Below, in pieces: positions 1-64,000 of a stretch of DNA of 64,000 nucleotides. The stretch lies in the NCBI GenBank assembly GCA_949840775.1, contig CATKXO010000001.1:1-64000 (forward strand). The letters are read 5' to 3'. Positions within the stretch are counted from its first letter, which is position 1; every line of letters starts with the position of its first letter. Made by a program: the position numbers and the translations under genes. Under the pieces are notes generated by a model. That model was not told the origin of the DNA, did no database searches, and worked only from the letters and a program-made list of their open reading frames with translations. This DNA is from an uncultured bacterium (GTDB lineage: Bacteria; Bacillota; Clostridia; Oscillospirales; Oscillospiraceae).

Positions 1-8
1 GGCGATAA

Positions 9-142
9 GCCTCCCTTCGCAAAGGGAGGGGGACCGCCGCCGAAGGCGGTGGTGGAGGGTTTTCTCCCCTGTACATTGCGGCGCTCGTGGGGAAAACCCC
101 CACCCGGCTTCGCCGGGAGCCCCCTTTGCGAAGGGGGCCTTT
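9..142. repeat. Palindromic intergenic repeat, family R1
   Basis: The outer arms GCCTCCCTTCGCAAAGGGAGG and CCCCCTTTGCGAAGGGGGCC are each palindromic, and two inner hairpins (CCGCCGCCGAAGGCGGTGG and CCCGGCTTCGCCGGG) are joined by GGAGGGTTTTC and GGAAAACCCCC. Related copies lie at 18053, 29663, 43067 and 54057, with a fragment at 5443. The arms stay constant while the inner hairpins differ between copies. It lies just downstream of the minus-strand XRE gene and may act as its transcription end. Confidence 0.85.
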
Positions 143-147
143 TGGTG

Positions 148-369
148 CTATCTGTTGACTTCCCGCTTATCCGTCAGGCCCAGCAGGTAATCGACGCTGA
201 CATCGAAGAACTTGGCAATTTGAATCAGGCCAGTGACAGTAGGATAAGCGTTTCCATATTCATATTCCTGATAACCGCGTGGTTTTAAACCGAAGATTTC
301 GGCCATTTCATTCTGTGTATATCGTTTTTCATTTCGTAGTGCTTTGAGCCGTTCAGGAAAATTTGCCAT
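148..369 (-). CDS. XRE-family transcriptional regulator (copy 1)
   Basis: A 73-residue protein that is essentially one helix-turn-helix domain of the Cro/CI (HTH_3) type. Residues 5-60 carry the pattern RLKALRNEKRYTQNEMAEIF, a recognition helix around PRGYQEYEYG, and the closing FFDVSVDYLLG seen in many clostridial XRE proteins. I start at the ATG at 369 because AAGGAGGAT lies 6-8 bases upstream; a longer frame reaching 504 has no such site and would run through the divergent promoter. It is transcribed away from the DPEY-motif gene at 446 and probably represses that gene, its own gene, or both. Its GC content is lower than that of its neighbours, which suggests recent acquisition. The regulator call is firm; the target is inferred. 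Confidence 0.85.
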   Translation of the reverse strand: MANFPERLKALRNEKRYTQNEMAEIFGLKPRGYQEYEYGNAYPTVTGLIQIAKFFDVSVDYLLGLTDKREVNR

Positions 370-385
370 TGTATCCTCCTTGCTC

Positions 386-429
386 TTGACATTCGATAAA
401 AACGTGATATAATTCACGATATAAACGAA
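386..429 (+). promoter_or_regulatory. Promoter with overlapping inverted repeat, XRE unit 1
   Basis: TTGACA (386-391) and TATAAT (408-413) are separated by 16 bases and drive the gene at 446. The perfect inverted repeat CGTGA-N6-TCACG (403-418) is centred on the -10 box. A second symmetric pair, TTCG (392-395) and CGAA (426-429), has the same centre. This is where the divergent XRE repressor would be expected to bind. Confidence 0.75.
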
Positions 430-445
430 ATAAGGAGCTGCTTTT

Positions 446-706
446 ATGAACGATGCAATTAAGATGCTTTTCTTAGACAATCCGGAAATTGATGAAGCAA
501 TCAAGGAATTTTACAGCCAGGACCCGGAATATCTCAAAATCAAGCAGGAGTTTTATGAGACTGCCCATGCAATGAAAAGAATAGTTGGTTATGATCTGTA
601 CGACCAGTTTGAACAGCGGTTCGCGATTTACGTGGCCCGTTCCTGTGAGCTCTATTATCTCTTTGGCCTGGGCCTGCGTCAAGAGGTTTTAGCAGCCTTT
701 TTGTAG
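446..706 (+). CDS. Small helical DPEY-motif protein (DUF6809-like), XRE unit 1
   Basis: An 86-residue, mostly alpha-helical protein of unknown function. Residues 26-29 read DPEY, a motif also found at the same place in the proteins at 35822-36076 and 42480-42746, each of which is likewise divergent from an XRE gene. The C-terminal third ends in a glycine-containing helix (YLFGLGLRQEV), matching the last helix of the other copies. The family name DUF6809 is recalled from general resemblance and is tentative. AAGGAGCTG precedes the ATG. The TAG stop is supplied by a GTAGGGGC repeat beginning at 702, so the C-terminus may have been shortened by repeat insertion. It has low GC compared with the flanking ecf genes. 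Confidence 0.7.
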   Translation: MNDAIKMLFLDNPEIDEAIKEFYSQDPEYLKIKQEFYETAHAMKRIVGYDLYDQFEQRFAIYVARSCELYYLFGLGLRQEVLAAFL

Positions 707-751
707 GGGCGGCCTGTGGCCGCCCGCGGGCGCGCACAGCGCGCCCCTACA
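702..751. repeat. GTAGGGGC inverted repeat, family C
   Basis: TGTAGGGGCGGCC with internal GGCCTGTGGCC and GCGCGCACAGCGCGC palindromes, closed by GCGCCCCTACA. The stop codons of both converging genes (TAG at 704-706 on plus, TAG at 749-747 on minus) lie within its GTAGGGG termini. Confidence 0.85.
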
Positions 752-1556
752 GGCCCAACCGCCCTAATACGCCCACCCCCACGGTGATGGCCAGAAAGAG
801 CGCCAAAGTGAAGTAGTCGGCCCCCTTGTACTTCAGCTGCCGCAGGCGGGTTCTCCCCTCGCCGCCGTGGTAGCAGCGGCACTCCATGGCGGTGGCCAGC
901 TCGTCGGCCCGGCGGAAGGCGGAGATAAACAGGGGCACCAGCAGGGGCAGCAGTGCCTTGGCCCGCTGGATGAGGCTGCCGCTCTCAAAGTCGGCCCCCC
1001 GGGCCCGCTGGGCGGACATGATTTTGTCAGTTTCCTCAATCAGCGTGGGGATAAACCGCAGGGCGATGGACATCATCATAGCCAGCTCGTGGACGGGCAC
1101 CTTTATTTTTTTCAGCGGTCCCATCAGGGACTCCAGCCCGTCGGTGAGCAGAATGGGGGAGGTGGTGTAGGTGAGCAGGAAGGTGCCCGAGATGAGCATC
1201 ATGATCCGGATGACCATAAAGAAGGCCCGGTACACCCCCTCCAGGGTGATGGTGAAGATCCAGAAGTGTGCCAGCACTGTATCTCCGGGGGTGTAAAACA
1301 GGTTGAGCAGGGCGGTGAACACCACAATGAACAAAACCGGCTTGAGCCCCCGGACGATGGACTTCACCGGGACCCTGGACACGGCGATGGACCCGGCCAG
1401 CACCAGGAACATGACGGCGTAGCTGACGAACCAGTCAGCCAGGAACAGGGCCACGATATAGAGCACCACGGCGATGAGCTTGGTGCGGGGGTCCAGGCGG
1501 TGGACCGGGGAGTTTCCGGGGAAATACTGGCCCAGGGTGATGTCTTTCAGTGCCAT
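747..1556 (-). CDS. ecfT: ECF transporter transmembrane component EcfT
   Basis: Membrane scaffold (269 residues) of an energy-coupling factor importer; it couples the two ATPases to exchangeable vitamin-binding S components. The N-terminal YFPGNSPVHRLDPRTK is the usual EcfT opening, followed by hydrophobic segments around residues 25-55, 65-85, 105-130 and 240-265. The coupling-helix signature appears as SAQRARGAD (about residue 180) and a second, less typical one near TAMECRCYHGG. The start ATG directly abuts the stop of ecfA2 (TAAATG), so the two are translationally coupled. There is no S component beside it, as expected for a shared group II module; panT at 39564 is one candidate partner in this window. 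Its TAG stop lies inside the repeat at 702-751. Confidence 0.95.
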   Translation of the reverse strand: MALKDITLGQYFPGNSPVHRLDPRTKLIAVVLYIVALFLADWFVSYAVMFLVLAGSIAVSRVPVKSIVRGLKPVLFIVVFTALLNLFYTPGDTVLAHFWIFTITLEGVYRAFFMVIRIMMLISGTFLLTYTTSPILLTDGLESLMGPLKKIKVPVHELAMMMSIALRFIPTLIEETDKIMSAQRARGADFESGSLIQRAKALLPLLVPLFISAFRRADELATAMECRCYHGGEGRTRLRQLKYKGADYFTLALFLAITVGVGVLGRLGL

Positions 1557-2534
1557 TTACACCGCCCCCCTTCCCTCGTCAGAAGAAGCCCGCTTTATTC
1601 CGTTTTCAGCTGGCGCTGAAAACTCCATATCCGCGGACTCCTTCTTCCTCTCCCCACAAAGCCCGTTCCGGGCTTCGCGGGGGCCCCGTAGAGCGTCCAG
1701 GATGGCGGCCTTGGCCTGCTCCAGAGTGTAGACGGAGGGGTCGATGTCCACCCCCATGGCTTTCAGCCGGTGGAAGACCCTGGTCAGCTGGGGCACGCCC
1801 AGCCCCATCTGCTCCAGCTCCTCCCCGTGGCGGAAGACCTCACGGGGGGCGCCCTGGAAGGGGATTTTCCCGTCGTTGACGGCCACCAGCCGGTCCACCG
1901 ACCGGGCCACCTCCTCCATGGAGTGGGACACCAGGATAATGGTGGCGTTGTGGGCCTGGTGATACTCCCGGATGTTGCCCAGAATGGACTCCACCCCCTC
2001 CGGGTCCAGCCCGGCGGTGGGCTCGTCCAGGATGAGCACCTTGGGCTCCATGGCGATGACCCCGGCGATGGCCACCCGGCGCTTCTGGCCGCCGGACAGC
2101 TCAAAGGGGGACTTCTCCAGCTGGTCGTCCCGCAGCCCCACGAAGTAGGCCGCCGACCGCACCCGGCGGTCGATCTCCTTCTCGTCCAGCCCCATGTTTT
2201 TGGGGCCGAAGGAGATGTCTTTATACACCGTCTCCTCAAAGAGCTGGTACTCCGGATACTGGAACACCAGCCCCACCTGGAACCGGGTTTTCTTTGTGAT
2301 TTTGGGATCGGACCAGATGTCGGTGTCCTGGAACAGCACCGTCCCCGCCGTGGGCTTGAGCAGGGCGTTCAGGTGCTGGATTAACGTGGACTTGCCCGAG
2401 CCGGTGTGACCGATGATGCCCAGGTACTCCCCGGGGTAGGCGCAAAAGTCCACGCCGTCCAGGGCCGTGTGCTGGAAGGGCGTCCCGGCGGAGTAGATGT
2501 GGGTGAGGTTCTTGGTTTCAATAATGGGGTCCAT
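1557..2534 (-). CDS. ecfA2: ECF transporter ATPase EcfA2
   Basis: ATP-binding subunit paired with EcfA1; hydrolysis drives vitamin uptake through EcfT. Walker A GHTGSGKST is at residues 42-50, the Q-loop at FQYPEYQLFEET, the signature LSGGQKRR near residue 146 and Walker B LILDEPTAGLDPEG near 166. The protein is 325 residues, about 35-40 longer than usual. The extra C-terminus after DALRGPREA is rich in charged and small residues and lacks family similarity, so it probably arose by read-through into inserted intergenic DNA before ecfT. It lies between ecfA1 (180 bases of repeats upstream) and ecfT (no gap). Confidence 0.95.
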   Translation of the reverse strand: MDPIIETKNLTHIYSAGTPFQHTALDGVDFCAYPGEYLGIIGHTGSGKSTLIQHLNALLKPTAGTVLFQDTDIWSDPKITKKTRFQVGLVFQYPEYQLFEETVYKDISFGPKNMGLDEKEIDRRVRSAAYFVGLRDDQLEKSPFELSGGQKRRVAIAGVIAMEPKVLILDEPTAGLDPEGVESILGNIREYHQAHNATIILVSHSMEEVARSVDRLVAVNDGKIPFQGAPREVFRHGEELEQMGLGVPQLTRVFHRLKAMGVDIDPSVYTLEQAKAAILDALRGPREARNGLCGERKKESADMEFSAPAENGIKRASSDEGRGAV

Positions 2535-2581
2535 AGAGATACATCCTTAATAAATATGGTACACGCCCGAGGGGTCGCGTC

Positions 2582-2712
2582 CGTAGGGGCGGCCTGTGGC
2601 CGCCCGAATATCAAGCGCAGGGTTGAACGGGCGGATGATATCCGCCCCTACAGGCAGGGCACGTTGTAGGGGCGCATATTATGCGCCCGCGGGCGGCCAC
2701 AGGCCGCCCCTG
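2582..2712. repeat. Compound family C repeat between ecfA1 and ecfA2
   Basis: Two GTAGGGGC elements in series. The first runs from GTAGGGGCGGCCTGTGGCC to GATATCCGCCCCTACA; the second contains GTAGGGGCGCATATTATGCGC and GGGCGGCCACAGGCCGCCCC. It fills almost the whole gap between two cotranscribed genes, so the operon mRNA would carry these stem-loops and they could change the EcfA1:EcfA2 ratio. Confidence 0.85.
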
Positions 2713-2714
2713 CG

Positions 2715-3557
2715 TCATTGCAGCAATTTGTACAGCGCCTGTGCGCACTCCTCGTCGGAGAGGGCGTCCAGGGGAACGTCACAGCCCTCCTGCCGCAGCT
2801 CCCACAGCAGCTGGGTGGTCTGGGGGACGGTGAGGCCCACCTTTTGCAGCTCCTCCACCTGGGAGAAGACCGCCTTCGGTGCGCCGTCGGCAACCACCTT
2901 GCCCTTGGCCATGACGATGAGCCGGCCGGCCTGGGCGGCCTCGTCCATGTGGTGGGTGATGAGGACCACCGTCACCCCCCGCTCCCGGTTCAGGGTTTTG
3001 ATGGTGTTCAGCACGTCCCGGCGGCCGGTGGGGTCCAGCATGGCGGTGGGCTCGTCCAGCACAATGCACCGGGGCCGCATGGCGATGACCCCCGCGATAG
3101 CCACCCGCTGCTTCTGCCCGCCGGAGAGGAGGTGGGGGGCGTGCTCCCGGTAGCCGTACATATTGACGGCCTTCAGCGCGTCGTCCACCCGCTGCCTGAT
3201 TTCTTCCGGAGGGACCCCCAGGTTTTCCGGGGCGAAGGCCACGTCCTCCTCCACCACATTGGCTACAATCTGGTTGTCCGGGTTCTGGAAGACCATCCCC
3301 ACGGCCCGGCGGATATCAAGGAGCTTGTCCTCGTCCGCTGTGTCGATGCCGTCCACGTAGACCGTCCCCCCGGAGGGGAGGAGGATGGCGTTCATGTGCT
3401 TGGCCAGAGTGGATTTTCCAGACCCGTTGTGGCCCAGTACGGCCACGAAGGAGCCCGCTTCAATGGACAGGGTCACCCCGTCCAGCACCACCGGGGTTTC
3501 CCCCTCGGCGGCGGGGTAGGAGAAGCGCAGATCGTCGGTTTGGATGATGGCGGACAT
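2715..3557 (-). CDS. ecfA1: ECF transporter ATPase EcfA1
   Basis: First gene of the ecfA1-ecfA2-ecfT operon, 280 residues, the normal family length. Walker [10 protein letters not shown] is at 42-50, the Q-loop at QNPDNQIV (91-98), the signature LSGGQ at 144-148, and Walker [12 protein letters not shown] at 167-177 followed by the H-loop THHMDEA. EcfA1 and EcfA2 form the asymmetric ATPase dimer that powers S-component cycling. The start ATG follows GGAGGGACTGCC. A strong promoter lies 35-65 bases upstream on the minus strand. Confidence 0.95.
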
Positions 3558-3591
3558 GGCAGTCCCTCCGATGCCTTAAAATCAAGACTGT

Positions 3592-3621
3592 ATTATACCA
3601 TCCGGGGCGCGGATACGTCAA
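3592..3621 (-). promoter_or_regulatory. Promoter of the ecfA1-ecfA2-ecfT operon
   Basis: Read on the minus strand, TTGACG (3621-3616) and TATAAT (3597-3592) are 18 bases apart. They point toward ecfA1. Confidence 0.75.
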
Positions 3622-3636
3622 TGGAAAAGAAGCCAA

Positions 3637-3672
3637 AAAAAGGAGCGAATCCCGGCCGGTTCGCTCCTTTTT
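3637..3672. terminator. Rho-independent terminator, likely bidirectional
   Basis: A 13-base stem AAAAAGGAGCGAA / TTCGCTCCTTTTT around a 10-base loop, with T-tracts on either strand. It ends the minus-strand methyltransferase at 3674. Confidence 0.85.
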
Positions 3673-3673
3673 A

Positions 3674-4537
3674 TCAGGTTTTGGTCCACCGCCCCGTGGC
3701 CCCGCAGGGGAGGGCCAGGCCGCTTTCCGTGACGGGCAGGCCCAGCTCATCGGAGCGGGTGCGGCCGCCGAATTTTTTGGAGATCAGGGTCTCCAGAATG
3801 TAGGTGACCACGCTGGGAGCCAGGCCGGTGGTGTAGGAATTGAGGACGATAAACAGCGGGTCGTCAGACAGCACGCCCCGCACCAGCTCCACAAAGGGGT
3901 ACAGGTTCTCCTCCAGCTTCCACACCTCCCCGGTGGGCCCCCGGCCATAGGAGGGCGGGTCCATGATGATGGCGTCGTACCGCCGGCCCCGGCGGATTTC
4001 CCGCTCCACGAACTTGGCGCAGTCGTCCACAATCCAGCGGATGGGGGCGTTTTCCAGTCCGGAGCTCTTGGCGTTTTCCCGGGCCCACTGGACCATCCCC
4101 CTGGCGGCGTCCACGTGGCACACCGACGCCCCGGCGGCGGCGCAGGCCACGGTGGCCCCGCCGGTGTAGGCGAACAGGTTGAGCACACTCACCGGCCGGC
4201 CGGCGTTTCTGATCTGCTCCATGGCAAAGTCCCAGTTGGCCGCCTGCTCGGGGAAGAGGCCGGTGTGCTTGAAGTTCATGGGCTTGACGTTGAAGGTGAG
4301 CTCCCCGTAGGACACCGTCCACCGCTCTGGCATGGACCTGTTGACCCACTGGCCGCCCCCGGTGGAGGAGCGGGCGTACCGCCCGGCGTTTTTCTTCCAG
4401 CCCGGGTGGGACCGGGGTGTGTTCCAGATGGCTTGGGGGTCGGGCCGCACCAGCAGCTGGTCCCCCCAGCGCTCCAGCTTCTCTCCCCGGCCGCAGTCGA
4501 TGAGCTCGTAGTCCTTCCATCTGTCGGACAGCCACAT
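3674..4537 (-). CDS. Class I SAM-dependent RNA methyltransferase (RlmI-like)
   Basis: A 287-residue Rossmann-fold methyltransferase of the Methyltrans_SAM type that includes 23S rRNA m5C enzymes. The central motif I NLFAYTGGATVACA is followed by an acidic CHVDAARG strand end and the catalytic motif DAIIMDPPSYGRG. The C-terminal region (FIVLNSYTTGL) fits the family. There is no PUA domain at the N-terminus, so it differs from full-length RlmI and the RNA target is uncertain. I chose the ATG at 4537 because AAGGGGG is 8 bases upstream; a TTG 30 bases earlier is possible. It is transcribed alone, ending at the terminator at 3637-3672. Confidence 0.8.
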   Translation of the reverse strand: MWLSDRWKDYELIDCGRGEKLERWGDQLLVRPDPQAIWNTPRSHPGWKKNAGRYARSSTGGGQWVNRSMPERWTVSYGELTFNVKPMNFKHTGLFPEQAANWDFAMEQIRNAGRPVSVLNLFAYTGGATVACAAAGASVCHVDAARGMVQWARENAKSSGLENAPIRWIVDDCAKFVEREIRRGRRYDAIIMDPPSYGRGPTGEVWKLEENLYPFVELVRGVLSDDPLFIVLNSYTTGLAPSVVTYILETLISKKFGGRTRSDELGLPVTESGLALPCGATGRWTKT

Positions 4538-4618
4538 AGCCGTGTCCCCCTTGCCCCAATTTTCCAAAATTGGGATTAGTATACCATTGAAGGGGGCGGT
4601 CCGTCAATGAAATAGTGA

Positions 4619-4654
4619 TTGTAATTTGTCAAAGGCTGTGCTAGAATAGCACAG
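4619..4654 (+). promoter_or_regulatory. Promoter with 8-bp palindrome before the DivIVA-like gene
   Basis: TTGTAA (4619-4624) and TAGAAT (4642-4647) are 17 bases apart, with a TG extension before the -10. A perfect inverted repeat CTGTGCTA-GAA-TAGCACAG (4636-4654) covers the -10 box and looks like an operator. I do not recognise its regulator. Confidence 0.7.
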
Positions 4655-4679
4655 ATAAGAGAAAGAGAGGTGCGCGGTT

Positions 4680-5393
4680 ATGGACCATCCCTTCCGCTCC
4701 GCCGCTGTGGGCGGTTTCAATAAACAGGACGTATTGACCTTTCTGGAGGCCCAGGCCAAGCAGTCGGCCCAAGCCCAGCAGGAGCTGAGCGGCCGGCTGG
4801 AGGAGGCGGAGCACCAGGGCGAGAACCTCCGCCGGGAGCGGGACGGCCTGTCCGGCCAGCTGGAGGAGACCCGCCGGGAGCTGGAGACCGCCCGTCAGAG
4901 CCGGGACAGCCTGTCCGTCCAGCTGGAGCAGGCGGAGCAGGACCTGTCCGCCAGCCGCAAGCAGGCGGAGCAGCTGGGCCGTGAGGTGGAGCGGCTGCGC
5001 CGGGAGCGGGAGGAGCTCCGCCGGCAGCTGGAGACCGCCCGTCCGGACGCCCAGGCCTACGTGGAGCTGAAGGAGCGCACCGCCGGGGTGGAGCTGGAGG
5101 CCCACCGCCGGGCCCAGGCCATCCAGGAAAAGGCGGAGCGGGACGCACAGAAGGCCCGCCGCCAAGTGGAGCAGTGGCTCCAGCGGGTGGCCCGGGAGTA
5201 TGACGCCCTGTGTACTCAGGTGGAGACCACCGTGTCCCATGCCGCCAGTGAGCTGGACAAGGCGGGGGCCAGCCTGGAGCAGCTCAACCAGCTGATGAGC
5301 AGTCAGGGGGACGCTCTGGAGGGGGTCCGCCGGGCCTACGACGCCACTGAACTGGGCCGCCCCGAGGCCCCGATGCCCATTGACGAGGAATAA
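4680..5393 (+). CDS. DivIVA-like coiled-coil protein
   Basis: A 237-residue protein with a short N-terminal segment GGFNKQDVLTFLE (residues 11-23) resembling the membrane-binding start of DivIVA/GpsB proteins. A long coiled coil follows from about 25 to 165, dense in Glu, Gln, Arg and Leu heptads (repeating RRELE and QLEQAEQ units), then a helical tail. DivIVA-family proteins sense membrane curvature and organise division or polar growth. It is cytoplasmic, with no signal peptide. It is monocistronic, with its own promoter and a terminator directly after the stop. The DivIVA link rests on the N-terminal motif and architecture. Confidence 0.7.
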   Translation: MDHPFRSAAVGGFNKQDVLTFLEAQAKQSAQAQQELSGRLEEAEHQGENLRRERDGLSGQLEETRRELETARQSRDSLSVQLEQAEQDLSASRKQAEQLGREVERLRREREELRRQLETARPDAQAYVELKERTAGVELEAHRRAQAIQEKAERDAQKARRQVEQWLQRVAREYDALCTQVETTVSHAASELDKAGASLEQLNQLMSSQGDALEGVRRAYDATELGRPEAPMPIDEE

Positions 5394-5400
5394 GAGCAAG

Positions 5401-5434
5401 CAGCCCGCCGAAAACCGGCGGGCTGTTGGTTTTC
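5401..5434 (+). terminator. Rho-independent terminator
   Basis: Stem CAGCCCGCCG / CGGCGGGCTG with a short A-rich loop and a TTGGTTTT tract, six bases after the DivIVA-like stop codon. Confidence 0.85.
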
Positions 5435-5442
5435 CTCCAAAA

Positions 5443-5486
5443 GCCTCCCTTGCTAAAGGGGGGTGCCCCCGCATGGGACGGAGGAA
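5443..5486. repeat. Fragment of family R1 repeat
   Basis: GCCTCCCTTGCTAAAGGGGGG followed by a remnant ending in GGGACGGAGG. Only one arm and a degraded inner part survive. Confidence 0.6.
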
Positions 5487-5488
5487 CT

Positions 5489-5529
5489 TACTTGAAACAA
5501 GTATTTTCTTAACTTGAATCAAGTTAAGA
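5489..5529. promoter_or_regulatory. Tandem palindromic operators upstream of the RHH gene
   Basis: Two palindromes share the core ACTTG-AAN-CAAGT: TACTTGAAACAAGTA (5489-5503) and the longer TCTTAACTTG-AAT-CAAGTTAAGA (5507-5529). Their centres (5496 and 5518) are 22 bases apart, about two helical turns, so two dimers could bind the same DNA face. They precede the small RHH gene at 5596, which suggests autoregulation. Confidence 0.7.
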
Positions 5530-5595
5530 TTAAGATAATATGTTTGAAAATAGGATACCATACATCCAAAGCAAAAATTTGGGTGGTGGTAAATC

Positions 5596-5772
5596 TTGAA
5601 GCGAGACAAGCATCTCGGCATTACAATCAGCGGCGAACACCACGGGAAATTGGTCTATATAGCAGAGTATGAGGGCCGCTCCATGAGCGGTCAGATTCTG
5701 TACTTGATTCAAAAGTGTATTCGAGATTTTGAAAAGGAACACGGCCCCATCCCGGAGGAGGATCAGACATGA
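5596..5772 (+). CDS. Small ribbon-helix-helix (Arc-like) DNA-binding protein
   Basis: A 58-residue frame beginning at TTG (5596). The translation opens MKRDKHLGITISGEHHGKL, a basic start and a beta strand, then two helices (YIAEYEGRSMSGQILYLIQK). The GRSMSGQI turn between the helices is typical of Arc/MetJ-type proteins. The frame ends in ATGA, overlapping the comF start, so the two are translationally coupled. Evidence for expression is the overlap, the fold pattern and the upstream palindromes; the ribosome site (GGTGGTGG) is weak. GC content is well below that of comF. Confidence 0.7.
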   Translation: MKRDKHLGITISGEHHGKLVYIAEYEGRSMSGQILYLIQKCIRDFEKEHGPIPEEDQT

Positions 5773-6431
5773 GCGCCAGGGAGAGGGTTCTGGACCTGGT
5801 CTTTCCGCCCAAGTGCCCCTTCTGCCAGAGCATCTTGAAGGAGCCCCGGGCGCCGGTGTGCCGGGCCTGCCAGCCCAAGCTTCCCTGGCTGGAGGGGAAA
5901 GCGGGGGAGCGGCGGGTGGACTTTGCCGACGGCTGTTTTTCTCCCCTGGCCTACCGGGACAGAGTGCCCGAGGCGGTCCACCGCTACAAGTTCAGCCGGG
6001 TACGGGCCCTGGGAAAGCCCTTCGGGGTGCTGATGGCCCAGTGCCTGGACGGTCGGCTGGAAAAGGGGGCCGACCTGATCTGCTGGGCTCCTCTGTCCCG
6101 CCAGCGGCTTCGGGAGCGGGGCTTCGACCAGGCGGAGCTGATGGCCCGTGAGGTGGGGCGGCTGCTGTCCATCCCGGCGGGGCCCGCCCTGCAAAAGGTG
6201 CGCAACACCGCGCCACAGTCGGAGCTGGAGGAGGAGAGCGCCCGCCGGGCCAACGCCCGGGGGGCCTACGATGTGTTGCCCGGCGCGGACCTGGCAGGCA
6301 AGCGGGTGGTGCTGGTGGACGACGTGGTCACCTCCGGCTCCACCCTCAGCGAGTGCGCCGCCCTGTTGCGGCAGCAGGGGGCGGAGGAGGTCTGGTGCCT
6401 CACCCTGGCCCAGGCCCGGCATGATCGTTGA
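5769..6431 (+). CDS. comF: ComF-family phosphoribosyltransferase-like protein
   Basis: A 220-residue protein of the ComF/GntX family, associated with DNA uptake or late competence functions. An N-terminal zinc knuckle with Cys16, Cys19, Cys31 and Cys34 is followed by a type I phosphoribosyltransferase domain. The PRPP-binding loop VVLVDDVVTSGSTLSE is at about 179-194, preceded by the conserved RQRLRERGFDQAELMAR. No other com genes are near. It is cotranscribed with the RHH gene by overlap. The family is clear; the biochemical role of ComF remains loosely defined in general. Confidence 0.9.
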   Translation: MSARERVLDLVFPPKCPFCQSILKEPRAPVCRACQPKLPWLEGKAGERRVDFADGCFSPLAYRDRVPEAVHRYKFSRVRALGKPFGVLMAQCLDGRLEKGADLICWAPLSRQRLRERGFDQAELMAREVGRLLSIPAGPALQKVRNTAPQSELEEESARRANARGAYDVLPGADLAGKRVVLVDDVVTSGSTLSECAALLRQQGAEEVWCLTLAQARHDR

Positions 6432-6432
6432 T

Positions 6433-6499
6433 GTTGGGCCGCCGAAGGCGGCGGCCCCTACGGGCAATATCTGTAGGGGCCGGCCTCCTGGCCGGCCCG
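6433..6499. repeat. Family C repeats after comF
   Basis: GGGCCGCCGAAGGCGGCGGCCCCTAC and, in the other orientation, TGTAGGGGCCGGCCTCCTGGCCGGCCCG. Both are strong hairpins directly after the comF stop and could serve as its mRNA 3' end. Confidence 0.8.
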
Positions 6500-6551
6500 T
6501 TTGACTGCAATAGCCTCTCAGAAAAAAGAAGAAAATTGTTGGAAAAAACGG

Positions 6552-6580
6552 TTGAAAACCGGGGACGCTCGGGTTATAAT
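6552..6580 (+). promoter_or_regulatory. Promoter of the MreB-family gene
   Basis: TTGAAA (6552-6557) and TATAAT (6575-6580) with a 17-base spacer. The expected transcript would begin near 6587, leaving a leader of about 70 bases. Confidence 0.75.
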
Positions 6581-6599
6581 AAAAAGTGGCGTTTAAGAG

Positions 6600-6619
6600 C
6601 CGCCCCCAGGGGCGGTTTT
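6600..6619 (+). terminator. Terminator-like hairpin in the mreB leader
   Basis: CCGCCCC-CA-GGGGCGG followed by TTTTA, about 13 bases after the predicted transcript start and 38 bases before the start codon. It could be an attenuator or a 5' stabilising stem; it is short for a true terminator. A second TATAAT occurs at 6628-6633 without a convincing -35. Confidence 0.45.
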
Positions 6620-6656
6620 AGAAATCGTATAATATAAATATAAGGTGGAACAAAGA

Positions 6657-7688
6657 ATGGGTTTCTTTAGTAAAGATATCGGCATCGACCTGGGCACCGC
6701 CTCGGTTCTGGTATATATCAAGGGCAAGGGGGTCGTCCTCCGTGAGCCCTCCGTGGTAGCCATGGACAAGAACACCGGCAAACTGCTGAAGGTGGGCACC
6801 GAGGCCCAGGCTATGCTGGGCCGCACCCCCGGCAACATTGTGGCCATGCGCCCTCTGCGGGAGGGCGTCATCTCCGACTACGACATGACCGAGCGGATGC
6901 TGAAGGAGTTTATGAAAAAGGTGACCTCCTTCTCCCTGTTCAAGCCCCGTCTGCTGATCTGCGTGCCCTCGGGCATCACCGAGGTTGAGGAGCGCGCCGT
7001 GGTGGACGCCGGCATCCAGGCGGGCGCCCGCCGGGCCTATCTCATTGAGGAGCCGGTGGCCGCCGCCATCGGCGCGGGCATCGACATCACCAAGCCCGAC
7101 GGCCACATGGTGGTGGACATCGGCGGCGGCACCGCCGATATCGCGGTCATCTCCCTGGGCGGCGTGGTGGAGTCCGCCTCCATCAAGGTGGCCGGCGACA
7201 AATTCGACGAGGCGGTGGTGAAGTATATCCGCCGCAAACACAACGTCCTCATCGGCGACCGCACCGCCGAGGAGCTGAAGATCAGCATCGGCTGCGTCTT
7301 TCCCCGGCCGGAGGAGGTCTCTATGGAGATCAAGGGCCGCTGCCTGATGACCGGCCTGCCCCGGGTGTTCAACGTCACCTCCAGTGAGATGATCGAGGCC
7401 TTTGAGGAGACCTCCGCCTCCATTCTGGAGGCCATTCACGGCGTGCTGGAGCGCACCCCCCCCGAGCTGGTGGCCGATATCTCCACCAACGGTATCGTCA
7501 TGACGGGCGGCGGCTCCCTGCTGTGGGGCTTCGACAAGCTGGTTCAGTCCCACACTGGTATCGACACCCACGTGGCCGACGACGCCATCTCCTGCGTGGC
7601 CTTCGGCACCGGCAAGAGCCTGGATAGCCTGGACCAGATGCAGGACGGCACCATGAATCTGTCCCGCAGAAAACAGATGAACTATTAA
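6657..7688 (+). CDS. mreB: MreB-family rod-shape actin
   Basis: A 343-residue bacterial actin of the MreB/Mbl type, which forms membrane-associated filaments guiding lateral cell-wall synthesis. Phosphate-1 motif DIGIDLGTASVLVY near the N-terminus, phosphate-2 MVVDIGGGTADIAVIS around 155-170 and the adenosine motif GIVMTGGGSLLWGF near 280 are all present. I start at ATG 6657 (AAGGTGG eight bases upstream) instead of an in-frame GTG 12 bases earlier. mreC, mreD and rodA are not adjacent, so this may be an Mbl- or MreBH-type paralogue. Its own promoter and terminator suggest a single-gene unit. Confidence 0.9.
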   Translation: MGFFSKDIGIDLGTASVLVYIKGKGVVLREPSVVAMDKNTGKLLKVGTEAQAMLGRTPGNIVAMRPLREGVISDYDMTERMLKEFMKKVTSFSLFKPRLLICVPSGITEVEERAVVDAGIQAGARRAYLIEEPVAAAIGAGIDITKPDGHMVVDIGGGTADIAVISLGGVVESASIKVAGDKFDEAVVKYIRRKHNVLIGDRTAEELKISIGCVFPRPEEVSMEIKGRCLMTGLPRVFNVTSSEMIEAFEETSASILEAIHGVLERTPPELVADISTNGIVMTGGGSLLWGFDKLVQSHTGIDTHVADDAISCVAFGTGKSLDSLDQMQDGTMNLSRRKQMNY

Positions 7689-7693
7689 AACGG

Positions 7694-7719
7694 ACAGCCG
7701 GCCTCTGGCCGGCTGTTTT
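7694..7719 (+). terminator. Rho-independent terminator after mreB
   Basis: Stem ACAGCCGGCC / GGCCGGCTGT with loop TCT and a TTTT tail. Confidence 0.85.
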
Positions 7720-7738
7720 CCTAGAGAGGAGAGGGCAC

Positions 7739-8563
7739 ATGGAAACAGTAGAGGAGGTCCTGCAAACAATCGGCAGGACCATCGGCATTCCGGACCTGAC
7801 CCTGGGCAGTCTGCTGCGGGTGGCTGTCATTGTGCTGGTGGGTTGGCTGGTGATCCGCCTGCTGATGCGTATGGTGGACCGGATGCTGGACAGGAGCAGG
7901 TCACTGGCCGCCATCAAGCCCTATGTCCATACCGCCTTCCATATTTTCCTCTGGGTGCTGCTGGCCCTGATGCTGGCGGGCACCCTGGATGTGGATGTCA
8001 CCTCCATCATCGCCATGCTCAGTGTGGCGGGACTGGCGGTGTCCATGGCATTGCAGAATACCCTGTCCAACCTGGCCGGGGGACTGGTGCTGCTGGTGAC
8101 CAAGCCCTTCGGGCCGGGGGACTATGTGGAGGCCGACGGGGTCAGCGGCACCGTGGCCGCGGTGAACATGTCGTACACCATCTTTCACACCCCGGACAAC
8201 AAGGAGATTTTCGTCCCCAACAGCCAGCTGTCTGCCGCAAAAATCATCAACTACAACCGTCTGGGCAGGCGGCGGATGGACCTGAAATTCACCGCCTCCT
8301 ACAGCGCCCCCACCGCCCGGGTCCGGGCGGCCATTCAGGAGGTGCTGGCCGCCACGCCGGGAATCCTGGATGACCCCGCCCCGGCGGTGTACCTGTCGGA
8401 GTACCAGGCCAGCAGCATCGAGTATCTGGTCCGCCTGTGGACCTCCTCCGACGACTACTGGACGGTGTACTACGCCCTGATTGAGGATGTGCGGGAGTCT
8501 TTCTCCCGCCACGGGGTGGAGATGACCTACGACCACCTCAATGTGCATATCGTGGGGAAGTAG
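7739..8563 (+). CDS. Small-conductance mechanosensitive channel (MscS family)
   Basis: A 274-residue MscS-type channel that opens under membrane tension to release solutes during osmotic downshock. Three N-terminal hydrophobic segments lie at about 22-44, 58-80 and 87-118. The third contains the pore-helix pattern GLAVSMALQNTLSNLAGGLVL, followed by the beta domain KPFGPGDYVEADGVSGTVAAV and FVPNSQL. The length matches minimal MscS proteins. AGAGGAGAGGGCAC precedes the ATG. The TAG stop lies within a GTAGGGGC repeat terminus. Confidence 0.92.
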   Translation: METVEEVLQTIGRTIGIPDLTLGSLLRVAVIVLVGWLVIRLLMRMVDRMLDRSRSLAAIKPYVHTAFHIFLWVLLALMLAGTLDVDVTSIIAMLSVAGLAVSMALQNTLSNLAGGLVLLVTKPFGPGDYVEADGVSGTVAAVNMSYTIFHTPDNKEIFVPNSQLSAAKIINYNRLGRRRMDLKFTASYSAPTARVRAAIQEVLAATPGILDDPAPAVYLSEYQASSIEYLVRLWTSSDDYWTVYYALIEDVRESFSRHGVEMTYDHLNVHIVGK

Positions 8564-8566
8564 GGG

Positions 8567-8647
8567 CCGCCGCCCTCGGCGGCCCGCTCTCTACCGCCGC
8601 CCTCGGCGGCCCGCTCTCTACCGCCGCCCTCGGCGGCCTGCACTCTA
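8567..8647. repeat. Three tandem 27-bp hairpin repeats
   Basis: The unit CCGCCGCCCTCGGCGGCCCGCTCTCTA occurs at 8567-8593, 8594-8620 and, with two changes, 8621-8647. Each unit contains the CCGCCGCCCTCGGCGG hairpin. The array spans the gap between the convergent MscS and DUF4830 genes, and the stop codon of the latter lies in the last unit. Confidence 0.9.
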
Positions 8648-9124
8648 CGGCATAGCCAGCCCGTGTAAGAACCCGTCCAGCTGAGGGGAGAGGACCTCGC
8701 CGCCCACCACAGTGTTTTTGCAGATGAGCAGGTTGACCTGTACCCCCGTCTCGCCGGTGGGGTAGTTGAGTACCTCATAGGTGTACCGTTTTACCCGTTT
8801 GCCGGCGTATTTCTGCAAATCGAAGCCCTGGCTGTTCTGGAGGGCCAGGTACTCGGTGTAGCTGCTGTCCATCTCCTCCGGGATGAGCAGCTCCTGGGTG
8901 GAGACGGGTTCCTCCGCTACCTGCCAGCCGTAGGCGGACAGGTAGTCGATCCGGTCCTGGTTGGACCTGACCCCCTTGGGGCTGGGCAGGGCGGAGGCGG
9001 AGACCTCCCGTCCCAGCATACTCTGGCCGAAATTCAGGGCGATGGCGCAGCAGCACAGCAGGGCGGCGGCGGCCACCCCCAGCGTCAGCTTGCGCTTGGG
9101 CATCTTCGCGGTTACGATCAACAC
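8645..9124 (-). CDS. DUF4830 domain membrane-anchored protein
   Basis: A 159-residue protein with a basic start (MPKRK), a single hydrophobic segment at about 14-32 and an extracytoplasmic domain. That domain matches the pattern I associate with DUF4830: DRIDYLSAYGWQV, then QGFDLQKYAGKRVKRYTYEV, LLICKNTVVGGEVLS and a final GFLHGL. Function is unknown; the family is common in Clostridia. The start is GTG at 9124, nine bases after AAGGAG. Its TAG stop overlaps the 27-bp tandem repeat. Confidence 0.8.
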   Translation of the reverse strand: MLIVTAKMPKRKLTLGVAAAALLCCCAIALNFGQSMLGREVSASALPSPKGVRSNQDRIDYLSAYGWQVAEEPVSTQELLIPEEMDSSYTEYLALQNSQGFDLQKYAGKRVKRYTYEVLNYPTGETGVQVNLLICKNTVVGGEVLSPQLDGFLHGLAMP

Positions 9125-9191
9125 AGCACATATCTCCTTCCCTGGCTTGTTCTCCCTTTACGGTATGCGGCAAAGGGGAGAGATATGTCTA

Positions 9192-9269
9192 TGTGGGCCC
9201 CGCCCCCCTGGGCGGGGCATCTAAAGGAGTTTGTGAGAAGATGGCCCGCCGAGGGCGGCGGGCCCCACA
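9192..9269. repeat. Family B repeat (GTGGG...CCCCAC) upstream of rsuA
   Basis: GTGGGCCCCGCCCCCCTGGG at the left, ATGGCCCGCCGAGGGCGGCGGGCCCCAC at the right. The termini are inverted copies, and each half is itself a hairpin. It lies in the leader of the pseudouridine synthase gene. Confidence 0.85.
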
Positions 9270-9285
9270 GAAAAGAGGAGATAGG

Positions 9286-10005
9286 ATGGACCGCATCGAC
9301 AAACTCTTATCCTCCACCGGGCGGTGGAGCCGGAGAGAGGTGAAGGACCTGGTCCGCCAGGGCCGGGTTCTGCTGGACGGCAGGGCGGTTCTCAGACCGG
9401 AGGAGAAGGCGGACCCGGATCAGGCGGTCCTCACGGTGGACGGCGCGGCGGTGGACTGTTCCCCCTTCGTCTATGTGATGCTCCACAAGCCTGCCGGCCT
9501 GCTCTCCGCCACCGGGGACAAACGCCAGCCCACGGTGGTGGACCTGCTCCCCCCGGAGCTGAAAAAGCGGGGGCTGTTCCCGGTGGGCCGGCTGGACAAG
9601 GACACCACCGGCCTGCTCCTCCTCACCGACAACGGCCCCCTGGCCCACGATCTGCTCTCCCCCAAAAAGCACGTGGACAAGGTGTATCTGGCCCAGGTGG
9701 AGGGCCGGGTGGAGGTTGAGGACATCCGGGCGCTGGCAGAGGGCATGGTGCTGGGTGACGGGACGGTCTGCCTGCCCGCAGGACTGGAGCCCATAGGGGA
9801 GGGCTCCTCCTGCCTGGTCACCCTGCGGGAGGGAAAATACCACCAGGTGAAGCGGATGCTGGCCGCCCGGGGGAAACCGGTGACGGCGCTCCACCGGCTG
9901 TCTATGGGGCCTTTGGCGCTGGATGAGGGGCTAAAACCGGGGGAATGGCGGTTTTTGACCCCGCAGGAGCGGGCCAATCTGTTGAGGTTAGGGGACGCTA
10001 CCTGA
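9286..10005 (+). CDS. rsuA: rRNA pseudouridine synthase (RsuA/RluB/E/F family)
   Basis: A 239-residue enzyme converting a specific uridine in rRNA to pseudouridine. An N-terminal S4 RNA-binding domain (RIDKLLSSTGRWSRREVKDLV, residues 3-23) precedes the catalytic core with FVYVMLHKPAG and the active-site motif GRLDKDTTGLLLLT, where Asp104 is the catalytic aspartate. The late KYHQVKRMLAA motif is present. I start at ATG 9286 (AGAGGAGATAGG upstream); an earlier in-frame start would translate the repeat at 9192. Whether it acts on 16S or 23S rRNA cannot be told from motifs alone, so the symbol follows the closest general match. Confidence 0.88.
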   Translation: MDRIDKLLSSTGRWSRREVKDLVRQGRVLLDGRAVLRPEEKADPDQAVLTVDGAAVDCSPFVYVMLHKPAGLLSATGDKRQPTVVDLLPPELKKRGLFPVGRLDKDTTGLLLLTDNGPLAHDLLSPKKHVDKVYLAQVEGRVEVEDIRALAEGMVLGDGTVCLPAGLEPIGEGSSCLVTLREGKYHQVKRMLAARGKPVTALHRLSMGPLALDEGLKPGEWRFLTPQERANLLRLGDAT

Positions 10006-10044
10006 AGTTTTAGTCGATTTGAACAAAAAAATCGAAAAAAACCC

Positions 10045-10074
10045 TTGCCAAACAGGGGGGATAGCAGTTATAAT
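10045..10074 (+). promoter_or_regulatory. Promoter of the CdaR-like regulator
   Basis: TTGCCA (10045-10050) and TATAAT (10069-10074), 18-base spacer. The preceding CCC and the TTGCCA hexamer recur at the promoters at 13584 and 16942. Confidence 0.7.
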
Positions 10075-10112
10075 AGGGACAGCGCACAAAAGATTATGTA
10101 GGAGGGATCGCT

Positions 10113-11204
10113 GTGTCAAGCAGGATGTTCCAGGGAGTCGTACTCCAAATGAAGGACAACATCAACCGCGCGGTCGGCGTGGTGGACGCGGAGGGGATCG
10201 TGGTCGCCTGCAGCGAGCTTACCTGCATCGGCGAGCATTGGCCCGGCGCGGTGGCCGCCATCAACAGTGCTGACAACAACCTGGCCCGGTTCGAGGGCCG
10301 CACCTTCAAGCCCCTGGCGGGCTGGGGAGCTCAGTTTGACTACGCCGCCTTTGTCAAGGGGGAGGACGAGCTGGCCGCCTCCCTGTGCGCCATGGCGGTG
10401 GTGGCCTTCAACGGCGCCAAGACCTATTACGAGGAGAAGCACGACAAGGCTACCTTTGTCAAGAACATCATCTCGGACAACATCCTCCTGGGTGACATCT
10501 ACACCCAGGCCAAGGAGCTCCACTTCGTTTCCGAGGTCCCCCGGGCCGCGTTCCTGGTGCGTCAGCTGGGCCCCGCCGACGTATCCGCCATCGACGTGAT
10601 TCAGAACCTGTTCCCCGACAAGCAGACCGACTTTGTCATCTCCATCAACGAGACCGACGTGGCACTCATCAAGCAGCTGTCCGAGGGGGCCGACTCCAAG
10701 GACCTGGGGAAGATTGCCAAGCAGATTGTCACCGCCGTCAATCAGGAGCTGGGGGTGAAGGTGGTCGTCGGCATCGGCACCATCGTGCCCCATATCCGGG
10801 ACCTGGCCCGGGCCTACAAGGAGGCCGGGGTGGCCATCGACGTGGGCAAGGTGTTCGACACCGAGAAGACCGTTATCAACTATGAGAACCTGGGCATCGG
10901 CCGGCTCATCTACCAGCTGCCCACCATCCTGTGCCAGATGTTCCTCCAGGAGGTCTTTAAGAAGAGCCCCATTGACGCCCTGGACCAGGAGACCCTGCTC
11001 ACCATCAACAAGTTCTTTGAGAACAACCTGAACGTGTCTGAGACCGCCCGGAAGCTCTTCGTCCACCGGAACACCCTGGTCTACCGGCTGGAGAAGATCA
11101 AGAAGCTCACCGGCCTGGACCTGCGGGAGTTCGACGACGCCATCACCTTCAAGGTGGCGCTCATGGTCAAGAAGTACCTCATCTCCCGGGGCATTGAGTC
11201 CTAA
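10113..11204 (+). CDS. CdaR/PucR-type transcriptional regulator
   Basis: A 363-residue regulator with three parts. The N-terminal region (1-130) opens FQGVVLQMKDNINRAVGVVD, a small-molecule sensing fold. The middle segment (about 170-280, with VVVGIGTIV and DLARAYKEAG) resembles the degenerate GGDEF-like domain of CdaR proteins. A C-terminal PucR-type helix-turn-helix has FENNLNVSETARKLFVHRN and TLVYRLEKIKKLTGLDL. The start is GTG after GGAGGGATCGCT. The family controls sugar-diacid or purine use, but no such metabolic genes are adjacent, so the ligand is unknown. It appears monocistronic. Confidence 0.85.
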   Translation: MSSRMFQGVVLQMKDNINRAVGVVDAEGIVVACSELTCIGEHWPGAVAAINSADNNLARFEGRTFKPLAGWGAQFDYAAFVKGEDELAASLCAMAVVAFNGAKTYYEEKHDKATFVKNIISDNILLGDIYTQAKELHFVSEVPRAAFLVRQLGPADVSAIDVIQNLFPDKQTDFVISINETDVALIKQLSEGADSKDLGKIAKQIVTAVNQELGVKVVVGIGTIVPHIRDLARAYKEAGVAIDVGKVFDTEKTVINYENLGIGRLIYQLPTILCQMFLQEVFKKSPIDALDQETLLTINKFFENNLNVSETARKLFVHRNTLVYRLEKIKKLTGLDLREFDDAITFKVALMVKKYLISRGIES

Positions 11205-11218
11205 CAGAAATTTTGTCA

Positions 11219-11296
11219 GAACCCCGGTGTTCTTGTCCTTTTCAAAGAAAAGGACAAGAACCCCGGGGTTCTTGTCCTTTTCAAAGAAAAGGACAA
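11219..11296. repeat. Duplicated palindrome-hairpin unit upstream of the LRR surface protein
   Basis: Two 39-bp direct repeats (11219-11257 and 11258-11296). Each has a 14-base palindrome (GAACCCCGGGGTTC in copy 2, one mismatch in copy 1) followed by the hairpin TTGTCCTTTT-CAAAG-AAAAGGACAA. It ends 30 bases before the start codon at 11327, so it should lie in the mRNA leader. The same architecture with other bases occurs at 18226-18301. Confidence 0.85.
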
Positions 11297-11326
11297 ACCG
11301 GGTTCAAAAGTAAGGAGGAAATCAAC

Positions 11327-12742
11327 ATGAGAAAGAGAATTTTGTCCCTGGCGCTGGTTCTGGCGGTATGTCTGGGCCTGATGGCCGTCCCTGCGGCGGC
11401 GCTGAAAGAAGGCGAAGAGTGGGTCGGCGACTTTGTGGTCAAAGGCGATACGCTGGTGAAATATTACGGCGACGGCGGCGCGGTTACCATCCCCGACGGA
11501 ATTACCGCCATTGCATCTAATGCGTTCGCGGACTGCAAGAGCCTGACCAGTGTGACCATCCCTGAAGGGGTTACCAGTATTGGAGTTAGTGCGTTTAAAA
11601 GGTGTACCAACCTGGTCAGCGTGACCTTTCCCTCCAGTATTACCCAAATTGAAGGTCATGCGTTTTATGAATGTACCAGCTTGACCGGATTAACGCTCCC
11701 ATCCGGTATCGAATCTATCAAAAATATGGCATTCTACAAGTGCAGCAGTCTGACCAGTGTTGTTATACCGTCCAGTGTCACCGATTTGCGTAGTAGTGTG
11801 TTCAGAGGCTGCACTGGGCTAAAAAGCGCGACCATTTCCAGTGCCAATTCTACCCGCGGTGATATATCGGACTTGTTCCGTGACTGCACCAGCCTGACTG
11901 ATGTGACCCTTCCGGATGGTATGGATAAGATTCGGGAGAATATGTTTACTGGCTGCACCAGCCTGAAAAGTGTGAACATTCCCGCCAGCGTCACCGCCGT
12001 TAGTTTCGCGTTCTTTGACTGCACAAGCCTGACCAATTTGACTATTCCCTCCGGTGCGACTTCCTTTGGGGGGGTCAGGGGTTGCACAAGCCTGACCAGT
12101 ATCGTCATCCCATCCAGCGTCCAGAGCATTGGCTTCGCTAATTTCGAGAGCTGCCGTAGCCTGACCGACATCTACTTCGGCGGCTCCAAGGCACAGTGGA
12201 AGGAGAAAGGAGGGGAAAAGGCAGTGACCTGGGCCGGCATCAGCCCCACCGTCCACTACAACAGCACCGGCCCCAGCACACAGCCCACCACGCCCGTCCA
12301 GCCCCAGCAGCCCGCCGGGACGACGGCCTCCCCCACCAACGACAAGCTGGAGGTGAACGGCAGTGCCGCCAATCCCACGGTGTACAAGATCGGCGGCAGC
12401 AACTACTTCAAGATTCGTGACGTGGCGGCGCTGCTGAACGGTACCGAGAAGCAGTTCGCCGTGGGCTATGACAGCGGGAAGCAGTCCGTCACCGCCACCA
12501 CCGGGCAGGGCTACGCCAAGCAGCCCGGCGACCTGGCCGGCGCGGCCGCCGGCGGAAACAGGACCGCCGCGGCGAGCAACGACGCCATCTATGTGGACGG
12601 CCAGAAGATCACCGCCGAGGTCTATAAGATTGACGGCAGCAACTATTTCAAGCTCCGCGACCTGGGCAAGGCCCTGGACTTCTATGTGGGCTGGTCCGCC
12701 CAGCGGGGCGTGTATATCGAGACCGACAAGCCCTACTCCTGA
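11327..12742 (+). CDS. Secreted BspA-like leucine-rich repeat protein with C-terminal stalk domains
   Basis: 471 residues. A Sec signal peptide occupies about 1-24 (MRKRILSLALVLAVCLGL, cleavage after AAA). About ten BspA/LRR_5 repeats span roughly 45-300, each like the SLTSVTIPEGVTSIGVSAF unit. After a Pro/Gln linker near 320, two stalk-like copper-amine-oxidase N-terminal type segments carry YKIGGSNYFKIRDVAALL and YKIDGSNYFKLRDLGKAL. The tail is nearly identical to that of the protein at 18337. There is no LPXTG motif. BspA-type LRR proteins often mediate adhesion. Start chosen at ATG 11327 after TAAGGAGGAA; an earlier in-frame start would translate the hairpin repeats. The LRR part has lower GC than the tail, which suggests module exchange. 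Confidence 0.85.
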   Translation: MRKRILSLALVLAVCLGLMAVPAAALKEGEEWVGDFVVKGDTLVKYYGDGGAVTIPDGITAIASNAFADCKSLTSVTIPEGVTSIGVSAFKRCTNLVSVTFPSSITQIEGHAFYECTSLTGLTLPSGIESIKNMAFYKCSSLTSVVIPSSVTDLRSSVFRGCTGLKSATISSANSTRGDISDLFRDCTSLTDVTLPDGMDKIRENMFTGCTSLKSVNIPASVTAVSFAFFDCTSLTNLTIPSGATSFGGVRGCTSLTSIVIPSSVQSIGFANFESCRSLTDIYFGGSKAQWKEKGGEKAVTWAGISPTVHYNSTGPSTQPTTPVQPQQPAGTTASPTNDKLEVNGSAANPTVYKIGGSNYFKIRDVAALLNGTEKQFAVGYDSGKQSVTATTGQGYAKQPGDLAGAAAGGNRTAAASNDAIYVDGQKITAEVYKIDGSNYFKLRDLGKALDFYVGWSAQRGVYIETDKPYS

Positions 12743-12756
12743 ACAGATAAAACAGG

Positions 12757-12789
12757 CCCCCTCGCTGCTGGCGAGGGGGTTTACTTTTG
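12757..12789 (+). terminator. Rho-independent terminator
   Basis: CCCCCTCGC-TGCTG-GCGAGGGGG followed by TTTACTTTTG, 15 bases after the surface-protein stop. Confidence 0.85.
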
Positions 12790-12802
12790 TGGGCTGGGGT
12801 GA

Positions 12803-12841
12803 TATAATAATACTGACTTCAAGCTTTCTTGAGATTTCAAG
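12803..12841 (+). promoter_or_regulatory. Promoter and operator half-sites of the AbrB/PIN pair
   Basis: TATAAT at 12803-12808, with a weak -35 TTTACT at 12780. Directly after come three alternating half-sites TCAAG (12819), CTTGA (12828) and TCAAG (12837), evenly spaced by 9 bases. This fits cooperative binding of an AbrB-type antitoxin dimer downstream of its own promoter. Confidence 0.6.
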
Positions 12842-12860
12842 AATAGAAAGGATGGCTGTT

Positions 12861-13118
12861 ATGAATTTGGCTAAAATTTCTGCCAATGGTCAAATCACCC
12901 TCCCTGTTGAAATCAGGCGTCTGCTTGGATTAAAGTCCGGCGATAAGGTTTTATTTTTTCAGAAGCAGGATGGCGAAATAGTTCTGAGCAACGCGTCAGC
13001 CCAAGCGATCCGAAAAGCACAAAAAGCTTTTGCCGGTGCTGCGGAGGAGATGGGGGTATTCGGTGAGGAGGATGTGCAGGCGCTGGTGGACGAGGTGCGC
13101 TATGGAAGGGACGGATAA
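12861..13118 (+). CDS. AbrB/SpoVT-type antitoxin
   Basis: An 85-residue protein with an N-terminal swapped-hairpin DNA-binding domain: AKISANGQITLPVEIRRLLG then GDKVLFF (residues 4-33). The C-terminal helical tail (AFAGAAEEMGVFGEEDVQAL) would bind and block the toxin. It immediately precedes a PIN-domain gene; the TAA is followed without a gap by the ATG of that gene. I use ATG 12861, ten bases after AAAGG; an ATG nine bases earlier is too close to that site. Antitoxin function and autoregulation are inferred from gene order and from the half-sites at 12819-12841. Confidence 0.82.
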   Translation: MNLAKISANGQITLPVEIRRLLGLKSGDKVLFFQKQDGEIVLSNASAQAIRKAQKAFAGAAEEMGVFGEEDVQALVDEVRYGRDG

Positions 13119-13517
13119 ATGCGGGTATTGATTGATACAAATATTTTATTTTCTGCATTGTTGTTTCCGCAGTCAAAGCCTGCAAGGGCACTGCTCTATA
13201 CTGCAAACCACCACGAGATTATTCTGTGCGACCGTAATATCAAAGAGCTGCGAGACATTTTAATTCGGAAGGCCCCCAAGTATCTGCCTGATGCGGAGGT
13301 ATTGCTTGCGGAGCTCTCATATGAGCTGATTCCTGGGGTAGACCATGCGGAAAAGCTGATCCGGGACGCAAAGGACCAGCCGATTTTAAACGCGGCGATT
13401 GTGTATGACGTTGACATCATCCTCACAGGGGATAAGGATTTTTTGAGTCTTGATATGGAACATCCCAGATGTATGACGGTCGCGCAGTTTTTTGAATGTG
13501 AGGGCATAGTGGAATAA
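13119..13517 (+). CDS. PIN-domain toxin (VapC-like ribonuclease)
   Basis: A 132-residue PIN-family protein. The first acidic residue is in RVLIDTNILFSALL (Asp6), a conserved acidic helix is in NIKELRDIL, and the closing metal site is in DVDIILTGDKDFLSL, where two aspartates remain. PIN toxins cleave specific RNAs, often tRNA, with Mg2+. The family is the clostridial PIN toxin group paired with AbrB-type antitoxins. The gene is adjacent to its antitoxin with no gap, so the pair forms one operon. It is AT-richer than its surroundings, consistent with horizontal arrival. The catalytic residues appear intact. Confidence 0.85.
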   Translation: MRVLIDTNILFSALLFPQSKPARALLYTANHHEIILCDRNIKELRDILIRKAPKYLPDAEVLLAELSYELIPGVDHAEKLIRDAKDQPILNAAIVYDVDIILTGDKDFLSLDMEHPRCMTVAQFFECEGIVE

Positions 13518-13583
13518 TATGGTATTTGGGTCGGAAGCGCAAGGACTTCTGGCCCATTTTTTGTAATCGGTGAAAAATACCCC

Positions 13584-13612
13584 TTGCCATTTCCGAGGAA
13601 ATAAGTTACAAT
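13584..13612 (+). promoter_or_regulatory. Promoter of the ftsEX cluster
   Basis: TTGCCA (13584-13589) and TACAAT (13607-13612), 17-base spacer. The 256-base gap from 13518 holds this promoter and an AT-rich leader of about 155 bases; no gene or repeat was seen in the leader. Confidence 0.7.
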
Positions 13613-13773
13613 AAGGTTACAAAAGTAACAAACTGGTAAAGAACGACACGGGCCGACAGAAAAAGGAAAGCATCCTTCACAGAATATGTATTTACTTCAA
13701 AAAAATTTTGTGATACACTGGAACACTAGCAGCCTGAGAAAAATAATTGGCTGAACGGGGAGCAGAGCGCGGT

Positions 13774-14463
13774 ATGATTCGCTTTATCGACGTACATAAG
13801 GAATACGACAACGGCACCAAGGCCCTGAAGGGGGTCAACGTGCGCATAGACGACGGGGAGTTCGTCTTTCTGGTGGGCCCGTCGGGGTCGGGCAAGTCCA
13901 CCCTCATCAAGCTCATCACGGCGGAGATTGCCCCCACCGGCGGGCGGGTGATGGTGAACGGCTTCAACTTGAACAACATCACCCCCCGGCAGGTGCCCCA
14001 AATGCGGCGCACCCTTGGGGTCATCTTCCAGGATTTCCGGCTCATCGAGAAGAAGACGGTGTATGAAAATCTGTCCTTCGCCATGCGGGCCATCGGGGCC
14101 TCCAACCGGGAGCTGCGCCGGCGCATCCCCTATGTGCTCCAGCTGGTGGGGCTGGAGCAGAAGGGGGACCGCTTCCCTGGCCAGCTGTCCGGCGGCGAGC
14201 AGCAGCGGGTGGCCATCGCCCGGGCGCTGGTGAACAACCCCAACATGATTATCGCAGACGAGCCCACGGGCAATCTGGACCCCCAGCGCTCCCTGGAGAT
14301 TATGATGCTGCTGGAGCGCATCAATGAGCTGGGCACCACCGTTCTGGTGGTCACCCACGAGAAGAATCTGGTTAACCGCTTCAACAAGCGGGTGGTGACC
14401 ATCGAGAACGGACGGGTCATCAGCGACGAAACAGGTGGTTACTACAATGTCGAGAAAATTTAA
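13774..14463 (+). CDS. ftsE: Cell division ATP-binding protein FtsE
   Basis: ATPase (229 residues, normal length) of the FtsEX complex, which activates peptidoglycan hydrolases at the septum. Walker A GPSGSGKST is at 35-43, the FtsE-typical VIFQDFRLIEKKTVYEN follows, then the signature LSGGEQQRVAIARAL and Walker B MIIADEPTGNLDP. ATG 13774 gives the standard FtsE N-terminus MIRFIDVHKEY; the ribosome site GGGGAG is 11 bases away. The coding end overlaps ftsX by 17 bases. Confidence 0.96.
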   Translation: MIRFIDVHKEYDNGTKALKGVNVRIDDGEFVFLVGPSGSGKSTLIKLITAEIAPTGGRVMVNGFNLNNITPRQVPQMRRTLGVIFQDFRLIEKKTVYENLSFAMRAIGASNRELRRRIPYVLQLVGLEQKGDRFPGQLSGGEQQRVAIARALVNNPNMIIADEPTGNLDPQRSLEIMMLLERINELGTTVLVVTHEKNLVNRFNKRVVTIENGRVISDETGGYYNVEKI

Positions 14464-15340
14464 TGCGGGATATTATGTCAGCGAGGGGTTCCACTCCATC
14501 TTTACCCACGGCTTCATGTCCTTTGCCGCGGTGTGCATGATCGTGGCCTGCCTGATTATCATGGGCTCCTTTACCCTGCTGGCGGTGAACCTGGACAACA
14601 CCCTTGGGGACCTGGAGAGCGAGAACGAGATGCTGGTGTACATAGACGACGCCCTCACCCAGGACGAGGCCCGGATGCTCCAGCCCAAGCTGGCCCAGGT
14701 GGACAACGTGGCCCAGCTCACCTTTGTCACCAAGGAGCAGGCCATGGCCGACTACAAGGCCAAGCACAACGACAATATCGCTGTGCTCAAGGATTTGCCC
14801 GACGAGGCCCTGCGGGACCGCTACCGGGTCCATGTCTATGACATCGAGCGAATGGCCGAGACTCAGGCCGCCCTGGAGCAGGTGCCCGACGTGGCCTGGG
14901 TCCGGGCCGCCATTGAAATCGCCGACGGCTTTGTGATGGTGCGCAACATCGCCACCGCCGTGGCTCTGGTGCTCATCGGCATTCTGCTGGTCATTTCCCT
15001 TTTCATCATCGCCAACACCATCAAGCTGGCTACCTTCTACCGCCGGGAGGAGATCGCCATTATGAAGATGTGCGGCGCCACCGACGGCTTTATCGAGTGG
15101 CCCTTTGTGGTGGAGGGGATGCTGCTGGGACTGACGGGAGCCCTCATTGCTTTCTTCGCCCAGTGGGGGCTGTACCAGATGGTGGCGAAGTTTGCCGTTC
15201 AGGGCAACGGACTGTCCCTGGTCAATATGATCAGCTACAGCTCCATGGCCACAACGATTCTGGCCATTTTCTGCGGCGTGGGTGTCTTCATCGGCGTGGT
15301 GGGGTCCCTGTTCGCCATCCGGAAATTTTTGCAGGTTTAA
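14447..15340 (+). CDS. ftsX: Cell division protein FtsX
   Basis: Membrane partner of FtsE, 297 residues with four hydrophobic segments near 22-45, 170-195, 220-245 and 265-290. A large extracytoplasmic loop between the first two would contact the hydrolase. Typical motifs are FTHGFMSFAAVCMIVACLI, VDNVAQLTFVTKEQA and REEIAIMKMCGATDGFI. It starts at ATG 14447 inside ftsE, after CAGGTGG. The M23 peptidase gene just downstream encodes the likely activated enzyme. Confidence 0.95.
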   Translation: MSRKFNAGYYVSEGFHSIFTHGFMSFAAVCMIVACLIIMGSFTLLAVNLDNTLGDLESENEMLVYIDDALTQDEARMLQPKLAQVDNVAQLTFVTKEQAMADYKAKHNDNIAVLKDLPDEALRDRYRVHVYDIERMAETQAALEQVPDVAWVRAAIEIADGFVMVRNIATAVALVLIGILLVISLFIIANTIKLATFYRREEIAIMKMCGATDGFIEWPFVVEGMLLGLTGALIAFFAQWGLYQMVAKFAVQGNGLSLVNMISYSSMATTILAIFCGVGVFIGVVGSLFAIRKFLQV

Positions 15341-15360
15341 TCTTTTAAATGTGGGTGCAT

Positions 15361-15469
15361 GTGGGACCCGCCCCCCTGGGCGGGTCATTCCTCTCGGGCC
15401 TCCACACGTCTTCCACTTTCTTAGGTATCAACTGCTTGAAATGGCCCGCCGAAGGCGGCGGGCCCCACA
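15361..15469. repeat. Family B repeat between ftsX and the small membrane gene
   Basis: GTGGGACCCGCCCCCCTGGG at the left and ATGGCCCGCCGAAGGCGGCGGGCCCCAC at the right, around about 50 bases of AT-richer sequence. It lies inside the presumed operon. Confidence 0.85.
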
Positions 15470-15503
15470 GGAATATGATTAAGAAAACAGGAGGGTCGCC
15501 CAT

Positions 15504-15608
15504 ATGAAACGGCAGAAGAGACAAAAGCTGATGGTATCCATTTTGGCGGGCTTTTTGGCACTGCTGATGCTGCTGCCCATCATCGCCAACATCTTCATGA
15601 TCCGCTGA
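15504..15608 (+). CDS. 34-residue single-pass membrane peptide
   Basis: A short frame with a basic N-terminus (MKRQKRQKL) followed by one hydrophobic segment (VSILAGFLALLMLLPIIANI) and a short FMIR tail. AGGAGGGTCGCC precedes the ATG, one of the better ribosome sites in the region. It stops 14 bases before the M23 gene, whose own ribosome site overlaps the gap, so the two should be cotranscribed. It fits no family I know. It could tether or regulate the FtsEX-hydrolase complex, but that is only a suggestion from position. Confidence 0.65.
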   Translation: MKRQKRQKLMVSILAGFLALLMLLPIIANIFMIR

Positions 15609-15622
15609 GGGGAGGGAGCGCC

Positions 15623-16867
15623 GTGGATAAGAAAAAGCTGCTCCGCCGTGTGCTGGGTCTGGTCCTGGCAGTGGTCATGGTGCTGCCCCTGACCGGGCCG
15701 GGAATGCTGATCGACGCCTCCGCCGTCACCCAGGCGGAGATCGACGCCCTGAAAAACAACGCCAGCAATCTTGCGTCTCAAAAAAAAGATATCCAGAACC
15801 AGCTGAAGGCGGTAAAGGCGGACAAGAGCGCCGCCATGCAGAAGAAACAGCTGCTGGAGGACCAGATTGACGTGATCCGCCAGGAGATTGCCAACATCAA
15901 CGAGCAGATTGCCATGTACGACCAGCTCATCGCCGAGAAGACGGCGGAGCTGGAGCAGGCGGAGGCGGACGAGCAGGCCCAATTTGACCTGTTCTGCCGG
16001 CGGATGCGGTACATGGAGGAGCAGGGGGAGGTCTCCTACTGGTCCATCCTGTTTGCCTCCAACGATTTTTCCGAGCTGCTGGACAACTACATGATGATCG
16101 AGGAGATCATCCAGTATGACAACCAGGTCATCGACGACCTGACGGCGCTCCAGGAGAAGGTGACCAAGGACCGCACCGCTCTGGAGGGTGCCCAGGCGGA
16201 GCAGGAGGAGGCCAAGGCCCTCCAGGTGGCCGCCCAGGACGAGCTGAAGGCCCAGGAGGCCGAGGTGGACAAGCTCATCGCCCAGATCAACGCCCAGGAG
16301 GACCTGCTGGAGGAGATGGAGGAGGAGCTGAACAAGGCGGCCAAGGCCCTGGACAACCAGATCAAGGCCAAGGAGCGGGAGTACGCTGCCCAGATCGCCA
16401 AGGTGCCCAGCGAGTCGGGCTTCCTCTGGCCCCTGCCGGGCAGCTACAACACCATCTCCTCCCTGGCCGGCGGACGCATCCACCCGGTGACCGGCAAGCC
16501 CAGCAACCACGCCGGCATCGACATCCCAGCCCCCTCCGGCACCAACATCTACGCCGCCAAGAGCGGGGTGGTTATCCACGCCGCCAAGGGCACCGGCAGC
16601 AGCTGGTCCTACGGCAACTACGTCATCGTCTCCCACAGCGACGGCACCAGCACCCTCTACGGCCATATGAGCCGCATCGGCTGCAAGCAGGGGCAGACCG
16701 TCAGGCAGGGGGATGTGATCGGCTATGTGGGCACCACCGGCCGGTCCACCGGCAACCACCTCCACTTTGAAATCCGGGTGGGCAGCACCCGGAAAGACCC
16801 GGTAAACTACTTTAAGGACAAGACCCTCTACGTCACCAGCGGCGGAAAGAAAGTTTCCCTGTGGTGA
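15623..16867 (+). CDS. Murein hydrolase activator/M23 peptidase with coiled coil (EnvC-like)
   Basis: 414 residues. An N-terminal signal segment (RVLGLVLAVVMVLPLTG) is followed by a long coiled coil over about 38-265, with repeated KKDIQNQLKAVKADK-type heptads. A C-terminal M23/LytM domain (about 280-400) carries intact zinc ligands: His296 and Asp300 in NHAGIDIPA, and His379/His381 in GNHLHFEIR. This layout is that of FtsEX-dependent hydrolases such as PcsB or EnvC; retention of the ligands suggests it is itself catalytic. The start is GTG after GGGAGGGAGCGCC. The position after ftsEX supports a role in septal peptidoglycan cleavage. Confidence 0.9.
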   Translation: MDKKKLLRRVLGLVLAVVMVLPLTGPGMLIDASAVTQAEIDALKNNASNLASQKKDIQNQLKAVKADKSAAMQKKQLLEDQIDVIRQEIANINEQIAMYDQLIAEKTAELEQAEADEQAQFDLFCRRMRYMEEQGEVSYWSILFASNDFSELLDNYMMIEEIIQYDNQVIDDLTALQEKVTKDRTALEGAQAEQEEAKALQVAAQDELKAQEAEVDKLIAQINAQEDLLEEMEEELNKAAKALDNQIKAKEREYAAQIAKVPSESGFLWPLPGSYNTISSLAGGRIHPVTGKPSNHAGIDIPAPSGTNIYAAKSGVVIHAAKGTGSSWSYGNYVIVSHSDGTSTLYGHMSRIGCKQGQTVRQGDVIGYVGTTGRSTGNHLHFEIRVGSTRKDPVNYFKDKTLYVTSGGKKVSLW

Positions 16868-16875
16868 CGGACTGG

Positions 16876-16905
16876 AAAAGCTCCGCCGGCCGGCGGAGCT
16901 TTTTG
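16876..16905 (+). terminator. Rho-independent terminator of the ftsEX cluster
   Basis: GCTCCGCC-GGCC-GGCGGAGC, extended by A/T pairing and followed by TTTTTG. Confidence 0.85.
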
Positions 16906-16941
16906 TTACCAAATTTTTATTGAATTGTCATATGATTGAAC

Positions 16942-16970
16942 TTGCCATCGGAGAGGAAGGGGGCTACAAT
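16942..16970 (+). promoter_or_regulatory. Promoter of the polysaccharide deacetylase gene
   Basis: TTGCCA (16942-16947) and TACAAT (16965-16970), 17-base spacer. It is identical in both hexamers and spacing to the ftsE promoter at 13584, hinting at coordinated expression. Confidence 0.7.
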
Positions 16971-17018
16971 AGAACCATCAATGTCGAAACCCGTCGAGCG
17001 CGGGAGAGGGTGGTGCTT

Positions 17019-18044
17019 ATGTCTGAGAAGATCAAAGCGGGGCGGTCCCGGGAGGAGAAAAAACATCCATTTTTCCTGGGCCGGCTGCTGAGGCGGGCGG
17101 TCCCTGCGGCTCTGGTTCTGGCTGTTTTGGTGCCCACCGCCCTGGCCATCGGACTGGAGGCCTCCCTGTCCCAGACCAGGGCAGAGCTGGACCGGCTCCA
17201 GGAGAGCTCCGCGGCGGCGGCGGGGAACTTCCTTGCGGGGGACGGCGGCGTCTGGCAGAGGCCGGAGCCCGGCGGCACAGACGGGTCCGCCGCCCCGCCC
17301 CAGGAGACGGAGCCCGCCCAGGACAGCGTCCGGGACCCCGGTCCGGAGGTCCCCGCCTATCAGGCGCTGTACCCCGAGCTCTACGCCGGGGAGCATGAAT
17401 GGAACACGGTGAACAAGAAAAAGGTGTGTTACCTCACCTTTGACGACGGCCCCTCCGCCCGCACCCCCGAGGTGCTGGAGATTTTGGAGCGGTACGGGGT
17501 GAAGGCCACCTTTTTCGTGGTGGGCAAGGACACGGAGCAGTCCCGGCAGTGGATGAAGCAGATCGTGGACGCGGGCCACACCATCGGTGTTCACAGCTAT
17601 ACCCACACCTACCGGAAGATTTACGCCTCGGTGGAGGCGTATCTGGAGGACTTTGCCAGAGAGTACCACATCATTGAGGAGGCCACCGGCGTGGCGCCCC
17701 AGATTTTCCGCTTCCCCGGGGGGAGCATCAACGCCTACAACGGCCACATCTACCAGGAGATTGTGGCGGAGATGACCCGCCGGGGGTTTGTCTACTTCGA
17801 CTGGAACCGGTCCAACGGCGACGCGGTGCGCAAGCCCCCTGCCGCCCCGGTGCTGGCCCAGAACGCCCTGGACCGGCTGGGGGCCTCCAGCCGGGTGGTC
17901 GTCCTGATGCATGACAGCAAGGGCCACGCCACCACCGTGGCCGCCCTGCCCGCCATCATCGAGGGCTACCAAAACGCCGGCTATACCCTGGAGGCCCTCA
18001 CCCCCGAGGTGCGGCCCATCGTCTATGCCTACCCCAATCCCTGA
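17019..18044 (+). CDS. Membrane-anchored polysaccharide deacetylase
   Basis: 341 residues: a short basic cytoplasmic start, one transmembrane helix at about 25-48 (AVPAALVLAVLVPTALAIGL), a Pro/Glu-rich linker and a NodB-type deacetylase domain at about 130-325. The metal-site motif TFDDGP has Asp142 and Asp143, and HSYTHTY supplies His192 and His196. RFPGG and the late VVLMHDSKGH motif complete the set. The likely substrate is N-acetylglucosamine or N-acetylmuramic acid of peptidoglycan, a change that resists lysozyme. ATG 17019 was chosen with AGGG 8-9 bases upstream. The promoter matches that of the adjacent division cluster. Confidence 0.9.
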   Translation: MSEKIKAGRSREEKKHPFFLGRLLRRAVPAALVLAVLVPTALAIGLEASLSQTRAELDRLQESSAAAAGNFLAGDGGVWQRPEPGGTDGSAAPPQETEPAQDSVRDPGPEVPAYQALYPELYAGEHEWNTVNKKKVCYLTFDDGPSARTPEVLEILERYGVKATFFVVGKDTEQSRQWMKQIVDAGHTIGVHSYTHTYRKIYASVEAYLEDFAREYHIIEEATGVAPQIFRFPGGSINAYNGHIYQEIVAEMTRRGFVYFDWNRSNGDAVRKPPAAPVLAQNALDRLGASSRVVVLMHDSKGHATTVAALPAIIEGYQNAGYTLEALTPEVRPIVYAYPNP

Positions 18045-18052
18045 GCGCGAAA

Positions 18053-18165
18053 GCCTCCCTTCGCAAAGGGAGGGGGACCGCCGCCGAAGGCGGTGGTGGA
18101 GGGTTTTCTCTGAGGAAACCCCCAGTCAGCCTGCGGCTGACAGCCCCCTTTGCGAAGGGGGCCTT
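18053..18165. repeat. Palindromic intergenic repeat, family R1
   Basis: Same left arm and first inner hairpin as the copy at 9-142, but the second inner hairpin is GTCAGCCTGCGGCTGAC in place of CCCGGCTTCGCCGGG. It immediately follows the deacetylase stop codon. Confidence 0.85.
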
Positions 18166-18190
18166 ACGGGAGATTCTTCCTCAAAAGGGC

Positions 18191-18219
18191 TTGCCTTTTG
18201 GAAGACTTTGCGGTAAAAT
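18191..18219 (+). promoter_or_regulatory. Promoter of the second stalk-domain protein
   Basis: TTGCCT (18191-18196) and TAAAAT (18214-18219), 17-base spacer. The expected first transcribed base, near 18226, coincides with the first base of the duplicated hairpin unit. Confidence 0.7.
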
Positions 18220-18225
18220 GATAGC

Positions 18226-18301
18226 AGGACGTACGTCCTATCGTTTCCTTCTCAGGAAACGATAGGACGTACGTCCTATCGTTTCCTTCTCAGGAAACGA
18301 T
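18226..18301. repeat. Duplicated palindrome-hairpin unit upstream of the second stalk protein
   Basis: Two identical 38-bp units (18226-18263, 18264-18301). Each is the 14-base palindrome AGGACGTACGTCCT plus the hairpin ATCGTTTCCT-TCTC-AGGAAACGAT. The sequence is unrelated to the unit at 11219 but has the same parts, order, copy number and distance to the gene. Confidence 0.85.
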
Positions 18302-18336
18302 AAGTGCGTTCAATTTGTACGAAGGAGACAGAGACA

Positions 18337-19164
18337 ATGAGAAAGAAAGTTTTATCCCTCGCGCTGGCCCTGGCACTCTGCCTGGGGCTGACCATCCCCG
18401 CTTTTGCGGCAGAAACCTGCACATATACATGGGAAGGCGTTACCATTACCGCTCACTCAAACGGCTCAGTCAATTATACCGGAGCAGGAAAGCTTACGGT
18501 GGAGCACGCGGAGGTTGGCGCCCATACGCTCTATGAAGCGTCGTACGAGGGGACGGCCCACCCCCGCCCCGTCGAAGGTTTCAGTAATAAGGCCACAATC
18601 AGTGTTGGGCAGGGACTTACCATGACGGACGAGTTCAAAGAAGCTTGGAACGTGTGTGCAAATCATTATGGATGGTCCGTCTCATTCGACGGCTCCACCA
18701 CCCCCGCCCAGCCTGAACAGCCCCAGCAGCCGGCGGGGACGGCGGCCTCCCCCACCAACGACAAGCTGGAGGTGGACGGTGCGGCGGCCGACCCCACGGT
18801 GTACAAGATCAACGGCAGCAACTACTTCAAGATTCGGGACGTGGCGGCTCTGCTGAACGGCACAGAGAAGCAGTTCGCCGTGGGATATGACGGGAGCAAG
18901 AACGCCGTCACCGCCACCACCGGCCAGGGGTATGAGAAGCAGCCCGGCGACCTGGCCGGCGCGGCCAAGGGCGGCGACCAGAGCGCCAACCCCAGCAACG
19001 ACGCGATTTACGTCAACGGAGAGAAAATCACCGCCGAGGTATACAAGATTAACGGCTCCAACTACTTCAAGCTCCGGGACCTGGGCAGGGCCCTGGACTT
19101 CTACGTGGGCTGGAGCGCCAACCGGGGCGTGTACATCGAAACCGGCAAGCCCTACTCCGAATAA
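18337..19164 (+). CDS. Secreted protein with C-terminal stalk domains
   Basis: 275 residues. A Sec signal peptide covers about 1-25 (KVLSLALALALCLGLTIPAFA, cleavage after AFAAE) and resembles that of the LRR protein at 11327. A unique N-terminal domain of about 100 residues (TYTWEGVTITAHSNGSVNY) is not recognised. After a Pro/Gln linker, two stalk-like copper-amine-oxidase N-terminal type segments carry YKINGSNYFKIRDVAALL and YKINGSNYFKLRDLGRAL; they match the LRR protein closely. The shared tail with different heads looks like a display module. GAAGGAGACAG precedes the ATG. Confidence 0.8.
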   Translation: MRKKVLSLALALALCLGLTIPAFAAETCTYTWEGVTITAHSNGSVNYTGAGKLTVEHAEVGAHTLYEASYEGTAHPRPVEGFSNKATISVGQGLTMTDEFKEAWNVCANHYGWSVSFDGSTTPAQPEQPQQPAGTAASPTNDKLEVDGAAADPTVYKINGSNYFKIRDVAALLNGTEKQFAVGYDGSKNAVTATTGQGYEKQPGDLAGAAKGGDQSANPSNDAIYVNGEKITAEVYKINGSNYFKLRDLGRALDFYVGWSANRGVYIETGKPYSE

Positions 19165-19207
19165 CAGACAAGCGGCCCCTATGGGGGTGTTGAGATAAGA
19201 AACTTTT

Positions 19208-19236
19208 TGTAGGGGCGCATATTATGCGCCCCTACA
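19208..19236. repeat. Short family C palindrome
   Basis: TGTAGGGGCGCATATTATGCGCCCCTACA, a near-perfect 29-base palindrome downstream of the stalk-protein gene. The gap 19165-19306 holds nothing else recognised apart from an AT-rich lead-in to the SRP RNA promoter. Confidence 0.85.
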
Positions 19237-19306
19237 GGATTTCTTAAAGCAACGCCCACCGGGGGCCGCTCTTTTGTGCCGCCGGGAAAATTCGTGAAAA
19301 TAATCG

Positions 19307-19335
19307 TTGCGAAACTGGAAAAAATATAGTACAAT
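19307..19335 (+). promoter_or_regulatory. Promoter of the SRP RNA gene
   Basis: TTGCGA (19307-19312) and TACAAT (19330-19335), 17-base spacer, about 20 bases before the predicted RNA 5' end. Confidence 0.7.
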
Positions 19336-19356
19336 ATGAAAAGCTTTTGTTCCGTC

Positions 19357-19662
19357 TCGGTGCGGAGCAAGGCCGCACTAGTCGGGGAGATAGCGGTGCC
19401 CTGTACCTGCAATCCGCTACAGCGGGGATGAATCCCGGCCCCCGGACGTGAGGCTGTATTGTCTGCCCTGGAAAAGCAGTGATGATAGACCGGTCCCGCG
19501 CAACGGGGCTGCCGTGAACCGTGTCAGGCGGGGAACCGAGCAGCACTAAGCGGTTTGACCCGTGTGCCGCGGGGATACTGTTCTTGAGCCGGCTGTCCAG
19601 GTAACGGGTATGTCCCGCGCTTCAAAGGCCGGTGTGCGGTCTTGCTCTGCATCGAATTTTTT
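19357..19662 (+). ncRNA. ffs: Signal recognition particle RNA, large bacterial type
   Basis: RNA scaffold of the signal recognition particle that delivers nascent membrane and secreted proteins. The Alu-domain signature GCGGTGCCCTGTACCTGCAA (near 19392) and the helix 8 region GTGAACCGTGTCAGGCGGGG with AACCGAGCAGCACTAAGC (about 19515-19552) match the Bacillus/Clostridium large SRP RNA. The 5' end (GCAAGGCCGCAC from 19367) pairs with the 3' end (GTGCGGTCTTGC to 19645), and pairing extends outward to 19357/19655, followed by seven Ts acting as terminator. Exact ends are estimated. The order SRP RNA, dnaX, ybaB is common in Firmicutes. Confidence 0.92.
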
Positions 19663-19669
19663 TAAGGCT

Positions 19670-19737
19670 GTGGGACCCGCCGCCCTCGGCGGGTCATTTC
19701 GGGTCAGAATGGCCCGCCCAAGGGGGCGGGCCCCACA
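19670..19737. repeat. Family B repeat between SRP RNA and dnaX
   Basis: GTGGGACCCGCCGCCCTCGG at the left and ATGGCCCGCCCAAGGGGGCGGGCCCCACA at the right. Confidence 0.85.
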
Positions 19738-19759
19738 TGTTTTATCGGGAGGTGACCGG

Positions 19760-21604
19760 ATGTATCAGGCACTATACAGAAAGTGGCGGCCCCGCACCTT
19801 CGACGACGTGGTGGGCCAGGAGCACATCACCGAGACGTTAAAGCGCCAGGCGGCGGAGGGGCGGCTGTCCCACGCCTATCTGTTTACCGGCACCCGGGGA
19901 ACGGGCAAGACCACCTGCGCCAAGATTCTGGCCAGGGCGGTGAACTGCCGGAACCCCCAGGACGGCAACCCCTGCAACCAGTGCCCCGCCTGCCTGGGGA
20001 TTGAGAACGGCTCCATCCTGGACGTGCTGGAGCTGGATGCCGCCTCCAACAACGGGGTGGACCAGGTCCGGGCCCTGCGGGACGAGGCGGTGTACACCCC
20101 CGCCGCCGTCAAAAAGCGGGTGTACATCATCGACGAGGCCCACATGCTCACCAATCAGGCCTGGAACGCCCTGCTGAAGATTCTGGAGGAGCCGCCTGCC
20201 CACCTGATGTTTGTCCTGGCCACCACCGAGCCCCACAAGGTGCTGGCCACCATCCGCAGCCGGTGCCAGCAGTTCTCCTTCAAGCGCATCCTGCCCATGC
20301 AGATTTCCCGGCGGCTGGAGTATGTGGCGGAGCAGGAGAATATTCCCCTCACCAAGGAGGGGGCCGCCCTGCTGGCCCGGCTGGCCGACGGCGGCATGCG
20401 GGATGCCCTGTCCCTGCTGGACCAGTGCGCCGGGGGGAAGGGGACGCTGGACGAACAGGCCATTTACGACACCCTGGGCCTGGCGGGCAGCGCAGAGACC
20501 GCCGCCCTGATGGAGCGGCTGGCCCTTCGGGATACCGCTGCGGCTTTGGATACCCTGGCCCGGCTGTACGCCGGCGGCAGGGAGGTCGGGTCGGTGCTGG
20601 GGGAGCTGTCCGCCCTGGCCCGGGACCTGCTTCTGCGCAAGACCGCTCCCCAGGGGAGCGCGGCCCTGATGAGCGGGAGCTACGACGAGGCCACCCTCCG
20701 CCGCCTGGGAGAACTGCTGTCCTCCCAGCGGCTGCTTCAGATGCTCACCCAGCTCCAGGCCGCGTCCGCCAGCCTGGCACGCAGCGCCAACCGGCGTACC
20801 GACGCGGAGCTGTGCCTCATCCGCCTCAGCGACGAGAGCCTGGACGAGTCCTTCACCGGTCTGTCCGCCCGGCTCGCCCGGGTGGAGGAGCAGCTGGCCA
20901 AGGGAATCCCTGCCCCTCCGCCCCCTTCCGCGCCTGTGCCCAAAGCGGAGCCGCCGAAGGGCGCAAAGCAGGAGGCGTATGTCCCCTACTGGGAGGAGGA
21001 GCTGCCCCCGCCCCCCGACGAGCCCCCTCCGGAGGAGCGGAGCTGCGACGACATGGAGCTGGAGTACGACTTTGACCTTCCGGAGCCCGTCCCGGAGCCG
21101 CCCCGTCCTCAAGGGGCCCCGCCCCAGAAAGCCCCGGCGTCACCGCCTCCCGTGTCCCGGCCGGCCGCTGTGCCTGCCCCCCCTGCCCCTGAACCTGTGC
21201 CCCAGCCGGCCGCCCCCTCCCCCCAGGCGGCCCCGGCGGACCAGAGCGGCGGCGACAGCACCTTCTGGCCCTCATTTGCGGCGGGACTGCGGGGCAAGGT
21301 GCCCCCCACGGTGATGCCCTATCTCAACAACCCGGCCAAAGTGACCGGGGTGTGGAAAAACGGGATGCTCACCCTGTGGGTGGACAGCGAATTTACCCGC
21401 TCCATGCTGAACAAGCCGGCGGTGGTGGAGAAGCTGACTGCGGCTGCGGCCGCTTCCTTCGGAGGACAGCCCCAGGTCAGCGTTGTCACCGGCACGCCTC
21501 CCCCGGAGCAGCCGCCCTCCTCCGTCCCCGAAGCGGCGGAAGAGAAGGACCCCCTGAACGATCTGCTGGCCTTTGGCGGACTGGATAATATCACCATTCA
21601 ATGA
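19760..21604 (+). CDS. dnaX: DNA polymerase III subunit gamma/tau
   Basis: Clamp-loader ATPase (614 residues) of the replicative polymerase. It begins MYQALYRKWRPRTFDDVVGQ. Walker A GTRGTGKT is at 44-51, zinc ligands Cys63, Cys72, Cys75 and Cys78, Walker B VYIIDEAHML near 120-129, and sensor 1 FVLATTEPHKVLATIRSRC follows. After the AAA+ and collar regions comes a Pro-rich linker (about 395-515) and a C-terminal tau-like domain around FWPSFAAGLRGK. I start at ATG 19760 with GGGAGGTG upstream; longer frames run into the SRP RNA. No obvious slippery A-run for gamma frameshifting was seen. Confidence 0.95.
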   Translation: MYQALYRKWRPRTFDDVVGQEHITETLKRQAAEGRLSHAYLFTGTRGTGKTTCAKILARAVNCRNPQDGNPCNQCPACLGIENGSILDVLELDAASNNGVDQVRALRDEAVYTPAAVKKRVYIIDEAHMLTNQAWNALLKILEEPPAHLMFVLATTEPHKVLATIRSRCQQFSFKRILPMQISRRLEYVAEQENIPLTKEGAALLARLADGGMRDALSLLDQCAGGKGTLDEQAIYDTLGLAGSAETAALMERLALRDTAAALDTLARLYAGGREVGSVLGELSALARDLLLRKTAPQGSAALMSGSYDEATLRRLGELLSSQRLLQMLTQLQAASASLARSANRRTDAELCLIRLSDESLDESFTGLSARLARVEEQLAKGIPAPPPPSAPVPKAEPPKGAKQEAYVPYWEEELPPPPDEPPPEERSCDDMELEYDFDLPEPVPEPPRPQGAPPQKAPASPPPVSRPAAVPAPPAPEPVPQPAAPSPQAAPADQSGGDSTFWPSFAAGLRGKVPPTVMPYLNNPAKVTGVWKNGMLTLWVDSEFTRSMLNKPAVVEKLTAAAAASFGGQPQVSVVTGTPPPEQPPSSVPEAAEEKDPLNDLLAFGGLDNITIQ

Positions 21605-21611
21605 GAAGGGA

Positions 21612-21679
21612 TGTGGGACCCGCCGCCCTCGGCGGGTCACTTCCTCAAGATGGATGGCCCGCCCAGGGGGCGGGCCCCA
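21612..21679. repeat. Family B repeat between dnaX and ybaB
   Basis: GTGGGACCCGCCGCCCTCGG and ATGGCCCGCCCAGGGGGCGGGCCCCA. The second repeat of this family flanking dnaX. Confidence 0.85.
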
Positions 21680-21708
21680 AAGATAAAATTTGATAAGGAG
21701 AATCACGT

Positions 21709-22062
21709 ATGGCAAAAGGATATGGCCGGGGCATGCCCGGCATGGGCGGCGGCATGAATATGAACATGATCAAGCAGGCCCAGAAGATGCAGCAGGACAT
21801 GCTGCGGATGCAGCAGGAACTCCAGGAGAAGGAGTATTCCGCCGCCTCCGGGGGCGGGATGGTCACCGCCACCGTCAGCGGAAAGCACGAGCTGAAAAAC
21901 CTGGTCATCGATCCCGAAGCCGTGGACCCGGAGGACGTGGAGATGCTCCAGGACATGATTGTGGCCGCCGTCAACGAGGCCATGCGCTCCGCCGACGCCG
22001 ACGCTGCCAACACCATGCAGTCCCTCACCGGGGGGCTGAACCTGGGCGGCCTGGGACTGTAA
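21709..22062 (+). CDS. ybaB: YbaB/EbfC nucleoid-associated protein
   Basis: A 117-residue DNA-binding protein forming tweezer-like dimers. An N-terminal Gly/Met-rich stretch (GRGMPGMGGGMNMN) is followed by the family core MIKQAQKMQQDMLRMQQELQ, VTATVSGKHELKNLVIDPEAVDP and a final AANTMQSLTGGLNLGGLG. AAGGAG precedes the ATG. The family normally sits between dnaX and recR; here recR is absent and an LRR protein follows after a terminator. Confidence 0.93.
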   Translation: MAKGYGRGMPGMGGGMNMNMIKQAQKMQQDMLRMQQELQEKEYSAASGGGMVTATVSGKHELKNLVIDPEAVDPEDVEMLQDMIVAAVNEAMRSADADAANTMQSLTGGLNLGGLGL

Positions 22063-22074
22063 GCTTATGACTGC

Positions 22075-22103
22075 AAAGGGCCGTCCGCGGGACGGCCCTT
22101 TTG
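22075..22103 (+). terminator. Rho-independent terminator after ybaB
   Basis: GGGCCGTCC-GCG-GGACGGCCC followed by TTTTGT. Confidence 0.88.
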
Positions 22104-22128
22104 TATTTCGGAAGGGAGAGCAGAGGAT

Positions 22129-22947
22129 GTGAAAACCTACGATCCAAACCAGAATCAGGTTGACGCCGGGGGCCAATTTCCCGATGAGGACGGCTTTTTC
22201 TACTCCGGGCCCAGCCCCAGGGTGTGGGCGGGCTACCTGAAAAACCGGCTGCGGCAGGCCCTGCGCCCCCTGCCCCAGGAGCGGGACGGTAAAATGGCCG
22301 GCCCTCCCTGGAGCGGAGATCCGGAGCTGATTGCCGGGCTGGCCCAGGCCAAGCGCTTCCAATGCAGGGGAGCGGGTATCCGGGACCTGTCCTTTCTGGA
22401 GGGACTGACCCAGCTGAAGGAGCTGGACCTGTGGGACAACGACATCGAGGACCTGTCCCCCCTGGCCTCCCTCACCGGCCTGCGGGAGCTGTGGCTGCCC
22501 TACAACCTGATTACCGACCTGTCCCCTCTGGCCGGGCTGGACAAGCTGGTACAGCTGCATGTCTACGGCAACCGGATCACCAGTCTGGAGCCCCTGCGGG
22601 GGCTGACCAGCCTGAACACCCTGGACCTGCGGGGCAACCCCCTGGAGCCGGGGGCGCTGGCCTGCCTGCGCAAGTGCAAGCGGCTGGGAATGGTGAACCT
22701 GTCCAAAACCGGCCTGGGGGACGCCGGCGGCCTGGAGTTCTGCCGGGCCCACGTCCTGGAGCTCCAGGACAACCCTGGCCTCACCGGCATGGAGGTCATC
22801 TCCACCATGAAGCGGCTGTGCTGCCTGTACCTGGATACCGGGGTGGCCCGGCGGTACGATATCCAGGCCCTGGCCCCCCAGCTCATCGAGTACGGGGAGA
22901 TGGACGGGCTGTCCGTCTACGTCTGGCCGGAGAAATATTATAATTGA
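22129..22947 (+). CDS. Cytoplasmic leucine-rich repeat protein
   Basis: 272 residues with no signal peptide. About six 22-residue internalin-type LRRs lie between about 80 and 225, for example LTQLKELDLWDNDIEDLSPL and LVQLHVYGNRITSLEPLRG. They are followed by a non-repeat end with the pattern EYGEMDGLSVYVWPEKY. LRRs of this kind make protein-protein contacts; the partner is unknown. The start is GTG after GGAAGGGAGAGCAG. It takes the place where recR is often found, but shows no resemblance to RecR. A terminator separates it from ybaB, so it must have its own promoter, which I did not identify. Confidence 0.75.
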   Translation: MKTYDPNQNQVDAGGQFPDEDGFFYSGPSPRVWAGYLKNRLRQALRPLPQERDGKMAGPPWSGDPELIAGLAQAKRFQCRGAGIRDLSFLEGLTQLKELDLWDNDIEDLSPLASLTGLRELWLPYNLITDLSPLAGLDKLVQLHVYGNRITSLEPLRGLTSLNTLDLRGNPLEPGALACLRKCKRLGMVNLSKTGLGDAGGLEFCRAHVLELQDNPGLTGMEVISTMKRLCCLYLDTGVARRYDIQALAPQLIEYGEMDGLSVYVWPEKYYN

Positions 22948-22952
22948 CCTTC

Positions 22953-22981
22953 TTGCTTTTTGGACAAAACAGGTCTAAAAT
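22953..22981 (+). promoter_or_regulatory. Promoter of the MATE exporter
   Basis: TTGCTT (22953-22958) and TAAAAT (22976-22981), 17-base spacer. Confidence 0.65.
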
Positions 22982-23020
22982 GGATGTAAATTGAGAAAAG
23001 CAAGAGGAGAAGTGGACCAT

Positions 23021-24394
23021 ATGCCCCATTTTCATCAGAGCCACCCCAAGGAGCCGGCGGACCAGCGGCAGAAGATGCTGGAGACCCCCATCCACCGGCT
23101 GATCCCCTCCCTGGCGGCCCCCACCATCGTCAGTATGCTGGTGACCTCCGTCTACAACATGGCGGACACCTACTTTGTCTCCCAGATAAACACCAGCGCC
23201 TCTGGGGCGGTGGGGGTGGTGTTCTCCCTCATGGCCATCATCCAGGCGTTGGGGTTCACTGTGGGCATGGGTTCGGGGTCCATCGCCTCCCGGCTGCTGG
23301 GCCAGGACCGGAAGGAGGAGGCCGACGTGTTTGCCTCCTCCGGCGTGCTGGCCGCCCTGGCAGTGGGGCTGACCATGGCGGTGCTGGGCCAGATTTTCCG
23401 GGAGGATCTGATTTGGCTGCTGGGCTCCACCGAGACCATCTACCCCTACGCCCTGGACTACGCCTTTTACATCATCCTGGGCGCGCCGGTGATGATTTTG
23501 GCCTTTACCCTGAACAACCTGCTGCGGTGGCAGGGAAAGGCCAACCTGTCCGTCTTCGGACTGGCTACCGGCGGGATTTTGAACATCCTTCTGGACCCCA
23601 TCTTCATCTACGCCTTCAAAATGGGCATCGGCGGGGCTGGGGCGGCCACCCTGTTCAGCCAGTGCGTCAGCCTGTCCATCCTCGCCTCCTTCTTCCTGCG
23701 GAAACAGAGCGACCTGCGGGTGAGCCCCGCCTGCATCTCCCGCTCCCCCGGGACCTACCTGGCTATTTTGAAGCAGGGAATGCCCTCCTTCTTCCGTCAG
23801 GGGGTGGTGTCGATGGCGACCATGGCTCTGAACTACAACGCCCGTATCTACGGCGACGCGGCGGTGGCGGCGCTGGCCATCGTCGCCAAGGTCTTCCACC
23901 TGATCCAGTCCATCATCATCGGCTTTGGCCAGGGGTTTCAGCCTGTGCTGGGCTACAACTACGGCGCCCGCCGGCTGGACCGGGTGAAGGAGGCCATGTG
24001 GTTCTCGGTGCGGACCTGTACGGTCATTCTCACCCTGGGGGCGGTCATCGGCTTTGTGCTGGCCCCCCATATCATCACCCTCTTCCGCCGGGACGACCCC
24101 CTGGTCATCGCCATCGGCACCCGGGCCTTCCGGTATCAGTGCTTCACCCTGCCCCTGGGGGCGGTGATGGTCTTTGCCAACATGTTTTTCCAGGCCCTGG
24201 GCAAGTCCTGGCGGGCGGTGGTGCTGGCCATCTGCCGGCAGGGGCTGTACATCCCCCTGGTCTACCTCATGACCGGCTGGTTTGGCCTGCCCGGACTGGA
24301 GCGCACCCAGGCCGCCTCCGACCTGCTGGCCTTTGTGGTGGCCGCCGTGGTGCTCCTCCATTACTTCAAAACGGAATTTGGGAAAGAGACCTGA
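23021..24394 (+). CDS. MATE-family multidrug/toxin exporter
   Basis: 457 residues with twelve predicted membrane helices in two similar halves, the multidrug and toxic compound extrusion fold that expels cationic compounds using Na+ or H+ gradients. The first half has the family motif AAPTIVSMLVTSVYNMADTYFVSQ and GSGSIASRLLGQ. The second half has FFRQGVVSMATMALNYNARIYG and GFGQGFQPVLGYNYGA. I start at ATG 23021 behind AGAGGAG; a TTG 30 bases upstream is the alternative. No regulator is adjacent. Substrate unknown. Confidence 0.92.
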   Translation: MPHFHQSHPKEPADQRQKMLETPIHRLIPSLAAPTIVSMLVTSVYNMADTYFVSQINTSASGAVGVVFSLMAIIQALGFTVGMGSGSIASRLLGQDRKEEADVFASSGVLAALAVGLTMAVLGQIFREDLIWLLGSTETIYPYALDYAFYIILGAPVMILAFTLNNLLRWQGKANLSVFGLATGGILNILLDPIFIYAFKMGIGGAGAATLFSQCVSLSILASFFLRKQSDLRVSPACISRSPGTYLAILKQGMPSFFRQGVVSMATMALNYNARIYGDAAVAALAIVAKVFHLIQSIIIGFGQGFQPVLGYNYGARRLDRVKEAMWFSVRTCTVILTLGAVIGFVLAPHIITLFRRDDPLVIAIGTRAFRYQCFTLPLGAVMVFANMFFQALGKSWRAVVLAICRQGLYIPLVYLMTGWFGLPGLERTQAASDLLAFVVAAVVLLHYFKTEFGKET

Positions 24395-24401
24395 TATATC
24401 T

Positions 24402-24432
24402 CCCCGGAGTGCCTCCGCGCTCCGGGGGTTTC
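24402..24432 (+). terminator. Rho-independent terminator after the MATE gene
   Basis: CCCCGGAG / CTCCGGGG around a 10-base loop, followed by GTTTCT. The T-tract is short. Confidence 0.7.
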
Positions 24433-24535
24433 TGCTGCTCTGGACAAAAATTAAGGGCTTCTTAATATTTTCCCACTTGCGATTTAAACTGTCTGTGATA
24501 TGCTATCCTCAGAAATGAATGGGGGGACGGGCGAA

Positions 24536-25225
24536 ATGTACACCATCCTGATCTGCGACGACGACAGGGATATCGTCTCCGCGCTGGACATCTACCTCAC
24601 CAGCGAGGGCTACCAGACTGTCAAAGCCTACAACGGCCGGGAGGCCATCCGGGCGGCGGAGACCCATGAGATTCACCTGATTCTGATGGATATTATGATG
24701 CCCGAGCTGGACGGCATCCGGGCCACGGCCAAGCTGCGGGAGGGGAGCAACGTGCCCATCATCCTGCTCACCGCCAAGAGCGAGGACACGGACAAGATTC
24801 TGGGGCTGAACATCGGGGCGGACGACTACATCACCAAGCCCTTCAACCCCTTGGAGGTGGTCGCCCGGGTGAAGTCCCAGCTGCGGCGGTACACCGCCCT
24901 GGGGGGCGCGGAGAAGGGCCCCGGCCTGCTGACCGCCGGGCCCATCGCCATGGACGACGGGGCCAAGGTGGTCACGGTGGACGGGGAGTCCATTTCCCTG
25001 ACCCCCATCGAATACAACATCCTGAAACTGCTGCTGTCCCATCCGGGACAGGTGTTTTCCTCCGCCCAGATTTACGAGCAGGTGTGGAACGACCCGGCCT
25101 ACGGCTCGGAAAACACCGTGGCCGTCCACATCCGCCACCTGCGGGAGAAGATCGAGATTAACCCCGCCGAGCCCCGGTATCTCAAGGTGGTCTGGGGACT
25201 GGGCTACAAGATTGAGAAGGGGTGA
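24536..25225 (+). CDS. OmpR/PhoB-family response regulator (system 1)
   Basis: 229 residues, the normal length. The receiver domain (1-118) has acidic pocket residues in ILICDDD (8-10), phosphoacceptor Asp52 in LILMDIMMPELDG, a conserved Thr in ILLTAKSED and Lys in DYITKPFNPLE. The winged-helix DNA-binding domain (about 135-228) has SLTPIEYNILKLLLSHPGQV and the closing VVWGLGYKIEKG. ATG 24536 follows GGGGGGA. The cognate kinase starts four bases after the stop. The Walk/PhoB-like class suggests cell-envelope control, but no target is evident. Confidence 0.93.
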   Translation: MYTILICDDDRDIVSALDIYLTSEGYQTVKAYNGREAIRAAETHEIHLILMDIMMPELDGIRATAKLREGSNVPIILLTAKSEDTDKILGLNIGADDYITKPFNPLEVVARVKSQLRRYTALGGAEKGPGLLTAGPIAMDDGAKVVTVDGESISLTPIEYNILKLLLSHPGQVFSSAQIYEQVWNDPAYGSENTVAVHIRHLREKIEINPAEPRYLKVVWGLGYKIEKG

Positions 25226-25229
25226 GCCC

Positions 25230-27299
25230 ATGAAAAAGCTGCAAGGAAACATCATAGCCAAGGTGTGCGCCTGGATCGTCCTGCTGGCCGCCGCCTTTGG
25301 GGCGGGGGTCTTCGGGGTGCGGGCCCTGATCAGCTTCCAGTCGGTGGCCAGTGACAGCTGGCAGAACTCCGGCCGGTTTTACAGCGCCCTGGACGACCGC
25401 CGCCGGGAGCTGATGGAGGGGATCGAGTTGTCCCGCCAGCTGGAGCTGCTGGAGAAGCAGGTTGAGGAGGGCGCAGGCAACCCCCTGGCCTACGCCGACA
25501 TTGAGGCTATTCGGGAGCAGCTGGAACAGGTACAGGAGCAGTTTGGCCGCTCCAACACATGGTTCCGTTTCCGGGTGCTTGCCGATAACGGGCAGACCCT
25601 GCGGGGCACCAATCTAAAGGATGACGAGGCCATAGTCAAAGCGGTGTGGGATGTGCACTATTTCTCCTTTGAACTCTACGACGGGGGGGAGAATGGATAC
25701 TACTATGATCCAGAGACCGGGTTTTCAGACCCGCCCACTGCAGGATTAAATCCGGAGACTGAGCCCGCCCCCCTGAAGCTGGTGCTGGAGTACGGCGTAC
25801 CCGAGGAGATTGCCAGTGCCGAAATTCAGGACGAGTTTTATCAAATCTGGCAGACCTATGAGAACGACCGGGTTTTCTTCGACCAGTACCTCACCGGCTT
25901 TCTGAATCTGGGGGCCCTCACCCTGCTGGCCCTGATCTGGGTCCTCTGGACCGCCGGGCACAAGGCGGGAGAGGAGGGCATTGCCGCCACCTGGCAGGAG
26001 CGGGTTTGGTTTGACCTGTACGCCGCGGTTATGATCGCCGCTGTGGTGGTGCTGGCCGCCTGTACAATTTGGGCGGCGGAGCGGCTCTACTGGGGACGGT
26101 CCTACGCCGTTCGTGGGGAGGACTTTGATACCTTCTATAACCTGGGCATGCTGGGAGCGGGGGCCCTCTTCGCCGCCGGGGTGGGGTGCGGAGCCCTGCT
26201 GCTGCGCACCTTTGCCGTCCGCGTCAAGGCCCGGTGCCTGGCCAAGACCACCCTGCTGTGCAGGGTGTGGGGATGGACGGTCAGGACCGTCCATGAGTTT
26301 GTTCGCTCCCTGCCCCTGACCTGGAAGATGCTGGCGTTTTTCATGGGCTATCTGTTGGTGTCCATTTGGCTGTTCGCCGTTGGGCGGTACGACGGCATGT
26401 TCGGCCTGCTGTACTGGGGGCTACAGATGGTGATGGCCTTCCTCCTGGCCTGGTGGACGCTGAACTACCACCGCCTGCGCCAAGGCACCAAGACCATCGC
26501 CAAGGGCGACCTGGAGTATCAGATCGACACCACGCGGATGCCCTACGACCTGCGCCTCCAGGCGGAGGACCTGAACAACATCTCCGCCGGGCTTTCGGCG
26601 GCAGTGGACGAGAAGATGAAGAGCGAGCGGTTCAAGGCGGAGCTCATCACCAACGTGTCCCACGACCTGAAAACCCCGCTGACCTCCATCATCAACTACG
26701 TCAACCTCCTGAAATCCACCGAACAGACCGACCCCAAGGCGGCGGAGTATATCGAGGTGCTGGACCGGAAGTCCCAGCGGCTGAAAAAGCTCACCGAGGA
26801 CCTGGTGGAGGCGTCTAAGGCGTCCACCGGCGTGCTGTCGGTGACCAGGGAGAAAATCGGTATGTCCCAGCTCATCGACCAGGCCCTGGGGGAGTGGGAG
26901 GAGCGGCTGACCCAGCAGCGCCTCACTCTGGTGGCCAACCTCCCCGAGGGGGAGACCTGGGTCTTTGCCGACGGCCGCCACCTGTGGCGGGTCATTGACA
27001 ATCTGCTGTCCAACTGCGCCAAGTACGCCATGGAGGGCACCCGGGTCTACCTGGACCTGGAGCGGGGGAAGGGACAGGTGGCCCTGTCGGTGAAAAACAT
27101 CTCCCGGGAGCCGCTGAACGTCCCCGCCCAGCGGCTGATGGAGCGGTTCGTCCGGGGGGAGGAGTCCCGGTCCACCGAGGGCTCCGGACTGGGGCTGTCC
27201 ATCGCCCGGTCCCTCACCGAGCTCCAGGGCGGGACCTTCGACCTAGCGGTGGACGGCGACCTGTTCAAGGCCATCGTCACCCTGCCCCAGGCAAATTGA
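25230..27299 (+). CDS. Multi-pass sensor histidine kinase (system 1)
   Basis: 689 residues. Transmembrane helix 1 lies at about 12-35, then an extracytoplasmic region of about 190 residues. A block of about five further membrane helices (about 230-415, including LGALTLLALIWVLW, VMIAAVVVLAACTIW and MLAFFMGYLLVSIWLF) follows. After a HAMP-like linker the HisKA domain carries His478 in LITNVSHDLKTPLTS, then HATPase_c with N-box DNLLSNCAKYA and GSGLGLSIARSL. The many membrane passes resemble clostridial VanS/LytS-like kinases whose signal may be membrane-derived. Ribosome site GAAGGGG lies within the regulator's last codons. Confidence 0.92.
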   Translation: MKKLQGNIIAKVCAWIVLLAAAFGAGVFGVRALISFQSVASDSWQNSGRFYSALDDRRRELMEGIELSRQLELLEKQVEEGAGNPLAYADIEAIREQLEQVQEQFGRSNTWFRFRVLADNGQTLRGTNLKDDEAIVKAVWDVHYFSFELYDGGENGYYYDPETGFSDPPTAGLNPETEPAPLKLVLEYGVPEEIASAEIQDEFYQIWQTYENDRVFFDQYLTGFLNLGALTLLALIWVLWTAGHKAGEEGIAATWQERVWFDLYAAVMIAAVVVLAACTIWAAERLYWGRSYAVRGEDFDTFYNLGMLGAGALFAAGVGCGALLLRTFAVRVKARCLAKTTLLCRVWGWTVRTVHEFVRSLPLTWKMLAFFMGYLLVSIWLFAVGRYDGMFGLLYWGLQMVMAFLLAWWTLNYHRLRQGTKTIAKGDLEYQIDTTRMPYDLRLQAEDLNNISAGLSAAVDEKMKSERFKAELITNVSHDLKTPLTSIINYVNLLKSTEQTDPKAAEYIEVLDRKSQRLKKLTEDLVEASKASTGVLSVTREKIGMSQLIDQALGEWEERLTQQRLTLVANLPEGETWVFADGRHLWRVIDNLLSNCAKYAMEGTRVYLDLERGKGQVALSVKNISREPLNVPAQRLMERFVRGEESRSTEGSGLGLSIARSLTELQGGTFDLAVDGDLFKAIVTLPQAN

Positions 27300-27303
27300 C
27301 CTT

Positions 27304-27340
27304 GTGGGACCCGCCGCCCTGGGGGGGGGCGGGCCTCACA
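27304..27340. repeat. Degraded family B repeat
   Basis: TGTGGGACCCGCCGCCCTGG directly joined to a poly-G run and GGGCCTCACA. The centre of the element has been lost. Confidence 0.7.
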
Positions 27341-27354
27341 AAAAGCATCTGACT

Positions 27355-27387
27355 GCCGTCCATCTCTTTTGGGATGGGCGGCTTTTC
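27355..27387 (+). terminator. Rho-independent terminator after kinase 1
   Basis: GCCGTCCATC / GATGGGCGGC with a 7-8 base loop, followed by TTTTCTG. Confidence 0.82.
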
Positions 27388-27496
27388 TGTCCCGAGAAAA
27401 ATTACAAAAACCTATGGCTTTTTTTGCAATTTGTGGTATGATGATAAATACCACCCGTATGTAGTGGATGTCGCGGGAGAGAGGAGGCGGACGGCC

Positions 27497-28945
27497 GTGA
27501 GAAAAAAGGTGATTATGCTGGGCATGGTCCTGGCGTCGGCGCTGCTGCTCAGCGGCTGCCTGTTCCGCTCCCCGGACGATTTGTACCGTCAGCCGGAGAA
27601 GTCGCCGGGCTACGAGCAGCTCAACGCCGCCATCCGGACGGTGCGCACCGGACTGGAGACGGAATTTGCCACCCGCGTGGAGGACGTGACCATCATGGCG
27701 GGGGACAACACTGCCAGCATCCAGCTCCAGGACCTGGACGGAGACGGCCTGCGGGAGAGCGCAGTCACCTTTTTTCGGGTTCCGGGCATTGAAAAGCCCA
27801 TAAAAATCTATGTTTTCAACCAAATTGGGGAGGAATATGTCCCCACCGGCGTGGTGGAGGGGGAGGGCAGCGCCCTCTATGCCATCGGCTACGCTCAGAT
27901 CAACGGCGAGGGCCGGAAGGAGCTGGTCGTCAACTGGCAGATCAGCACCGGCGCCTATCAGCTGGGGGTATATACGCTGGATGACGTGGACCTGCCCGGC
28001 GGGGAGCTGGACGGGGATGAGGCCCTGGCCGCAGTCCGGGCCATGACCCGGGCCGACCTGATGGGTACCGAGCGGCTGCTCACCCGGTGCAGCGTGGCCG
28101 CCGACGGCTCCAGCGGCTGCCGCCTGCTGGACATGAACCGGGATGCCCGTACCGAGGTGCTGGTTACCCGGATGGACCCCGGTGCGCCCAGCAGTCAGGT
28201 GGAGCTCTACGGCTGGGACGACGGCGCGGTGGTCTCGCTGAGCGTTACCGACCTGTCCGCCGGCATCAATTCCCTCAACCGCATCCGCACCAACTACCTG
28301 GCCGGGAGCTACAACCAGCCTGCCCTCTATGTCACCAGCACCCTGGCCGAGGGGGGGAGGGTCGTCGATGTGGTGGCCTATATGGACGGCGTTCTCACCA
28401 ATATTTCCATGGGCAGCGACGGGGTAAGCCGGGAGCTGATCCAGGGCTACACCGATGTCAACCCCACCGATATCAACCGGGACATGGTGGCCGAGCTGCC
28501 CACCCCCTACCAGCTGCCCAGCTATGGAGAGAGCGCCTCCAGCAATTTCTGGCTGATCGACTGGGCCCAGTATGACCAGAGGGGCAAGCGCAGCCACGTG
28601 CTGACCACCTATCACAATGTGAGCGACGGCTGGTATCTGGTGATCCCGGAAAGCTGGCGGGACCAGATCACCATCTCCCGCAACGACCAGGTCACCGGCC
28701 GGCGTGAGGTGGTCTTCTCCCACTGGCTGGGGGAGGACCGGGAGCCCAAGGCCTTTTTGAGTATCTACCGCATGTCCAGCAGCCGCACCGGCGACCTGGA
28801 GGAGGAGGGCTGGATTGTCCTCCGTGAGGAGGAGAATGTCACCTACGCGGCCCGCTTCCACGAGGACGGCTGGAACTCCGGCCTGGACGAGATGGACCTG
28901 CTGGAGCGGTTTGATACCATCAAGAGAAGCTGGTACAATGAATAA
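27497..28945 (+). CDS. Lipoprotein with FG-GAP-like repeats, linked to two-component system 2
   Basis: 482 residues. A type II signal peptide ends in the lipobox LLSGC (Cys at about 22), so it is anchored outside the membrane. The body contains Asp/Asn-rich loops such as DLDGDGLRESAVTFF and DMNRDARTEVLVT, typical of calcium-binding propeller (FG-GAP/VCBS) blades, and a C-terminal domain with YLVIPESWRDQITISR. The start is GTG after GAGAGGAGGCG. Only 21 bases separate it from the response regulator, so it is probably cotranscribed and may act as an extracellular sensor for the kinase. That partnership is inferred. Confidence 0.8.
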   Translation: MRKKVIMLGMVLASALLLSGCLFRSPDDLYRQPEKSPGYEQLNAAIRTVRTGLETEFATRVEDVTIMAGDNTASIQLQDLDGDGLRESAVTFFRVPGIEKPIKIYVFNQIGEEYVPTGVVEGEGSALYAIGYAQINGEGRKELVVNWQISTGAYQLGVYTLDDVDLPGGELDGDEALAAVRAMTRADLMGTERLLTRCSVAADGSSGCRLLDMNRDARTEVLVTRMDPGAPSSQVELYGWDDGAVVSLSVTDLSAGINSLNRIRTNYLAGSYNQPALYVTSTLAEGGRVVDVVAYMDGVLTNISMGSDGVSRELIQGYTDVNPTDINRDMVAELPTPYQLPSYGESASSNFWLIDWAQYDQRGKRSHVLTTYHNVSDGWYLVIPESWRDQITISRNDQVTGRREVVFSHWLGEDREPKAFLSIYRMSSSRTGDLEEEGWIVLREEENVTYAARFHEDGWNSGLDEMDLLERFDTIKRSWYNE

Positions 28946-28966
28946 TCAATCGGGAGGAAAACGCCC

Positions 28967-29656
28967 ATGCGAAAGGTTTTAGTCCTGGAGGACGAGGAGA
29001 ATATCCGCAGCTTTGTGGTCATCAACCTGAAGCGGGCGGGCTATCAGACTGTGGAGGCGGGCACCGGCGAGGAGGCCCTGGAGGCCGTCCGGGACAACCC
29101 GGACATCAAGGTGGCCCTGCTGGATATCATGCTGCCCGGCATTGACGGCTTTGAGGTCTGCCGCCGCCTGCGGGCCATGGACAACAAGATCGGTATCATC
29201 ATGCTCACCGCCCGCACCCAGGAGATGGATAAGGTCACCGGCCTGATGACCGGGGCGGACGACTATGTGACCAAGCCCTTCTCCCCGGCGGAGCTCACCG
29301 CCCGGGTGGACGCCCTGTTCCGCCGCACCGGCGGGGACGAGGCGCCGGTCTCTCCCGACGAGATCAGCGACCCGCCCTTCCTCCTGAATACCCGCAACCG
29401 CACTCTGGAGAAGAACGGCCAGCGGGTGAAGCTGACCCAGGTGGAATACTCCATCGTCAAGCTGTTTATGGAAAATCCGGGCAAGGCCCTGTCCCGGGAG
29501 GAAATCTTAGACACCGTCTGGGGCAAGGACTACTTCGGTGAGCTGAAGATCGTGGACGTAAACATCCGCCGTCTGCGGATCAAAATAGAGGACAATGCCC
29601 AGAAGCCCACCTTTGTCAACACCGTGTGGGGCTACGGGTATAAGTGGGGGAGCTGA
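28967..29656 (+). CDS. OmpR/PhoB-family response regulator (system 2)
   Basis: 229 residues. The receiver has LVLEDEENIR, Asp53 in ALLDIMLPGIDG, IMLTARTQ and YVTKPFSPAE. The C-terminal winged helix has VKLTQVEYSIVKLFMENPGKALSREEILDTVWG and ends WGYGYKWG. GGGAGGAAAACGCCC precedes the ATG. It lies between the lipoprotein and, across an R1 repeat, its kinase. Confidence 0.93.
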   Translation: MRKVLVLEDEENIRSFVVINLKRAGYQTVEAGTGEEALEAVRDNPDIKVALLDIMLPGIDGFEVCRRLRAMDNKIGIIMLTARTQEMDKVTGLMTGADDYVTKPFSPAELTARVDALFRRTGGDEAPVSPDEISDPPFLLNTRNRTLEKNGQRVKLTQVEYSIVKLFMENPGKALSREEILDTVWGKDYFGELKIVDVNIRRLRIKIEDNAQKPTFVNTVWGYGYKWGS

Positions 29657-29662
29657 GCAAAG

Positions 29663-29797
29663 GGCCCCCTTCGCAAAGGGGGCTCCCGGCGAAGCCGGGT
29701 GGGGGTTTTCCCCCAAAAAGCAGATGCGTTTCGATTGGAGAAAACCCTCCGTCATCCGCTTCGCGGATACCACCTCCCTTTGCGAAGGGAGGCTTTT
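29663..29797. repeat. Palindromic intergenic repeat, family R1, inside operon
   Basis: Inverted relative to the copy at 9. The inner hairpins are CCCGGCGAAGCCGGG and ATCCGCTTCGCGGAT; the latter occurs only here. It separates the response regulator from its kinase. Confidence 0.85.
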
Positions 29798-29817
29798 GAA
29801 AGGCAGGTGAGCGCACA

Positions 29818-31245
29818 ATGGCCAAGACCACAAATTTGCAGGACCAGGTCAAGATTCGGGGCATCCGGCGGCGGTGGCTGCTGAACAGTGTGGCCATTGT
29901 GCTGCTGATCCTGACGCTGGCAGTGGGGGCCTTTGCCGCCATGCTGTGGAGCTACTATTACACCGGCACAGCGGACGACCTTGCCCGCAAGGCCACGTCC
30001 TCCGCCAACGGCTTTCGCATGTATACCCGCTCCGACTACCGGGCGGCGGCCCAGCAGACGGTGAGCAGCTACGAGGACAAGAGCAGTCTGGAGCTGCAAT
30101 TTCTGGACCCCACCGGGGCGGTGATTCTGTCAGGCAACGACCTGACTGCCGGCTCAACCCCAGGCACGCCGGACATCCAGCAGGCCATGAGCGAGCTGAG
30201 CACCAAGCACTGGCGGGGCCGGGACCCGGCTACCCGTGAGCGCATTCTGGCAGCTTCCAGTCCGGTGATCTACCAGGGCGAGGTGGTGGGCGTCATCCGC
30301 TATGTCACCTCCCTGACCGAGATCGACCGGCAGTTTACCTTTGCCATGACCGTGATTGCCGCCATTGGCCTGGGCATTTTTGCCATGGTCTATTTTTCCA
30401 ACCTCTACTTTGTCCGCTCCATTGTGGAGCCGCTGGCCGGCATCACCGAGATCGCCCGGGTCATCGCTGACGGCAGCTACGGGGTGCAGATTGAGAAGAA
30501 ATACGACGACGAGATCGGCGAGCTCACCGACGCCATCAACGACATGTCCCGGAAAATCCGCCAGGCGGAGAAGACCCAGAGCGAATTTATCTCCTCCGTC
30601 TCCCACGAGCTGCGTACCCCCCTCACCGCCATCACCGGCTGGGCGGAGACAATCCAAAACGGGGAGTGCCGCTCTGCCGGAGACATCCGGAAGGGGATGA
30701 ACATCATTGTCTCAGAGGCCAAGCGGCTGAGCAATATGGTGGAGGAGCTGCTGGAGTTCTCCCGGATGGAGGACGGGCGGTTTACCCTTTCGGTGGAGCC
30801 CCTGGACCTGAAGGCGGAGCTGGAGGACGCGGTGTATACCTATACCGAGTTTTTCCGCAAGGAGGGCATTGAGCTGCGGTACATCGACTGCCCGGAGGAG
30901 ATGCTCCCCATCTCCGGCGACCCGGAGCGGCTGCGCCAGGTGTTCTGCAATCTGCTGGACAACGCCGCCAAACACGGCGGGGCCGGCAAAAAAATTGATG
31001 TGTCCGTGGAGCGGACGGGAGATATGGCGGTCATCCGCATCCGGGACTACGGCCCCGGTGCCCCCGAAGAGGAACTCCCGTTCCTGAAAAATAAGTTCTA
31101 CAAGGGCAGCTCCAAGGCCCGGGGGTCGGGCATCGGCCTGGCCGTGTGTGAGGAGATCGTCACCCGCCACGAGGGCTACATGGAGGTCAGCAACGCCGCC
31201 GGCGGCGGCTTTCAGGTGACCATCCGCCTGCCCATTGAAAATTAG
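29818..31245 (+). CDS. Sensor histidine kinase (system 2)
   Basis: 475 residues with the classic layout. TM1 lies at about 21-45 (LNSVAIVLLILTLAVGAFAAML) and an extracytoplasmic sensor of about 130 residues follows. TM2 lies at about 176-198, then HAMP around SIVEPLAGITEIARVIADG. HisKA has His263 in FISSVSHELRTPLTAITGWAE, and HATPase_c has FCNLLDNAAKHG and GSGIGLAVCEEIV. It pairs with the regulator at 28967. An intervening R1 repeat could lower its expression relative to the regulator. Confidence 0.93.
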   Translation: MAKTTNLQDQVKIRGIRRRWLLNSVAIVLLILTLAVGAFAAMLWSYYYTGTADDLARKATSSANGFRMYTRSDYRAAAQQTVSSYEDKSSLELQFLDPTGAVILSGNDLTAGSTPGTPDIQQAMSELSTKHWRGRDPATRERILAASSPVIYQGEVVGVIRYVTSLTEIDRQFTFAMTVIAAIGLGIFAMVYFSNLYFVRSIVEPLAGITEIARVIADGSYGVQIEKKYDDEIGELTDAINDMSRKIRQAEKTQSEFISSVSHELRTPLTAITGWAETIQNGECRSAGDIRKGMNIIVSEAKRLSNMVEELLEFSRMEDGRFTLSVEPLDLKAELEDAVYTYTEFFRKEGIELRYIDCPEEMLPISGDPERLRQVFCNLLDNAAKHGGAGKKIDVSVERTGDMAVIRIRDYGPGAPEEELPFLKNKFYKGSSKARGSGIGLAVCEEIVTRHEGYMEVSNAAGGGFQVTIRLPIEN

Positions 31246-31274
31246 CGGCGGGTCTGGTAGAATGAATGAGGCGC

Positions 31275-31336
31275 GGGGCGGCGAGGGCGCTGCCCCCTAC
31301 AGGAGATATGTAGGGGCCGCTCCCCTGGGCAGCCCG
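31275..31336. repeat. Family C repeat
   Basis: GGGCGGCGAGGGCGCTGCCCCCTACA followed by TGTAGGGGCCGCTCCCCTGGGCAGCCC, two imperfect hairpins in the leader of the DUF1385 gene. Confidence 0.7.
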
Positions 31337-31359
31337 CAAAACAACAAAGGAGAACCCAA

Positions 31360-32328
31360 ATGTCCAAGCAAAATCAACCTAAATTCAAGACCATGTGCGG
31401 CGGACAGGCCCTCATCGAGGGCATTATGATGCGCGGCCCCAAGAAGCAGGCTGTGGTGGTCCGTAAGCCGGACGGCGAGCTGGAGGTCCAGGAGAAGGAC
31501 CTGAAATTCATCAAGGACAAGTATCCTGTCCTGGGCTGGCCCCTCATCCGGGGAGTGGTCAACTTTGCCGACTCCATGTACAGCGGGGTCACCGCCCTGA
31601 TGTACTCCGCCGAGTTTTTCCCCGAGGACGGTGAGGAGGAAGAGGAGCCCTCCAAATTCGAGACCTGGCTCAACGACCATTTGGGGACTGAAAAGTTTAC
31701 CGCCCTGATTACCTCCCTGGCGGTGATTTTGGGGCTGTGTATGTCCATCGGCCTGTTCTTCCTTCTGCCCACGGTGCTGGGCGGGCTGGTCAGCAGGGTA
31801 TTTCCCGGCAATATGCTGGTCCGTAATCTGGCGGAGAGCCTTTTGAAGCTCCTTATCTTTGTGGCCTATCTGGCCATGTGTTCCCACATGGGGGAGATGA
31901 AGCGGGTATTCTCCTACCACGGAGCGGAGCACAAGACCATCTTCTGCTACGAGGCCGGTCTGCCCCTCACGGTGGACAACGTGCGCATCCAGCCCCGGCA
32001 CCATCCCCGGTGCGGGACAAGCTTTCTGTTCATGGTCATTGCCATCTCAATCCTGGTGTCCACCATCGTATTTGCCATCTGGCCGGTGTACAATGCCATC
32101 CTGCGATTTCTGGCTCATCTGGCCATGCTGCCCCTCATTGTGGGGGTCAGCTATGAGATAAACCGCTGGGCTGGACGCCACGACGGGCCCATTACCCGGT
32201 TTTTTATCGCGCCCGGCCTGTGGCTGCAAAACTTTACCACCTTTGAGCCAGACGACTCCATGATTGAGGTGGGCATCAAGGCCCTGGAGCTGGTTCTGCC
32301 CGAGGAAAAGGGGACGGATGCGTGGTAG
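31360..32328 (+). CDS. DUF1385 membrane protein
   Basis: 322 residues of the DUF1385 family, usually found next to prmC/prfA. The N-terminal signature is GGQALIEGIMMRGPK, followed by GWPLIRGVVNFADSMYSGVTALMYSAE. Hydrophobic segments lie near 110-135, 150-180 and 220-265, and the histidine-rich stretch YHGAEHKTIFCYEAGL and the RCGTSFLF motif are conserved. Function is not established; a role in envelope or metal handling has been guessed from the histidines. AAAGGAGAACC precedes the ATG. prmC follows after a repeat, in the conserved order. Confidence 0.92.
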   Translation: MSKQNQPKFKTMCGGQALIEGIMMRGPKKQAVVVRKPDGELEVQEKDLKFIKDKYPVLGWPLIRGVVNFADSMYSGVTALMYSAEFFPEDGEEEEEPSKFETWLNDHLGTEKFTALITSLAVILGLCMSIGLFFLLPTVLGGLVSRVFPGNMLVRNLAESLLKLLIFVAYLAMCSHMGEMKRVFSYHGAEHKTIFCYEAGLPLTVDNVRIQPRHHPRCGTSFLFMVIAISILVSTIVFAIWPVYNAILRFLAHLAMLPLIVGVSYEINRWAGRHDGPITRFFIAPGLWLQNFTTFEPDDSMIEVGIKALELVLPEEKGTDAW

Positions 32329-32338
32329 AAAAAGCGGT

Positions 32339-32466
32339 TGTGGGACCCGCCCCCCTGGGCGGGTCATCCGTAGAGTAGGAGCGGCCCCCCTGTAAGTAGG
32401 ACCCGCCCCCCTGGGCGGCCCAAGCTTCCACATTCAGCGGTCTGGCGAAGGCGGCAGCCCCTACAG
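32339..32466. repeat. Mixed family B/C repeat before prmC
   Basis: GTGGGACCCGCCCCCCTGGG, a second partial copy AGGACCCGCCCCCCTGGGCGG and a family C end GGCGAAGGCGGCAGCCCCTACAG. Looks like one element inserted in or recombined with another. Confidence 0.75.
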
Positions 32467-32505
32467 ATCATTCTAACCCCTCAAAAATATCCGGAAGGTG
32501 ATTTC

Positions 32506-33369
32506 ATGGCCACCACCTACAACAATCTATTCCTGGACACCCGCGCCCGGCTGAAGAAGGCGGGGGTGGAGTCGGCCCAGCTGGAGGCCCGGGAGATTAT
32601 CTGCTTCGCCGCCGACAAGAGCCGGGAACAGTTCTATCGGGACATGTCGCTGTATGTGGGCGGGGCCATGGAGCAGCGGGTGGAGGAGCTGGTCCAGCGC
32701 CGTCTGGCCGGGGAGCCGGTGGCCTACATCATCGGGGAGTGGGAATTTTACGGCCTGTCTCTGGATATCTCCCGGGATGTGCTCATCCCCCGGCTGGACA
32801 CCGAGCTGCTGGCCGAGCGGGGCATCCTCAAGGCCCGGGAGTCGGGGGAGGGGGCCCGGGTGCTGGACCTGTGCGCCGGCAGCGGCTGCGTGGGGCTGGC
32901 CGTCGCCGCCAACGCCCCGGAGTGCCGGGTGGTGCTGGGGGAGCTGTCGGAAGGCGCCCTGCGGGTGTGCAAGCAGAACGTCCGCCGCAACGAGCTCAAC
33001 GCCCGGGTCACCTGCCTGTCCGTCAACGCCCTAGAGGCCCCCAGCTCTACCCTGTGGGACTTCGACGCCATTGTGTGCAATCCCCCCTACATCCCCAGCG
33101 GGGATATCCCCAGCTTGGATACCTCTGTGCGGGACTATGAGCCCCGCATGGCCCTGGACGGCGGGGCCGACGGGCTGGATTACTACCACGTCATTGCCTC
33201 CAAGTGGAAGTCCGCCCTGCGCCTGGGCGGAAACCTGATTTTCGAGGTGGGCCTGGGTCAGGCGGAGGCCGTGGAGGACATTTTGGAGAAAAACGGCTAT
33301 GAGGACGTGAAGATTTTTCCCGACACCCAGGGGATTCTCCGGGTGGTGGAGGGGACCATCAATAACTAG
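32506..33369 (+). CDS. prmC: Release factor glutamine N5-methyltransferase PrmC
   Basis: Methylates the GGQ glutamine of peptide chain release factors, 287 residues. An N-terminal helical domain (SAQLEAREIICFAADKSREQ) precedes the SAM-binding domain with VLDLCAGSGCVGLAVAANAP, and the substrate motif NPPY at 192-195 (CNPPYIPSGD), with the later EPRMALDGGADGL. GGAAGGTGATTTC precedes the ATG. prfA is not adjacent. Confidence 0.95.
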   Translation: MATTYNNLFLDTRARLKKAGVESAQLEAREIICFAADKSREQFYRDMSLYVGGAMEQRVEELVQRRLAGEPVAYIIGEWEFYGLSLDISRDVLIPRLDTELLAERGILKARESGEGARVLDLCAGSGCVGLAVAANAPECRVVLGELSEGALRVCKQNVRRNELNARVTCLSVNALEAPSSTLWDFDAIVCNPPYIPSGDIPSLDTSVRDYEPRMALDGGADGLDYYHVIASKWKSALRLGGNLIFEVGLGQAEAVEDILEKNGYEDVKIFPDTQGILRVVEGTINN

Positions 33370-33385
33370 ACTGGAGGCTCTTGTT

Positions 33386-33880
33386 ATGAGCAGGTGCATT
33401 AAGCATAGAGAGTTTATCCCTGTGGCAAAGGTTCCAGCGGAGATGCCCCAGGGAATCATGATGAAATATTATATCCACGGCTATGGCAAGACTCAGGAGC
33501 TCACTGTGGATAGCCTTAAACAGGTTATAAAAAAGCTGCGCAAAGGTGACTGGAACAACATATATTTGGCTGACGACTCAGATATGGAGGACAGCTACAT
33601 GCAGCTGGAAAGCGGGGATAGTTTATATGCCCTGCAATACATCAAGAGCATTGGAGTAGCAGGAGAGGAAACCTGGTGGTCCACTTATGACCCGGACTAT
33701 CTGGACTCTAACGAGGAGACCGACATCGACTGCTCCGACGGACAGTCCATCATCTATCGGGAGAATACTACCGCCGACAAGGAGGCTGTGATGGCCGCCA
33801 TTGAGTACTTTATCCGCACCGGCAAGCTGTGGGACGGCATCCCCTGGATGAAGTGCTGGCAGGAGTGGGTGGAGGAATAG
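33386..33880 (+). CDS. Hypothetical protein, possible Imm1-type immunity protein
   Basis: 164 residues, acidic, no signal peptide or membrane segment. I do not recognise the family securely. The C-terminal stretch with ADKEAVMAAIEYFIRTGKLW and a tryptophan soon after resembles the pattern D-A-x2-A-x2-F/Y-F-x2-T-G-x4-W of Imm1 immunity proteins in polymorphic toxin systems. No toxin gene is next to it. ACTGGAGG lies eight bases before ATG 33386; internal methionines at about residues 20-26 are alternatives. GC content is clearly lower than in prmC and recA on either side, which suggests transfer. Confidence 0.55.
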   Translation: MSRCIKHREFIPVAKVPAEMPQGIMMKYYIHGYGKTQELTVDSLKQVIKKLRKGDWNNIYLADDSDMEDSYMQLESGDSLYALQYIKSIGVAGEETWWSTYDPDYLDSNEETDIDCSDGQSIIYRENTTADKEAVMAAIEYFIRTGKLWDGIPWMKCWQEWVEE

Positions 33881-33966
33881 TCCGTTTTATAGGACACACA
33901 AAAGCGTAATATATGGGACAGCAACAGGCCGGGGCCCTGAGCCGCCGGCGGGAAAGGATGATTGAC

Positions 33967-35088
33967 ATGGCACAGAAGAAACCCATGATTGAGTCGGCCG
34001 CGCCGGCCGCGGATAAGAAGAAGGCGCTGGAGACCTGCCTGGCCCAGCTGGACAAGACCTATGGCAAGGGCACCGTCATGCGTCTGGGTGAAAACACCGG
34101 CGTGGTGGTGGACTCCATCCCCACAGGCTCTCTGTCCCTGGATATCGCCCTGGGCATCGGCGGCGTGCCCAAGGGCCGGATCATTGAGATTTACGGCCCT
34201 GAGTCCTCGGGCAAGACCACCCTGGCCCTGCACATCGTGGCCGAGGCCCAGAAGCGGGGGGGCGAGGTGGCCTTCATCGACGCGGAGCACGCCCTGGACC
34301 CCTCTTATGCCCGAGCCCTGGGGGTGGATATCGACTCCATGCTCATCTCCCAGCCTGACACCGGCGAGCAGGGCCTGGAAATCTGCGAGGCCCTGGTCCG
34401 CTCCGGGGCCATCGACGTGGTGGTGGTGGACTCGGTGGCCGCCCTTACTCCCCGGGCCGAGATCGAGGGGGACATGGGTGACAGCCACGTGGGCCTGCTG
34501 GCCCGGCTGATGAGCCAGGCACTGCGGAAGCTGGCCGGCTCCATCGCCAAGACCAACTGCGTCGTCATTTTCATCAACCAGCTCCGGGAAAAGGTGGGGG
34601 TGATGTACGGCAACCCGGAGGTCACCACCGGCGGCCGGGCGCTGAAGTTCTACGCCTCCGTCCGCATTGACGTGCGGAAGATCGAGGCCATTAAGGTGGG
34701 CACCGAGCTCATCGGCAACCGCACCCGGGCCAAGATTGTGAAGAATAAGGTAGCGCCCCCCTTCCGGGAGGCGGAGTTTGAGATTCTCTACGGTGAGGGT
34801 ATCTCCAAGTGGGGGGAGATGGTGGACCTGGCGGTGAAGCTGGACATCATCCAGAAATCGGGCTCCTGGTTCTCTATGGGCGAGACCCGCATCGGACAGG
34901 GCCGGGACGCCGCCAAGCAGTTTTTGAAGGACAACCCCGACGTGGCCGCCGATGTGGAGGCCCAGGTCCGGGCCAACGCCTTCAAGCTGATGAGCAAGCA
35001 GTCCCAGGTGGCGGCCAAAGCCGCGGGCCGGGCGGTGGACGTGTCCGCCGACGACTTTGACGACGGCGCTCCGGCGGATGAGGGATAA
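33967..35088 (+). CDS. recA: Recombinase RecA
   Basis: Homologous recombination and SOS co-protease, 373 residues. Walker A GPESSGKT is at 77-84, Walker [11 protein letters not shown] near 150, loop 1 [10 protein letters not shown] and loop 2 around [23 protein letters not shown]. The C-terminal tail is acidic ([13 protein letters not shown]). I choose ATG 33967 with AAAGGA eight bases upstream; an ATG nine bases earlier is possible. No LexA-type palindrome was recognised in the 80 bases upstream. recX follows. Confidence 0.97.
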
Positions 35089-35109
35089 GGGTACGTAGGG
35101 CGCGACGAC

Positions 35110-35187
35110 CCGGCGCGCCGTTTTGAAGGGGACGGCCCGGCGCGCCGTTTTGAAAAGGACGGGCCGCCGAGGTCGTCGGCCCCTACA
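35110..35187. repeat. Duplicated CCGGCGCGCCG unit plus family C end between recA and recX
   Basis: CCGGCGCGCCGTTTTGAA occurs at 35110-35127 and 35137-35154, followed by GGGCCGCCGAGGTCGTCGGCCCCTACA (35161-35187). Each CGGCGCGCCG-TTTT unit is also terminator-like and could reduce read-through into recX. Confidence 0.8.
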
Positions 35188-35204
35188 ATGTGGGGATAAG
35201 AAAT

Positions 35205-35825
35205 ATGGTTATAGAAGAATTAAAGCCCTCCAAGCGGGTCCGGGACCGCTGGCTGGCTGTGCTGGAAGACGGGTCCATTCTGCGGGTGAGCAGAAATCAG
35301 ATCGCGGACTTTGCCCTCTACGCCGGCCGGGAGTTGTCAGAGGAGGAGGCGGACCGGCTCTTGGAGGCTATCGAGAACGAGAATTTCCGCTCCTACGCCC
35401 TGCGGGTGGTGACAGAGACCCCAAAGTCCCGAAACATGCTGCTGAAACTTCTGGGAGAGAAAAACTGTCAGCCGGAACGGGCGGAAGAGATTGCCGACTG
35501 GCTGGAGGACATAGGCCTGCTCAACGACGGGCGGTACGCTGCTGATGTGGTGGAGCTCTATGCCCGGAAAGGCTATGGACAGCGGAAAATCCGGGATGAA
35601 CTCTACCGCCGGGGGGTCCCCCGGAAGTTGTGGGACGAGGCGCTGGAGCAGATTGAGGAGGAGGACAGCGCCGCGGCCATTGACGCCTTTCTGGAGAAGA
35701 AGCTGAAGGGCAGCCACGAGCCGAAGGATGTGAAGCGGGCGTCCGACGCCCTGGCCCGCCGGGGCTTCTCCTGGCCAGAGATCAGCGACGCCCTGCGGCG
35801 GTATGGTATGGAGGTCTGGGACTAA
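35205..35825 (+). CDS. recX: RecA regulatory protein RecX
   Basis: 206-residue, all-helical modulator that limits RecA filament growth. Family patterns: ALRVVTETPKSRNMLLKLL, then WLEDIGLLNDGRYAADVVELYARKGYGQRKIRDELYRRGV, and RASDALARRGFSWPEISDAL near the end, i.e. three tandem three-helix units. ATG 35205 sits behind GGGGATAAG. Directly downstream of recA as usual. Its stop overlaps by a few bases the stop of the convergent DPEY-motif gene. Confidence 0.92.
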   Translation: MVIEELKPSKRVRDRWLAVLEDGSILRVSRNQIADFALYAGRELSEEEADRLLEAIENENFRSYALRVVTETPKSRNMLLKLLGEKNCQPERAEEIADWLEDIGLLNDGRYAADVVELYARKGYGQRKIRDELYRRGVPRKLWDEALEQIEEEDSAAAIDAFLEKKLKGSHEPKDVKRASDALARRGFSWPEISDALRRYGMEVWD

Positions 35826-36076
35826 TTTTTCAGAACCTCCAGCATGAACTGTGCGCCAAAGCGCAGACCGCAGGAAAAAATGGCGGCGTTTTCCCATCCG
35901 AAAGCGATGTGCTGTGCGCGCTGATACTGTGACAGCAGGTCCAGTCCGATCTTTTTCTTGACTTCTTCCTCCAGTTCCAGGTATGCTTGGACAGCGCGCT
36001 CATATTCCGGGTCCTCCGTTGGTACTTGGATTTCTTCGATGAGTCTGTGGTAGAGCTTGGAAATAACGTCGTTCAT
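35822..36076 (-). CDS. Small helical DPEY-motif protein (DUF6809-like), XRE unit 2
   Basis: 84 residues, helical, unknown function. It starts MNDVISKLYHRLIEE. The shared DPEY motif is at about 22-25, an amphipathic LELEEEVKKKIGLDLL helix follows, and the C-terminal helix is CGLRFGAQFMLEVL. The architecture matches the proteins at 446 and 42480. ATG 36076 follows GGGAGGATACTAAAA; a longer frame upstream would read through the promoter. It is divergent from the XRE gene at 36159. Confidence 0.72.
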   Translation of the reverse strand: MNDVISKLYHRLIEEIQVPTEDPEYERAVQAYLELEEEVKKKIGLDLLSQYQRAQHIAFGWENAAIFSCGLRFGAQFMLEVLKN

Positions 36077-36097
36077 TTTTAGTATCCTCCCAATAAT

Positions 36098-36146
36098 GCG
36101 AGATTTAATCTGACACAATTATAGCAGAATAAATCTAGCGAGTCAA
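36098..36146 (-). promoter_or_regulatory. Promoter with overlapping inverted repeat, XRE unit 2
   Basis: On the minus strand TTGACT (36146-36141) and TATAAT (36123-36118) are 17 bases apart, pointing to the DPEY-motif gene. AGATTTA (36101-36107) and TAAATCT (36130-36136) form an inverted repeat centred on the -10 box; the match extends to GC(G/T)AGATTTA, 9 of 10 bases. Confidence 0.75.
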
Positions 36147-36158
36147 GGGGTAATGTGC

Positions 36159-36401
36159 ATGTTTGACAGAAAGTTGATGGGACAGCGACTGTCTGCGATT
36201 AGAGAATCCAGAGGAATATCCAGGAAAGAGGTCACGGAACTTTTGAATGTGACACGGACGCAAGTCAGCGATATTGAAAATGGAAAGAGCGGCACAAACC
36301 TGGTCCGCTTCTATCAGCTGTGCGAGTTTTACCAAGTCTCCGCCGATTACCTCCTCGGCATCACCGACGACCCCACGTGGAGAGGAAAACCGCAAGGGTA
36401 G
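36159..36401 (+). CDS. XRE-family transcriptional regulator (copy 2)
   Basis: 80 residues. The HTH_3 domain (about 6-65) has MGQRLSAIRESRGISRKEVT, the recognition helix TRTQVSDIENGKSG, and the end FYQVSADYLLGITDDP. ATG 36159 has AAGGGG eight bases upstream; an ATG six bases earlier is too close. It is divergent from, and a likely repressor of, the DPEY-motif gene at 35822-36076. A terminator follows. Confidence 0.85.
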   Translation: MFDRKLMGQRLSAIRESRGISRKEVTELLNVTRTQVSDIENGKSGTNLVRFYQLCEFYQVSADYLLGITDDPTWRGKPQG

Positions 36402-36407
36402 CACCCC

Positions 36408-36437
36408 AAAAGCCTTCCCCGAGAAGAGGAAGGTTTT
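36408..36437 (+). terminator. Rho-independent terminator after XRE copy 2
   Basis: CCTTCC / GGAAGG with flanking A and T runs, tail TTTTGCC. Confidence 0.7.
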
Positions 36438-36496
36438 GCCCTGCGAGGGACGGGGACTGTTATCCTTACAATATCTTATAAAACTGGAGCGATACC

Positions 36497-37822
36497 ATGC
36501 CATACAAGATTGCGTTTATCTCCCTTGGCTGCGCCAAGAACCTGGTGAACACCGAGCAGATGATGGCTCTCTGCCGGGCGGCGGGGCACACCGTCACCGG
36601 CGACCCGGAGGGGGCCGATGTGGCGGTGCTGAACACCTGCGGCTTTATCGAGTCGGCCAAGAGCGAGGCCATTGACAACATCCTCCAGCTGGGGGAGCTG
36701 AAAAAGGCGGGGAAGCTGAAAAAGCTGCTGGCAGCGGGCTGTCTCAGCCAGCGCTACCCGGACGGCATCCGGGACGAGCTGCCCGAGGTGGACGGCATGC
36801 TGGGCACCGGCAGCTACACCGATGTGGTGGCCGCCGTGGAGGCGCTGATGGCGGGGGAGCGGCCGGAATACTTTTCCAGCATCCACCATACCTATGAGGA
36901 TGGCGAGCGCCTTGTCACCACCCCGCCCTACACCGCCTATCTGAAGATTGCCGAGGGGTGCTCCAACGGCTGTGTTTTCTGCATCATCCCGAAATTGCGG
37001 GGAAAGTACCGCAGCCGGTCCGTGGAGGCCCTGCTGGCCGAGGCTAAGGGGCTGGCGGACGCCGGGGTGAAGGAGCTCATTGTCATTGCCCAGGACATTA
37101 CCCGGTACGGGCTGGACCTGGAGCCTAGGACCTCCCTGGCCCGGCTGGTGAAAAAGTTATGTAAACTTGATTTCCGCTGGATTCGCCTGCACTACCTCTA
37201 TCCGGAGGCCATTACCGATGAGCTGGTCCAGGTCATCGCCAATGAGCCCAAGGTGCTCCACTACCTGGACATCCCCATCCAGCACTGCAACGACGGGATT
37301 TTGCAGGCCATGCGCCGCCGCAGCACCAAGGCGGAGCTGGTTGAGCTCTTTGCCAAACTGCGGGCCGCCATGCCCGACGTGGTCATCCGCACCTCCCTGA
37401 TCTGCGGCCTGCCCGGAGAGGGGGAGGCGGAGTTTGAGGAGCTGTGCGAATTTCTTCAGGAGCAGAAGCTCCAGCGGGTGGGGGTGTTCCAGTTCTCCCC
37501 GGAGGAGGGCACCCTGGCCGCCGCCATGGAAAACCAGGTGGACCCGGACGTGGCCGCCCGGCGGGTGGAGCTGGTGGTGGACCTCCAGTCCCGGATTATG
37601 GACGGGTACAACGAGGCGCGGCTGGGCACCGTGATGGAGGTCCTCTGCGAGGGCTTCGACAGCGGGGAGGGCTGCTATGTGGGACGTACCTACGCCGACT
37701 CGGTGGACATCGACGGCCGGGTACTGTTCACCGCCGCCGGGCTGGTGCCCGCAGGAGAATTTGTCAACGTGCGTATTACCGGGGTCTCTGACGGGGACCT
37801 GACAGGTGAAATTGAAATGTAG
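36497..37822 (+). CDS. rimO: Ribosomal protein S12 methylthiotransferase RimO
   Basis: Radical SAM enzyme (441 residues) that adds a methylthio group to an aspartate of ribosomal protein S12. The N-terminal MTTase domain has Cys12, Cys48 and Cys82 for the auxiliary cluster. The radical SAM motif is Cys155-x3-Cys159-x2-Cys162 in EGCSNGCVFC. RSVEALLAEAKGLADAGVKEL and DIPIQHCND are family features, and a TRAM domain ends the protein. The TAG stop is part of a GTAGGGGCTACCCTAC mini-repeat (37819-37834). It is followed by pgsA in the common RimO-PgsA order. Confidence 0.95.
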   Translation: MPYKIAFISLGCAKNLVNTEQMMALCRAAGHTVTGDPEGADVAVLNTCGFIESAKSEAIDNILQLGELKKAGKLKKLLAAGCLSQRYPDGIRDELPEVDGMLGTGSYTDVVAAVEALMAGERPEYFSSIHHTYEDGERLVTTPPYTAYLKIAEGCSNGCVFCIIPKLRGKYRSRSVEALLAEAKGLADAGVKELIVIAQDITRYGLDLEPRTSLARLVKKLCKLDFRWIRLHYLYPEAITDELVQVIANEPKVLHYLDIPIQHCNDGILQAMRRRSTKAELVELFAKLRAAMPDVVIRTSLICGLPGEGEAEFEELCEFLQEQKLQRVGVFQFSPEEGTLAAAMENQVDPDVAARRVELVVDLQSRIMDGYNEARLGTVMEVLCEGFDSGEGCYVGRTYADSVDIDGRVLFTAAGLVPAGEFVNVRITGVSDGDLTGEIEM

Positions 37823-37858
37823 GGGCTACCCTACAGGCAGACGAGGAGAAGATGTTCC

Positions 37859-38389
37859 ATGCCAATGAATACCGCCAATAAGCTGACCATCCTGCGGGTG
37901 GTGATGATCCCCGCCTTTCTGCTGGTTCTGTACTTAGATGTGCCCTATGCCAATTACTGGGCCCTGGCCATCTTCGCCGCCGCCAGCATCACCGACACCC
38001 TGGACGGCTACATCGCCCGGCACTACAACCAGATCACCGATTTCGGCAAGTTCATGGACCCCCTGGCCGATAAGTGCCTGGTGTTTGCCGCTATGCTGTG
38101 GTTTGTGGAGGTGGGCCAGATGCCCGCCTGGGCCCTGCTCATTGTCGCCGTCCGGGAGTTTGGGGTGTCCGGGCTGCGGATGGTGGCCGCCGACAAGGGG
38201 AGGGTCATTGCCGCCGGCTGGTCGGGGAAGGTAAAGACCGCCGCCACTATGGTGTGCGTTATCCTTATGCTGCTCCCCCTGCCCGCTATCGTTAATGAGA
38301 TCTGCACCGCCGTTATTGTGCTCACCACCATTTACTCCGGCGTGGAATACTTTATGAAAAACGCGGACATCCTGGCTGAGGCCAGGTGA
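37859..38389 (+). CDS. pgsA: CDP-diacylglycerol-glycerol-3-phosphate phosphatidyltransferase
   Basis: Makes phosphatidylglycerol phosphate, the committed step to anionic phospholipids; integral membrane enzyme of 176 residues. The CDP-alcohol phosphotransferase motif D-G-x2-A-R-x8-G-x3-D-x3-D is complete in DGYIARHYNQ...DFGKFMDPLAD. N-terminal NKLTILRVVMIPAFLLV is typical. Four to five hydrophobic segments follow. It is downstream of rimO and 13 bases before the YitT gene, probably one operon. Confidence 0.94.
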   Translation: MPMNTANKLTILRVVMIPAFLLVLYLDVPYANYWALAIFAAASITDTLDGYIARHYNQITDFGKFMDPLADKCLVFAAMLWFVEVGQMPAWALLIVAVREFGVSGLRMVAADKGRVIAAGWSGKVKTAATMVCVILMLLPLPAIVNEICTAVIVLTTIYSGVEYFMKNADILAEAR

Positions 38390-38402
38390 AAAGGAGATTG
38401 GA

Positions 38403-39281
38403 ATGACAAAGACTGACCAGAAAAGCCGGCTGAGGGAGTTTGTCACCCGCGTGCTGATGATTACCCTGTCCTCCTTCATTGTGGCGGTGAACCTGAAGAG
38501 CTTTGTGGCGGCAGGCGACCTTTTCCCAGGCGGTTTTACTGGCATGAGCCGGCTGGTCCAGCGGTGCGCCCTGGAGTTTGCCGGGATCGAGCTGCCCTTT
38601 GCCCCCATTAACCTGGCCCTGAATGCCGTTCCGGCCTTTATCAGCTTCAAGCTGGTGGGCAAGCGGTTCACCCTGTACTCCTGCCTGACCATCGTCCTGA
38701 CCAGCCTCTTTACCGATCTGCTGCCCACCATGACCATCACGGAGGATAAGCTGCTCATCTGCATCTTTGGCGGGATGATCAGCGGCTTTGCCGGCTGCCT
38801 GTGCCTGTGGGTGCGGGTGACCAGCGGCGGCACCGATTTTATTGCCATTCCCCTGTCGGAGCGGAAAAACGTGGACGCATGGGGCTATATCTTTTTTGGC
38901 AATGTGGTGATGCTGACCATCGCCGGGGCCCTGTTTGGGTGGGATAAGGCGCTGTATTCCATGCTGTATCAGTACGCCTGCACCCAGGTAATCAAAATGC
39001 TGGACCCGGACGGGCGGCGGGCTACCCTGCTGATTATTACCGGCCGGGAGAGCGCCGGCGGCGTCTGCGCCCAGATCCAGGAGACCCAGCACACCGCCAC
39101 CCTCATTGAGGGGGTGGGGCTGTACAACGGCGCGCCCTGCGTGATGATCTACTCCGTGGTGAACGACAGCGAGGTACGTTCTCTGGCCCAGAAGATTCGC
39201 CAATCTGACCCCAAGGCCTTTGTCAACGTTCTGCGCACCGAGCGGGTGGTGGGCAAGTTCTACCGCAGGCCGAGGGATTGA
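38403..39281 (+). CDS. YitT-family membrane protein (DUF161/DUF2179)
   Basis: 292 residues. Hydrophobic segments near 15-35, 50-70, 90-110, 115-140 and 165-185 form the DUF161 region, with GGFTGMSRLVQR and WVRVTSGGTDFIAIPLS as conserved loops. The C-terminal DUF2179 domain (about 215-290) has ATLLIITGRESAG and SDPKAFVNVLRTERVVGKFYRRP. Function is unestablished. AAAAGGAGATTGG precedes the ATG. Confidence 0.9.
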   Translation: MTKTDQKSRLREFVTRVLMITLSSFIVAVNLKSFVAAGDLFPGGFTGMSRLVQRCALEFAGIELPFAPINLALNAVPAFISFKLVGKRFTLYSCLTIVLTSLFTDLLPTMTITEDKLLICIFGGMISGFAGCLCLWVRVTSGGTDFIAIPLSERKNVDAWGYIFFGNVVMLTIAGALFGWDKALYSMLYQYACTQVIKMLDPDGRRATLLIITGRESAGGVCAQIQETQHTATLIEGVGLYNGAPCVMIYSVVNDSEVRSLAQKIRQSDPKAFVNVLRTERVVGKFYRRPRD

Positions 39282-39294
39282 GAAAGGGAATTGT

Positions 39295-39429
39295 CCTTTT
39301 CGCAGATTTTAATGTAGGGGCCGCCGCCTTCGGCGGCCCACAAAAATACAACGCCTCACTTGGCTTCGGGCCGCCCAGGGGGGCGGCCCCTACAGCTGAT
39401 CTCCGGATAAAATGCGCGTTAGGGCACTC
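39295..39429. repeat. 135-bp repeat, copy A (inverted relative to copy at 55654)
   Basis: Outer unique flanks (CCTTTTCGCAGATTTTAAT and GATCTCCGGATAAAATGCGC) enclose two family C hairpins with GTAGGGGCCGCC and GGCGGCCCCTAC ends. It matches the reverse complement of 55654-55788 over its full 135 bases at roughly 90 percent by eye, far beyond the shared GTAGGGG ends. Confidence 0.85.
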
Positions 39430-39447
39430 CCTTGAGAAAGTTTTTGC

Positions 39448-39506
39448 TTGCATCCGGGGCGGGTATCCTGTATAATAAACGGTCGAGAGGGCGGGAGCCC
39501 TCGCCC
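39448..39506 (+). promoter_or_regulatory. Promoter and leader hairpin of panT-coaX
   Basis: TTGCAT (39448-39453) and TATAAT (39471-39476), 17-base spacer. A leader hairpin AGAGGGCG / CGCCCTCT lies near 39485-39508. The 282-base gap from 39282 otherwise holds the 135-bp repeat. Confidence 0.7.
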
Positions 39507-39563
39507 TCTTAAATATTGCGCTGCATCCGCGCAAGGCGGAGCGGCAGCAGGAGGTATGTAAAA

Positions 39564-40211
39564 ATGAATACTCGCAAGCACAACACCCGCTGGATGGTGG
39601 GAGTGGCCCTGTTCGTGGCGCTCCAGCTGGTCCTCCAGCTCACCGGCATCGGCCTGATTCCCCTGCCCTTCATCAAGGCCACCACTCTGCATATCCCGGT
39701 TATCATCGGTGCGGTGGTCCTGGGCCCCCTGGCGGGCGGAATCCTGGGCGGCGTGTTCGGACTGTGCTCTGTCTGGACCAACACCGTGGCCCCCAGCGCC
39801 CTGTCCTTTGCCTTTTCTCCGGTGCTGGCCGCTGAGACCAGCGGAGGGACCGGTGCCCTGAAGGCTGTCTGGATTGCCTTCGGCTGCCGTGTGATGATCG
39901 GTGTGGTGGCCGGTTGGCTGTGGATTGCCCTAAAGAAGCTGAAGGTCAACGACCTGATTGCCCTGCCCATCGTAGGTGTGGCTGGGGCCATGACCAACAC
40001 CGTACTGGTGATGGGCAGCATCTATGTGCTTCTGCGCCCAGAATATGCCGCGCTAAAAAACGTAGCCATGGAGGCGGTGCTGGGGCTGATTATGGGCGTA
40101 GTCGGGACCTCCGGCGTGGCGGAGGCTATTGCCGCCGCTATCCTGGTCACCGCCATCGGCAAGGCCCTGCTCCATGTGCCCGCGTTTAAGAGAAAACCCC
40201 AGGCGGCATAA
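39564..40211 (+). CDS. panT: ECF transporter S component, probable pantothenate transporter PanT
   Basis: Substrate-binding membrane subunit of 215 residues with about six helices: WMVGVALFVALQLVLQLTGI, IPVIIGAVVLGPLAGGILGG, RVMIGVVAGWLWIAL and LPIVGVAGAMTNTVLVMGS. The small Gly/Ala helix pattern needed to dock on EcfT is present. Pantothenate is inferred because the next gene, 25 bases away, encodes pantothenate kinase. The EcfA1A2T module at 715-3557 could energize it. ATG 39564 follows GCAGGAGGTATGT. Confidence 0.85.
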   Translation: MNTRKHNTRWMVGVALFVALQLVLQLTGIGLIPLPFIKATTLHIPVIIGAVVLGPLAGGILGGVFGLCSVWTNTVAPSALSFAFSPVLAAETSGGTGALKAVWIAFGCRVMIGVVAGWLWIALKKLKVNDLIALPIVGVAGAMTNTVLVMGSIYVLLRPEYAALKNVAMEAVLGLIMGVVGTSGVAEAIAAAILVTAIGKALLHVPAFKRKPQAA

Positions 40212-40236
40212 TATTTTAGAAATCAGGTGAGCGTCT

Positions 40237-41010
40237 ATGCTCCTGGCCATCGACATTGGCAACACCAACATCGTCATCGGGGGGATTGATGGCAGCGGGA
40301 AAATCGCTTTCGAGGCCCGCATCGCCACCGACCGCATCAAGACCTCCGACCAGTACGGGGCGGAGATCAAGAGTATGCTCAGCCTCTTCGACGTGAAGCC
40401 CCGGGACATCGACGACTGCATCATCTCCTCGGTGGTGCCGCCGGTGTTCAATTCGGTGCGTACCGGCATCATCAAAGTCACCGGCAAGGCCCCCATGGTG
40501 GTGGGGCCGGGCATCAGGACGGGGCTGAATATTCAGATGGACAACCCCTCCCAGGTGGGCAGCGACCGGATTGTTGTTGCCGTGGCGGCCCTGGCGGAGT
40601 ATGAGCCTCCCCTTACCCTGCTGGACCTGGGCACTGCCACCACCATTGAGGTGGTGGGCAGGGGGAGCACCTATCTGGGAGGCTGTATTATCCCCGGGGT
40701 GCGGGTGTCGCTGGAGGCCCTCACCTCCCGCACCGCCCAGCTGCCCGGCATCAGCCTGGACCGGCCCAAAAAGGTGATCGGCAAGAACACGGTGGACTGT
40801 ATGCGCAGCGGCATCATGTACGGCACCGCCGCCATGCTGGACGGGATGTTGGACCGGGTGGAGGAGGAGCTGGGCTTTGCCACCACTGTGGTGGCCACCG
40901 GGGGGATGGCCCAGTTTGTGGTCCCCCTGTGCCGCCGGGAGATACGCCTGGAGAAGGACCTGCTGCTCAAGGGGCTGTACGCCATTTATCAAAAGAACCG
41001 GAAGAATTAG
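40237..41010 (+). CDS. coaX: Type III pantothenate kinase
   Basis: Phosphorylates pantothenate, the first step of coenzyme A synthesis; type III enzymes have no feedback inhibition by CoA. 257 residues with phosphate-binding LLAIDIGNTNIVIG (Asp5 catalytic), ISSVVPPV, GSDRIVVAVAAL, LLDLGTATTIEVV and GGCIIPGV motifs. AATCAGGTGAGCG precedes the ATG. It is cotranscribed with panT. Confidence 0.95.
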   Translation: MLLAIDIGNTNIVIGGIDGSGKIAFEARIATDRIKTSDQYGAEIKSMLSLFDVKPRDIDDCIISSVVPPVFNSVRTGIIKVTGKAPMVVGPGIRTGLNIQMDNPSQVGSDRIVVAVAALAEYEPPLTLLDLGTATTIEVVGRGSTYLGGCIIPGVRVSLEALTSRTAQLPGISLDRPKKVIGKNTVDCMRSGIMYGTAAMLDGMLDRVEEELGFATTVVATGGMAQFVVPLCRREIRLEKDLLLKGLYAIYQKNRKN

Positions 41011-41020
41011 CGGTTATCCC

Positions 41021-41049
41021 TTGACAGCGCCCCCAAATTTGCATATAAT
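41021..41049 (+). promoter_or_regulatory. Promoter of the T-box transcript
   Basis: TTGACA (41021-41026) and TATAAT (41044-41049), 17-base spacer: a full consensus. Starts just after the coaX stop. Confidence 0.85.
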
Positions 41050-41055
41050 TGACCG

Positions 41056-41291
41056 AACAAAGGCAATGCGAAAGAGGAGTACCCATTTGCGGGCGTTCAG
41101 AGAGGGGACGGACGGTGCAAGTCCCTGGCCCGGAGCGGCGGAAGGTGGCTTTCGCGCCCTGCCCCTGAACCGGCAGTAGGGGGCGGCGGGACTTCCCGTT
41201 ACAGAAGGCAAGAGCGTCCCCGTTCCGGGGAAATTCAGGTGGTACCGCGGTTTATCGTCGCCCTGAGTCCGTTTGGACTTGGGGCGTTTTT
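41056..41291 (+). promoter_or_regulatory. T-box leader, probably tRNA-Val responsive
   Basis: Transcription-attenuation leader that senses uncharged tRNA. The basal stem I is GCGAAAG (41068-41074) with CTTTCGC (41149-41155). AGTA (41078-41081) and GAA (41141-41143) form the loop E. The T-box AGGTGGTACCGCGG is at 41237-41250. A terminator CGCCCTGAGTCC / GGACTTGGGGCG plus five Ts ends at 41291. The specifier after GAA reads GGT (Gly) directly, or GTG (Val) shifted by one. The discriminator-pairing base is U (TGGT), which fits A73 tRNAs such as tRNA-Val and not the usual U73 of tRNA-Gly; valS lies 2 kb downstream. Confidence 0.85.
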
Positions 41292-41304
41292 GCGAGGTGA
41301 CGGC

Positions 41305-41820
41305 ATGGTCGTGATCCAGACCACAATAAATCAGAGAGCGATGACGGCCCTGGCCCGGGCGACCCGGAAGACGGTCCGCCGGGGACGAAACGGCCCGGTG
41401 CGGCTGCTGGCCTGGTTCATCGTTCTGCTGGAGGGCTTTTTGACCGCAATCTATATCCGGGGCGGGTTGGACGGCTGGCAGGTCAACGCCCTGCTGGGCT
41501 CAATCATGCTGGCCTGCATCCTCAGCGAGGACTGGGTGAACGGGGCCATCGGCCTGCGGCGCACCCCGCCGGACAGCCGGGAGGTCAACACAGCCTTTCA
41601 GGATGAGAGCTGCTATGTCTGCCGGGCCCAGTCCGGAGAGGCCTGGTGGCCCTATCAGCAGGTCATGGCGGCCATTGAGATGAAGGACTATTTTGTGCTT
41701 CTTCTGGACCGGAAGCATGGGCAGGTGTTTGACAAGCGCGGCCTCACCTGGGGCTCACCGGAGGAATTGCGGGACCTGATCCGGAAGAGGACCGGCTTGA
41801 AAATGCAGAGGGTCTGGTAA
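41305..41820 (+). CDS. YcxB-like membrane protein 1
   Basis: 171 residues. Two hydrophobic segments near 33-52 (LLAWFIVLLEGFLTAIYI) and 59-76 (LLGSIMLACILSEDW) are followed by a cytoplasmic domain. That domain (about 95-165) has WWPYQQVMAAIEMKDYFVLLLD and the YcxB-like ending. Function unknown. First gene after the T-box terminator; GCGAGGTGACGGC precedes ATG 41305, so its expression should follow tRNA charging. A related protein follows 30 bases on. Confidence 0.7.
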   Translation: MVVIQTTINQRAMTALARATRKTVRRGRNGPVRLLAWFIVLLEGFLTAIYIRGGLDGWQVNALLGSIMLACILSEDWVNGAIGLRRTPPDSREVNTAFQDESCYVCRAQSGEAWWPYQQVMAAIEMKDYFVLLLDRKHGQVFDKRGLTWGSPEELRDLIRKRTGLKMQRVW

Positions 41821-41850
41821 GGCCCGCCGAATAGACAGAGGAGGTACGTG

Positions 41851-42462
41851 ATGAAAGAGCAAAAAACCGCGCCCGGGGCCATTGTCTTCCGGGGGACGGT
41901 GGACCAGCTGGAGCGGGCGGGGGATTATCTGATTCTGCTCAGTTATGTGCGCAGCGTCCGCCGGGGGAGAATCATGGGCCCGCTGGTCACTGTCTTCCTG
42001 GCTGCCGCGATGATGATCCAGTTCCGAAACGGAAACCCCGCCATGACCGTTGTATACTTGATTCTGGCCCTCTATGTGGGCATGACCGTCATGCGCAAGA
42101 CCATAGGCGGCGACCCCGCTGAGGTGGTGGCGGCCAACCGGAAATCCAGGGAGGCGGCGGCCGCCGCCGGAAAGTACGACGGAAATCTGCCCTTCCGCAT
42201 TGTGCTGGACCAGGGCCAGTGCCGTATCTACTTCGGGGACAGCAGCGAGCCCAACCAGATTTTTGACTGCAAAAAATTCCGCTCGGCGGTGGAGTGCGAG
42301 GAGATCGTGTGGCTTACCGGCAAGCGGGGGCTGGGCCTGCCCCTGCCCAAGGAGCAGCTGGCAGACGCCACTCCCGCCGACCTGCGCCGGTGGCTGAGGC
42401 CCTACGCCGCCATCTGGAGTATGAGCCATATCCCCGATAAGCTGAAGGAATCGATGAAATAA
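41851..42462 (+). CDS. YcxB-like membrane protein 2
   Basis: 203 residues. The N-terminal GAIVFRGTVDQLERAGDYLI is followed by two membrane segments at about 47-66 and 70-88, then a cytoplasmic region with FRIVLDQGQCRIYFGDSS and a YcxB-type close (FRSAVECEEIVWLTGKRG, PLPKEQL). It has the same topology as the preceding gene, suggesting an old duplication or a two-part complex. AGAGGAGGTACGTG precedes ATG 41851. No terminator was seen after it, so T-box transcripts may continue downstream toward valS. Confidence 0.65.
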   Translation: MKEQKTAPGAIVFRGTVDQLERAGDYLILLSYVRSVRRGRIMGPLVTVFLAAAMMIQFRNGNPAMTVVYLILALYVGMTVMRKTIGGDPAEVVAANRKSREAAAAAGKYDGNLPFRIVLDQGQCRIYFGDSSEPNQIFDCKKFRSAVECEEIVWLTGKRGLGLPLPKEQLADATPADLRRWLRPYAAIWSMSHIPDKLKESMK

Positions 42463-42479
42463 ACTGAAAATAAGACGGG

Positions 42480-42746
42480 TTAGCCCGACCGCACCAGAGC
42501 GTTCAGCTCCTGAGCCAGCCCCAGCGACGCCTGGAACAGATGCTCGTTCTCGATGCTGCTCTGCGCGGACAGGTTTTCCAGCAGAAGCCGCAGCTCTCGC
42601 TGCTGTTTTTTGCCCAGGGACTGTTGAACTTTTTCAAGCTGCAATTCCACACTGCGGGACATCTCCTCATATTCCGGGTCCTGGTAGATGCTCCCCATGC
42701 GCTTTGTGCGCACAAAATCATAGAGACATTTCATTAGGCCGTCCAT
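42480..42746 (-). CDS. Small helical DPEY-motif protein (DUF6809-like), XRE unit 3
   Basis: 88 residues, helical. DPEY at about 23-26 (YQDPEYEEM), then VELQLEKVQQSLGKKQQREL and a C-terminal helix FQASLGLAQELNAL. It is the third copy of the family that also includes 446-706 and 35822-36076; sequences have diverged except for DPEY and the helix layout. CGGAGGTATTGCT precedes the ATG. It lies on the strand opposite to the T-box transcription unit, so read-through RNA would be antisense to it. Confidence 0.72.
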   Translation of the reverse strand: MDGLMKCLYDFVRTKRMGSIYQDPEYEEMSRSVELQLEKVQQSLGKKQQRELRLLLENLSAQSSIENEHLFQASLGLAQELNALVRSG

Positions 42747-42760
42747 AGCAATACCTCCGA

Positions 42761-42822
42761 TTGGATTAATCTATTTGGAGCATTTATGGTTCTATTATAA
42801 TTAATCCAAACGGACCTGTCAA
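42761..42822 (-). promoter_or_regulatory. Promoter with overlapping inverted repeat, XRE unit 3
   Basis: On the minus strand TTGACA (42822-42817) and TATAAT (42799-42794) are 17 bases apart. A perfect 10-base inverted repeat TTGGATTAAT (42761-42770) and ATTAATCCAA (42800-42809) flanks the start region. The right half overlaps the spacer next to the -10. Confidence 0.78.
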
Positions 42823-42839
42823 GGGGGTATAATAATAAA

Positions 42840-43052
42840 ATGCTAAAACTTGCGGAGCGATTATATTTGCTGAGGAAAGAACGAGATTTAACCCAGTTGC
42901 AGGCGGCGGAGGGAATGAATGTGGCGTTTAGCACATATCGCCGCTATGAGAAAAAACAGCGGGAGCCCGACGCATCTACATTGGTTCAGATGGCGGACTT
43001 CTACGGCGTAACAACCGATTATCTGCTGGGTCGCTCAGAGGAGCGCACCTAA
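42840..43052 (+). CDS. XRE-family transcriptional regulator (copy 3)
   Basis: 70 residues, a bare HTH_3 domain: LAERLYLLRKERDLTQLQAA, then NVAFSTYRRYEKKQREPDAS and the close DFYGVTTDYLLGRSEE. AAGGGGG lies 12 bases upstream of the ATG, a long spacing. It is divergent from the DPEY-motif gene at 42480. It lies between the YcxB-like genes and valS. The whole unit looks like an insertion into a T-box-valS transcription unit. Confidence 0.84.
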   Translation: MLKLAERLYLLRKERDLTQLQAAEGMNVAFSTYRRYEKKQREPDASTLVQMADFYGVTTDYLLGRSEERT

Positions 43053-43066
43053 ATTTCGCGGCCAAA

Positions 43067-43195
43067 GGCCCCCTTCGCAAAGGGGGCTGTCAGCCGCAGG
43101 CTGACTGGGGGTTTTCCTTACCGGAAAATACCTGCCAAGAAACCCTCCACCACCGCCTGCGGCGGCGGTCCCCCTCCCTTCACAAAGGGAGGCTT
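43067..43195. repeat. Palindromic intergenic repeat, family R1, before valS
   Basis: Inverted orientation. Inner hairpins GTCAGCCGCAGGCTGAC and CCACCGCCTGCGGCGGCGG. It fills most of the 186-base gap in front of valS; no T-box or other leader was found between it and valS. Confidence 0.85.
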
Positions 43196-43238
43196 TGAAG
43201 AAAATCTGAAACATTTCACAATAAAAGGAGACATTTCT

Positions 43239-45902
43239 ATGAAAAAAGAACTGCCGAAGGTCTACGAGCCCCAGGAGGCAGAGGGCCGCATTTATCAGAA
43301 GTGGGAGGAGGCCGGCTGCTTTAAGGGCCATCGGGACCCCAAGAAGAAGCCCTTTACCATCGTCATGCCGCCCCCCAACGTCACCGGCCAGCTCCACATG
43401 GGCCACGCCATGGACGATTCCCTCCAGGATATGCTGATCCGCTTCAAGCGGATGCAGGGCTACGCCGCCCTGTACCTCCCCGGCACCGACCACGCCGGCA
43501 TCGCCACCCAGGTGAAGGTGGAGGAGGAGCTGCGGAAGAACGAGGGCCTGAGCCGCTATGACCTGGGCCGGGAGAAGTTCCTGGAGCGGGTGTGGGACTG
43601 GAAAGCCAAGTACGGGGCCCGTATCGTGGCCCAGCAGAAGAAGCTGGGCATCTCCGCCGACTGGGAGCGCTCCCGCTTCACCATGGACGAGGGGTTGAGC
43701 CAGGCGGTCCGCCATGTGTTCGTCTCTCTGTATAAAAAGGACCTCATTTATAAGGGCTCCCGCATCATCAACTGGTGCCCCCACTGCGTCACCGCCCTGT
43801 CCGACGCCGAGGTGGAGTACCAGGACAAGCCCGGCCATCTGTGGCACATGCGCTACCCCCTGGCCGACGGCAGCGGCTACCTTGTTGTCGCCACCACCCG
43901 CCCCGAGACCATGATGGGCGACACCGGTGTGGCCGTCAACCCCAACGACGAGCGGTATAAACACCTGGTGGGCAAGACCTGCATCCTGCCCCTGATGGAC
44001 CGGGAGATTCCCATTGTGGCCGACGACTACGTGGAGATGGACTTCGGCACCGGCTGCGTGAAGATGACCCCCGCCCACGATCCCAACGACTTCGAGGTGG
44101 GCCTGCGCCACAACCTGGAGACCATTCGGGTGCTGGACGACAACGGCGTGGTTAACGCCAACGGCGGCAAGTATGAGGGCATGGACCGGTACGAGGCCCG
44201 GAAGGCTGTGGTGGCCGACCTGGAGGCCCTGGGGCTGATGGAGAAGATCGAGCCCTACTCCCACAACGTAGGCACCTGCTACCGCTGCCACAGCGACGTG
44301 GAGCCCCTCATCTCTGCCCAGTGGTTTGTCCGCATGGAGCCCCTGGCCAAGGAGGCCCTGCGGGTGGTCAACGAGGGGGAGACCAGGTTCGTCCCCGACC
44401 GCTTCGCCAAGACCTACACCAACTGGATGGAGAACGTCCACGACTGGTGCATCTCCCGCCAACTGTGGTGGGGCCACCAGATTCCCGCCTGGTACTGCGC
44501 GGACTGCGGCCACGTGACCGTCTCTGAGAGCGACCCCACTGAGTGTGAGCACTGTCACAGCCATAACATTGAGCGGGACCCCGACGTGCTGGACACCTGG
44601 TTCTCCTCCGCCCTGTGGCCCTTCTCCACTCTGGGCTGGCCGGACGAGAACAGTGAGGACTTCAAATATTACTACCCCACCGACGTGCTGGTCACCGGCT
44701 ACGACATCATCTTCTTCTGGGTGGCCCGGATGATCTTCTCCGCCTGCGAGCACACCGGCAAGCCCCCCTTCCACACCGTCTTTATCCACGGCCTGGTCCG
44801 GGACGACAAGGGGCGGAAGATGTCCAAGTCTCTGGGCAACGGCATCGACCCCCTGGAGATTGCCGACAAATACGGCGCCGACGCCCTGCGCTTCAATCTG
44901 GTCACCGGCAACTCCCCGGGCAACGACATGCGCTTTTTCACCGAGCGGTGCGAGGCCATGCGCAACTTCGCCAACAAAATCTGGAACGCCAGCCGCTTTT
45001 TGATGATGAACCTGACCATTGACAAGTGTGAGCTGCCCCAGAAGCTGGAGCTGGAGGACAAGTGGATTCTGTCCAGGCTGAACCGGGCCATTGCCGAGAT
45101 TACCGAGAATATGGACCGGTATGAATTGGGCGTAGCCGCCCAGAAGATATACGACTTTATCTGGGACGACTACTGCGACTGGTATATTGAGCTGACCAAG
45201 ACCCGCCTCCAGGGGGAGGACGGGGACAGCAAAATCCGGGCCCAGCAGGTGCTGTGCTATGTTCTGACGGAGATGCTCAAGCTGCTCCACCCCTTCATGC
45301 CCTTTATCACCGAGGAAATTTGGCAGGCCCTGCCCCACGGGGACGGCGTGCAGGATGGGGACTTCCTCATGCTCCAGTCCTGGCCGGCGGCCAGCGAAGC
45401 TATGGACTTCCCGGCGGAGGAGAAGGCTATGGAGCTCATCATGGACGCCATCCGGGCCGTCCGCGCCCGGCGGAGCGAGATGAACGTGCCCCCCTCCAGG
45501 AAGGCCCGCCTCACCGTGGCCACCATGGAGACCGAGACCTTCACACTGGGGATTCCCTTCCTGAAAAAGCTGGCCTACGCCAGCGAAGTGGAGATTGTTC
45601 CCTTTGCGCAGGTCCAGGGGGACGAGGCCGCCGCCCAGGCCGGGCAGGTTTCCATTGTCACCCACGCCGCCCAGCTGTCCATCCCCCTGGGGGAGCTGGT
45701 GGACCTGGAGAAGGAGAAGCAACGCGTGGAGAAGGAGCTGAAAAAGCAGTCCGCCGAGCTGGAAAAACTGAATAACAAGCTGAACAACCCCGGCTTTGTG
45801 AACAAGGCCCCCGCCCAGGTGGTGGCGGCCGAGAAGGAGCGGGCTGTCCAGCTCAAGGAACTGGTGGCCAAGCTGGAGGGACAGCTGAAGGGGATGCAAT
45901 AA
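43239..45902 (+). CDS. valS: Valyl-tRNA synthetase
   Basis: Class I aminoacyl-tRNA synthetase of 887 residues. The HIGH-type motif is [12 protein letters not shown] (46-57), the KMSKS motif is at 527-531, and the editing domain includes [17 protein letters not shown] and the [15 protein letters not shown] segment. Zinc-type Cys pairs occur in CYRCH and CADCGHVTV...CEHCH. A C-terminal coiled coil ([20 protein letters not shown]) typical of ValS ends the protein. AAAAGGAGACATTTCT precedes the ATG. Transcription could come from the T-box at 41056 through about 2 kb of intervening genes, or from an unseen nearer promoter. Confidence 0.97.
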
Positions 45903-45914
45903 GGGGGAAGGAAC

Positions 45915-47822
45915 ATGAAAAAACGGCTGACCGCGCTGCTTCTGACGGCCCTGCTTGCCGTCAGCCTCATCCCGGCCTCCGCCGCGGGAACCGCCCACTT
46001 TAAGGACGTACCTGCCTCCCACTGGGCCCACCCCTATGTGGAGCGGGCCTACAGCGACGGGGCCATTGCCGGCACCGGCGGCGACCCGGCCAAGGGGACG
46101 GGAAGGTTTTCTCCCGACGACAACATGACCTATGGCCAGTTTCTTACCATGCTGATGAACGCCTTTTACCCGGAGGAGATGGCCACGGCCGGGGCGCAGA
46201 CGCCCTGGTACGCCCCGGCCATCCAGGTGGCGGTGGACCGGAAGCTGACGTATATCTCCCAGAGCGACCTGTTGAACCTGTATGCCGATTCCCAGATCAA
46301 CCGCTATAATATGGCGTGGATTTTGGTGAAGCTGATGGAGGACAAGGGGGCCGCCCTGCCCGGTCAGGAGGAGCGGGACGCGGCCGCCGCCAAAATCGGA
46401 GACTGGGACAAGGTGGGGGCGGACAACAAGTCCTGGCCCTACTACGTCTCTGCCGTTGTGGCAGCCGGGATTATCTCCGGGGTGGACGATAGGGGCACCT
46501 TCGACGGTTCCGGGCGGGTCACCCGGGGGGCCGCCGCCGTGATTTACGCCCGCCTGGCCGACAAGCTGCCGCAGTCCGGTACAATGCCGCAGTTCAGCAT
46601 TACCAAGGGCGAGGGCTGGGAGCTGATTTCCGACCCGGCCTACTGGAAGGAGATTGAGGAGACCTTTTACACCGTCTACCCCCGCCTGTGGGCCCGCTGG
46701 GGCGGGGGCGTGATCCAGAGGGATATCTCTGTCTGCGCCGGCAGGGACTTGATGATAAGCGGCGGCGGAGAGGCGTGGATGTGGACCAGGTACCAGACAT
46801 TCGACGACGCCAAACGGGTCTGGGAGCGGGACATTGAAGTCAACGCGAAGCTGAAGGACAAGCCGGCGGCCCCGCCCTTTGCCCATGAGCTGGGCCATGT
46901 GGTGCAGAGCTACCGGGACCTGAAAAGCAGCTGGTGGATCGAGACAATGGCCTCCTATGCCCGCTACCGCTACTTCTACTATGCGGACGAGGGGGCCCTG
47001 GCGAGGGAACCGTCCAACTATATCCAGGCGAATGACCCTGGCCTGCGGAACTGGCGCTTTGAGGTCAATGAATACAGCTTTTGGTTTTACGCCTATATGG
47101 ACAGCAAATATCCCACCACCCCCCAGGGCTACGGCCTGCTGGACTCTATCCACTACGCCATGCGGGCGGGGGAGATTACCAACGACGCCCCCAACGACCC
47201 CAGCCTGAACGCGGTGGTCAAGCGGATCACGGGCTTTGACACCATCGAGCAGCTCCGTCAGCAGTATGTGAGGGAGCTGGACGCCGGGACCTGGACCTTC
47301 AACGGCTTCGCCGGCTACCGGGACAATTACATCACCGAAAACCTCCCCAATGTCCCAAATCCCACCTACCCCGAGGTAGAGAACTTCAACCTGTGTACGG
47401 GAGCGTATACCTACAGCGTCACCGGCGAGGCCTCCGCTAAGACTGCGGGCAACAACCTGGTGGACGGCGACAAGTCCACCCGGTGGGAGGCGGCGCGGAA
47501 GGACATCACAGACGGGAGCGAAAACCACGCTCTCTGCATTACGCTGTGCAAGCCTGTCACCTTTGACACCTATACCCTCAGTCACGCGGGCAGCCAGGGA
47601 AACCGTGAGCAGAATACCGTGTCCTGGAAGCTGCGGTATTACGACATTCAGACAAAAAAGTGGAAGCTTTTGGACGAGGTGGCCGGGAATACCCAGAATG
47701 TAAGCACCAGAAATGTGGCGCAGGTCCATGCGCAAAATCTCTGGCTGGAAATTTTGAACCCCAGCGGTTCAGGGGACGGGACTGTCCGCCTGTATGAGCT
47801 GGAGCTCTACAACAGAGGATAG
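45915..47822 (+). CDS. S-layer-anchored putative metallopeptidase with discoidin domain
   Basis: 635 residues. The signal peptide ends near PASAAG (about 24). Two to three SLH domains (about 27-220, e.g. FKDVPASHWAHPYVERAYSD and VSAVVAAGIISGVDDRGTF) attach the protein to the cell wall. The middle region contains HELGHVVQSY with an HExxH zinc site and a later WWIETMASYARYRY, resembling basic secretory protein peptidases. The C-terminal about 150 residues (SAKTAGNNLVDGDKSTRWEA to RLYELELYN) are an F5/8 type C carbohydrate- or ligand-binding fold. It starts 12 bases after valS. Enzymatic activity is inferred from the motif. Confidence 0.82.
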   Translation: MKKRLTALLLTALLAVSLIPASAAGTAHFKDVPASHWAHPYVERAYSDGAIAGTGGDPAKGTGRFSPDDNMTYGQFLTMLMNAFYPEEMATAGAQTPWYAPAIQVAVDRKLTYISQSDLLNLYADSQINRYNMAWILVKLMEDKGAALPGQEERDAAAAKIGDWDKVGADNKSWPYYVSAVVAAGIISGVDDRGTFDGSGRVTRGAAAVIYARLADKLPQSGTMPQFSITKGEGWELISDPAYWKEIEETFYTVYPRLWARWGGGVIQRDISVCAGRDLMISGGGEAWMWTRYQTFDDAKRVWERDIEVNAKLKDKPAAPPFAHELGHVVQSYRDLKSSWWIETMASYARYRYFYYADEGALAREPSNYIQANDPGLRNWRFEVNEYSFWFYAYMDSKYPTTPQGYGLLDSIHYAMRAGEITNDAPNDPSLNAVVKRITGFDTIEQLRQQYVRELDAGTWTFNGFAGYRDNYITENLPNVPNPTYPEVENFNLCTGAYTYSVTGEASAKTAGNNLVDGDKSTRWEAARKDITDGSENHALCITLCKPVTFDTYTLSHAGSQGNREQNTVSWKLRYYDIQTKKWKLLDEVAGNTQNVSTRNVAQVHAQNLWLEILNPSGSGDGTVRLYELELYNRG

Positions 47823-47831
47823 GGGGTTGTC

Positions 47832-48848
47832 ATGACACACATTCCATTTGGTTCCACCGGCATTGCCATCGAAAAAAACGGCTTTGGCTGTCTGCCTATC
47901 CAGCGCATCTCCAAGGAGGAGGCTGCCCGCCTGCTCCGCAAGGCGGTGGATGGGGGCATGACCTACTTTGACACCGCCCGGGCCTATACCGACAGTGAGG
48001 AGAAGCTGGGCTATGCCTTTTCCGGTATCCGGGACAAGCTGGTGATTGCCACCAAGACCCACGCACAGACCGGTGCAGAGCTGTGGGAGCACCTGGAGAC
48101 CAGTCTTCGGATGCTGAATACCAGCTATATCGACATCTACCAGTTCCATAACCCCGCTTTCTGCCCCAGGCCGGGCGGGGAGGACGGCCTCTATGACGCC
48201 GCCCTGGAAGCAAAGGCCCAGGGCAAAATCCGCCACATCGCCATCACCAACCACCGGCTGACGGTGGCCCATGAGGCTATCGACTCCGGGCTGTATGCCG
48301 CCCTCCAGTTCCCATACAGCTACCTGTCCGGCCCCCGGGAGCAGGAGCTGGTGGACAAGTGCCGGGCCAAAGGGATGGGCTTTGTAGCGATGAAGGGTAT
48401 GGCCGGCGGACTGCTTCGCAGCGGCACCGCAGCCGCCGCCTGGATGGCCCGGCAGGAGGGCGTGGTCCCGATCTGGGGTGTGCAGCACGAATGGGAGCTG
48501 GACCAGTTCCTGGCCTGCGTGAAGGAGACCCCGGAGCTGACCCCCGAGCTCCAGGCCGTCATCGACCGGGACCGCTCGGAGCTCACCGGTGATTTCTGCC
48601 GGGGCTGCGGCTACTGCATGCCCTGTCCTGTGGGCATCGAGATCAACCAGTGTGCCCGGATGTCCCTCATGCTCCGCCGCGCCCCCTCCGCCGGCTGGCT
48701 CAGCGACCACTGGCAGGGGGAGATGAAGAAGATCGAAAACTGCCTCCACTGCGGCCGGTGCGCCGCCAAGTGCCCCTACGGTCTGGATACGCCCAGGCTG
48801 CTCCAGGATAACTACCGGGAATATTGGACGCATGTTTCACAGAATTAG
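47832..48848 (+). CDS. Aldo/keto reductase with C-terminal 4Fe-4S domain
   Basis: 338 residues. The TIM-barrel AKR part (1-250) has GFGCLPIQRI, the active-site Asp/Tyr region YFDTARAYTDSEEKLGYAF, TKTHAQTGAELWEHLETSL and GVQHEWELDQF. The C-terminal part has two cysteine clusters, CRGCGYCMPCPVG and CLHCGRCAAKCPYG, for 4Fe-4S clusters as in clostridial Fe-S AKRs. The substrate is unknown; electrons may come from ferredoxin rather than NADPH. It begins 10 bases after the SLH gene and ends at a strong terminator. Confidence 0.9.
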   Translation: MTHIPFGSTGIAIEKNGFGCLPIQRISKEEAARLLRKAVDGGMTYFDTARAYTDSEEKLGYAFSGIRDKLVIATKTHAQTGAELWEHLETSLRMLNTSYIDIYQFHNPAFCPRPGGEDGLYDAALEAKAQGKIRHIAITNHRLTVAHEAIDSGLYAALQFPYSYLSGPREQELVDKCRAKGMGFVAMKGMAGGLLRSGTAAAAWMARQEGVVPIWGVQHEWELDQFLACVKETPELTPELQAVIDRDRSELTGDFCRGCGYCMPCPVGIEINQCARMSLMLRRAPSAGWLSDHWQGEMKKIENCLHCGRCAAKCPYGLDTPRLLQDNYREYWTHVSQN

Positions 48849-48853
48849 CGCAG

Positions 48854-48889
48854 AAAACCGCCGCAGGTCCTGAGACCTGCGGCGGTTTT
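48854..48889. terminator. Bidirectional terminator
   Basis: A 16-base perfect stem AAAACCGCCGCAGGTC / GACCTGCGGCGGTTTT with loop CTGA, between the convergent AKR gene and the small minus-strand gene. Confidence 0.92.
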
Positions 48890-48896
48890 GCATGGT

Positions 48897-49112
48897 TTAG
48901 TACACCCGCTGCACACAGATACTCTGAGCGGAGATCTGGGGCGGAAGGCTAGCGGTCATCACGCCGTTATAGACGATGCGCACCTGGTCACCGGCGGCCA
49001 GATTGGTGGTGTTGTAGCCGGTATTGACCAGGACCTCCTGGCCGTTGGCGTTGTCGGTGACCAGCACCTGGGTACCCCAGGCCTGGACGACGGTGGCGGT
49101 CATAGTCACCAC
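48897..49112 (-). CDS. Small conserved protein, DUF3221/OB-fold-like
   Basis: 71 residues from a GTG start seven bases after AGGAGGT; an ATG three codons later is also possible. The pattern TATVVQAWGTQVLVTD, EVLVNTG, LAAGDQVRIVYNGVMTASLPPQISA is a compact beta-barrel signature resembling DUF3221-type proteins. Similar short proteins are common in Clostridia, often uncharacterised. No signal peptide. It is the last gene on the minus strand before the bidirectional terminator. Confidence 0.65.
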   Translation of the reverse strand: MVTMTATVVQAWGTQVLVTDNANGQEVLVNTGYNTTNLAAGDQVRIVYNGVMTASLPPQISAQSICVQRVY

Positions 49113-49178
49113 GGAAGTCACCTCCTGTTGGATCGAAGTCCATAACATCCTATGCGCCGGGACCGGAACGGGTGCGCC

Positions 49179-49751
49179 TCACAGGCTCTGGTACAGCGCG
49201 TCCCACTGGGCCAGGCAGCGTTCCAGAGGCTCTCTGGTGTTGATGGTGTGGAGGGCGGGAAACTGGGCCAGGCGCTCCTGGGAGAAGTCCTCCTGATCGG
49301 CCAGAAAGCGGCGGCAGAGCTCGGTATAGTCGGGGTGCTCCTGGCGCTCCTCCCGCTCCAGGCACCGCAGCAGCCGGGTGTGGTCGTCCACATGGAGATA
49401 AACCATCTGTACCTTGTCCGGACCGTAGCAGTCCATCAGGGCCGTGGCCCCCTCCAGAGTGGTGATGAGCAGGCGGTGGGCGTCCAGGGCAAAGCGGAGG
49501 GTGAAGTAGGTCCACAGCCCCTGAACGGTGTGGTACTCCCGCTTTTCGATCACCCGGCCCTCCGCCTCATATTGGCGCAGCTGCTCCTGGGTGACAAAGT
49601 GGTACTGCTGCCCGTCCGCCTCCCCCGTCCGCCGGGGGCGGGTGGTGTGGGGAATGACGGGGACCAGCTCGGGGTGCCGCTCCAGAATGCGGGCGCAGAG
49701 GGAGTCTTTTCCGGAGCAGCTCTTGCCCACCAGACAGAAAATCCGGTTCAC
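49179..49751 (-). CDS. Guanylate kinase-like P-loop protein
   Basis: 190 residues. P-loop LVGKSCSGKDSLC (7-19) with Asp in place of the usual Ser/Thr after Lys, then IPHTTRPRRTGEADGQQYHFVT, which matches the GMP-binding TTRxxRxxE region of guanylate kinases. A Tyr/Glu-rich segment (VIEKREYHTVQG) follows. Lid and later parts diverge from true Gmk, so it may act on another nucleotide or have a regulatory role. The GTG start overlaps the alaX stop (GTGA). Confidence 0.72.
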   Translation of the reverse strand: MNRIFCLVGKSCSGKDSLCARILERHPELVPVIPHTTRPRRTGEADGQQYHFVTQEQLRQYEAEGRVIEKREYHTVQGLWTYFTLRFALDAHRLLITTLEGATALMDCYGPDKVQMVYLHVDDHTRLLRCLEREERQEHPDYTELCRRFLADQEDFSQERLAQFPALHTINTREPLERCLAQWDALYQSL

Positions 49752-50917
49752 AAGGTCCCCTCCCTCTGGAAGAAGTTGGCGATTTCGGTCCGGGTGGCCT
49801 GGACGGAGCCCTGGACGAAGTCGGGCTTGCCCCCTCCCCGGCCGTTGAGGGCCGTGTTCAGCTCCTTGACAAGGGTACGCAGGTCGCCCCCCGCCCGGCC
49901 GACGGCGTACTTGTAGCCGTCCTCTTCTGTTCCGGAGAAGCAGGCGCAAAGCCCGCCGCAGCTGTGGAGCACCGCGTCGCACAGGCGGCGCAGGGCATCG
50001 GGGGAGAGACCCTCCTCAAAGAGGACCACGTCCCCGGCACCGGCATACTGTCCGGCCAGAGCGGAAAAGCGGCTTTCCTCCAGGGACATCAGGCGGGCCT
50101 TCAGGGCCTCATTCTCGGCCAGCAGCCGCGCCGCTGCCGCCCCTGTCTGGAGGGGATTGGCAGACAGCAGGTGGGAGACCTGGCTGTTCTGCGCCATCAC
50201 CTGACTGAGATACCGGAAGGCCCGGCCGCCGCACACCAGCTCAATGCGCACCCCCTCCCGGAACTTCTGCATGGACAGCAGCTTCACCAGCCCCACCTGC
50301 CCGGCGGAGCGGACATGGGTGCCGCAGCAGGCGCAGCAGTCCGCCCCAGGGAACTCCACAATGCGCACCTGCCCGGTGAGCTCCTTTTTGCTCCGGTAGT
50401 GGATGTGCTCCAGCTCCTCGCGGGAGGGGTAGGTAATCCGGACGGGCTGGTCCAGCCACAGGCAGCGGTTGGCCTCCTGCTCCAGCAGGGTGAGCTGGTC
50501 CTCCGTCAGGGGGAGGGACAGGTCGATGGTGACTACCTCCGCCCCCATATGAAAGCCCACGTTCTCGCAGCCCCAGAGGCAGTGGGTCAGCCCGGAGACG
50601 ATGTGCTCCCCGGAGTGCTGCTGCATCAGGTCAAACCGCCGGTCCCAGTCGATGATGCCGGTGACCGCCGTCCCCGTGTCCAGCGGGTGGTTGCAGGTGT
50701 GGACGATTTCCCCGTCCCGGTTGTGGACCTCCAGCACCTTGACCCGTTTTCCGTCCGTTTCCAGCACGCCCGTGTCGTAGGGCTGGCCGCCCCCCTCGGG
50801 GTAGAAGGCGGTGCGGTCCAGTACGATGTCAAAGCCCTTTTTCCCCTTTTCACAGGAAAGGACCTGGGCCTCAAATTTAACCAGGAAAGCGTCCTGTTCG
50901 TAGAGCTTTTCCGTCAT
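49748..50917 (-). CDS. alaX: Alanyl-tRNA editing protein AlaX-L
   Basis: 389 residues. Trans-editing enzyme that hydrolyses mischarged Ser- or Gly-tRNA-Ala. The N-terminal beta region has DRTAFYPEGGGQPYDTG. The zinc site is His101-x3-His105 (QQHSGEHIVSG) and Cys197-x3-His201 (CCACCGTHV). A coiled coil and a C-terminal DHHA1-like domain with GRGGGKPDFVQGSV end it. Lacks the synthetase catalytic domain. It overlaps gpsA by four bases (ATGA) and the kinase-like gene by four, so it is part of a tightly packed operon. Confidence 0.9.
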   Translation of the reverse strand: MTEKLYEQDAFLVKFEAQVLSCEKGKKGFDIVLDRTAFYPEGGGQPYDTGVLETDGKRVKVLEVHNRDGEIVHTCNHPLDTGTAVTGIIDWDRRFDLMQQHSGEHIVSGLTHCLWGCENVGFHMGAEVVTIDLSLPLTEDQLTLLEQEANRCLWLDQPVRITYPSREELEHIHYRSKKELTGQVRIVEFPGADCCACCGTHVRSAGQVGLVKLLSMQKFREGVRIELVCGGRAFRYLSQVMAQNSQVSHLLSANPLQTGAAAARLLAENEALKARLMSLEESRFSALAGQYAGAGDVVLFEEGLSPDALRRLCDAVLHSCGGLCACFSGTEEDGYKYAVGRAGGDLRTLVKELNTALNGRGGGKPDFVQGSVQATRTEIANFFQREGTL

Positions 50918-51915
50918 AGATAGCTCTCATCCCGCTCGGACCGCTTGGCCCGCTGCATCAGGTCGGTGATGACGGCGTGGACATCCCGGCCCTCGTAGAG
51001 GACCTCATAGGCCGCCTGGGCGATGGGCATCTCCACCCCCGCCTTCTGAGCCAGAGTTCGGGCGTTGGCGGCGGCGTAGTAGCCCTCTACCACCGCGCCG
51101 ATCTCCTTCACGGCCTCGTCCACCGGTTTGCCCTGGCCGATGAGGATGCCGCACCGGCGGTTCCGGGAGTGCATGGAGCAGCAGGTGACAATCAGGTCGC
51201 CTACGCCCGCAAGACCTGTAAAGGTGTCCTTCCTGCCGCCCAGGGCCACCCCAAGCCGGGCCATCTCGGCCAGTCCCCGGGTCATGAGCAGGGCCTTGGT
51301 GTTGTCGCCGTAGCCCATGCCGTCACAGCAGCCGGCGCACAGGGCGATGATATTTTTCAGGGCGGCGCAGATCTCGGTGCCGATTTTGTCGTCACTGGTG
51401 TACACCCGGAAGCGGTGATTCATAAACAGATCCTGGACCTGCTCCGCAACGGCCAGGTCGTCGGCGGCGGCTACCACCCCCGTGGGGATGTTCCGGCCCA
51501 CCTCCTCGGCGTGGGAGGGCCCGGACAGCACCACCACCGGGCACTTGCCCTGGACCTCCTCCTCGATGACCTGGCTCAGCCGTAGGGAGGAGTCCTTCTC
51601 AATGCCCTTGGACACCGACACCAGGATAGTCCCCGGGTCGGCCAGTTCCTTGAGCTGCTTGGCGGTGGACCGCACCGCGAAGGACGGGGTGGCCACCACC
51701 ACCAGCCCGCAGCCCTTTACAGCGGCCATGTCGGTGGTGAATTTCAATGTCTCGGGCAGGGAAACCCCCTTGAGCATGGGGTTCTCATGGGTCTCCCGGA
51801 GGACTTTCGATTCCTCCTCCGTGTAGGACCACAGGGTCACATCGTTGCCGTTTTCCAGCAACAGCAGGGCCAGGGCCGTCCCCCAGGCGCCGCTGCCAAG
51901 GACTGTGATTTTCAT
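50914..51915 (-). CDS. gpsA: NAD(P)H-dependent glycerol-3-phosphate dehydrogenase
   Basis: Makes glycerol-3-phosphate from dihydroxyacetone phosphate for lipid synthesis. 333 residues with nucleotide motif VLGSGAWGTALA (5-16), VVATPSFAVRSTAKQL, GPSHAEEVGRNIPT and the catalytic-lysine segment CAALKNIIALCAGCCDGMGYGDNTKALLMTRG. ATG 51915 follows GTGGAGGTA. In the classic der-plsY-gpsA order, separated from plsY by a family B repeat. Confidence 0.96.
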   Translation of the reverse strand: MKITVLGSGAWGTALALLLLENGNDVTLWSYTEEESKVLRETHENPMLKGVSLPETLKFTTDMAAVKGCGLVVVATPSFAVRSTAKQLKELADPGTILVSVSKGIEKDSSLRLSQVIEEEVQGKCPVVVLSGPSHAEEVGRNIPTGVVAAADDLAVAEQVQDLFMNHRFRVYTSDDKIGTEICAALKNIIALCAGCCDGMGYGDNTKALLMTRGLAEMARLGVALGGRKDTFTGLAGVGDLIVTCCSMHSRNRRCGILIGQGKPVDEAVKEIGAVVEGYYAAANARTLAQKAGVEMPIAQAAYEVLYEGRDVHAVITDLMQRAKRSERDESYL

Positions 51916-51946
51916 AGCGATTACCTCCACTTAATCTGAAATATTT

Positions 51947-52030
51947 GTGGGACCCGCCCCCCTGGGCGGGTCATTCTTTTTGGGCCTGCATTGCTTTGAG
52001 GATGGCCCGCCGAGGGCGGCGGGCCCCACA
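51947..52030. repeat. Family B repeat between plsY and gpsA
   Basis: GTGGGACCCGCCCCCCTGGG and ATGGCCCGCCGAGGGCGGCGGGCCCCACA, inside the der-plsY-gpsA operon. Confidence 0.85.
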
Positions 52031-52037
52031 GAAAGCC

Positions 52038-52709
52038 CTACCCCTTTTTATGTAGACTGAATTTGTTTTCCGTTCCGGTGAGCAGCCGGTGGATGTTCCC
52101 CCGGTGCATATACAAAATCAGCCCGCCAATGATGATAGACAGGATGAGGAGCACCGTGTCCTGATAGACGAACCAGGTGGCGAAGGGGAAGGACGCCCCG
52201 GCCCAGCAGGAGCCCAGGGAGACGTACCGGGTGAGCACCGCCAGCACCAGAAACCCGCCCCAGACCACCAGGGCGATTCTCCAGTCCAGCATCAGGGCGA
52301 TGGTCCCCCCAGACAGAATCCCCTTGCCGCCTTTGAAGTGGAACATACAGGGGAACATGTGCCCCAGTAGACACCACAACCCGGCCCAGTACCGGGCGTA
52401 TATCAGATCGAGGCTCCCGCTGCCGCCATAGCCGAGATAGGAAATCAGCCAGACACCGAACAGGATGGACACAATGGCTTTCAGCACGTCGCAGGATATG
52501 ACCACCAGAGTGAGGGGGCCGCCAAAGGTGCGGTAGAAGTTGGTCAGCCCGGCGTTGCCGCTGCCGTGGGTGCGGATGTCGTCGTGGAGAATATACTTGG
52601 AGACGATGACCGCCCCGTTGAAGCAGCCGCAGAGGTAAGCGACTACGGCGATGATGACGCCGCCGCAGATCAGGTCCATCATGACATCATTTAAGATATC
52701 CGTCAGCAT
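52038..52709 (-). CDS. plsY: Acyl-phosphate:glycerol-3-phosphate acyltransferase PlsY
   Basis: Integral membrane enzyme (223 residues) forming lysophosphatidate from acyl-phosphate. Motif 1 GSGNAGLTNFYRTFG, motif 2 FKGGKGILSGG and motif 3 around GNIHRLLTGTENKF are present with about six hydrophobic segments. The family consensus GxKGVAT is changed to GKGILSG, a mild variation. It lies two bases after der and upstream of gpsA, which supplies its substrate. Confidence 0.94.
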   Translation of the reverse strand: MLTDILNDVMMDLICGGVIIAVVAYLCGCFNGAVIVSKYILHDDIRTHGSGNAGLTNFYRTFGGPLTLVVISCDVLKAIVSILFGVWLISYLGYGGSGSLDLIYARYWAGLWCLLGHMFPCMFHFKGGKGILSGGTIALMLDWRIALVVWGGFLVLAVLTRYVSLGSCWAGASFPFATWFVYQDTVLLILSIIIGGLILYMHRGNIHRLLTGTENKFSLHKKG

Positions 52710-52711
52710 CC

Positions 52712-54037
52712 TTACCCCTCCTTCTCGCTCCGCTCCCGGACGGTGAGGCGGACCGGGGTGCCCTCCAGGCCAAAGGTGGAGCGGATCTGGTTCTCGATAT
52801 ACCGCTGGTAGGAGAAGTGGAACAGCCGCGCGTCGTTGCAGAAGCAGACGAAGTGGGGGGGCTTGACCCCCACCTGGGTCATATAGTAGACCTTCAGCCG
52901 CCGGCCCTTGTCGGTGGGAGGCTGGACCCTTGCGGTTGCGTCGGCCAGCAGGGAGTTGAGCATCCCGGTGGTGATCCGCATGGCGGCCTGGTTGTTCACG
53001 TAGTTGATGAGCTCAAAGAGCCGGTCCACCCGCTGGCCCGTCAGGGCGGAGATGAACACGATAGGGGCGTAGGTCATATAGGACAGGTCCCGCATCACGT
53101 CCTGACGCATCTTGTCCATGGTTTTGCCGTCCTTCTCGATGGCGTCCCACTTGTTGACCACGATGATGCAGGCTTTCCCCGCCTCGTGGGCCAGCCCGGC
53201 CACTTTCGTGTCCTGTTCCGTGACCCCCTCCTGGGCGTCAATCATGATGAGGCACACGTCGGAGCGTTCAATGGCCATGGTGGCCCGGAGGACGGAAAAC
53301 TTTTCGATCCGGTCGTCCACCTTGGACTTCTTCCGCATCCCAGCGGTGTCGATGAACAGGAACTTGCCCTGGTCGTTCTCAAAGTAGCTGTCCACCGCGT
53401 CCCGGGTGGTGCCGGCCACGTTGGAGACGATGACCCGCTCCTCCCCCAGAATCCGGTTCACCAGGGAGGACTTGCCCACGTTGGGCTTGCCGATGACGGC
53501 CACCTTGACCACGTCGTCCTCCTCTTCCTCCTCGTCCTCGGGGGGGAAGTGCTCAAAGCAGGCGTCCAGCAGGTCGCCGGTGCCGTGTCCGTGGACGGCG
53601 GAGACGGCGATGGGGGCCCCCAGGCCCAGGTTGTAGAACTCGTAGATGTCCGGGTTCTCCCGGCCGGTCTGGTCGGACTTGTTCACCGCCAGCACCACCG
53701 GCTTGCCAGAGCGCAGCAACATATTGGCCACCTCCTGATCGGAGGCGGTCATGCCCGTCTTGATGTCGCACACAAAGACAATCACCGTGGCGGTGCCGAT
53801 AGCGATCTCCGCCTGCTCCCGCATAAAAGAGAGAATCTGGTCGTCGGTGCCCGGCTCGATGCCGCCGGTGTCCACAATGTCAAAGGTGCGGTTTCTCCAT
53901 TCGCACTGGGCATACAGCCGGTCCCGGGTCACGCCGGGGGTGTCCTCCACAATGGACAGCCGTTGTCCGCACAGCTTATTGAACAGCATGGACTTGCCCA
54001 CGTTGGGCCGGCCCACAATGGCAACTAAGGGTTTCAT
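52712..54037 (-). CDS. der: Ribosome-assembly GTPase Der (EngA)
   Basis: 441 residues with two tandem G domains and a KH-like C-terminus; acts in 50S subunit maturation. The first G1 is GRPNVGKSMLFN (9-20) with DTGG at the G3 site; the second is GKPNVGKSSLVN with DTAGMRKK and the NKWD G4 motif. The C-terminal SFQRYIENQIR-like segment appears as FHFSYQRYIENQIRSTFGLEGTP. ATG 54037 follows GAGAGGAGGAAACC. Confidence 0.97.
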   Translation of the reverse strand: MKPLVAIVGRPNVGKSMLFNKLCGQRLSIVEDTPGVTRDRLYAQCEWRNRTFDIVDTGGIEPGTDDQILSFMREQAEIAIGTATVIVFVCDIKTGMTASDQEVANMLLRSGKPVVLAVNKSDQTGRENPDIYEFYNLGLGAPIAVSAVHGHGTGDLLDACFEHFPPEDEEEEEDDVVKVAVIGKPNVGKSSLVNRILGEERVIVSNVAGTTRDAVDSYFENDQGKFLFIDTAGMRKKSKVDDRIEKFSVLRATMAIERSDVCLIMIDAQEGVTEQDTKVAGLAHEAGKACIIVVNKWDAIEKDGKTMDKMRQDVMRDLSYMTYAPIVFISALTGQRVDRLFELINYVNNQAAMRITTGMLNSLLADATARVQPPTDKGRRLKVYYMTQVGVKPPHFVCFCNDARLFHFSYQRYIENQIRSTFGLEGTPVRLTVRERSEKEG

Positions 54038-54056
54038 AAGGTTTCCTCCTCTCAAA

Positions 54057-54191
54057 GCCTCCCTTCGCAAAGGGAGGTGTCACGGGCGAAGCCCGTGACG
54101 GAGGGTTTTCCCCAGTCGAAATGCATCTATCTCCTTGGAGAAAACCCCCACCCGGCTTCGCCGGGAGCCCCCTTTGCGAAGGGGGCCTTTT
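54057..54191. repeat. Palindromic intergenic repeat, family R1
   Basis: Inner hairpins GTCACGGGCGAAGCCCGTGAC and CCCGGCTTCGCCGGG; the first occurs only in this copy. It separates the minus-strand DUF512 gene from der. Confidence 0.85.
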
Positions 54192-54199
54192 GGCGCGAT

Positions 54200-55576
54200 T
54201 TACGGATTGTATCTATAAAATTCCTCATTCTCCCAGGCCAGACGCTGGGTCTTGGGGGTGAGCTCAATGCCGCAGATGGCGTCCAGCAGCTCATAGCCGT
54301 CCTGGGGGACGGCGGTGACGGGCACGCCCAGCTCCCGCTCCACATCGGCGGTGGTCACGTCGTCCAGGAACACGTTTTCACCGGAGCGGAGCATGGAGGC
54401 GGGGATGAGCAGGCGCTGTCCCAGCTCCTTTCCCCGGAGCTGGCCGATGAGGTCTCCCCCTGTGACCAGCCCGGCCACGGTGATGGTCTCACCGAAAAAG
54501 CGGTTGACAATGGGGTAGACCCTCCCCTCTATTGTACCACATTTTTCCCGGGCCTGTCCCACCAATTTTGCCAAAAATGGGGCGGCGGACACCCCGGTGG
54601 CGATGGAGAAGGGGACAGCCCCCTCCAGCTCCTGGGGCTCCATCAGGTCCAGGGCCCGCCCGAACTCCCGGCTGAGCAGGGTGAGCATCCCCACCCCGTT
54701 GTCCAGCTGGGTAAAGTCCTCAAAGTAGTCCTCTGCGGGGAGCTCCCGCCCGGCCAGCAGGTAGAACTCGTCGGAGCACCAGGCCAGCCTTGTCCCATGC
54801 TCCTCCAGGTGCCTTTGGGCGAAGGCCTCCACCTGGTCAATGAGGGCGGCGGCGGTGTCCCTGGTGTAGGTTTGCAGGGGGTACAATCCCTCCCGGTATT
54901 TGGTTACCCCCACGGGCACCACCGAAATGCTGTTAACAGCCGGGAACATGGCCGCCAGGTCGTGGAGGGTTCTGTCCAGGGCGGGGCCGTCGTTGATGCC
55001 GGGGCAGGAGACGATCTGGCAGTTCATGGTGATGTTATGTTGGGCGAACCGCTCCATAATGTCGATGCCCTGGCCCGCCCTGGGATTTTTCAGCATCTCC
55101 GCCCGCAGTGCCCGGTCGGTGGTGTGGACGGACACGTTAATGGGGGAGATGCGCAGGTCGATGATCCGCTGGACCTCACGGGGGGAGAGGTTGGTGAGGG
55201 TGAGGTAGTTGCCCAGGAGAAAGGAGAGGCGGGCGTCGTCGTCCTTGAAGTAGAGGGAGGGCCGCATCCCCGGCGGCATCTGGTCCACAAAGCAGAAGAT
55301 GCAGTGGTTGGCGCAGGACCGGGCCCGGTCCATGAGGTAGGTCTCGAACTCCAGCCCCAGGTCCTCGCCCTCGGACTTGCGGATACACAGGGTGCGGACG
55401 GCACCGTCCGCGCTGCGCAGAGTGAGCTCCAGCCGGGGGTCGTAGCCGTAGAATTTGTAGTCCAGCACATCCACAATGGGGTGGCCGTTGATGTGGGTCA
55501 GGGTTTCGCCCACCCGCACCCCCGCCCGGTGGGCCGGACTGCGGGGCGTTACCGCCTTGACGGCCGTCATGCTCAT
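54200..55576 (-). CDS. DUF512-family radical SAM-like protein with PDZ domain
   Basis: 458 residues. The N-terminal PDZ-like domain (about 5-70, with PRSPAHRAGVRVGETLTHINGHP) is followed by Cys88-x3-Cys92-x2-Cys95 (CANHCIFCFVDQ), a radical SAM-type cluster motif, and the DUF512 C-terminal region with MNCQIVSCPGINDG and LLAGRELPAEDYFEDF. The family often neighbours der, as here. Its reaction is unknown. ATG 55576 has AAAGGAGG seven bases upstream. It could lead an operon with der across the R1 repeat. Confidence 0.9.
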   Translation of the reverse strand: MSMTAVKAVTPRSPAHRAGVRVGETLTHINGHPIVDVLDYKFYGYDPRLELTLRSADGAVRTLCIRKSEGEDLGLEFETYLMDRARSCANHCIFCFVDQMPPGMRPSLYFKDDDARLSFLLGNYLTLTNLSPREVQRIIDLRISPINVSVHTTDRALRAEMLKNPRAGQGIDIMERFAQHNITMNCQIVSCPGINDGPALDRTLHDLAAMFPAVNSISVVPVGVTKYREGLYPLQTYTRDTAAALIDQVEAFAQRHLEEHGTRLAWCSDEFYLLAGRELPAEDYFEDFTQLDNGVGMLTLLSREFGRALDLMEPQELEGAVPFSIATGVSAAPFLAKLVGQAREKCGTIEGRVYPIVNRFFGETITVAGLVTGGDLIGQLRGKELGQRLLIPASMLRSGENVFLDDVTTADVERELGVPVTAVPQDGYELLDAICGIELTPKTQRLAWENEEFYRYNP

Positions 55577-55653
55577 GGATGCGCCTCCTTTTTCCGATAT
55601 CACGTCATTGTACTATAAATGTGTGGACTTTTCAAGAGGGACGTGGGCCAGGA

Positions 55654-55788
55654 GAGTGCCCTAACGCGCATTTTATCCGGAGATCAACTGTAGGGGCCGC
55701 CCCCCTGGGCGGCCCGAAACCAGGGGAGGCGTTGCATTTTGGCGGGCCGCCGAGGGCGGCGGCCCCTACATTAAAATCGGTGAAAAGG
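55654..55788. repeat. 135-bp repeat, copy B (inverted relative to copy at 39295)
   Basis: Reverse-complement match to 39295-39429 over 135 bases, including the non-palindromic flanks GCGCATTTTATCCGGAGATC and ACATTAAAATC. The divergent gap 55577-55911 holds this repeat and the ridA promoter; nothing else was recognised. Confidence 0.85.
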
Positions 55789-55827
55789 CCACTCCCGTGG
55801 GCCAGGGAATGTTCATGAAAAAAGGGA

Positions 55828-55856
55828 TTGTAAAATTCATCCTCTTGCAATATAAT
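55828..55856 (+). promoter_or_regulatory. Promoter of ridA
   Basis: TTGTAA (55828-55833) and TATAAT (55851-55856), 17-base spacer. Confidence 0.72.
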
Positions 55857-55911
55857 AGACCCATTATCAATGCTTTTCCAGTATTTTATCATGAATAAGG
55901 AGGACCTTTCC

Positions 55912-56286
55912 ATGAACAAGACAATTACTGCCCAAAACGCCCCCGCCGCTGTAGGCCCCTACTGCCACGCCAAGCTGGCCGGCAGCACCCTCTACACCTC
56001 CGGTCAGCTGGGCCTGGTCCCCGCCACCGGCGAGCTGCCCCAGGGCGTGGAGGCCCAGGCCGCCCAGGCTCTGGAAAACCTGAAGACGGTGCTGTCCGCC
56101 GCCGGGATGGGGGTGGAGGACGTGGTGAAAACCACCGTCTTCCTGACGGATATCAACGATTTTGCCGCAATCAACGCCATTTACGCCAACTGCTTTACCG
56201 GCGAGGCCCCCGCCCGCTCCTGCGTCCAGGTGGCCGCCCTGCCCAAGGGCGCGCTGTTTGAGATCGAGGCCGTAGCGGTCAAATAA
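55912..56286 (+). CDS. ridA: RidA family enamine/imine deaminase
   Basis: 124-residue trimeric protein that hydrolyses 2-aminoacrylate and related reactive enamines. Family patterns: AVGPYCHAKLAGSTLYTSGQLGL, AQALENLKTVLSAAGMG, VVKTTVFLTDINDF and the active-site Arg in PARSCVQVAALPKGALFEIEAVA. ATG 55912 follows AAGGAGGACC. It is followed, after a hairpin, by diaminopropionate ammonia-lyase, a PLP enzyme that generates 2-aminoacrylate, so the pairing makes biochemical sense. Confidence 0.95.
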   Translation: MNKTITAQNAPAAVGPYCHAKLAGSTLYTSGQLGLVPATGELPQGVEAQAAQALENLKTVLSAAGMGVEDVVKTTVFLTDINDFAAINAIYANCFTGEAPARSCVQVAALPKGALFEIEAVAVK

Positions 56287-56300
56287 GCCATGAACTTGCG

Positions 56301-56337
56301 GGAACGCTGGAGAGGCTGGCCTCTTCAGCGTTTCCTT
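56301..56337 (+). terminator. Hairpin after ridA, partial terminator
   Basis: GGAACGCTGGAGAGG / CCTCTTCAGCGTTTCC with one bulge and a weak TTTCCTTTG tail. A second hairpin GTTTCTGCCCCC / GGGGGACAGAAAC follows near 56359-56386. Read-through to dpaL seems likely. Confidence 0.6.
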
Positions 56338-56425
56338 TGACGGAAAACCCTTCTGTAGTTTCTGCCCCCTGCGGGGGACAGAAACAAAAAAGTTGGGCTG
56401 CAAAAGTGTTTCGGAGGAGGAAAAC

Positions 56426-57631
56426 ATGTCCGATTCGATCAAATGGGTGCTGAACACCATATCCGGCGGCGACCGGTACATGGACCTGATGTCCCTGGAG
56501 CATACGGCCAAGGCCAGGGAATTTCACCGCTCCTTCCCCCAGTATGCCCCCACCCCCCTGGTCCGGCTGGAGGGTATGGCGCGCCGCCTGGGACTGGGCG
56601 GGCTGTACGTCAAGGATGAGTCTTACCGCTTTGGCCTGAACGCGTTCAAGGTGCTGGGGGGCTCCTTTGCCATGGCCCGGTATATCGCCGGGGAGCTGGG
56701 GAGGGACGTGTCGGAGCTGAGTTACAGCTATCTGATCAGTCCCCAGCTCCGGGAGGATTTCGGCCAGGCCACCTTTTTCACCGCCACCGACGGCAATCAC
56801 GGCCGGGGGGTGGCCTGGGCGGCCAGCCGGCTGGGTCAGCGGGCGGTGGTCCACATGCCAAAGGGCACCCGTCCCTCTCGCTTTGAAAACATTGCCAGGG
56901 AGGGCGCCCAGGTGACCATCGAGGAAGTCAACTACGACGACTGTGTCCGCATGGCTGCCGCTGAGGCCGCCCGGACGGAACACGGCGTGGTGGTGCAGGA
57001 TACCGCCTGGCCGGGCTATGAGGAGATTCCCTCCTGGATTATGCAGGGCTACGGCACCATGGCCGGGGAGGCGGCGGAGCAGCTGGGGGAGCCCCCCACC
57101 CACATTTTCCTCCAGGCCGGAGTGGGGAGCATGGCCGGGGCAGTGGCGGGCTACTTCGCCAATCTGTACCCCGACGCCCCGCCCAGCGTGGTGGTGGTGG
57201 AGGCCAGTGGGGCCGATTGCCACTACCGTAGCGCCCTGGCCGGGGATGGCAGGCCCCATGCGGTGGAGGGCGACCTGTCCACCATCATGGCCGGCCTGGC
57301 CTGCGGCGAGCCCAACCCCATCTCCTGGGATATTCTGCGCCGCTGTGCCGCCGCCTTTGTCTCCTGCCCCGACTGGGTGAGCGCCAGGGGGATGCGGATG
57401 CTGGCCGCCCCCCTGAAGGGCGACCCGCCGGTGACCTCGGGGGAGTCCGGGGCGGTGGGAATGGGGGCCGTCGCCGCCATTATGGAGGACGGCGCCTGTT
57501 CGGAACTGCGCCAGGCCCTGGAGCTGGACGGCTCCAGCCGGGTACTGCTCTTCTCCACCGAGGGGGACACCGACCCGGAGCGCTACCGCGCTATCGTTTG
57601 GGACGGGGCGTATCCCAGTGCAGAGGAGTGA
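56426..57631 (+). CDS. dpaL: Diaminopropionate ammonia-lyase
   Basis: PLP enzyme of 401 residues that converts 2,3-diaminopropionate to pyruvate and two ammonia. The PLP lysine is Lys75 in RFGLNAFKVLGGSFA. ATDGNHGRGVAWAA is the substrate-side Asn loop, the glycine cluster is QAGVGSMAGAVAG, and the late SGESGAVG segment binds the cofactor. The length matches the family. ATG 56426 follows TCGGAGGAGG. The upstream ridA and downstream ROK-like gene appear in the same unit. Confidence 0.93.
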   Translation: MSDSIKWVLNTISGGDRYMDLMSLEHTAKAREFHRSFPQYAPTPLVRLEGMARRLGLGGLYVKDESYRFGLNAFKVLGGSFAMARYIAGELGRDVSELSYSYLISPQLREDFGQATFFTATDGNHGRGVAWAASRLGQRAVVHMPKGTRPSRFENIAREGAQVTIEEVNYDDCVRMAAAEAARTEHGVVVQDTAWPGYEEIPSWIMQGYGTMAGEAAEQLGEPPTHIFLQAGVGSMAGAVAGYFANLYPDAPPSVVVVEASGADCHYRSALAGDGRPHAVEGDLSTIMAGLACGEPNPISWDILRRCAAAFVSCPDWVSARGMRMLAAPLKGDPPVTSGESGAVGMGAVAAIMEDGACSELRQALELDGSSRVLLFSTEGDTDPERYRAIVWDGAYPSAEE

Positions 57632-57637
57632 TGAGCT

Positions 57638-59407
57638 ATGCTGAAAACCTTTTTGGAGCGGGCCGCCCGGGACGAAAGCGTGTATATCACCGATGTCCGG
57701 GAGGCGTTTCAGTCCCAGGGTACACGTCCCTTCCACATTCACGTCACCTTATATGACCGGTCCGTCCGGGCCTTTGCCCTCTGCCTGCCGGAGACGGCGG
57801 GGGAGGAGGAGGCAGGGTTTGTGGCGGAGTATGTCTATGCAAACGTATATAACATCCTGTCAGCCCTGGGCGGGCTGCGGGTGGATGTCTATCTGGACCG
57901 CTCCGACCGGGCGGCAGTGGAGCTGGCGGAAGGTCTGGGCCGGGTCTTCCAGCTGGACCTGCCCAAGACAGCGCGCACCGGCTTTGGGAAGTGCCTCAAT
58001 GTAAACGAGCGGGTGCTGGCTGCCCTGTTCGGCCGGGCGGAGCGGTTTGCCTTTGGCGTTCACAGCCTGGAGGAGGAGCCGGAGGTCCAAGCGCCCCCGG
58101 CGGCGGGCGGACAGCCTGTCTTTGCCCGGCTGCCCGCCCGGACGAAGGGGCGGATGGTGCTGGGAATAGATATCGGCGGCACCGACGTAAAGCTGGCCGT
58201 CAGTGTGGACGGCCGGCTGGCCCTGTGCAAGGAGTTCGACTGGTTTCCCGCCTCCTGTACGCGGGCGGAGGAGATCACCGGGCCCCTGCTGCTGCTGACC
58301 CGCCTGCTGCGGGCGGCGGGCAGTCTGTGCCGGGCTGGGCGGGAGGCTGAGCTGGACCGGGCCGCCCTGGGGAAGCGCGCCGCGCTGGAGGAGATGGAGC
58401 GGGGGGCTCAGGCTATGGAGGAGGCCGCGGGGGAGGACCTGCACCCCTTCGACGCCATCGGCCTGTGCTTCCCCGACGTGGTGATTCAAAACCGCATAGT
58501 GGGGGGAGAGACCCACAAGACCTTTGGCCTGCGCGGCAACCCGGACCTGGACTATGAGGAGCAGTTTGCCAAAATCACCGCACTGAACGGCCAGCTGGCC
58601 GCCTACGTGGCGGAGGGTGGGCCGGTGATGAACACCAACGACGGCCCCATGGCGGCCTTTGCGGCGGCGGTGGAGCAGGCGGTGGGGGGCGGGGAGCTGT
58701 CACGGGGTTTCTTTGCCCACACCCTGGGCACAGAGCTGGGCACCGGCTGGGTCCGGCCCGATGGCTCCATTCCGGAGATTCCCCTGGAGGTCTATAACTT
58801 TATCATCGACCTGGGCAGCAATGTTCAGCGGGGGTACGGCGCTGGGGATGTGCGCAGCGTCAACAACGTGAACACCGGCCTGCCCGGTACGCTCCAGCGG
58901 TACACCGGCCAGTCCGGGGTGTTCCGCCTGGGGGCCAAGCTCCTTCCGGAACAGGACCCGGCGCTGTGGCAGGAACTGTTTGACAGGGGGCTGTTCCGGT
59001 GGGAGGGGGAGGTCCTTGCCGTCCCCACCGCCCCGGAGGATATGCGCAAGGCGTGCCTGGAGTTTCTGATGGAGCAGGCCGCCGGGGAACGGCCCGTGTG
59101 CGAAGAGATTTTCCGGACGGTGGGGGAGTACCTGGCCGTCACCTGGCGGGAGACGGAATATATCCTGTGTCCGGAGGCGAAGGACCGCTCTCTCTTTGGC
59201 CGGCTGGTCAAGCTGCCCGCCTGTTTCCGCCTGCTGTGCCAGGGGGCGGAGCGGCGGGAGCCGGGACTGCGGCACTATGCCGCCGACGGCGCTCTGGCCA
59301 ATACCGCCCTGATGAAGCAGCTGGATGCCCACCCGGATTATACCGTGGCCCAGTTTGCCCAGGCCGTGGGCGCCATATACTACGGCTGCCTGGGGCTGGA
59401 GGCATAG
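57638..59407 (+). CDS. ROK/ASKHA-fold kinase-like protein with N-terminal extension
   Basis: 589 residues. The first about 170 residues (DESVYITDVREAFQSQGTRP opening) form a domain I do not recognise. An ASKHA sugar-kinase fold follows: phosphate-1 motif VLGIDIGGTDVKLAV near 175-189, a middle acidic motif NTNDGPMAAFAAAV, the adenosine-side HTLGTELGTGWV, and a long C-terminal part with GVFRLGAKLLP. Such proteins phosphorylate sugars or act as regulators; there is no HTH. It starts six bases after dpaL, so a link to amino acid or amino sugar use is possible. Substrate unknown. Confidence 0.7.
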   Translation: MLKTFLERAARDESVYITDVREAFQSQGTRPFHIHVTLYDRSVRAFALCLPETAGEEEAGFVAEYVYANVYNILSALGGLRVDVYLDRSDRAAVELAEGLGRVFQLDLPKTARTGFGKCLNVNERVLAALFGRAERFAFGVHSLEEEPEVQAPPAAGGQPVFARLPARTKGRMVLGIDIGGTDVKLAVSVDGRLALCKEFDWFPASCTRAEEITGPLLLLTRLLRAAGSLCRAGREAELDRAALGKRAALEEMERGAQAMEEAAGEDLHPFDAIGLCFPDVVIQNRIVGGETHKTFGLRGNPDLDYEEQFAKITALNGQLAAYVAEGGPVMNTNDGPMAAFAAAVEQAVGGGELSRGFFAHTLGTELGTGWVRPDGSIPEIPLEVYNFIIDLGSNVQRGYGAGDVRSVNNVNTGLPGTLQRYTGQSGVFRLGAKLLPEQDPALWQELFDRGLFRWEGEVLAVPTAPEDMRKACLEFLMEQAAGERPVCEEIFRTVGEYLAVTWRETEYILCPEAKDRSLFGRLVKLPACFRLLCQGAERREPGLRHYAADGALANTALMKQLDAHPDYTVAQFAQAVGAIYYGCLGLEA

Positions 59408-59448
59408 AAAAAATTCCCGCGGCGATAGCTTCACCACGGGAATTTTTT
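59408..59448. terminator. Bidirectional terminator
   Basis: AAAAAATTCCCG / CGGGAATTTTTT around a 17-base loop, between the convergent kinase-like gene and the histidine operon. Confidence 0.85.
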
Positions 59449-59451
59449 GCT

Positions 59452-60261
59452 TTATAGTGATTGAGGCACAAAGCCCCGGCTTGTGAGCACCATCCGCTCC
59501 CGATAGCCGCAGCTCCGGGCCAGCTCCTCCGCCTGGGGGAAAGCGTGGAGAATGGTGGAGGCGCTGTGGGTGTCGCTGGTGATGCAGATGGGGAGGTTCC
59601 GCTCCCGCATGGCCCGCAGCAGGGCGGGGGAGGGGTAGGGGGCGGACCGGTAGCCCCGGGACATGGCCCCGGTGTTGATCTCAAAAATCACGTTCCGCCC
59701 GGCCAGGCGGTCCAGGGCGTCCAGGGCCGCGCCGGCATACCGGGGGTGGCCGGTGTCGAAAAGCCGGTCCCCCTCGTTGAACTTGGTTATCAGGTCGAAG
59801 TGGCCCACGATCTGACAGCCGGTTTTCTCCGCCACATCCCCCACCAGACGGTAGTAGTCCTCAGCGAAGGCGTAATAGTCTCTGCCGTAGTGCGCTTCCA
59901 CATTTCGGAGGAACATCTCCGGGGAGTGGTCCACCCCCAGCCAGGTCCCGTCTCTGTTTACATAGTGGACCGAACCGATGATATAGTCCCAGTCCCCTCC
60001 GTCGGGGGCAAAGAAGTAATCCCGCTCTATCCCCAGAAAAACGTCCAGCCGGCCGGTGTACGCCGCTTTCAGACGGAGCACTTCAGCCCGGTAGGCGGGG
60101 ACGGAGCCCGCCTCCATAGCGGCGTCGTCCGGGGCGTGCGACGGCCCGTGGCCCGAGAAGCCCAAAGAGTCCATCCCCAGGGAGAGCGCCGCCCGGACCA
60201 TCTCCTCCGGGGTGTTTTTGCCGTCGCAGAAGGCGGTGTGGGTGTGTAAATTCTGGATCAT
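59452..60261 (-). CDS. hisJ: Histidinol-phosphatase, PHP family (HisJ/HisK)
   Basis: Dephosphorylates histidinol phosphate, the penultimate step before HisD. 269 residues with PHP metal ligands in NLHTHTAFCDG, SLGFSGHGPSH, GIERDY and VGHFDLITKFN, and ITSDTHSASTI near the end. It is the last gene of the operon; its ATG overlaps the hisIE stop by four bases. Confidence 0.93.
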   Translation of the reverse strand: MIQNLHTHTAFCDGKNTPEEMVRAALSLGMDSLGFSGHGPSHAPDDAAMEAGSVPAYRAEVLRLKAAYTGRLDVFLGIERDYFFAPDGGDWDYIIGSVHYVNRDGTWLGVDHSPEMFLRNVEAHYGRDYYAFAEDYYRLVGDVAEKTGCQIVGHFDLITKFNEGDRLFDTGHPRYAGAALDALDRLAGRNVIFEINTGAMSRGYRSAPYPSPALLRAMRERNLPICITSDTHSASTILHAFPQAEELARSCGYRERMVLTSRGFVPQSL

Positions 60262-60905
60262 GTCATCTTCTCCTGCTTCACCTTATGGTCGATGACGTGG
60301 CGGGAGGCCAGCTCGGTCAATACGTCGTCCACCGAAATGCCCATCTCCACCATCAGTACCATCACATGATACATCAAATCGGCAATTTCGTAAACGGTCT
60401 CCCGTTTGTCCCCGGCTTTGCCGGCGATGATGACCTCGGTACACTCCTCTCCCACCTTTTTGAGAATCTTGTCGATGCCCTTCTGAAAGAGGTAGGTGGT
60501 GTAGGACCCCTCGGGCAGGCTGGCCTTCCGGTCCTCCAGCAGGGCGTACAGCCCCTTGACAGAGAAGGGTTCCGCCTCCTTGCCCAGGAAAACCTTGTCG
60601 TTGAAGCAGGAGTCCGTCCCCAGGTGGCAGGCGGGGCCCTCCTTGTTCACCCGGACCACCAGGGCGTCCCGGTCGCAGTCGGCGGTGATGTCCACAATGC
60701 GCTGGACGTTTCCGCTGGTCTCCCCCTTGCGCCACAGCTCCTGCCGGGAGCGGGACCAGAAGCAGGTACGGCCCTCCTGCATGGAAATCTCCAGGCTCTC
60801 CCGGTTCATATAGGCCAGAGTGAGCACCTTTTTGCTCTGGGCGTCCACCACAATGGCGGGGATGAGGCCCCTGTTGTCGAATTTCAGTTGTTCAATTTTC
60901 AGCAT
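60258..60905 (-). CDS. hisI: Bifunctional phosphoribosyl-AMP cyclohydrolase/phosphoribosyl-ATP pyrophosphatase
   Basis: HisIE fusion of 215 residues catalysing steps 2 and 3 of histidine synthesis. The HisI part (1-110) has KVLTLAYMNRESLE, CFWSRSRQELWRKGETSGN and the metal-binding DCDRDALVVRV with CHLGTDSCF. The HisE part (about 115-215) has the helical all-alpha core KVGEECTEVIIAGKAGDK and EIADLMYHVMVLM. It is separated from hisF by a family B repeat of about 70 bases. Confidence 0.96.
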   Translation of the reverse strand: MLKIEQLKFDNRGLIPAIVVDAQSKKVLTLAYMNRESLEISMQEGRTCFWSRSRQELWRKGETSGNVQRIVDITADCDRDALVVRVNKEGPACHLGTDSCFNDKVFLGKEAEPFSVKGLYALLEDRKASLPEGSYTTYLFQKGIDKILKKVGEECTEVIIAGKAGDKRETVYEIADLMYHVMVLMVEMGISVDDVLTELASRHVIDHKVKQEKMT

Positions 60906-60925
60906 AAAACCACGCTTTCAGATTT

Positions 60926-60996
60926 GTGGGACCCGCCCCCCTGGGCGGGTCATCAAAAGGCAGAACAATTGGCCCGCCCAGGGGGGCGGGCCCCAC
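60926..60996. repeat. Family B repeat inside the his operon
   Basis: GTGGGACCCGCCCCCCTGGG and TTGGCCCGCCCAGGGGGGCGGGCCCCAC between hisF and hisIE, the only large gap among otherwise overlapping or closely spaced his genes. Confidence 0.85.
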
Positions 60997-61004
60997 TATA
61001 ATCC

Positions 61005-61763
61005 CTACAGCCTCGTTGGGATGCCCTCCACGGCCAGGGCTTTCTTCAGCGCGGGGATTTTCACCTCACCGAAGTGGAAGATGGAGGCGGCCAGGCCGGC
61101 GTCCACCTTGGGCAGGGCCTGGAAGAGATCGACAAAGTCCTGAATACACCCCGCGCCGCCGGAGGCGATGACGGGCACGTCCACCACGTCGCAGACGGCC
61201 TGGAGCATCTCCAGGTCGAAGCCTCCCTTCACCCCGTCGGTGTCGATGCTGTTGAGGACGATCTCCCCGGCTCCGTTTTTGACCCCGGCCCTGATCCACT
61301 CAATGGCGTCGATCCCTGTGTCCTCCCGGCCCCCCTTGGCGAAAACCCTGAACCGGCCGTCCACCCGTTTGGCGTCTACGCTGAGCACCACGCACTGGTC
61401 GCCGTAGCGCTTGGCCGCCTGGGGGATGAGGGAGGGGTCCCGGATGGCCCCGGAGTTGACGCTCACCTTGTCCGCCCCGCATTTCAGCACCCGGTCGAAG
61501 TCGTCCACGGTGCGGATGCCGCCCCCCACGGTGAGGGGGATGAAGACGGAGGAGGCCGCCTCCCGGAGGATATCGGTGAACAGGGCCCTGCCCTCGGCGG
61601 AGGCGGTGATGTCGTAGAAGACCAGCTCGTCTGCCCCGCAGCTGCTGTAATATTTGGCCAGCTCCACCGGGGAGCTCACGTCGGCCAGCCCCTGGAAGTT
61701 GACCCCCTTCACCACCCGGCCGTCCTTCACGTCCAGACAGGGGATGATCCGCTTGGTGATCAC
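61005..61763 (-). CDS. hisF: Imidazole glycerol phosphate synthase cyclase subunit HisF
   Basis: 252-residue TIM barrel using ammonia from HisH. The catalytic N-terminal CLDVKDGRVVKGVNF (Asp11) and a second Asp in NSIDTDGVKGGFD are present, as are phosphate-binding VGGGIRTVDD and ASGGAGCIQDF. The GTG start overlaps the hisA stop (GTGA). Confidence 0.97.
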   Translation of the reverse strand: MITKRIIPCLDVKDGRVVKGVNFQGLADVSSPVELAKYYSSCGADELVFYDITASAEGRALFTDILREAASSVFIPLTVGGGIRTVDDFDRVLKCGADKVSVNSGAIRDPSLIPQAAKRYGDQCVVLSVDAKRVDGRFRVFAKGGREDTGIDAIEWIRAGVKNGAGEIVLNSIDTDGVKGGFDLEMLQAVCDVVDVPVIASGGAGCIQDFVDLFQALPKVDAGLAASIFHFGEVKIPALKKALAVEGIPTRL

Positions 61764-62479
61764 TGGGGACCAGCCTCCTCGATAGCCTGCTTCAAGTCCA
61801 GAGCGCCCACATACCAGGCTTTGCCCACGATGGCGGCGTCTACCCCCATACGGATCAGCGACTGGATGTCCGCGTTGCAGGACACGCCGCCGGCGGCGGT
61901 GACAGAGCAGCTGACGTGCTCCAGCAGGAACTTCAGCCGGGCGAAAGAGGGGCCGGTAAGCATTCCGTCGGTGTCGATGTCGGTAAAGATCAGGTTTTTA
62001 ACCCCCAGGGCCTCCATCTCCTTGGCGAAGTCCAGGTAGTTCACGCCCTCTTCCTTTACCCAGCCGGCGGTGCGCACCAGGCCGTCCTTGGCGTCCACCC
62101 CCGCGGCGATGTGCTCCGGGCCGAATTTCTCCACGGCCTCTTTGACAAACTCCGGATTGCTGACGGCGGCGGAGCCGATGACCGCCCGCCAGACCCCCAG
62201 CGCAAAGACCTCCTCCAGGTCCTTCATGGAGCGAATGCCGCCCCCCAGCTCGATTTTCAGGCCCACCTTGGCCACGGCCCGGACCAGCTCCGAGTTCTTG
62301 CGGACGCCGTCCTTGGAGCCGTCCAGGTCCACCATGTGGAGATACCGGGCCCCAGCGTCGTAAAAAGCCTGGGCGGTGGTCACCGGGTCCTCGGCCACCT
62401 GCTGTACCGTGTTGAAGTCGCCCTTCAGCAGGCGAACCACCTTGCCGTCCTTCAAATCGATAGCGGGAATGATAATCAT
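61760..62479 (-). CDS. hisA: Phosphoribosyl-formimino-AICAR-phosphate isomerase HisA
   Basis: 239-residue TIM barrel. Catalytic Asp8 in IIPAIDLKDGKVVRL and Asp in FTDIDTDGMLTGPS, with phosphate loops LGGGIRSMKDL and AAGGVSCNADI. Normal length. Confidence 0.97.
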   Translation of the reverse strand: MIIIPAIDLKDGKVVRLLKGDFNTVQQVAEDPVTTAQAFYDAGARYLHMVDLDGSKDGVRKNSELVRAVAKVGLKIELGGGIRSMKDLEEVFALGVWRAVIGSAAVSNPEFVKEAVEKFGPEHIAAGVDAKDGLVRTAGWVKEEGVNYLDFAKEMEALGVKNLIFTDIDTDGMLTGPSFARLKFLLEHVSCSVTAAGGVSCNADIQSLIRMGVDAAIVGKAWYVGALDLKQAIEEAGPQ

Positions 62480-62512
62480 AACAATTCTCTCCTTATTTTC
62501 ATTTTTCAGGGG

Positions 62513-63130
62513 TCACAGTTCACAAAATGCTTTGAGTATGCTGAGCCCCACCGTTCCGCTCTTCTCCGGGTGGAACTGAACGCCGTATACGTTGTCTCTG
62601 GCCACTGCCGCCGTCAGCTCCGGGCCGTACTCGGCGGTGGCGATGGTATGTTCATCACAGTCTGTGCCATAAAAGGAGTGGACGAAGTAGACGCAGTCGC
62701 CCTCCCTGATATGCCGGAACAGGGGGCTGACCGGCCTGTCCTTGGGGAAGTGGAGGGCGTTCCAGCCGATGTGGGGCACTTTGTAGTCCGCCGGGATGAC
62801 GGGACGGATGGGCTGGACCGAGCCGGGGATCAGTCCCAGGCCGTCGTGCCGGCCGTACTCGGCGCCGTAGTCGAAGAGCAGCTGCATCCCCAGGCAGATG
62901 CCCAGCAGGGGTTTTCTCTGCGCCGCTTCGCGGCGGACCACCTGGTCGAGTCCGGTACGGCGCAGGGCCTGTGCCGCGTCCCCAAAGGCCCCCACGCCGG
63001 GGAGGATGATCCGGTCTGCCCGGGCCAGGACCTCTTCGTCGCCGGTGACGGCCGCCTCTACGCCGATGGCCCTCAGGGAGCAGGTGAGGGAGAACAGGTT
63101 GCCCACTCCGTAGTCCACAATGGCCAGCAT
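62513..63130 (-). CDS. hisH: Imidazole glycerol phosphate synthase amidotransferase subunit HisH
   Basis: 205-residue class I glutaminase supplying ammonia to HisF. Nucleophile Cys79 in LLGICLGMQLLF, and His/Glu in VQFHPEKSG. ATG 63130 overlaps the hisB stop (TGATG) and has AAGGGGG seven bases upstream. Confidence 0.96.
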   Translation of the reverse strand: MLAIVDYGVGNLFSLTCSLRAIGVEAAVTGDEEVLARADRIILPGVGAFGDAAQALRRTGLDQVVRREAAQRKPLLGICLGMQLLFDYGAEYGRHDGLGLIPGSVQPIRPVIPADYKVPHIGWNALHFPKDRPVSPLFRHIREGDCVYFVHSFYGTDCDEHTIATAEYGPELTAAVARDNVYGVQFHPEKSGTVGLSILKAFCEL

Positions 63131-63717
63131 CACAGCACCCCCTTGGTGGAGGGAATCTCTTGGGCAAACCGGGGGTCGATGGCCACCGCCGCCCCCAGGG
63201 AGTGGGCAAGGCTTTTAAAGGTCCCCTCAATGATGTGGTGGCTGTTCTCTCCGGCCAGCTGTCTCACGTGGACGGTCATATCCGAGCGCCGGGCGAAGGC
63301 GATGAGAAATTCCTTGGTCAGTTCCGTGTCGAAGGTGCCAACCTTCTGGGTGGGGATGTCCAGCGCACAGCACAGCATCCCCCGGCCGCTGATGTCCACG
63401 GCGGTGAGAATCAGCGCCTCATCCATGGGCAGGGTGCAGGAGCCGTATCGGACGATGCCCCGCTTGTCCCCCAGGGCCCTGGCAAAGGCGTCTCCCAGGC
63501 AGATGCCAATGTCCTCCACCGTGTGGTGGTCGTCTACCCAGGTGTCCCCCTTGCAGGAGACGGCCAGGTCAAACCGGCCGTGGCGGGCGAAGAGGGTGAG
63601 CATATGGTCCAGAAAGCCGCAGCCGGTGTGGATTTTGCTCTGTCCTGTGCCGTCCAGGTTCAGGGAAAGCTCTATGTCGGTCTCCGCCGTTTTGCGGGAG
63701 ATGTTTTCCTGACGCAT
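63130..63717 (-). CDS. hisB: Imidazoleglycerol-phosphate dehydratase HisB
   Basis: 195-residue monofunctional dehydratase (no phosphatase domain; that role is played by HisJ). Metal ligands in GCGFLDHMLTLFARHGRFD, DDHHTVEDIGICLG and the later SHHIIEGTFKSLAHSL. One base separates its ATG from the hisC stop. Confidence 0.97.
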   Translation of the reverse strand: MRQENISRKTAETDIELSLNLDGTGQSKIHTGCGFLDHMLTLFARHGRFDLAVSCKGDTWVDDHHTVEDIGICLGDAFARALGDKRGIVRYGSCTLPMDEALILTAVDISGRGMLCCALDIPTQKVGTFDTELTKEFLIAFARRSDMTVHVRQLAGENSHHIIEGTFKSLAHSLGAAVAIDPRFAQEIPSTKGVL

Positions 63718-63718
63718 C

Positions 63719-64000
63719 TCAGCCGGCCCCCTTTATAATGTCCCGGACCTTTTCCAGGAAAACGTCCATCTGTTCCCGTGTACCGATGGTCACCCGGCAC
63801 CAGTCGGAGATTTCCGCCTTGTCCCAGTGGCGGACCAGCACGCCCCTGGCCTTCAGCTTTCGGTAGAGGGTTCCGCCGTCCACTGCGGGGCAGCGGGTGA
63901 AAAGGAAGTTGGTGACGCTGGGCAGGGTCTCAAAGCCCAGCTTGTCCAGCTCTGCTATGGTGTAAGCCCGGTTGGCCTGGATTTTTTGGCTGTTTTCCAG
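63719..64000 (-). CDS. hisC: Histidinol-phosphate aminotransferase HisC, C-terminal part
   Basis: Partial gene: the last 93 codons lie in the window and the rest is beyond 64000. The PLP aminotransferase fold-type I end shows LGFETLPSVTNFLFTR, then KARGVLVRHWDKAEISDWCR and VTIGTREQMDVFLEKV, the HisC C-terminal pattern. It heads the part of the operon seen here; hisG and hisD are probably further upstream. Confidence 0.93.
   Translation of the reverse strand: MENSQKIQANRAYTIAELDKLGFETLPSVTNFLFTRCPAVDGGTLYRKLKARGVLVRHWDKAEISDWCRVTIGTREQMDVFLEKVRDIIKGAG

Follow-up and report, generated by a model that had tools for sequence, protein, structure and literature searches.

Divergent XRE and DPEY-motif gene units of a gut bacterium: paired predicted operators and exchange of an operator-HTH block

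Three places in the window, the whole 64 kb stretch of DNA that was analysed, carry a small XRE gene that diverges from a small DPEY-motif gene, and this raises the question of what such units do and why their operators differ. The layout given in the initial annotation (coordinates, divergence, sizes, DPEY motif, promoters and inverted repeats) was borne out at all 3 loci, and the divergent plan was common to 3/3. The host is a gut bacterium, and further units exist outside the window. The features of the three units are as follows.

148..369, minus strand: unit 1, putative XRE repressor x1, 73 aa, ATG at 367-369 (Pfam HTH_3 45.1 bits, cut-off 23)
386..413, plus strand: unit 1, promoter of d1, TTGACA 386-391, TATAAT 408-413, 16-bp spacer
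392..407, plus strand: unit 1, predicted operator O1 within the promoter spacer (sequence comparison)
414..429, plus strand: unit 1, predicted operator O2 directly past the -10 box (sequence comparison)
446..706, plus strand: unit 1, partner protein d1, 86 aa, LFLDNP / DPEY type (family alignment)
35822..36076, minus strand: unit 2, partner protein d2, 84 aa, DUF6809 (PF20648 41.6 bits, cut-off 27)
36118..36146, minus strand: unit 2, promoter of d2, TTGACT 36141-36146, TATAAT 36118-36123, 17-bp spacer
36124..36140, minus strand: unit 2, predicted operator O1 within the promoter spacer (sequence comparison)
36099..36112, minus strand: unit 2, predicted operator O2 past the -10 box (sequence comparison)
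36153..36401, plus strand: unit 2, putative XRE repressor x2 (HTH_19 and HTH_3 above cut-off)
42480..42746, minus strand: unit 3, partner protein d3, 88 aa (PF20648 21.7 bits, below the cut-off of 27)
42794..42822, minus strand: unit 3, promoter of d3, TTGACA 42817-42822, TATAAT 42794-42799, 17-bp spacer
42800..42816, minus strand: unit 3, predicted operator O1 within the promoter spacer (sequence comparison)
42757..42770, minus strand: unit 3, predicted operator O2 near the ribosome-binding site of the partner (sequence comparison)
42840..43052, plus strand: unit 3, putative XRE repressor x3, 70 aa (HTH_3 55.5 bits, cut-off 23)

In the Pfam scan, x1, x2 and x3 all exceeded the curated cut-offs of HTH_3 and HTH_19, which identifies a Cro/C1-type HTH (XRE). 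The x2 frame gives 82 aa from 36153 and 80 aa from an alternative, better placed ATG at 36159. The partners had been described as DUF6809-like, which was confirmed for d2 only, since d3 scored below the cut-off and d1 gave no match. A profile built from 47 partners, d1 among them but chiefly of the d2/d3 type, matched class A DUF6809 with 99.2% probability; the d1-type profile reached 24.3%, and 4/40 d1-type members had E<0.01 in Pfam. By these profile comparisons, d1 represents a distant or separate family and is not a clear DUF6809 member. The DUF6809 partners found no solved structure better than a designed protein (E 0.044), PHROGs gave no match to partner proteins, and d2 matched nothing in the phage collection. 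A further alignment (A4) gave 16 pattern matches in viral contigs, none confirmed. In NCBIfam, 1/47 members was weakly YlbF/YmcA-like (E 0.0026), and YlbF-type genes occurred in 1/20 genomes of relatives. The literature searched held no paper on DUF6809.

Profile searches found 12 DPEY-type partner genes in the genome; 11 face an XRE gene and 1 faces a ribbon-helix-helix-like protein. We assembled 119 distinct units from this genome and related genomes (an earlier subset comprised 60), and since the plan recurs in 119 units, three unrelated coincidental pairs were rejected as an explanation. PF20648 gave 107 matches. The co-occurrence check proposed earlier showed that related genomes retain the pairing: a divergent XRE lay beside 46/67 PF20648 matches scoring <50 bits versus 0/26 scoring at least 50 bits, and 47/50 d1-type matches had one. 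For some d1-type partners, the neighbour is a ribbon-helix-helix-like protein rather than an XRE. The units are patchily distributed; between recX and rimO, 43 loci with both flanks comprised 15 intact units and 23 unoccupied sites. Integrase, TnpV and MobL were found in the 1.5-2.5 kb flanks of 0/53 paired loci, a count that could favour a contrast between paired and unpaired loci because the models were built from the neighbours of unpaired loci. On this count, the idea that paired units are part of a resident mobile element was rejected. Class A DUF6809 relatives adjoin integrases, and no such XRE was found there.

The promoter plan was examined across the units. A near-consensus partner promoter, with both hexamers matching at 5/6 or better, was present in 110/119 units versus a mean of 1.8 in dinucleotide shuffles. 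One predicted operator copy lies in the -35/-10 spacer and the second beyond the -10 box, and the operators differ between units. O1 resembled its own O2 more than the O2 of other units (Wilcoxon p 1e-11 for 60 units, p 1e-20 for 119 units). In 89 units the own O2 ranked in the top five of 119, but it came first in only 54/119. The O1-O2 centre spacing had a median of 28 bp across the 77/119 units whose match score was 8 or higher. Within the 64 kb window, each unit's operator recurred in its own unit alone, barring a few 3-mismatch matches at the level of the shuffled window; for O2 of unit 1, the window held no further match at up to 3 mismatches. An unconstrained palindrome test run unit by unit was significant for unit 2 only (fraction of the 40 shuffles that did equally well: unit 1, 0.65; unit 2, 0; unit 3, 1.0). 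Taken as a family, the operator and promoter pattern is far beyond chance. Transcription of the XRE gene from a shared -10 box (a bidirectional promoter) was slightly favoured, with 93 observed versus 80.6 expected.

We then asked what the operator sequence tracks. In two classes, operator similarity followed HTH similarity (standardised betas 0.377 and 0.272, p 0.002) and not partner similarity (-0.008 and 0.02), indicating from sequence comparison that operators track the XRE HTH; on the same partner betas, the idea that the partner protein fixes the operator was rejected. This is what orthogonal switches require, the role for which the differing operators had first been taken. The comparison of operators with XRE recognition helices, proposed earlier as a check, came out unevenly: in 60 units it was the helix that counted (beta 0.343, p 0.001), and in 119 units the 8-residue helix explained little (beta 0.051, p 0.034), less than the rest of the XRE (0.232). 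There are cases of identical helices without shared operators (L058 vs L003 and L024, score 5.0-5.5). For the lone d1-type unit L249, no XRE was found near three other operator-like sites in its genome.

XRE and partner identities were correlated (rho 0.57), and the XRE C-terminus co-varied with the partner; protein-protein contact would also give both. One reading that would use such contact is a two-protein bistable switch, in which the partner would act as an antirepressor, binding its XRE to lift repression, much as SinI counters SinR and as with BldB-like proteins linked to WhiJ-like regulators. Besides the identity correlation and the C-terminus effect on partner similarity, it draws on a partner that is short, helical-looking and free of a catalytic signature. 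However, the same HTH and operator occur with partners only 22-28% identical (L055 vs L022/L023/L037/L045; L073/L058), d1-type partners also adjoin ribbon-helix-helix-like regulators, and no such XRE was found with the class A relatives, which adjoin integrases. We consider this switch a rather doubtful candidate.

The exchange of operator and HTH was most evident in units with little-changed partners. In 14 unit pairs with partner dS<0.5, XRE dS was >0.9 or saturated in 9/14, and block replacement was detected in L075/L152 and, at a partner identity of at least 83%, in 7/15 pairs. In the clearest exchange, operator and HTH were swapped between flanks 94-97% identical, and the XRE C-terminus stayed with the partner. 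Genome G002 carries both versions in tandem, its second operator 100% and its HTH 98% identical to those of G244. Regulator arrays also occur: 4/50 d1-type units have two or three regulators in a row. A 98%-identical partner was also found beside a 46%-identical XRE. The initial annotation had described the pairs as old paralogues or independent arrivals, which misses the main process, recombination that replaces operator and HTH while the partner stays. Both genes are under purifying selection, with dN/dS medians of 0.22 for the partner (197 pairs) and 0.13 for the XRE.

Neutral recombination could be the source of this exchange. The units would then hold ordinary regulators that act locally on an unknown housekeeping trait, with arrays as chance duplications; purifying selection on both genes fits this account, as do conserved ends that supply recombination substrates. 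Such a view is harder to reconcile with XRE divergence beside little-changed partners in those 9/14 pairs, and with a changed operator accompanying the HTH exchange, and we hold it to be unlikely.

Another alternative is type II toxin-antitoxin function. The XRE would then bind and neutralise a toxic partner and would also repress the pair. Small size, an autorepressor layout, many paralogues, the patchy presence at recX-rimO, the differently folded regulator found in some d1-type units, and an XRE C-terminus that co-varies with the partner and stays with it in the clearest exchange would all suit this function. Yet the two genes do not form one operon, being divergent in the window units, the 46 paired PF20648 matches and 47/50 d1-type loci. 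The XRE extends only 6-17 residues (5th-95th percentile) past its DYLLG motif, which leaves little room for a toxin-binding domain, and a nearly unchanged partner accepts a very different XRE. PADLOC gave no match stronger than E 0.0077 for 47 members. Among the similarly multiplied XRE-DUF397 pairs of Streptomyces, 0/14 tested pairs behaved as type II toxin-antitoxin, as far as the published summary states (PMC10364602). A toxin-antitoxin role seems quite improbable.

Taken together, the units are probably effector genes with private autorepressors, whose operator and HTH are exchangeable as a specificity block. The effector gene (DUF6809 or d1-type) would be kept off by its own small Cro/C1-type autorepressor, an XRE dimer that would occupy both copies of its operator, the one within the -35/-10 spacer and the one past the -10 box, and so block the partner promoter. 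Because its start codon lies ~10 bases beyond the -35 box, the XRE probably blocks its own transcription too. Homologous recombination would swap operator and HTH from unit to unit and across species; the conserved 5' end of the partner gene would serve as substrate at one edge of the block, and the conserved XRE 3' end or flank at the opposite edge. We infer that any unit sharing the specificity of a resident repressor is silenced by it, which would let new specificities escape, an immunity-type, frequency-dependent advantage.

A further possibility, which we put forward tentatively, is a chromosomal conflict system with repressor specificity as its currency, DUF6809/d1 proteins as effectors, and loci that collect immunity arrays. 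A cell without a repressor of matching specificity would be open to an incoming or rival unit; new specificities would therefore be favoured, and operator-HTH blocks traded between species. The extra repressors at some loci would be immunity arrays like the orphan immunity genes of polymorphic toxin systems. Relatives of the putative effectors accompany the integrases of mobile elements.

These units turn DUF6809 into a testable system, and the role of DUF6809 beside mobile-element integrases would become directly testable. They also provide dozens of naturally occurring small repressors, each with matching predicted operators, from which an XRE recognition code and orthogonal parts could be drawn. 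If the exchange is selected, repressor specificity would be evolving like an immunity type outside phages.

Finally, we compared the units with known systems; the literature searched on immunity regions and XRE antitoxin cross-talk gave no description of an XRE-DPEY unit system. Against solved structures, the XRE profile matched the ICEBs1 XRE regulator best (E 2.1e-18), with further matches to P22 C2, 434, and the restriction-modification C proteins C.BclI and C.AhdI. C proteins act through paired operator sites, and the units resemble them in an HTH-only XRE of ~80 residues with paired, here predicted, operators. Unlike C proteins, the unit has no restriction or modification gene, and the XRE faces a DUF6809/d1-type gene.

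In Streptomyces, WhiJ/BldB-type XRE-DUF397 pairs were proposed as toxin-antitoxin, the tested pairs proved to be regulators, and WhiJ9 binds intergenic direct repeats, according to the abstracts (PMC10364602, PMC10294661, PMC6262351). There too, by the same abstracts, one genome encodes numerous paralogous pairs in which an XRE regulator accompanies a small protein whose function is unknown. However, the DUF397 gene is described there as lying downstream of the XRE gene, whereas ours diverge; the phylum and small-protein family differ, and Pfam scans found no DUF397 in d1-d3 (E up to 10) or in 40 d1-type members. Exchange of an operator-HTH block is not mentioned in those abstracts. In the Qin cryptic prophage, the phage-type switch repressor DicA silences DicB, a small protein that is toxic when overexpressed, in the account drawn on here (PMC10448788). 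The window units would likewise have a repressor at a phage-type switch that holds a small protein silent, but DicA-DicB is, on that account, a single prophage locus with a Cro-like DicC.

The units also resemble phage and ICE immunity regions (P22 C2, 434, lambda types, ICEBs1), in which a Cro/C1-type repressor has its own operators in a divergent promoter region and specificity is exchanged as a module of repressor and operators. The units differ from these in the absence of integrase, TnpV and MobL from the 53 paired loci, in being two-gene units between housekeeping genes with about a dozen per genome, and in a partner that is not Cro-like. They are alike in their small Cro/C1-type repressor with its own predicted operators, and the marks of module exchange in such a region, namely a divergent repressor, multiple operators and their exchange, were all found in the units by sequence analysis.

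The initial annotation had proposed one plan for three loci of the window, and this plan held at 3/3: an HTH-only XRE gene (70-82 codons) faces, in divergent orientation, a gene (84-88 codons) for a protein with a DPEY motif, hereafter the partner.

148..369, minus strand, XRE gene x1 of unit 1
446..706, plus strand, partner gene d1 of unit 1
35822..36076, minus strand, partner gene d2 of unit 2
36153..36401, plus strand, XRE gene x2 of unit 2
42480..42746, minus strand, partner gene d3 of unit 3
42840..43052, plus strand, XRE gene x3 of unit 3

A Pfam scan placed d2 in DUF6809 (PF20648) above the cut-off, gave d3 a sub-threshold DUF6809 match and d1 no match above any cut-off; the XREs are HTH_3/HTH_19 proteins. 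The named relatives of d2 come from the isolate Bacterium 1xD42-67 and from MAGs with the labels uncultured Firmicutes and Lawsonibacter sp., which makes a Lawsonibacter-like gut bacterium the probable source of the window. In the genome of the window, PF20648 alone found 4 genes, profile A1 (47 partners) found 11 and the d1-type profile A3 added one (C2:95993), giving 12 partner genes in 2.6 Mb. An XRE stands opposite 11 of the 12, and the twelfth, on contig C8, faces a small protein resembling ribbon-helix-helix families (its Pfam matches to HicB, ParD, TacA1, RHH_7 and Arc are weak and sub-threshold). Three more divergent ORFs next to XREs (L277, L286, L289) are partner-like, as judged by eye only. 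C31:10148 (L285), C6:15077 (L288) and C8:64463 (L292) each have another small XRE gene; its divergent promoter is strong, and it faces a short ORF not recognisably DUF6809.

We then compared 119 distinct units, 68 d2/d3-type and 51 d1-type, labelled by the first matching profile (d2 itself is labelled d1-type). The best promoter matched at least 5/6 in both hexamers in 110/119 units (shuffle mean 1.8) and 6/6 in 69/119 (shuffle mean 0), with a 17-base spacer in 101/119; its -35 box adjoins the XRE ribosome-binding site in the sequences inspected by eye. One predicted operator lies in this spacer and a second copy, direct or inverted, follows the -10 box, with a median centre spacing of 28 bp among 77 units with a clear match. 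A unit's own second operator was the best or tied-best match in 54/119 units and among the five best in 89/119. One d1-type partner gene (L249; G022:C2, around 24857-24899) has a clear operator pair and no adjoining regulator; a distant XRE was sought near 3 other operator-like sites and none was found. Beside several units (window 1-140 and 43053-43190; L003 2060-2190) lies similar intergenic sequence with CCTCCCTTTGCGAAGGGAGG-like inverted repeats, possibly a dispersed repeat.

PF20648 had 107 matches in 40 genomes, 28 of which held at least one, and the surroundings of 93 were examined. A divergent XRE of the unit type was found at 0/26 loci scoring at least 50 bits (class A, the high-scoring DUF6809 proteins, plus fragments) and at 46/67 below 50 bits; a script picked out 45 of these, and the 46th is L004, where GTG is the start codon of the XRE gene. 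The remaining 21 loci mainly encode longer proteins of a different type. The d1-type profile had 121 matches in 61 genomes of the genus, 38 of them with a match; of 50 loci examined, 47 had a divergent XRE, 2 a ribbon-helix-helix-like gene and 1 neither. Other genera of the family also have pairs, and only 10/291 genomes of the class gave a strong profile match. Full-length homology links class A to the paired profile (99.2% in hhalign). Kinship of the d1-type family to DUF6809 is doubtful (24.3% in profile comparison; E<0.01 in 4/40 members). A weak match to YlbF/YmcA competence regulators (E 0.0026), seen in one of 47 members of alignment A1, may be a lead to the DUF6809 fold.

In both classes, operator similarity tracked the HTH in a regression with permutation (betas 0.377 and 0.272, p 0.002), and partner similarity had no effect (p 0.62 and 0.36). 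Among unit pairs with partners <35% identical, strong operator similarity (score at least 10) occurred in 0-1% of pairs below 60% helix identity, 4% at 60-80%, 40% at 80-99% (n=15) and 54% with identical helices (n=13). In the first 60 units it was mainly the helix that predicted operator similarity (0.343, p 0.001). In all 119, its 8 residues alone gave a beta of just 0.051 (p 0.034), a stretch about 10 residues downstream was the stronger predictor, and some identical helices adjoin unlike operators, which argues against a simple code.

Operator and HTH are exchanged as a block. Both flanks of the recX-rimO site were present in 43 of 50 loci examined, with 15 intact units, 4 loci flagged as XRE only, 1 remnant and 23 without a unit. 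In L075 and L152, both at this site, recX (96%), partner (97%), the XRE C-terminus with its flank (97%) and rimO are common to both; the operators are 51% and the HTHs 50% identical. Among the four XRE-only loci, L215 and L219 carry unflagged, near-identical divergent ORFs beside differing XREs and operators, and no divergent ORF was seen at L218. Decaying copies at this site, L214 (G017) and L168 (G011; flagged XRE only, a decayed trace), have a truncated partner and a broken XRE and show that units are lost here. Operator and HTH were both <75% identical in 7 of 15 unit pairs whose partners are at least 83% identical (L238 figures in 3 of these, and not all 7 have conserved flanks on both sides); of 14 pairs with partner dS<0.5, XRE dS was >0.9 in 8 and saturated in 1. 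Genome G002 has two units in tandem, the second with only a 5' piece of partner (~75 bases nearly identical to the first) and with operator 100% and HTH 98% identical to those of G244, as would be expected of a genome that has yet to lose the old block. XREs also stand in arrays: three with differing HTHs and near-identical 3' ends (L240), two each (L230, L245), and two plus a ribbon-helix-helix-like gene (L256).

A tyrosine integrase, TnpV or MobL lay near 41/71 unpaired loci versus 0/53 paired, using models built from the unpaired set, so unpaired DUF6809 loci often sit in mobile elements. At unpaired loci such as L092, L087, L104 and L090, the class A gene either immediately precedes a tyrosine integrase gene or follows TnpV or MobL relaxase genes, and DUF6809 may therefore have a role in integrative elements.

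The anatomy of the units and its evolution are shown by the sequences; from the operator positions and the kinship of the XREs to the ICEBs1, P22 and 434 repressors, we infer that the XRE represses. Partner genes are under purifying selection (median dN/dS 0.22, 197 pairs; XRE genes 0.13, 142 pairs), indicating that the partner has a function. We think that it is a putative effector kept off by its private XRE repressor, and that exchange of specificity would be favoured because a new specificity escapes the repressors already present.

Phage immunity regions exchange modules and are the nearest likeness we know for the exchange seen here. A literature search for the word DUF6809 found no paper. 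In DicA-DicB, a repressor is reported to keep a small toxic protein silent (PMC10448788), and BldB and WhiJ9 are described in PMC10294661. For 14 overexpressed Streptomyces XRE-DUF397 pairs, no TA behaviour was reported (PMC10364602); with many XRE/small-protein pairs in one genome, that system is the nearest described case of such multiplicity.
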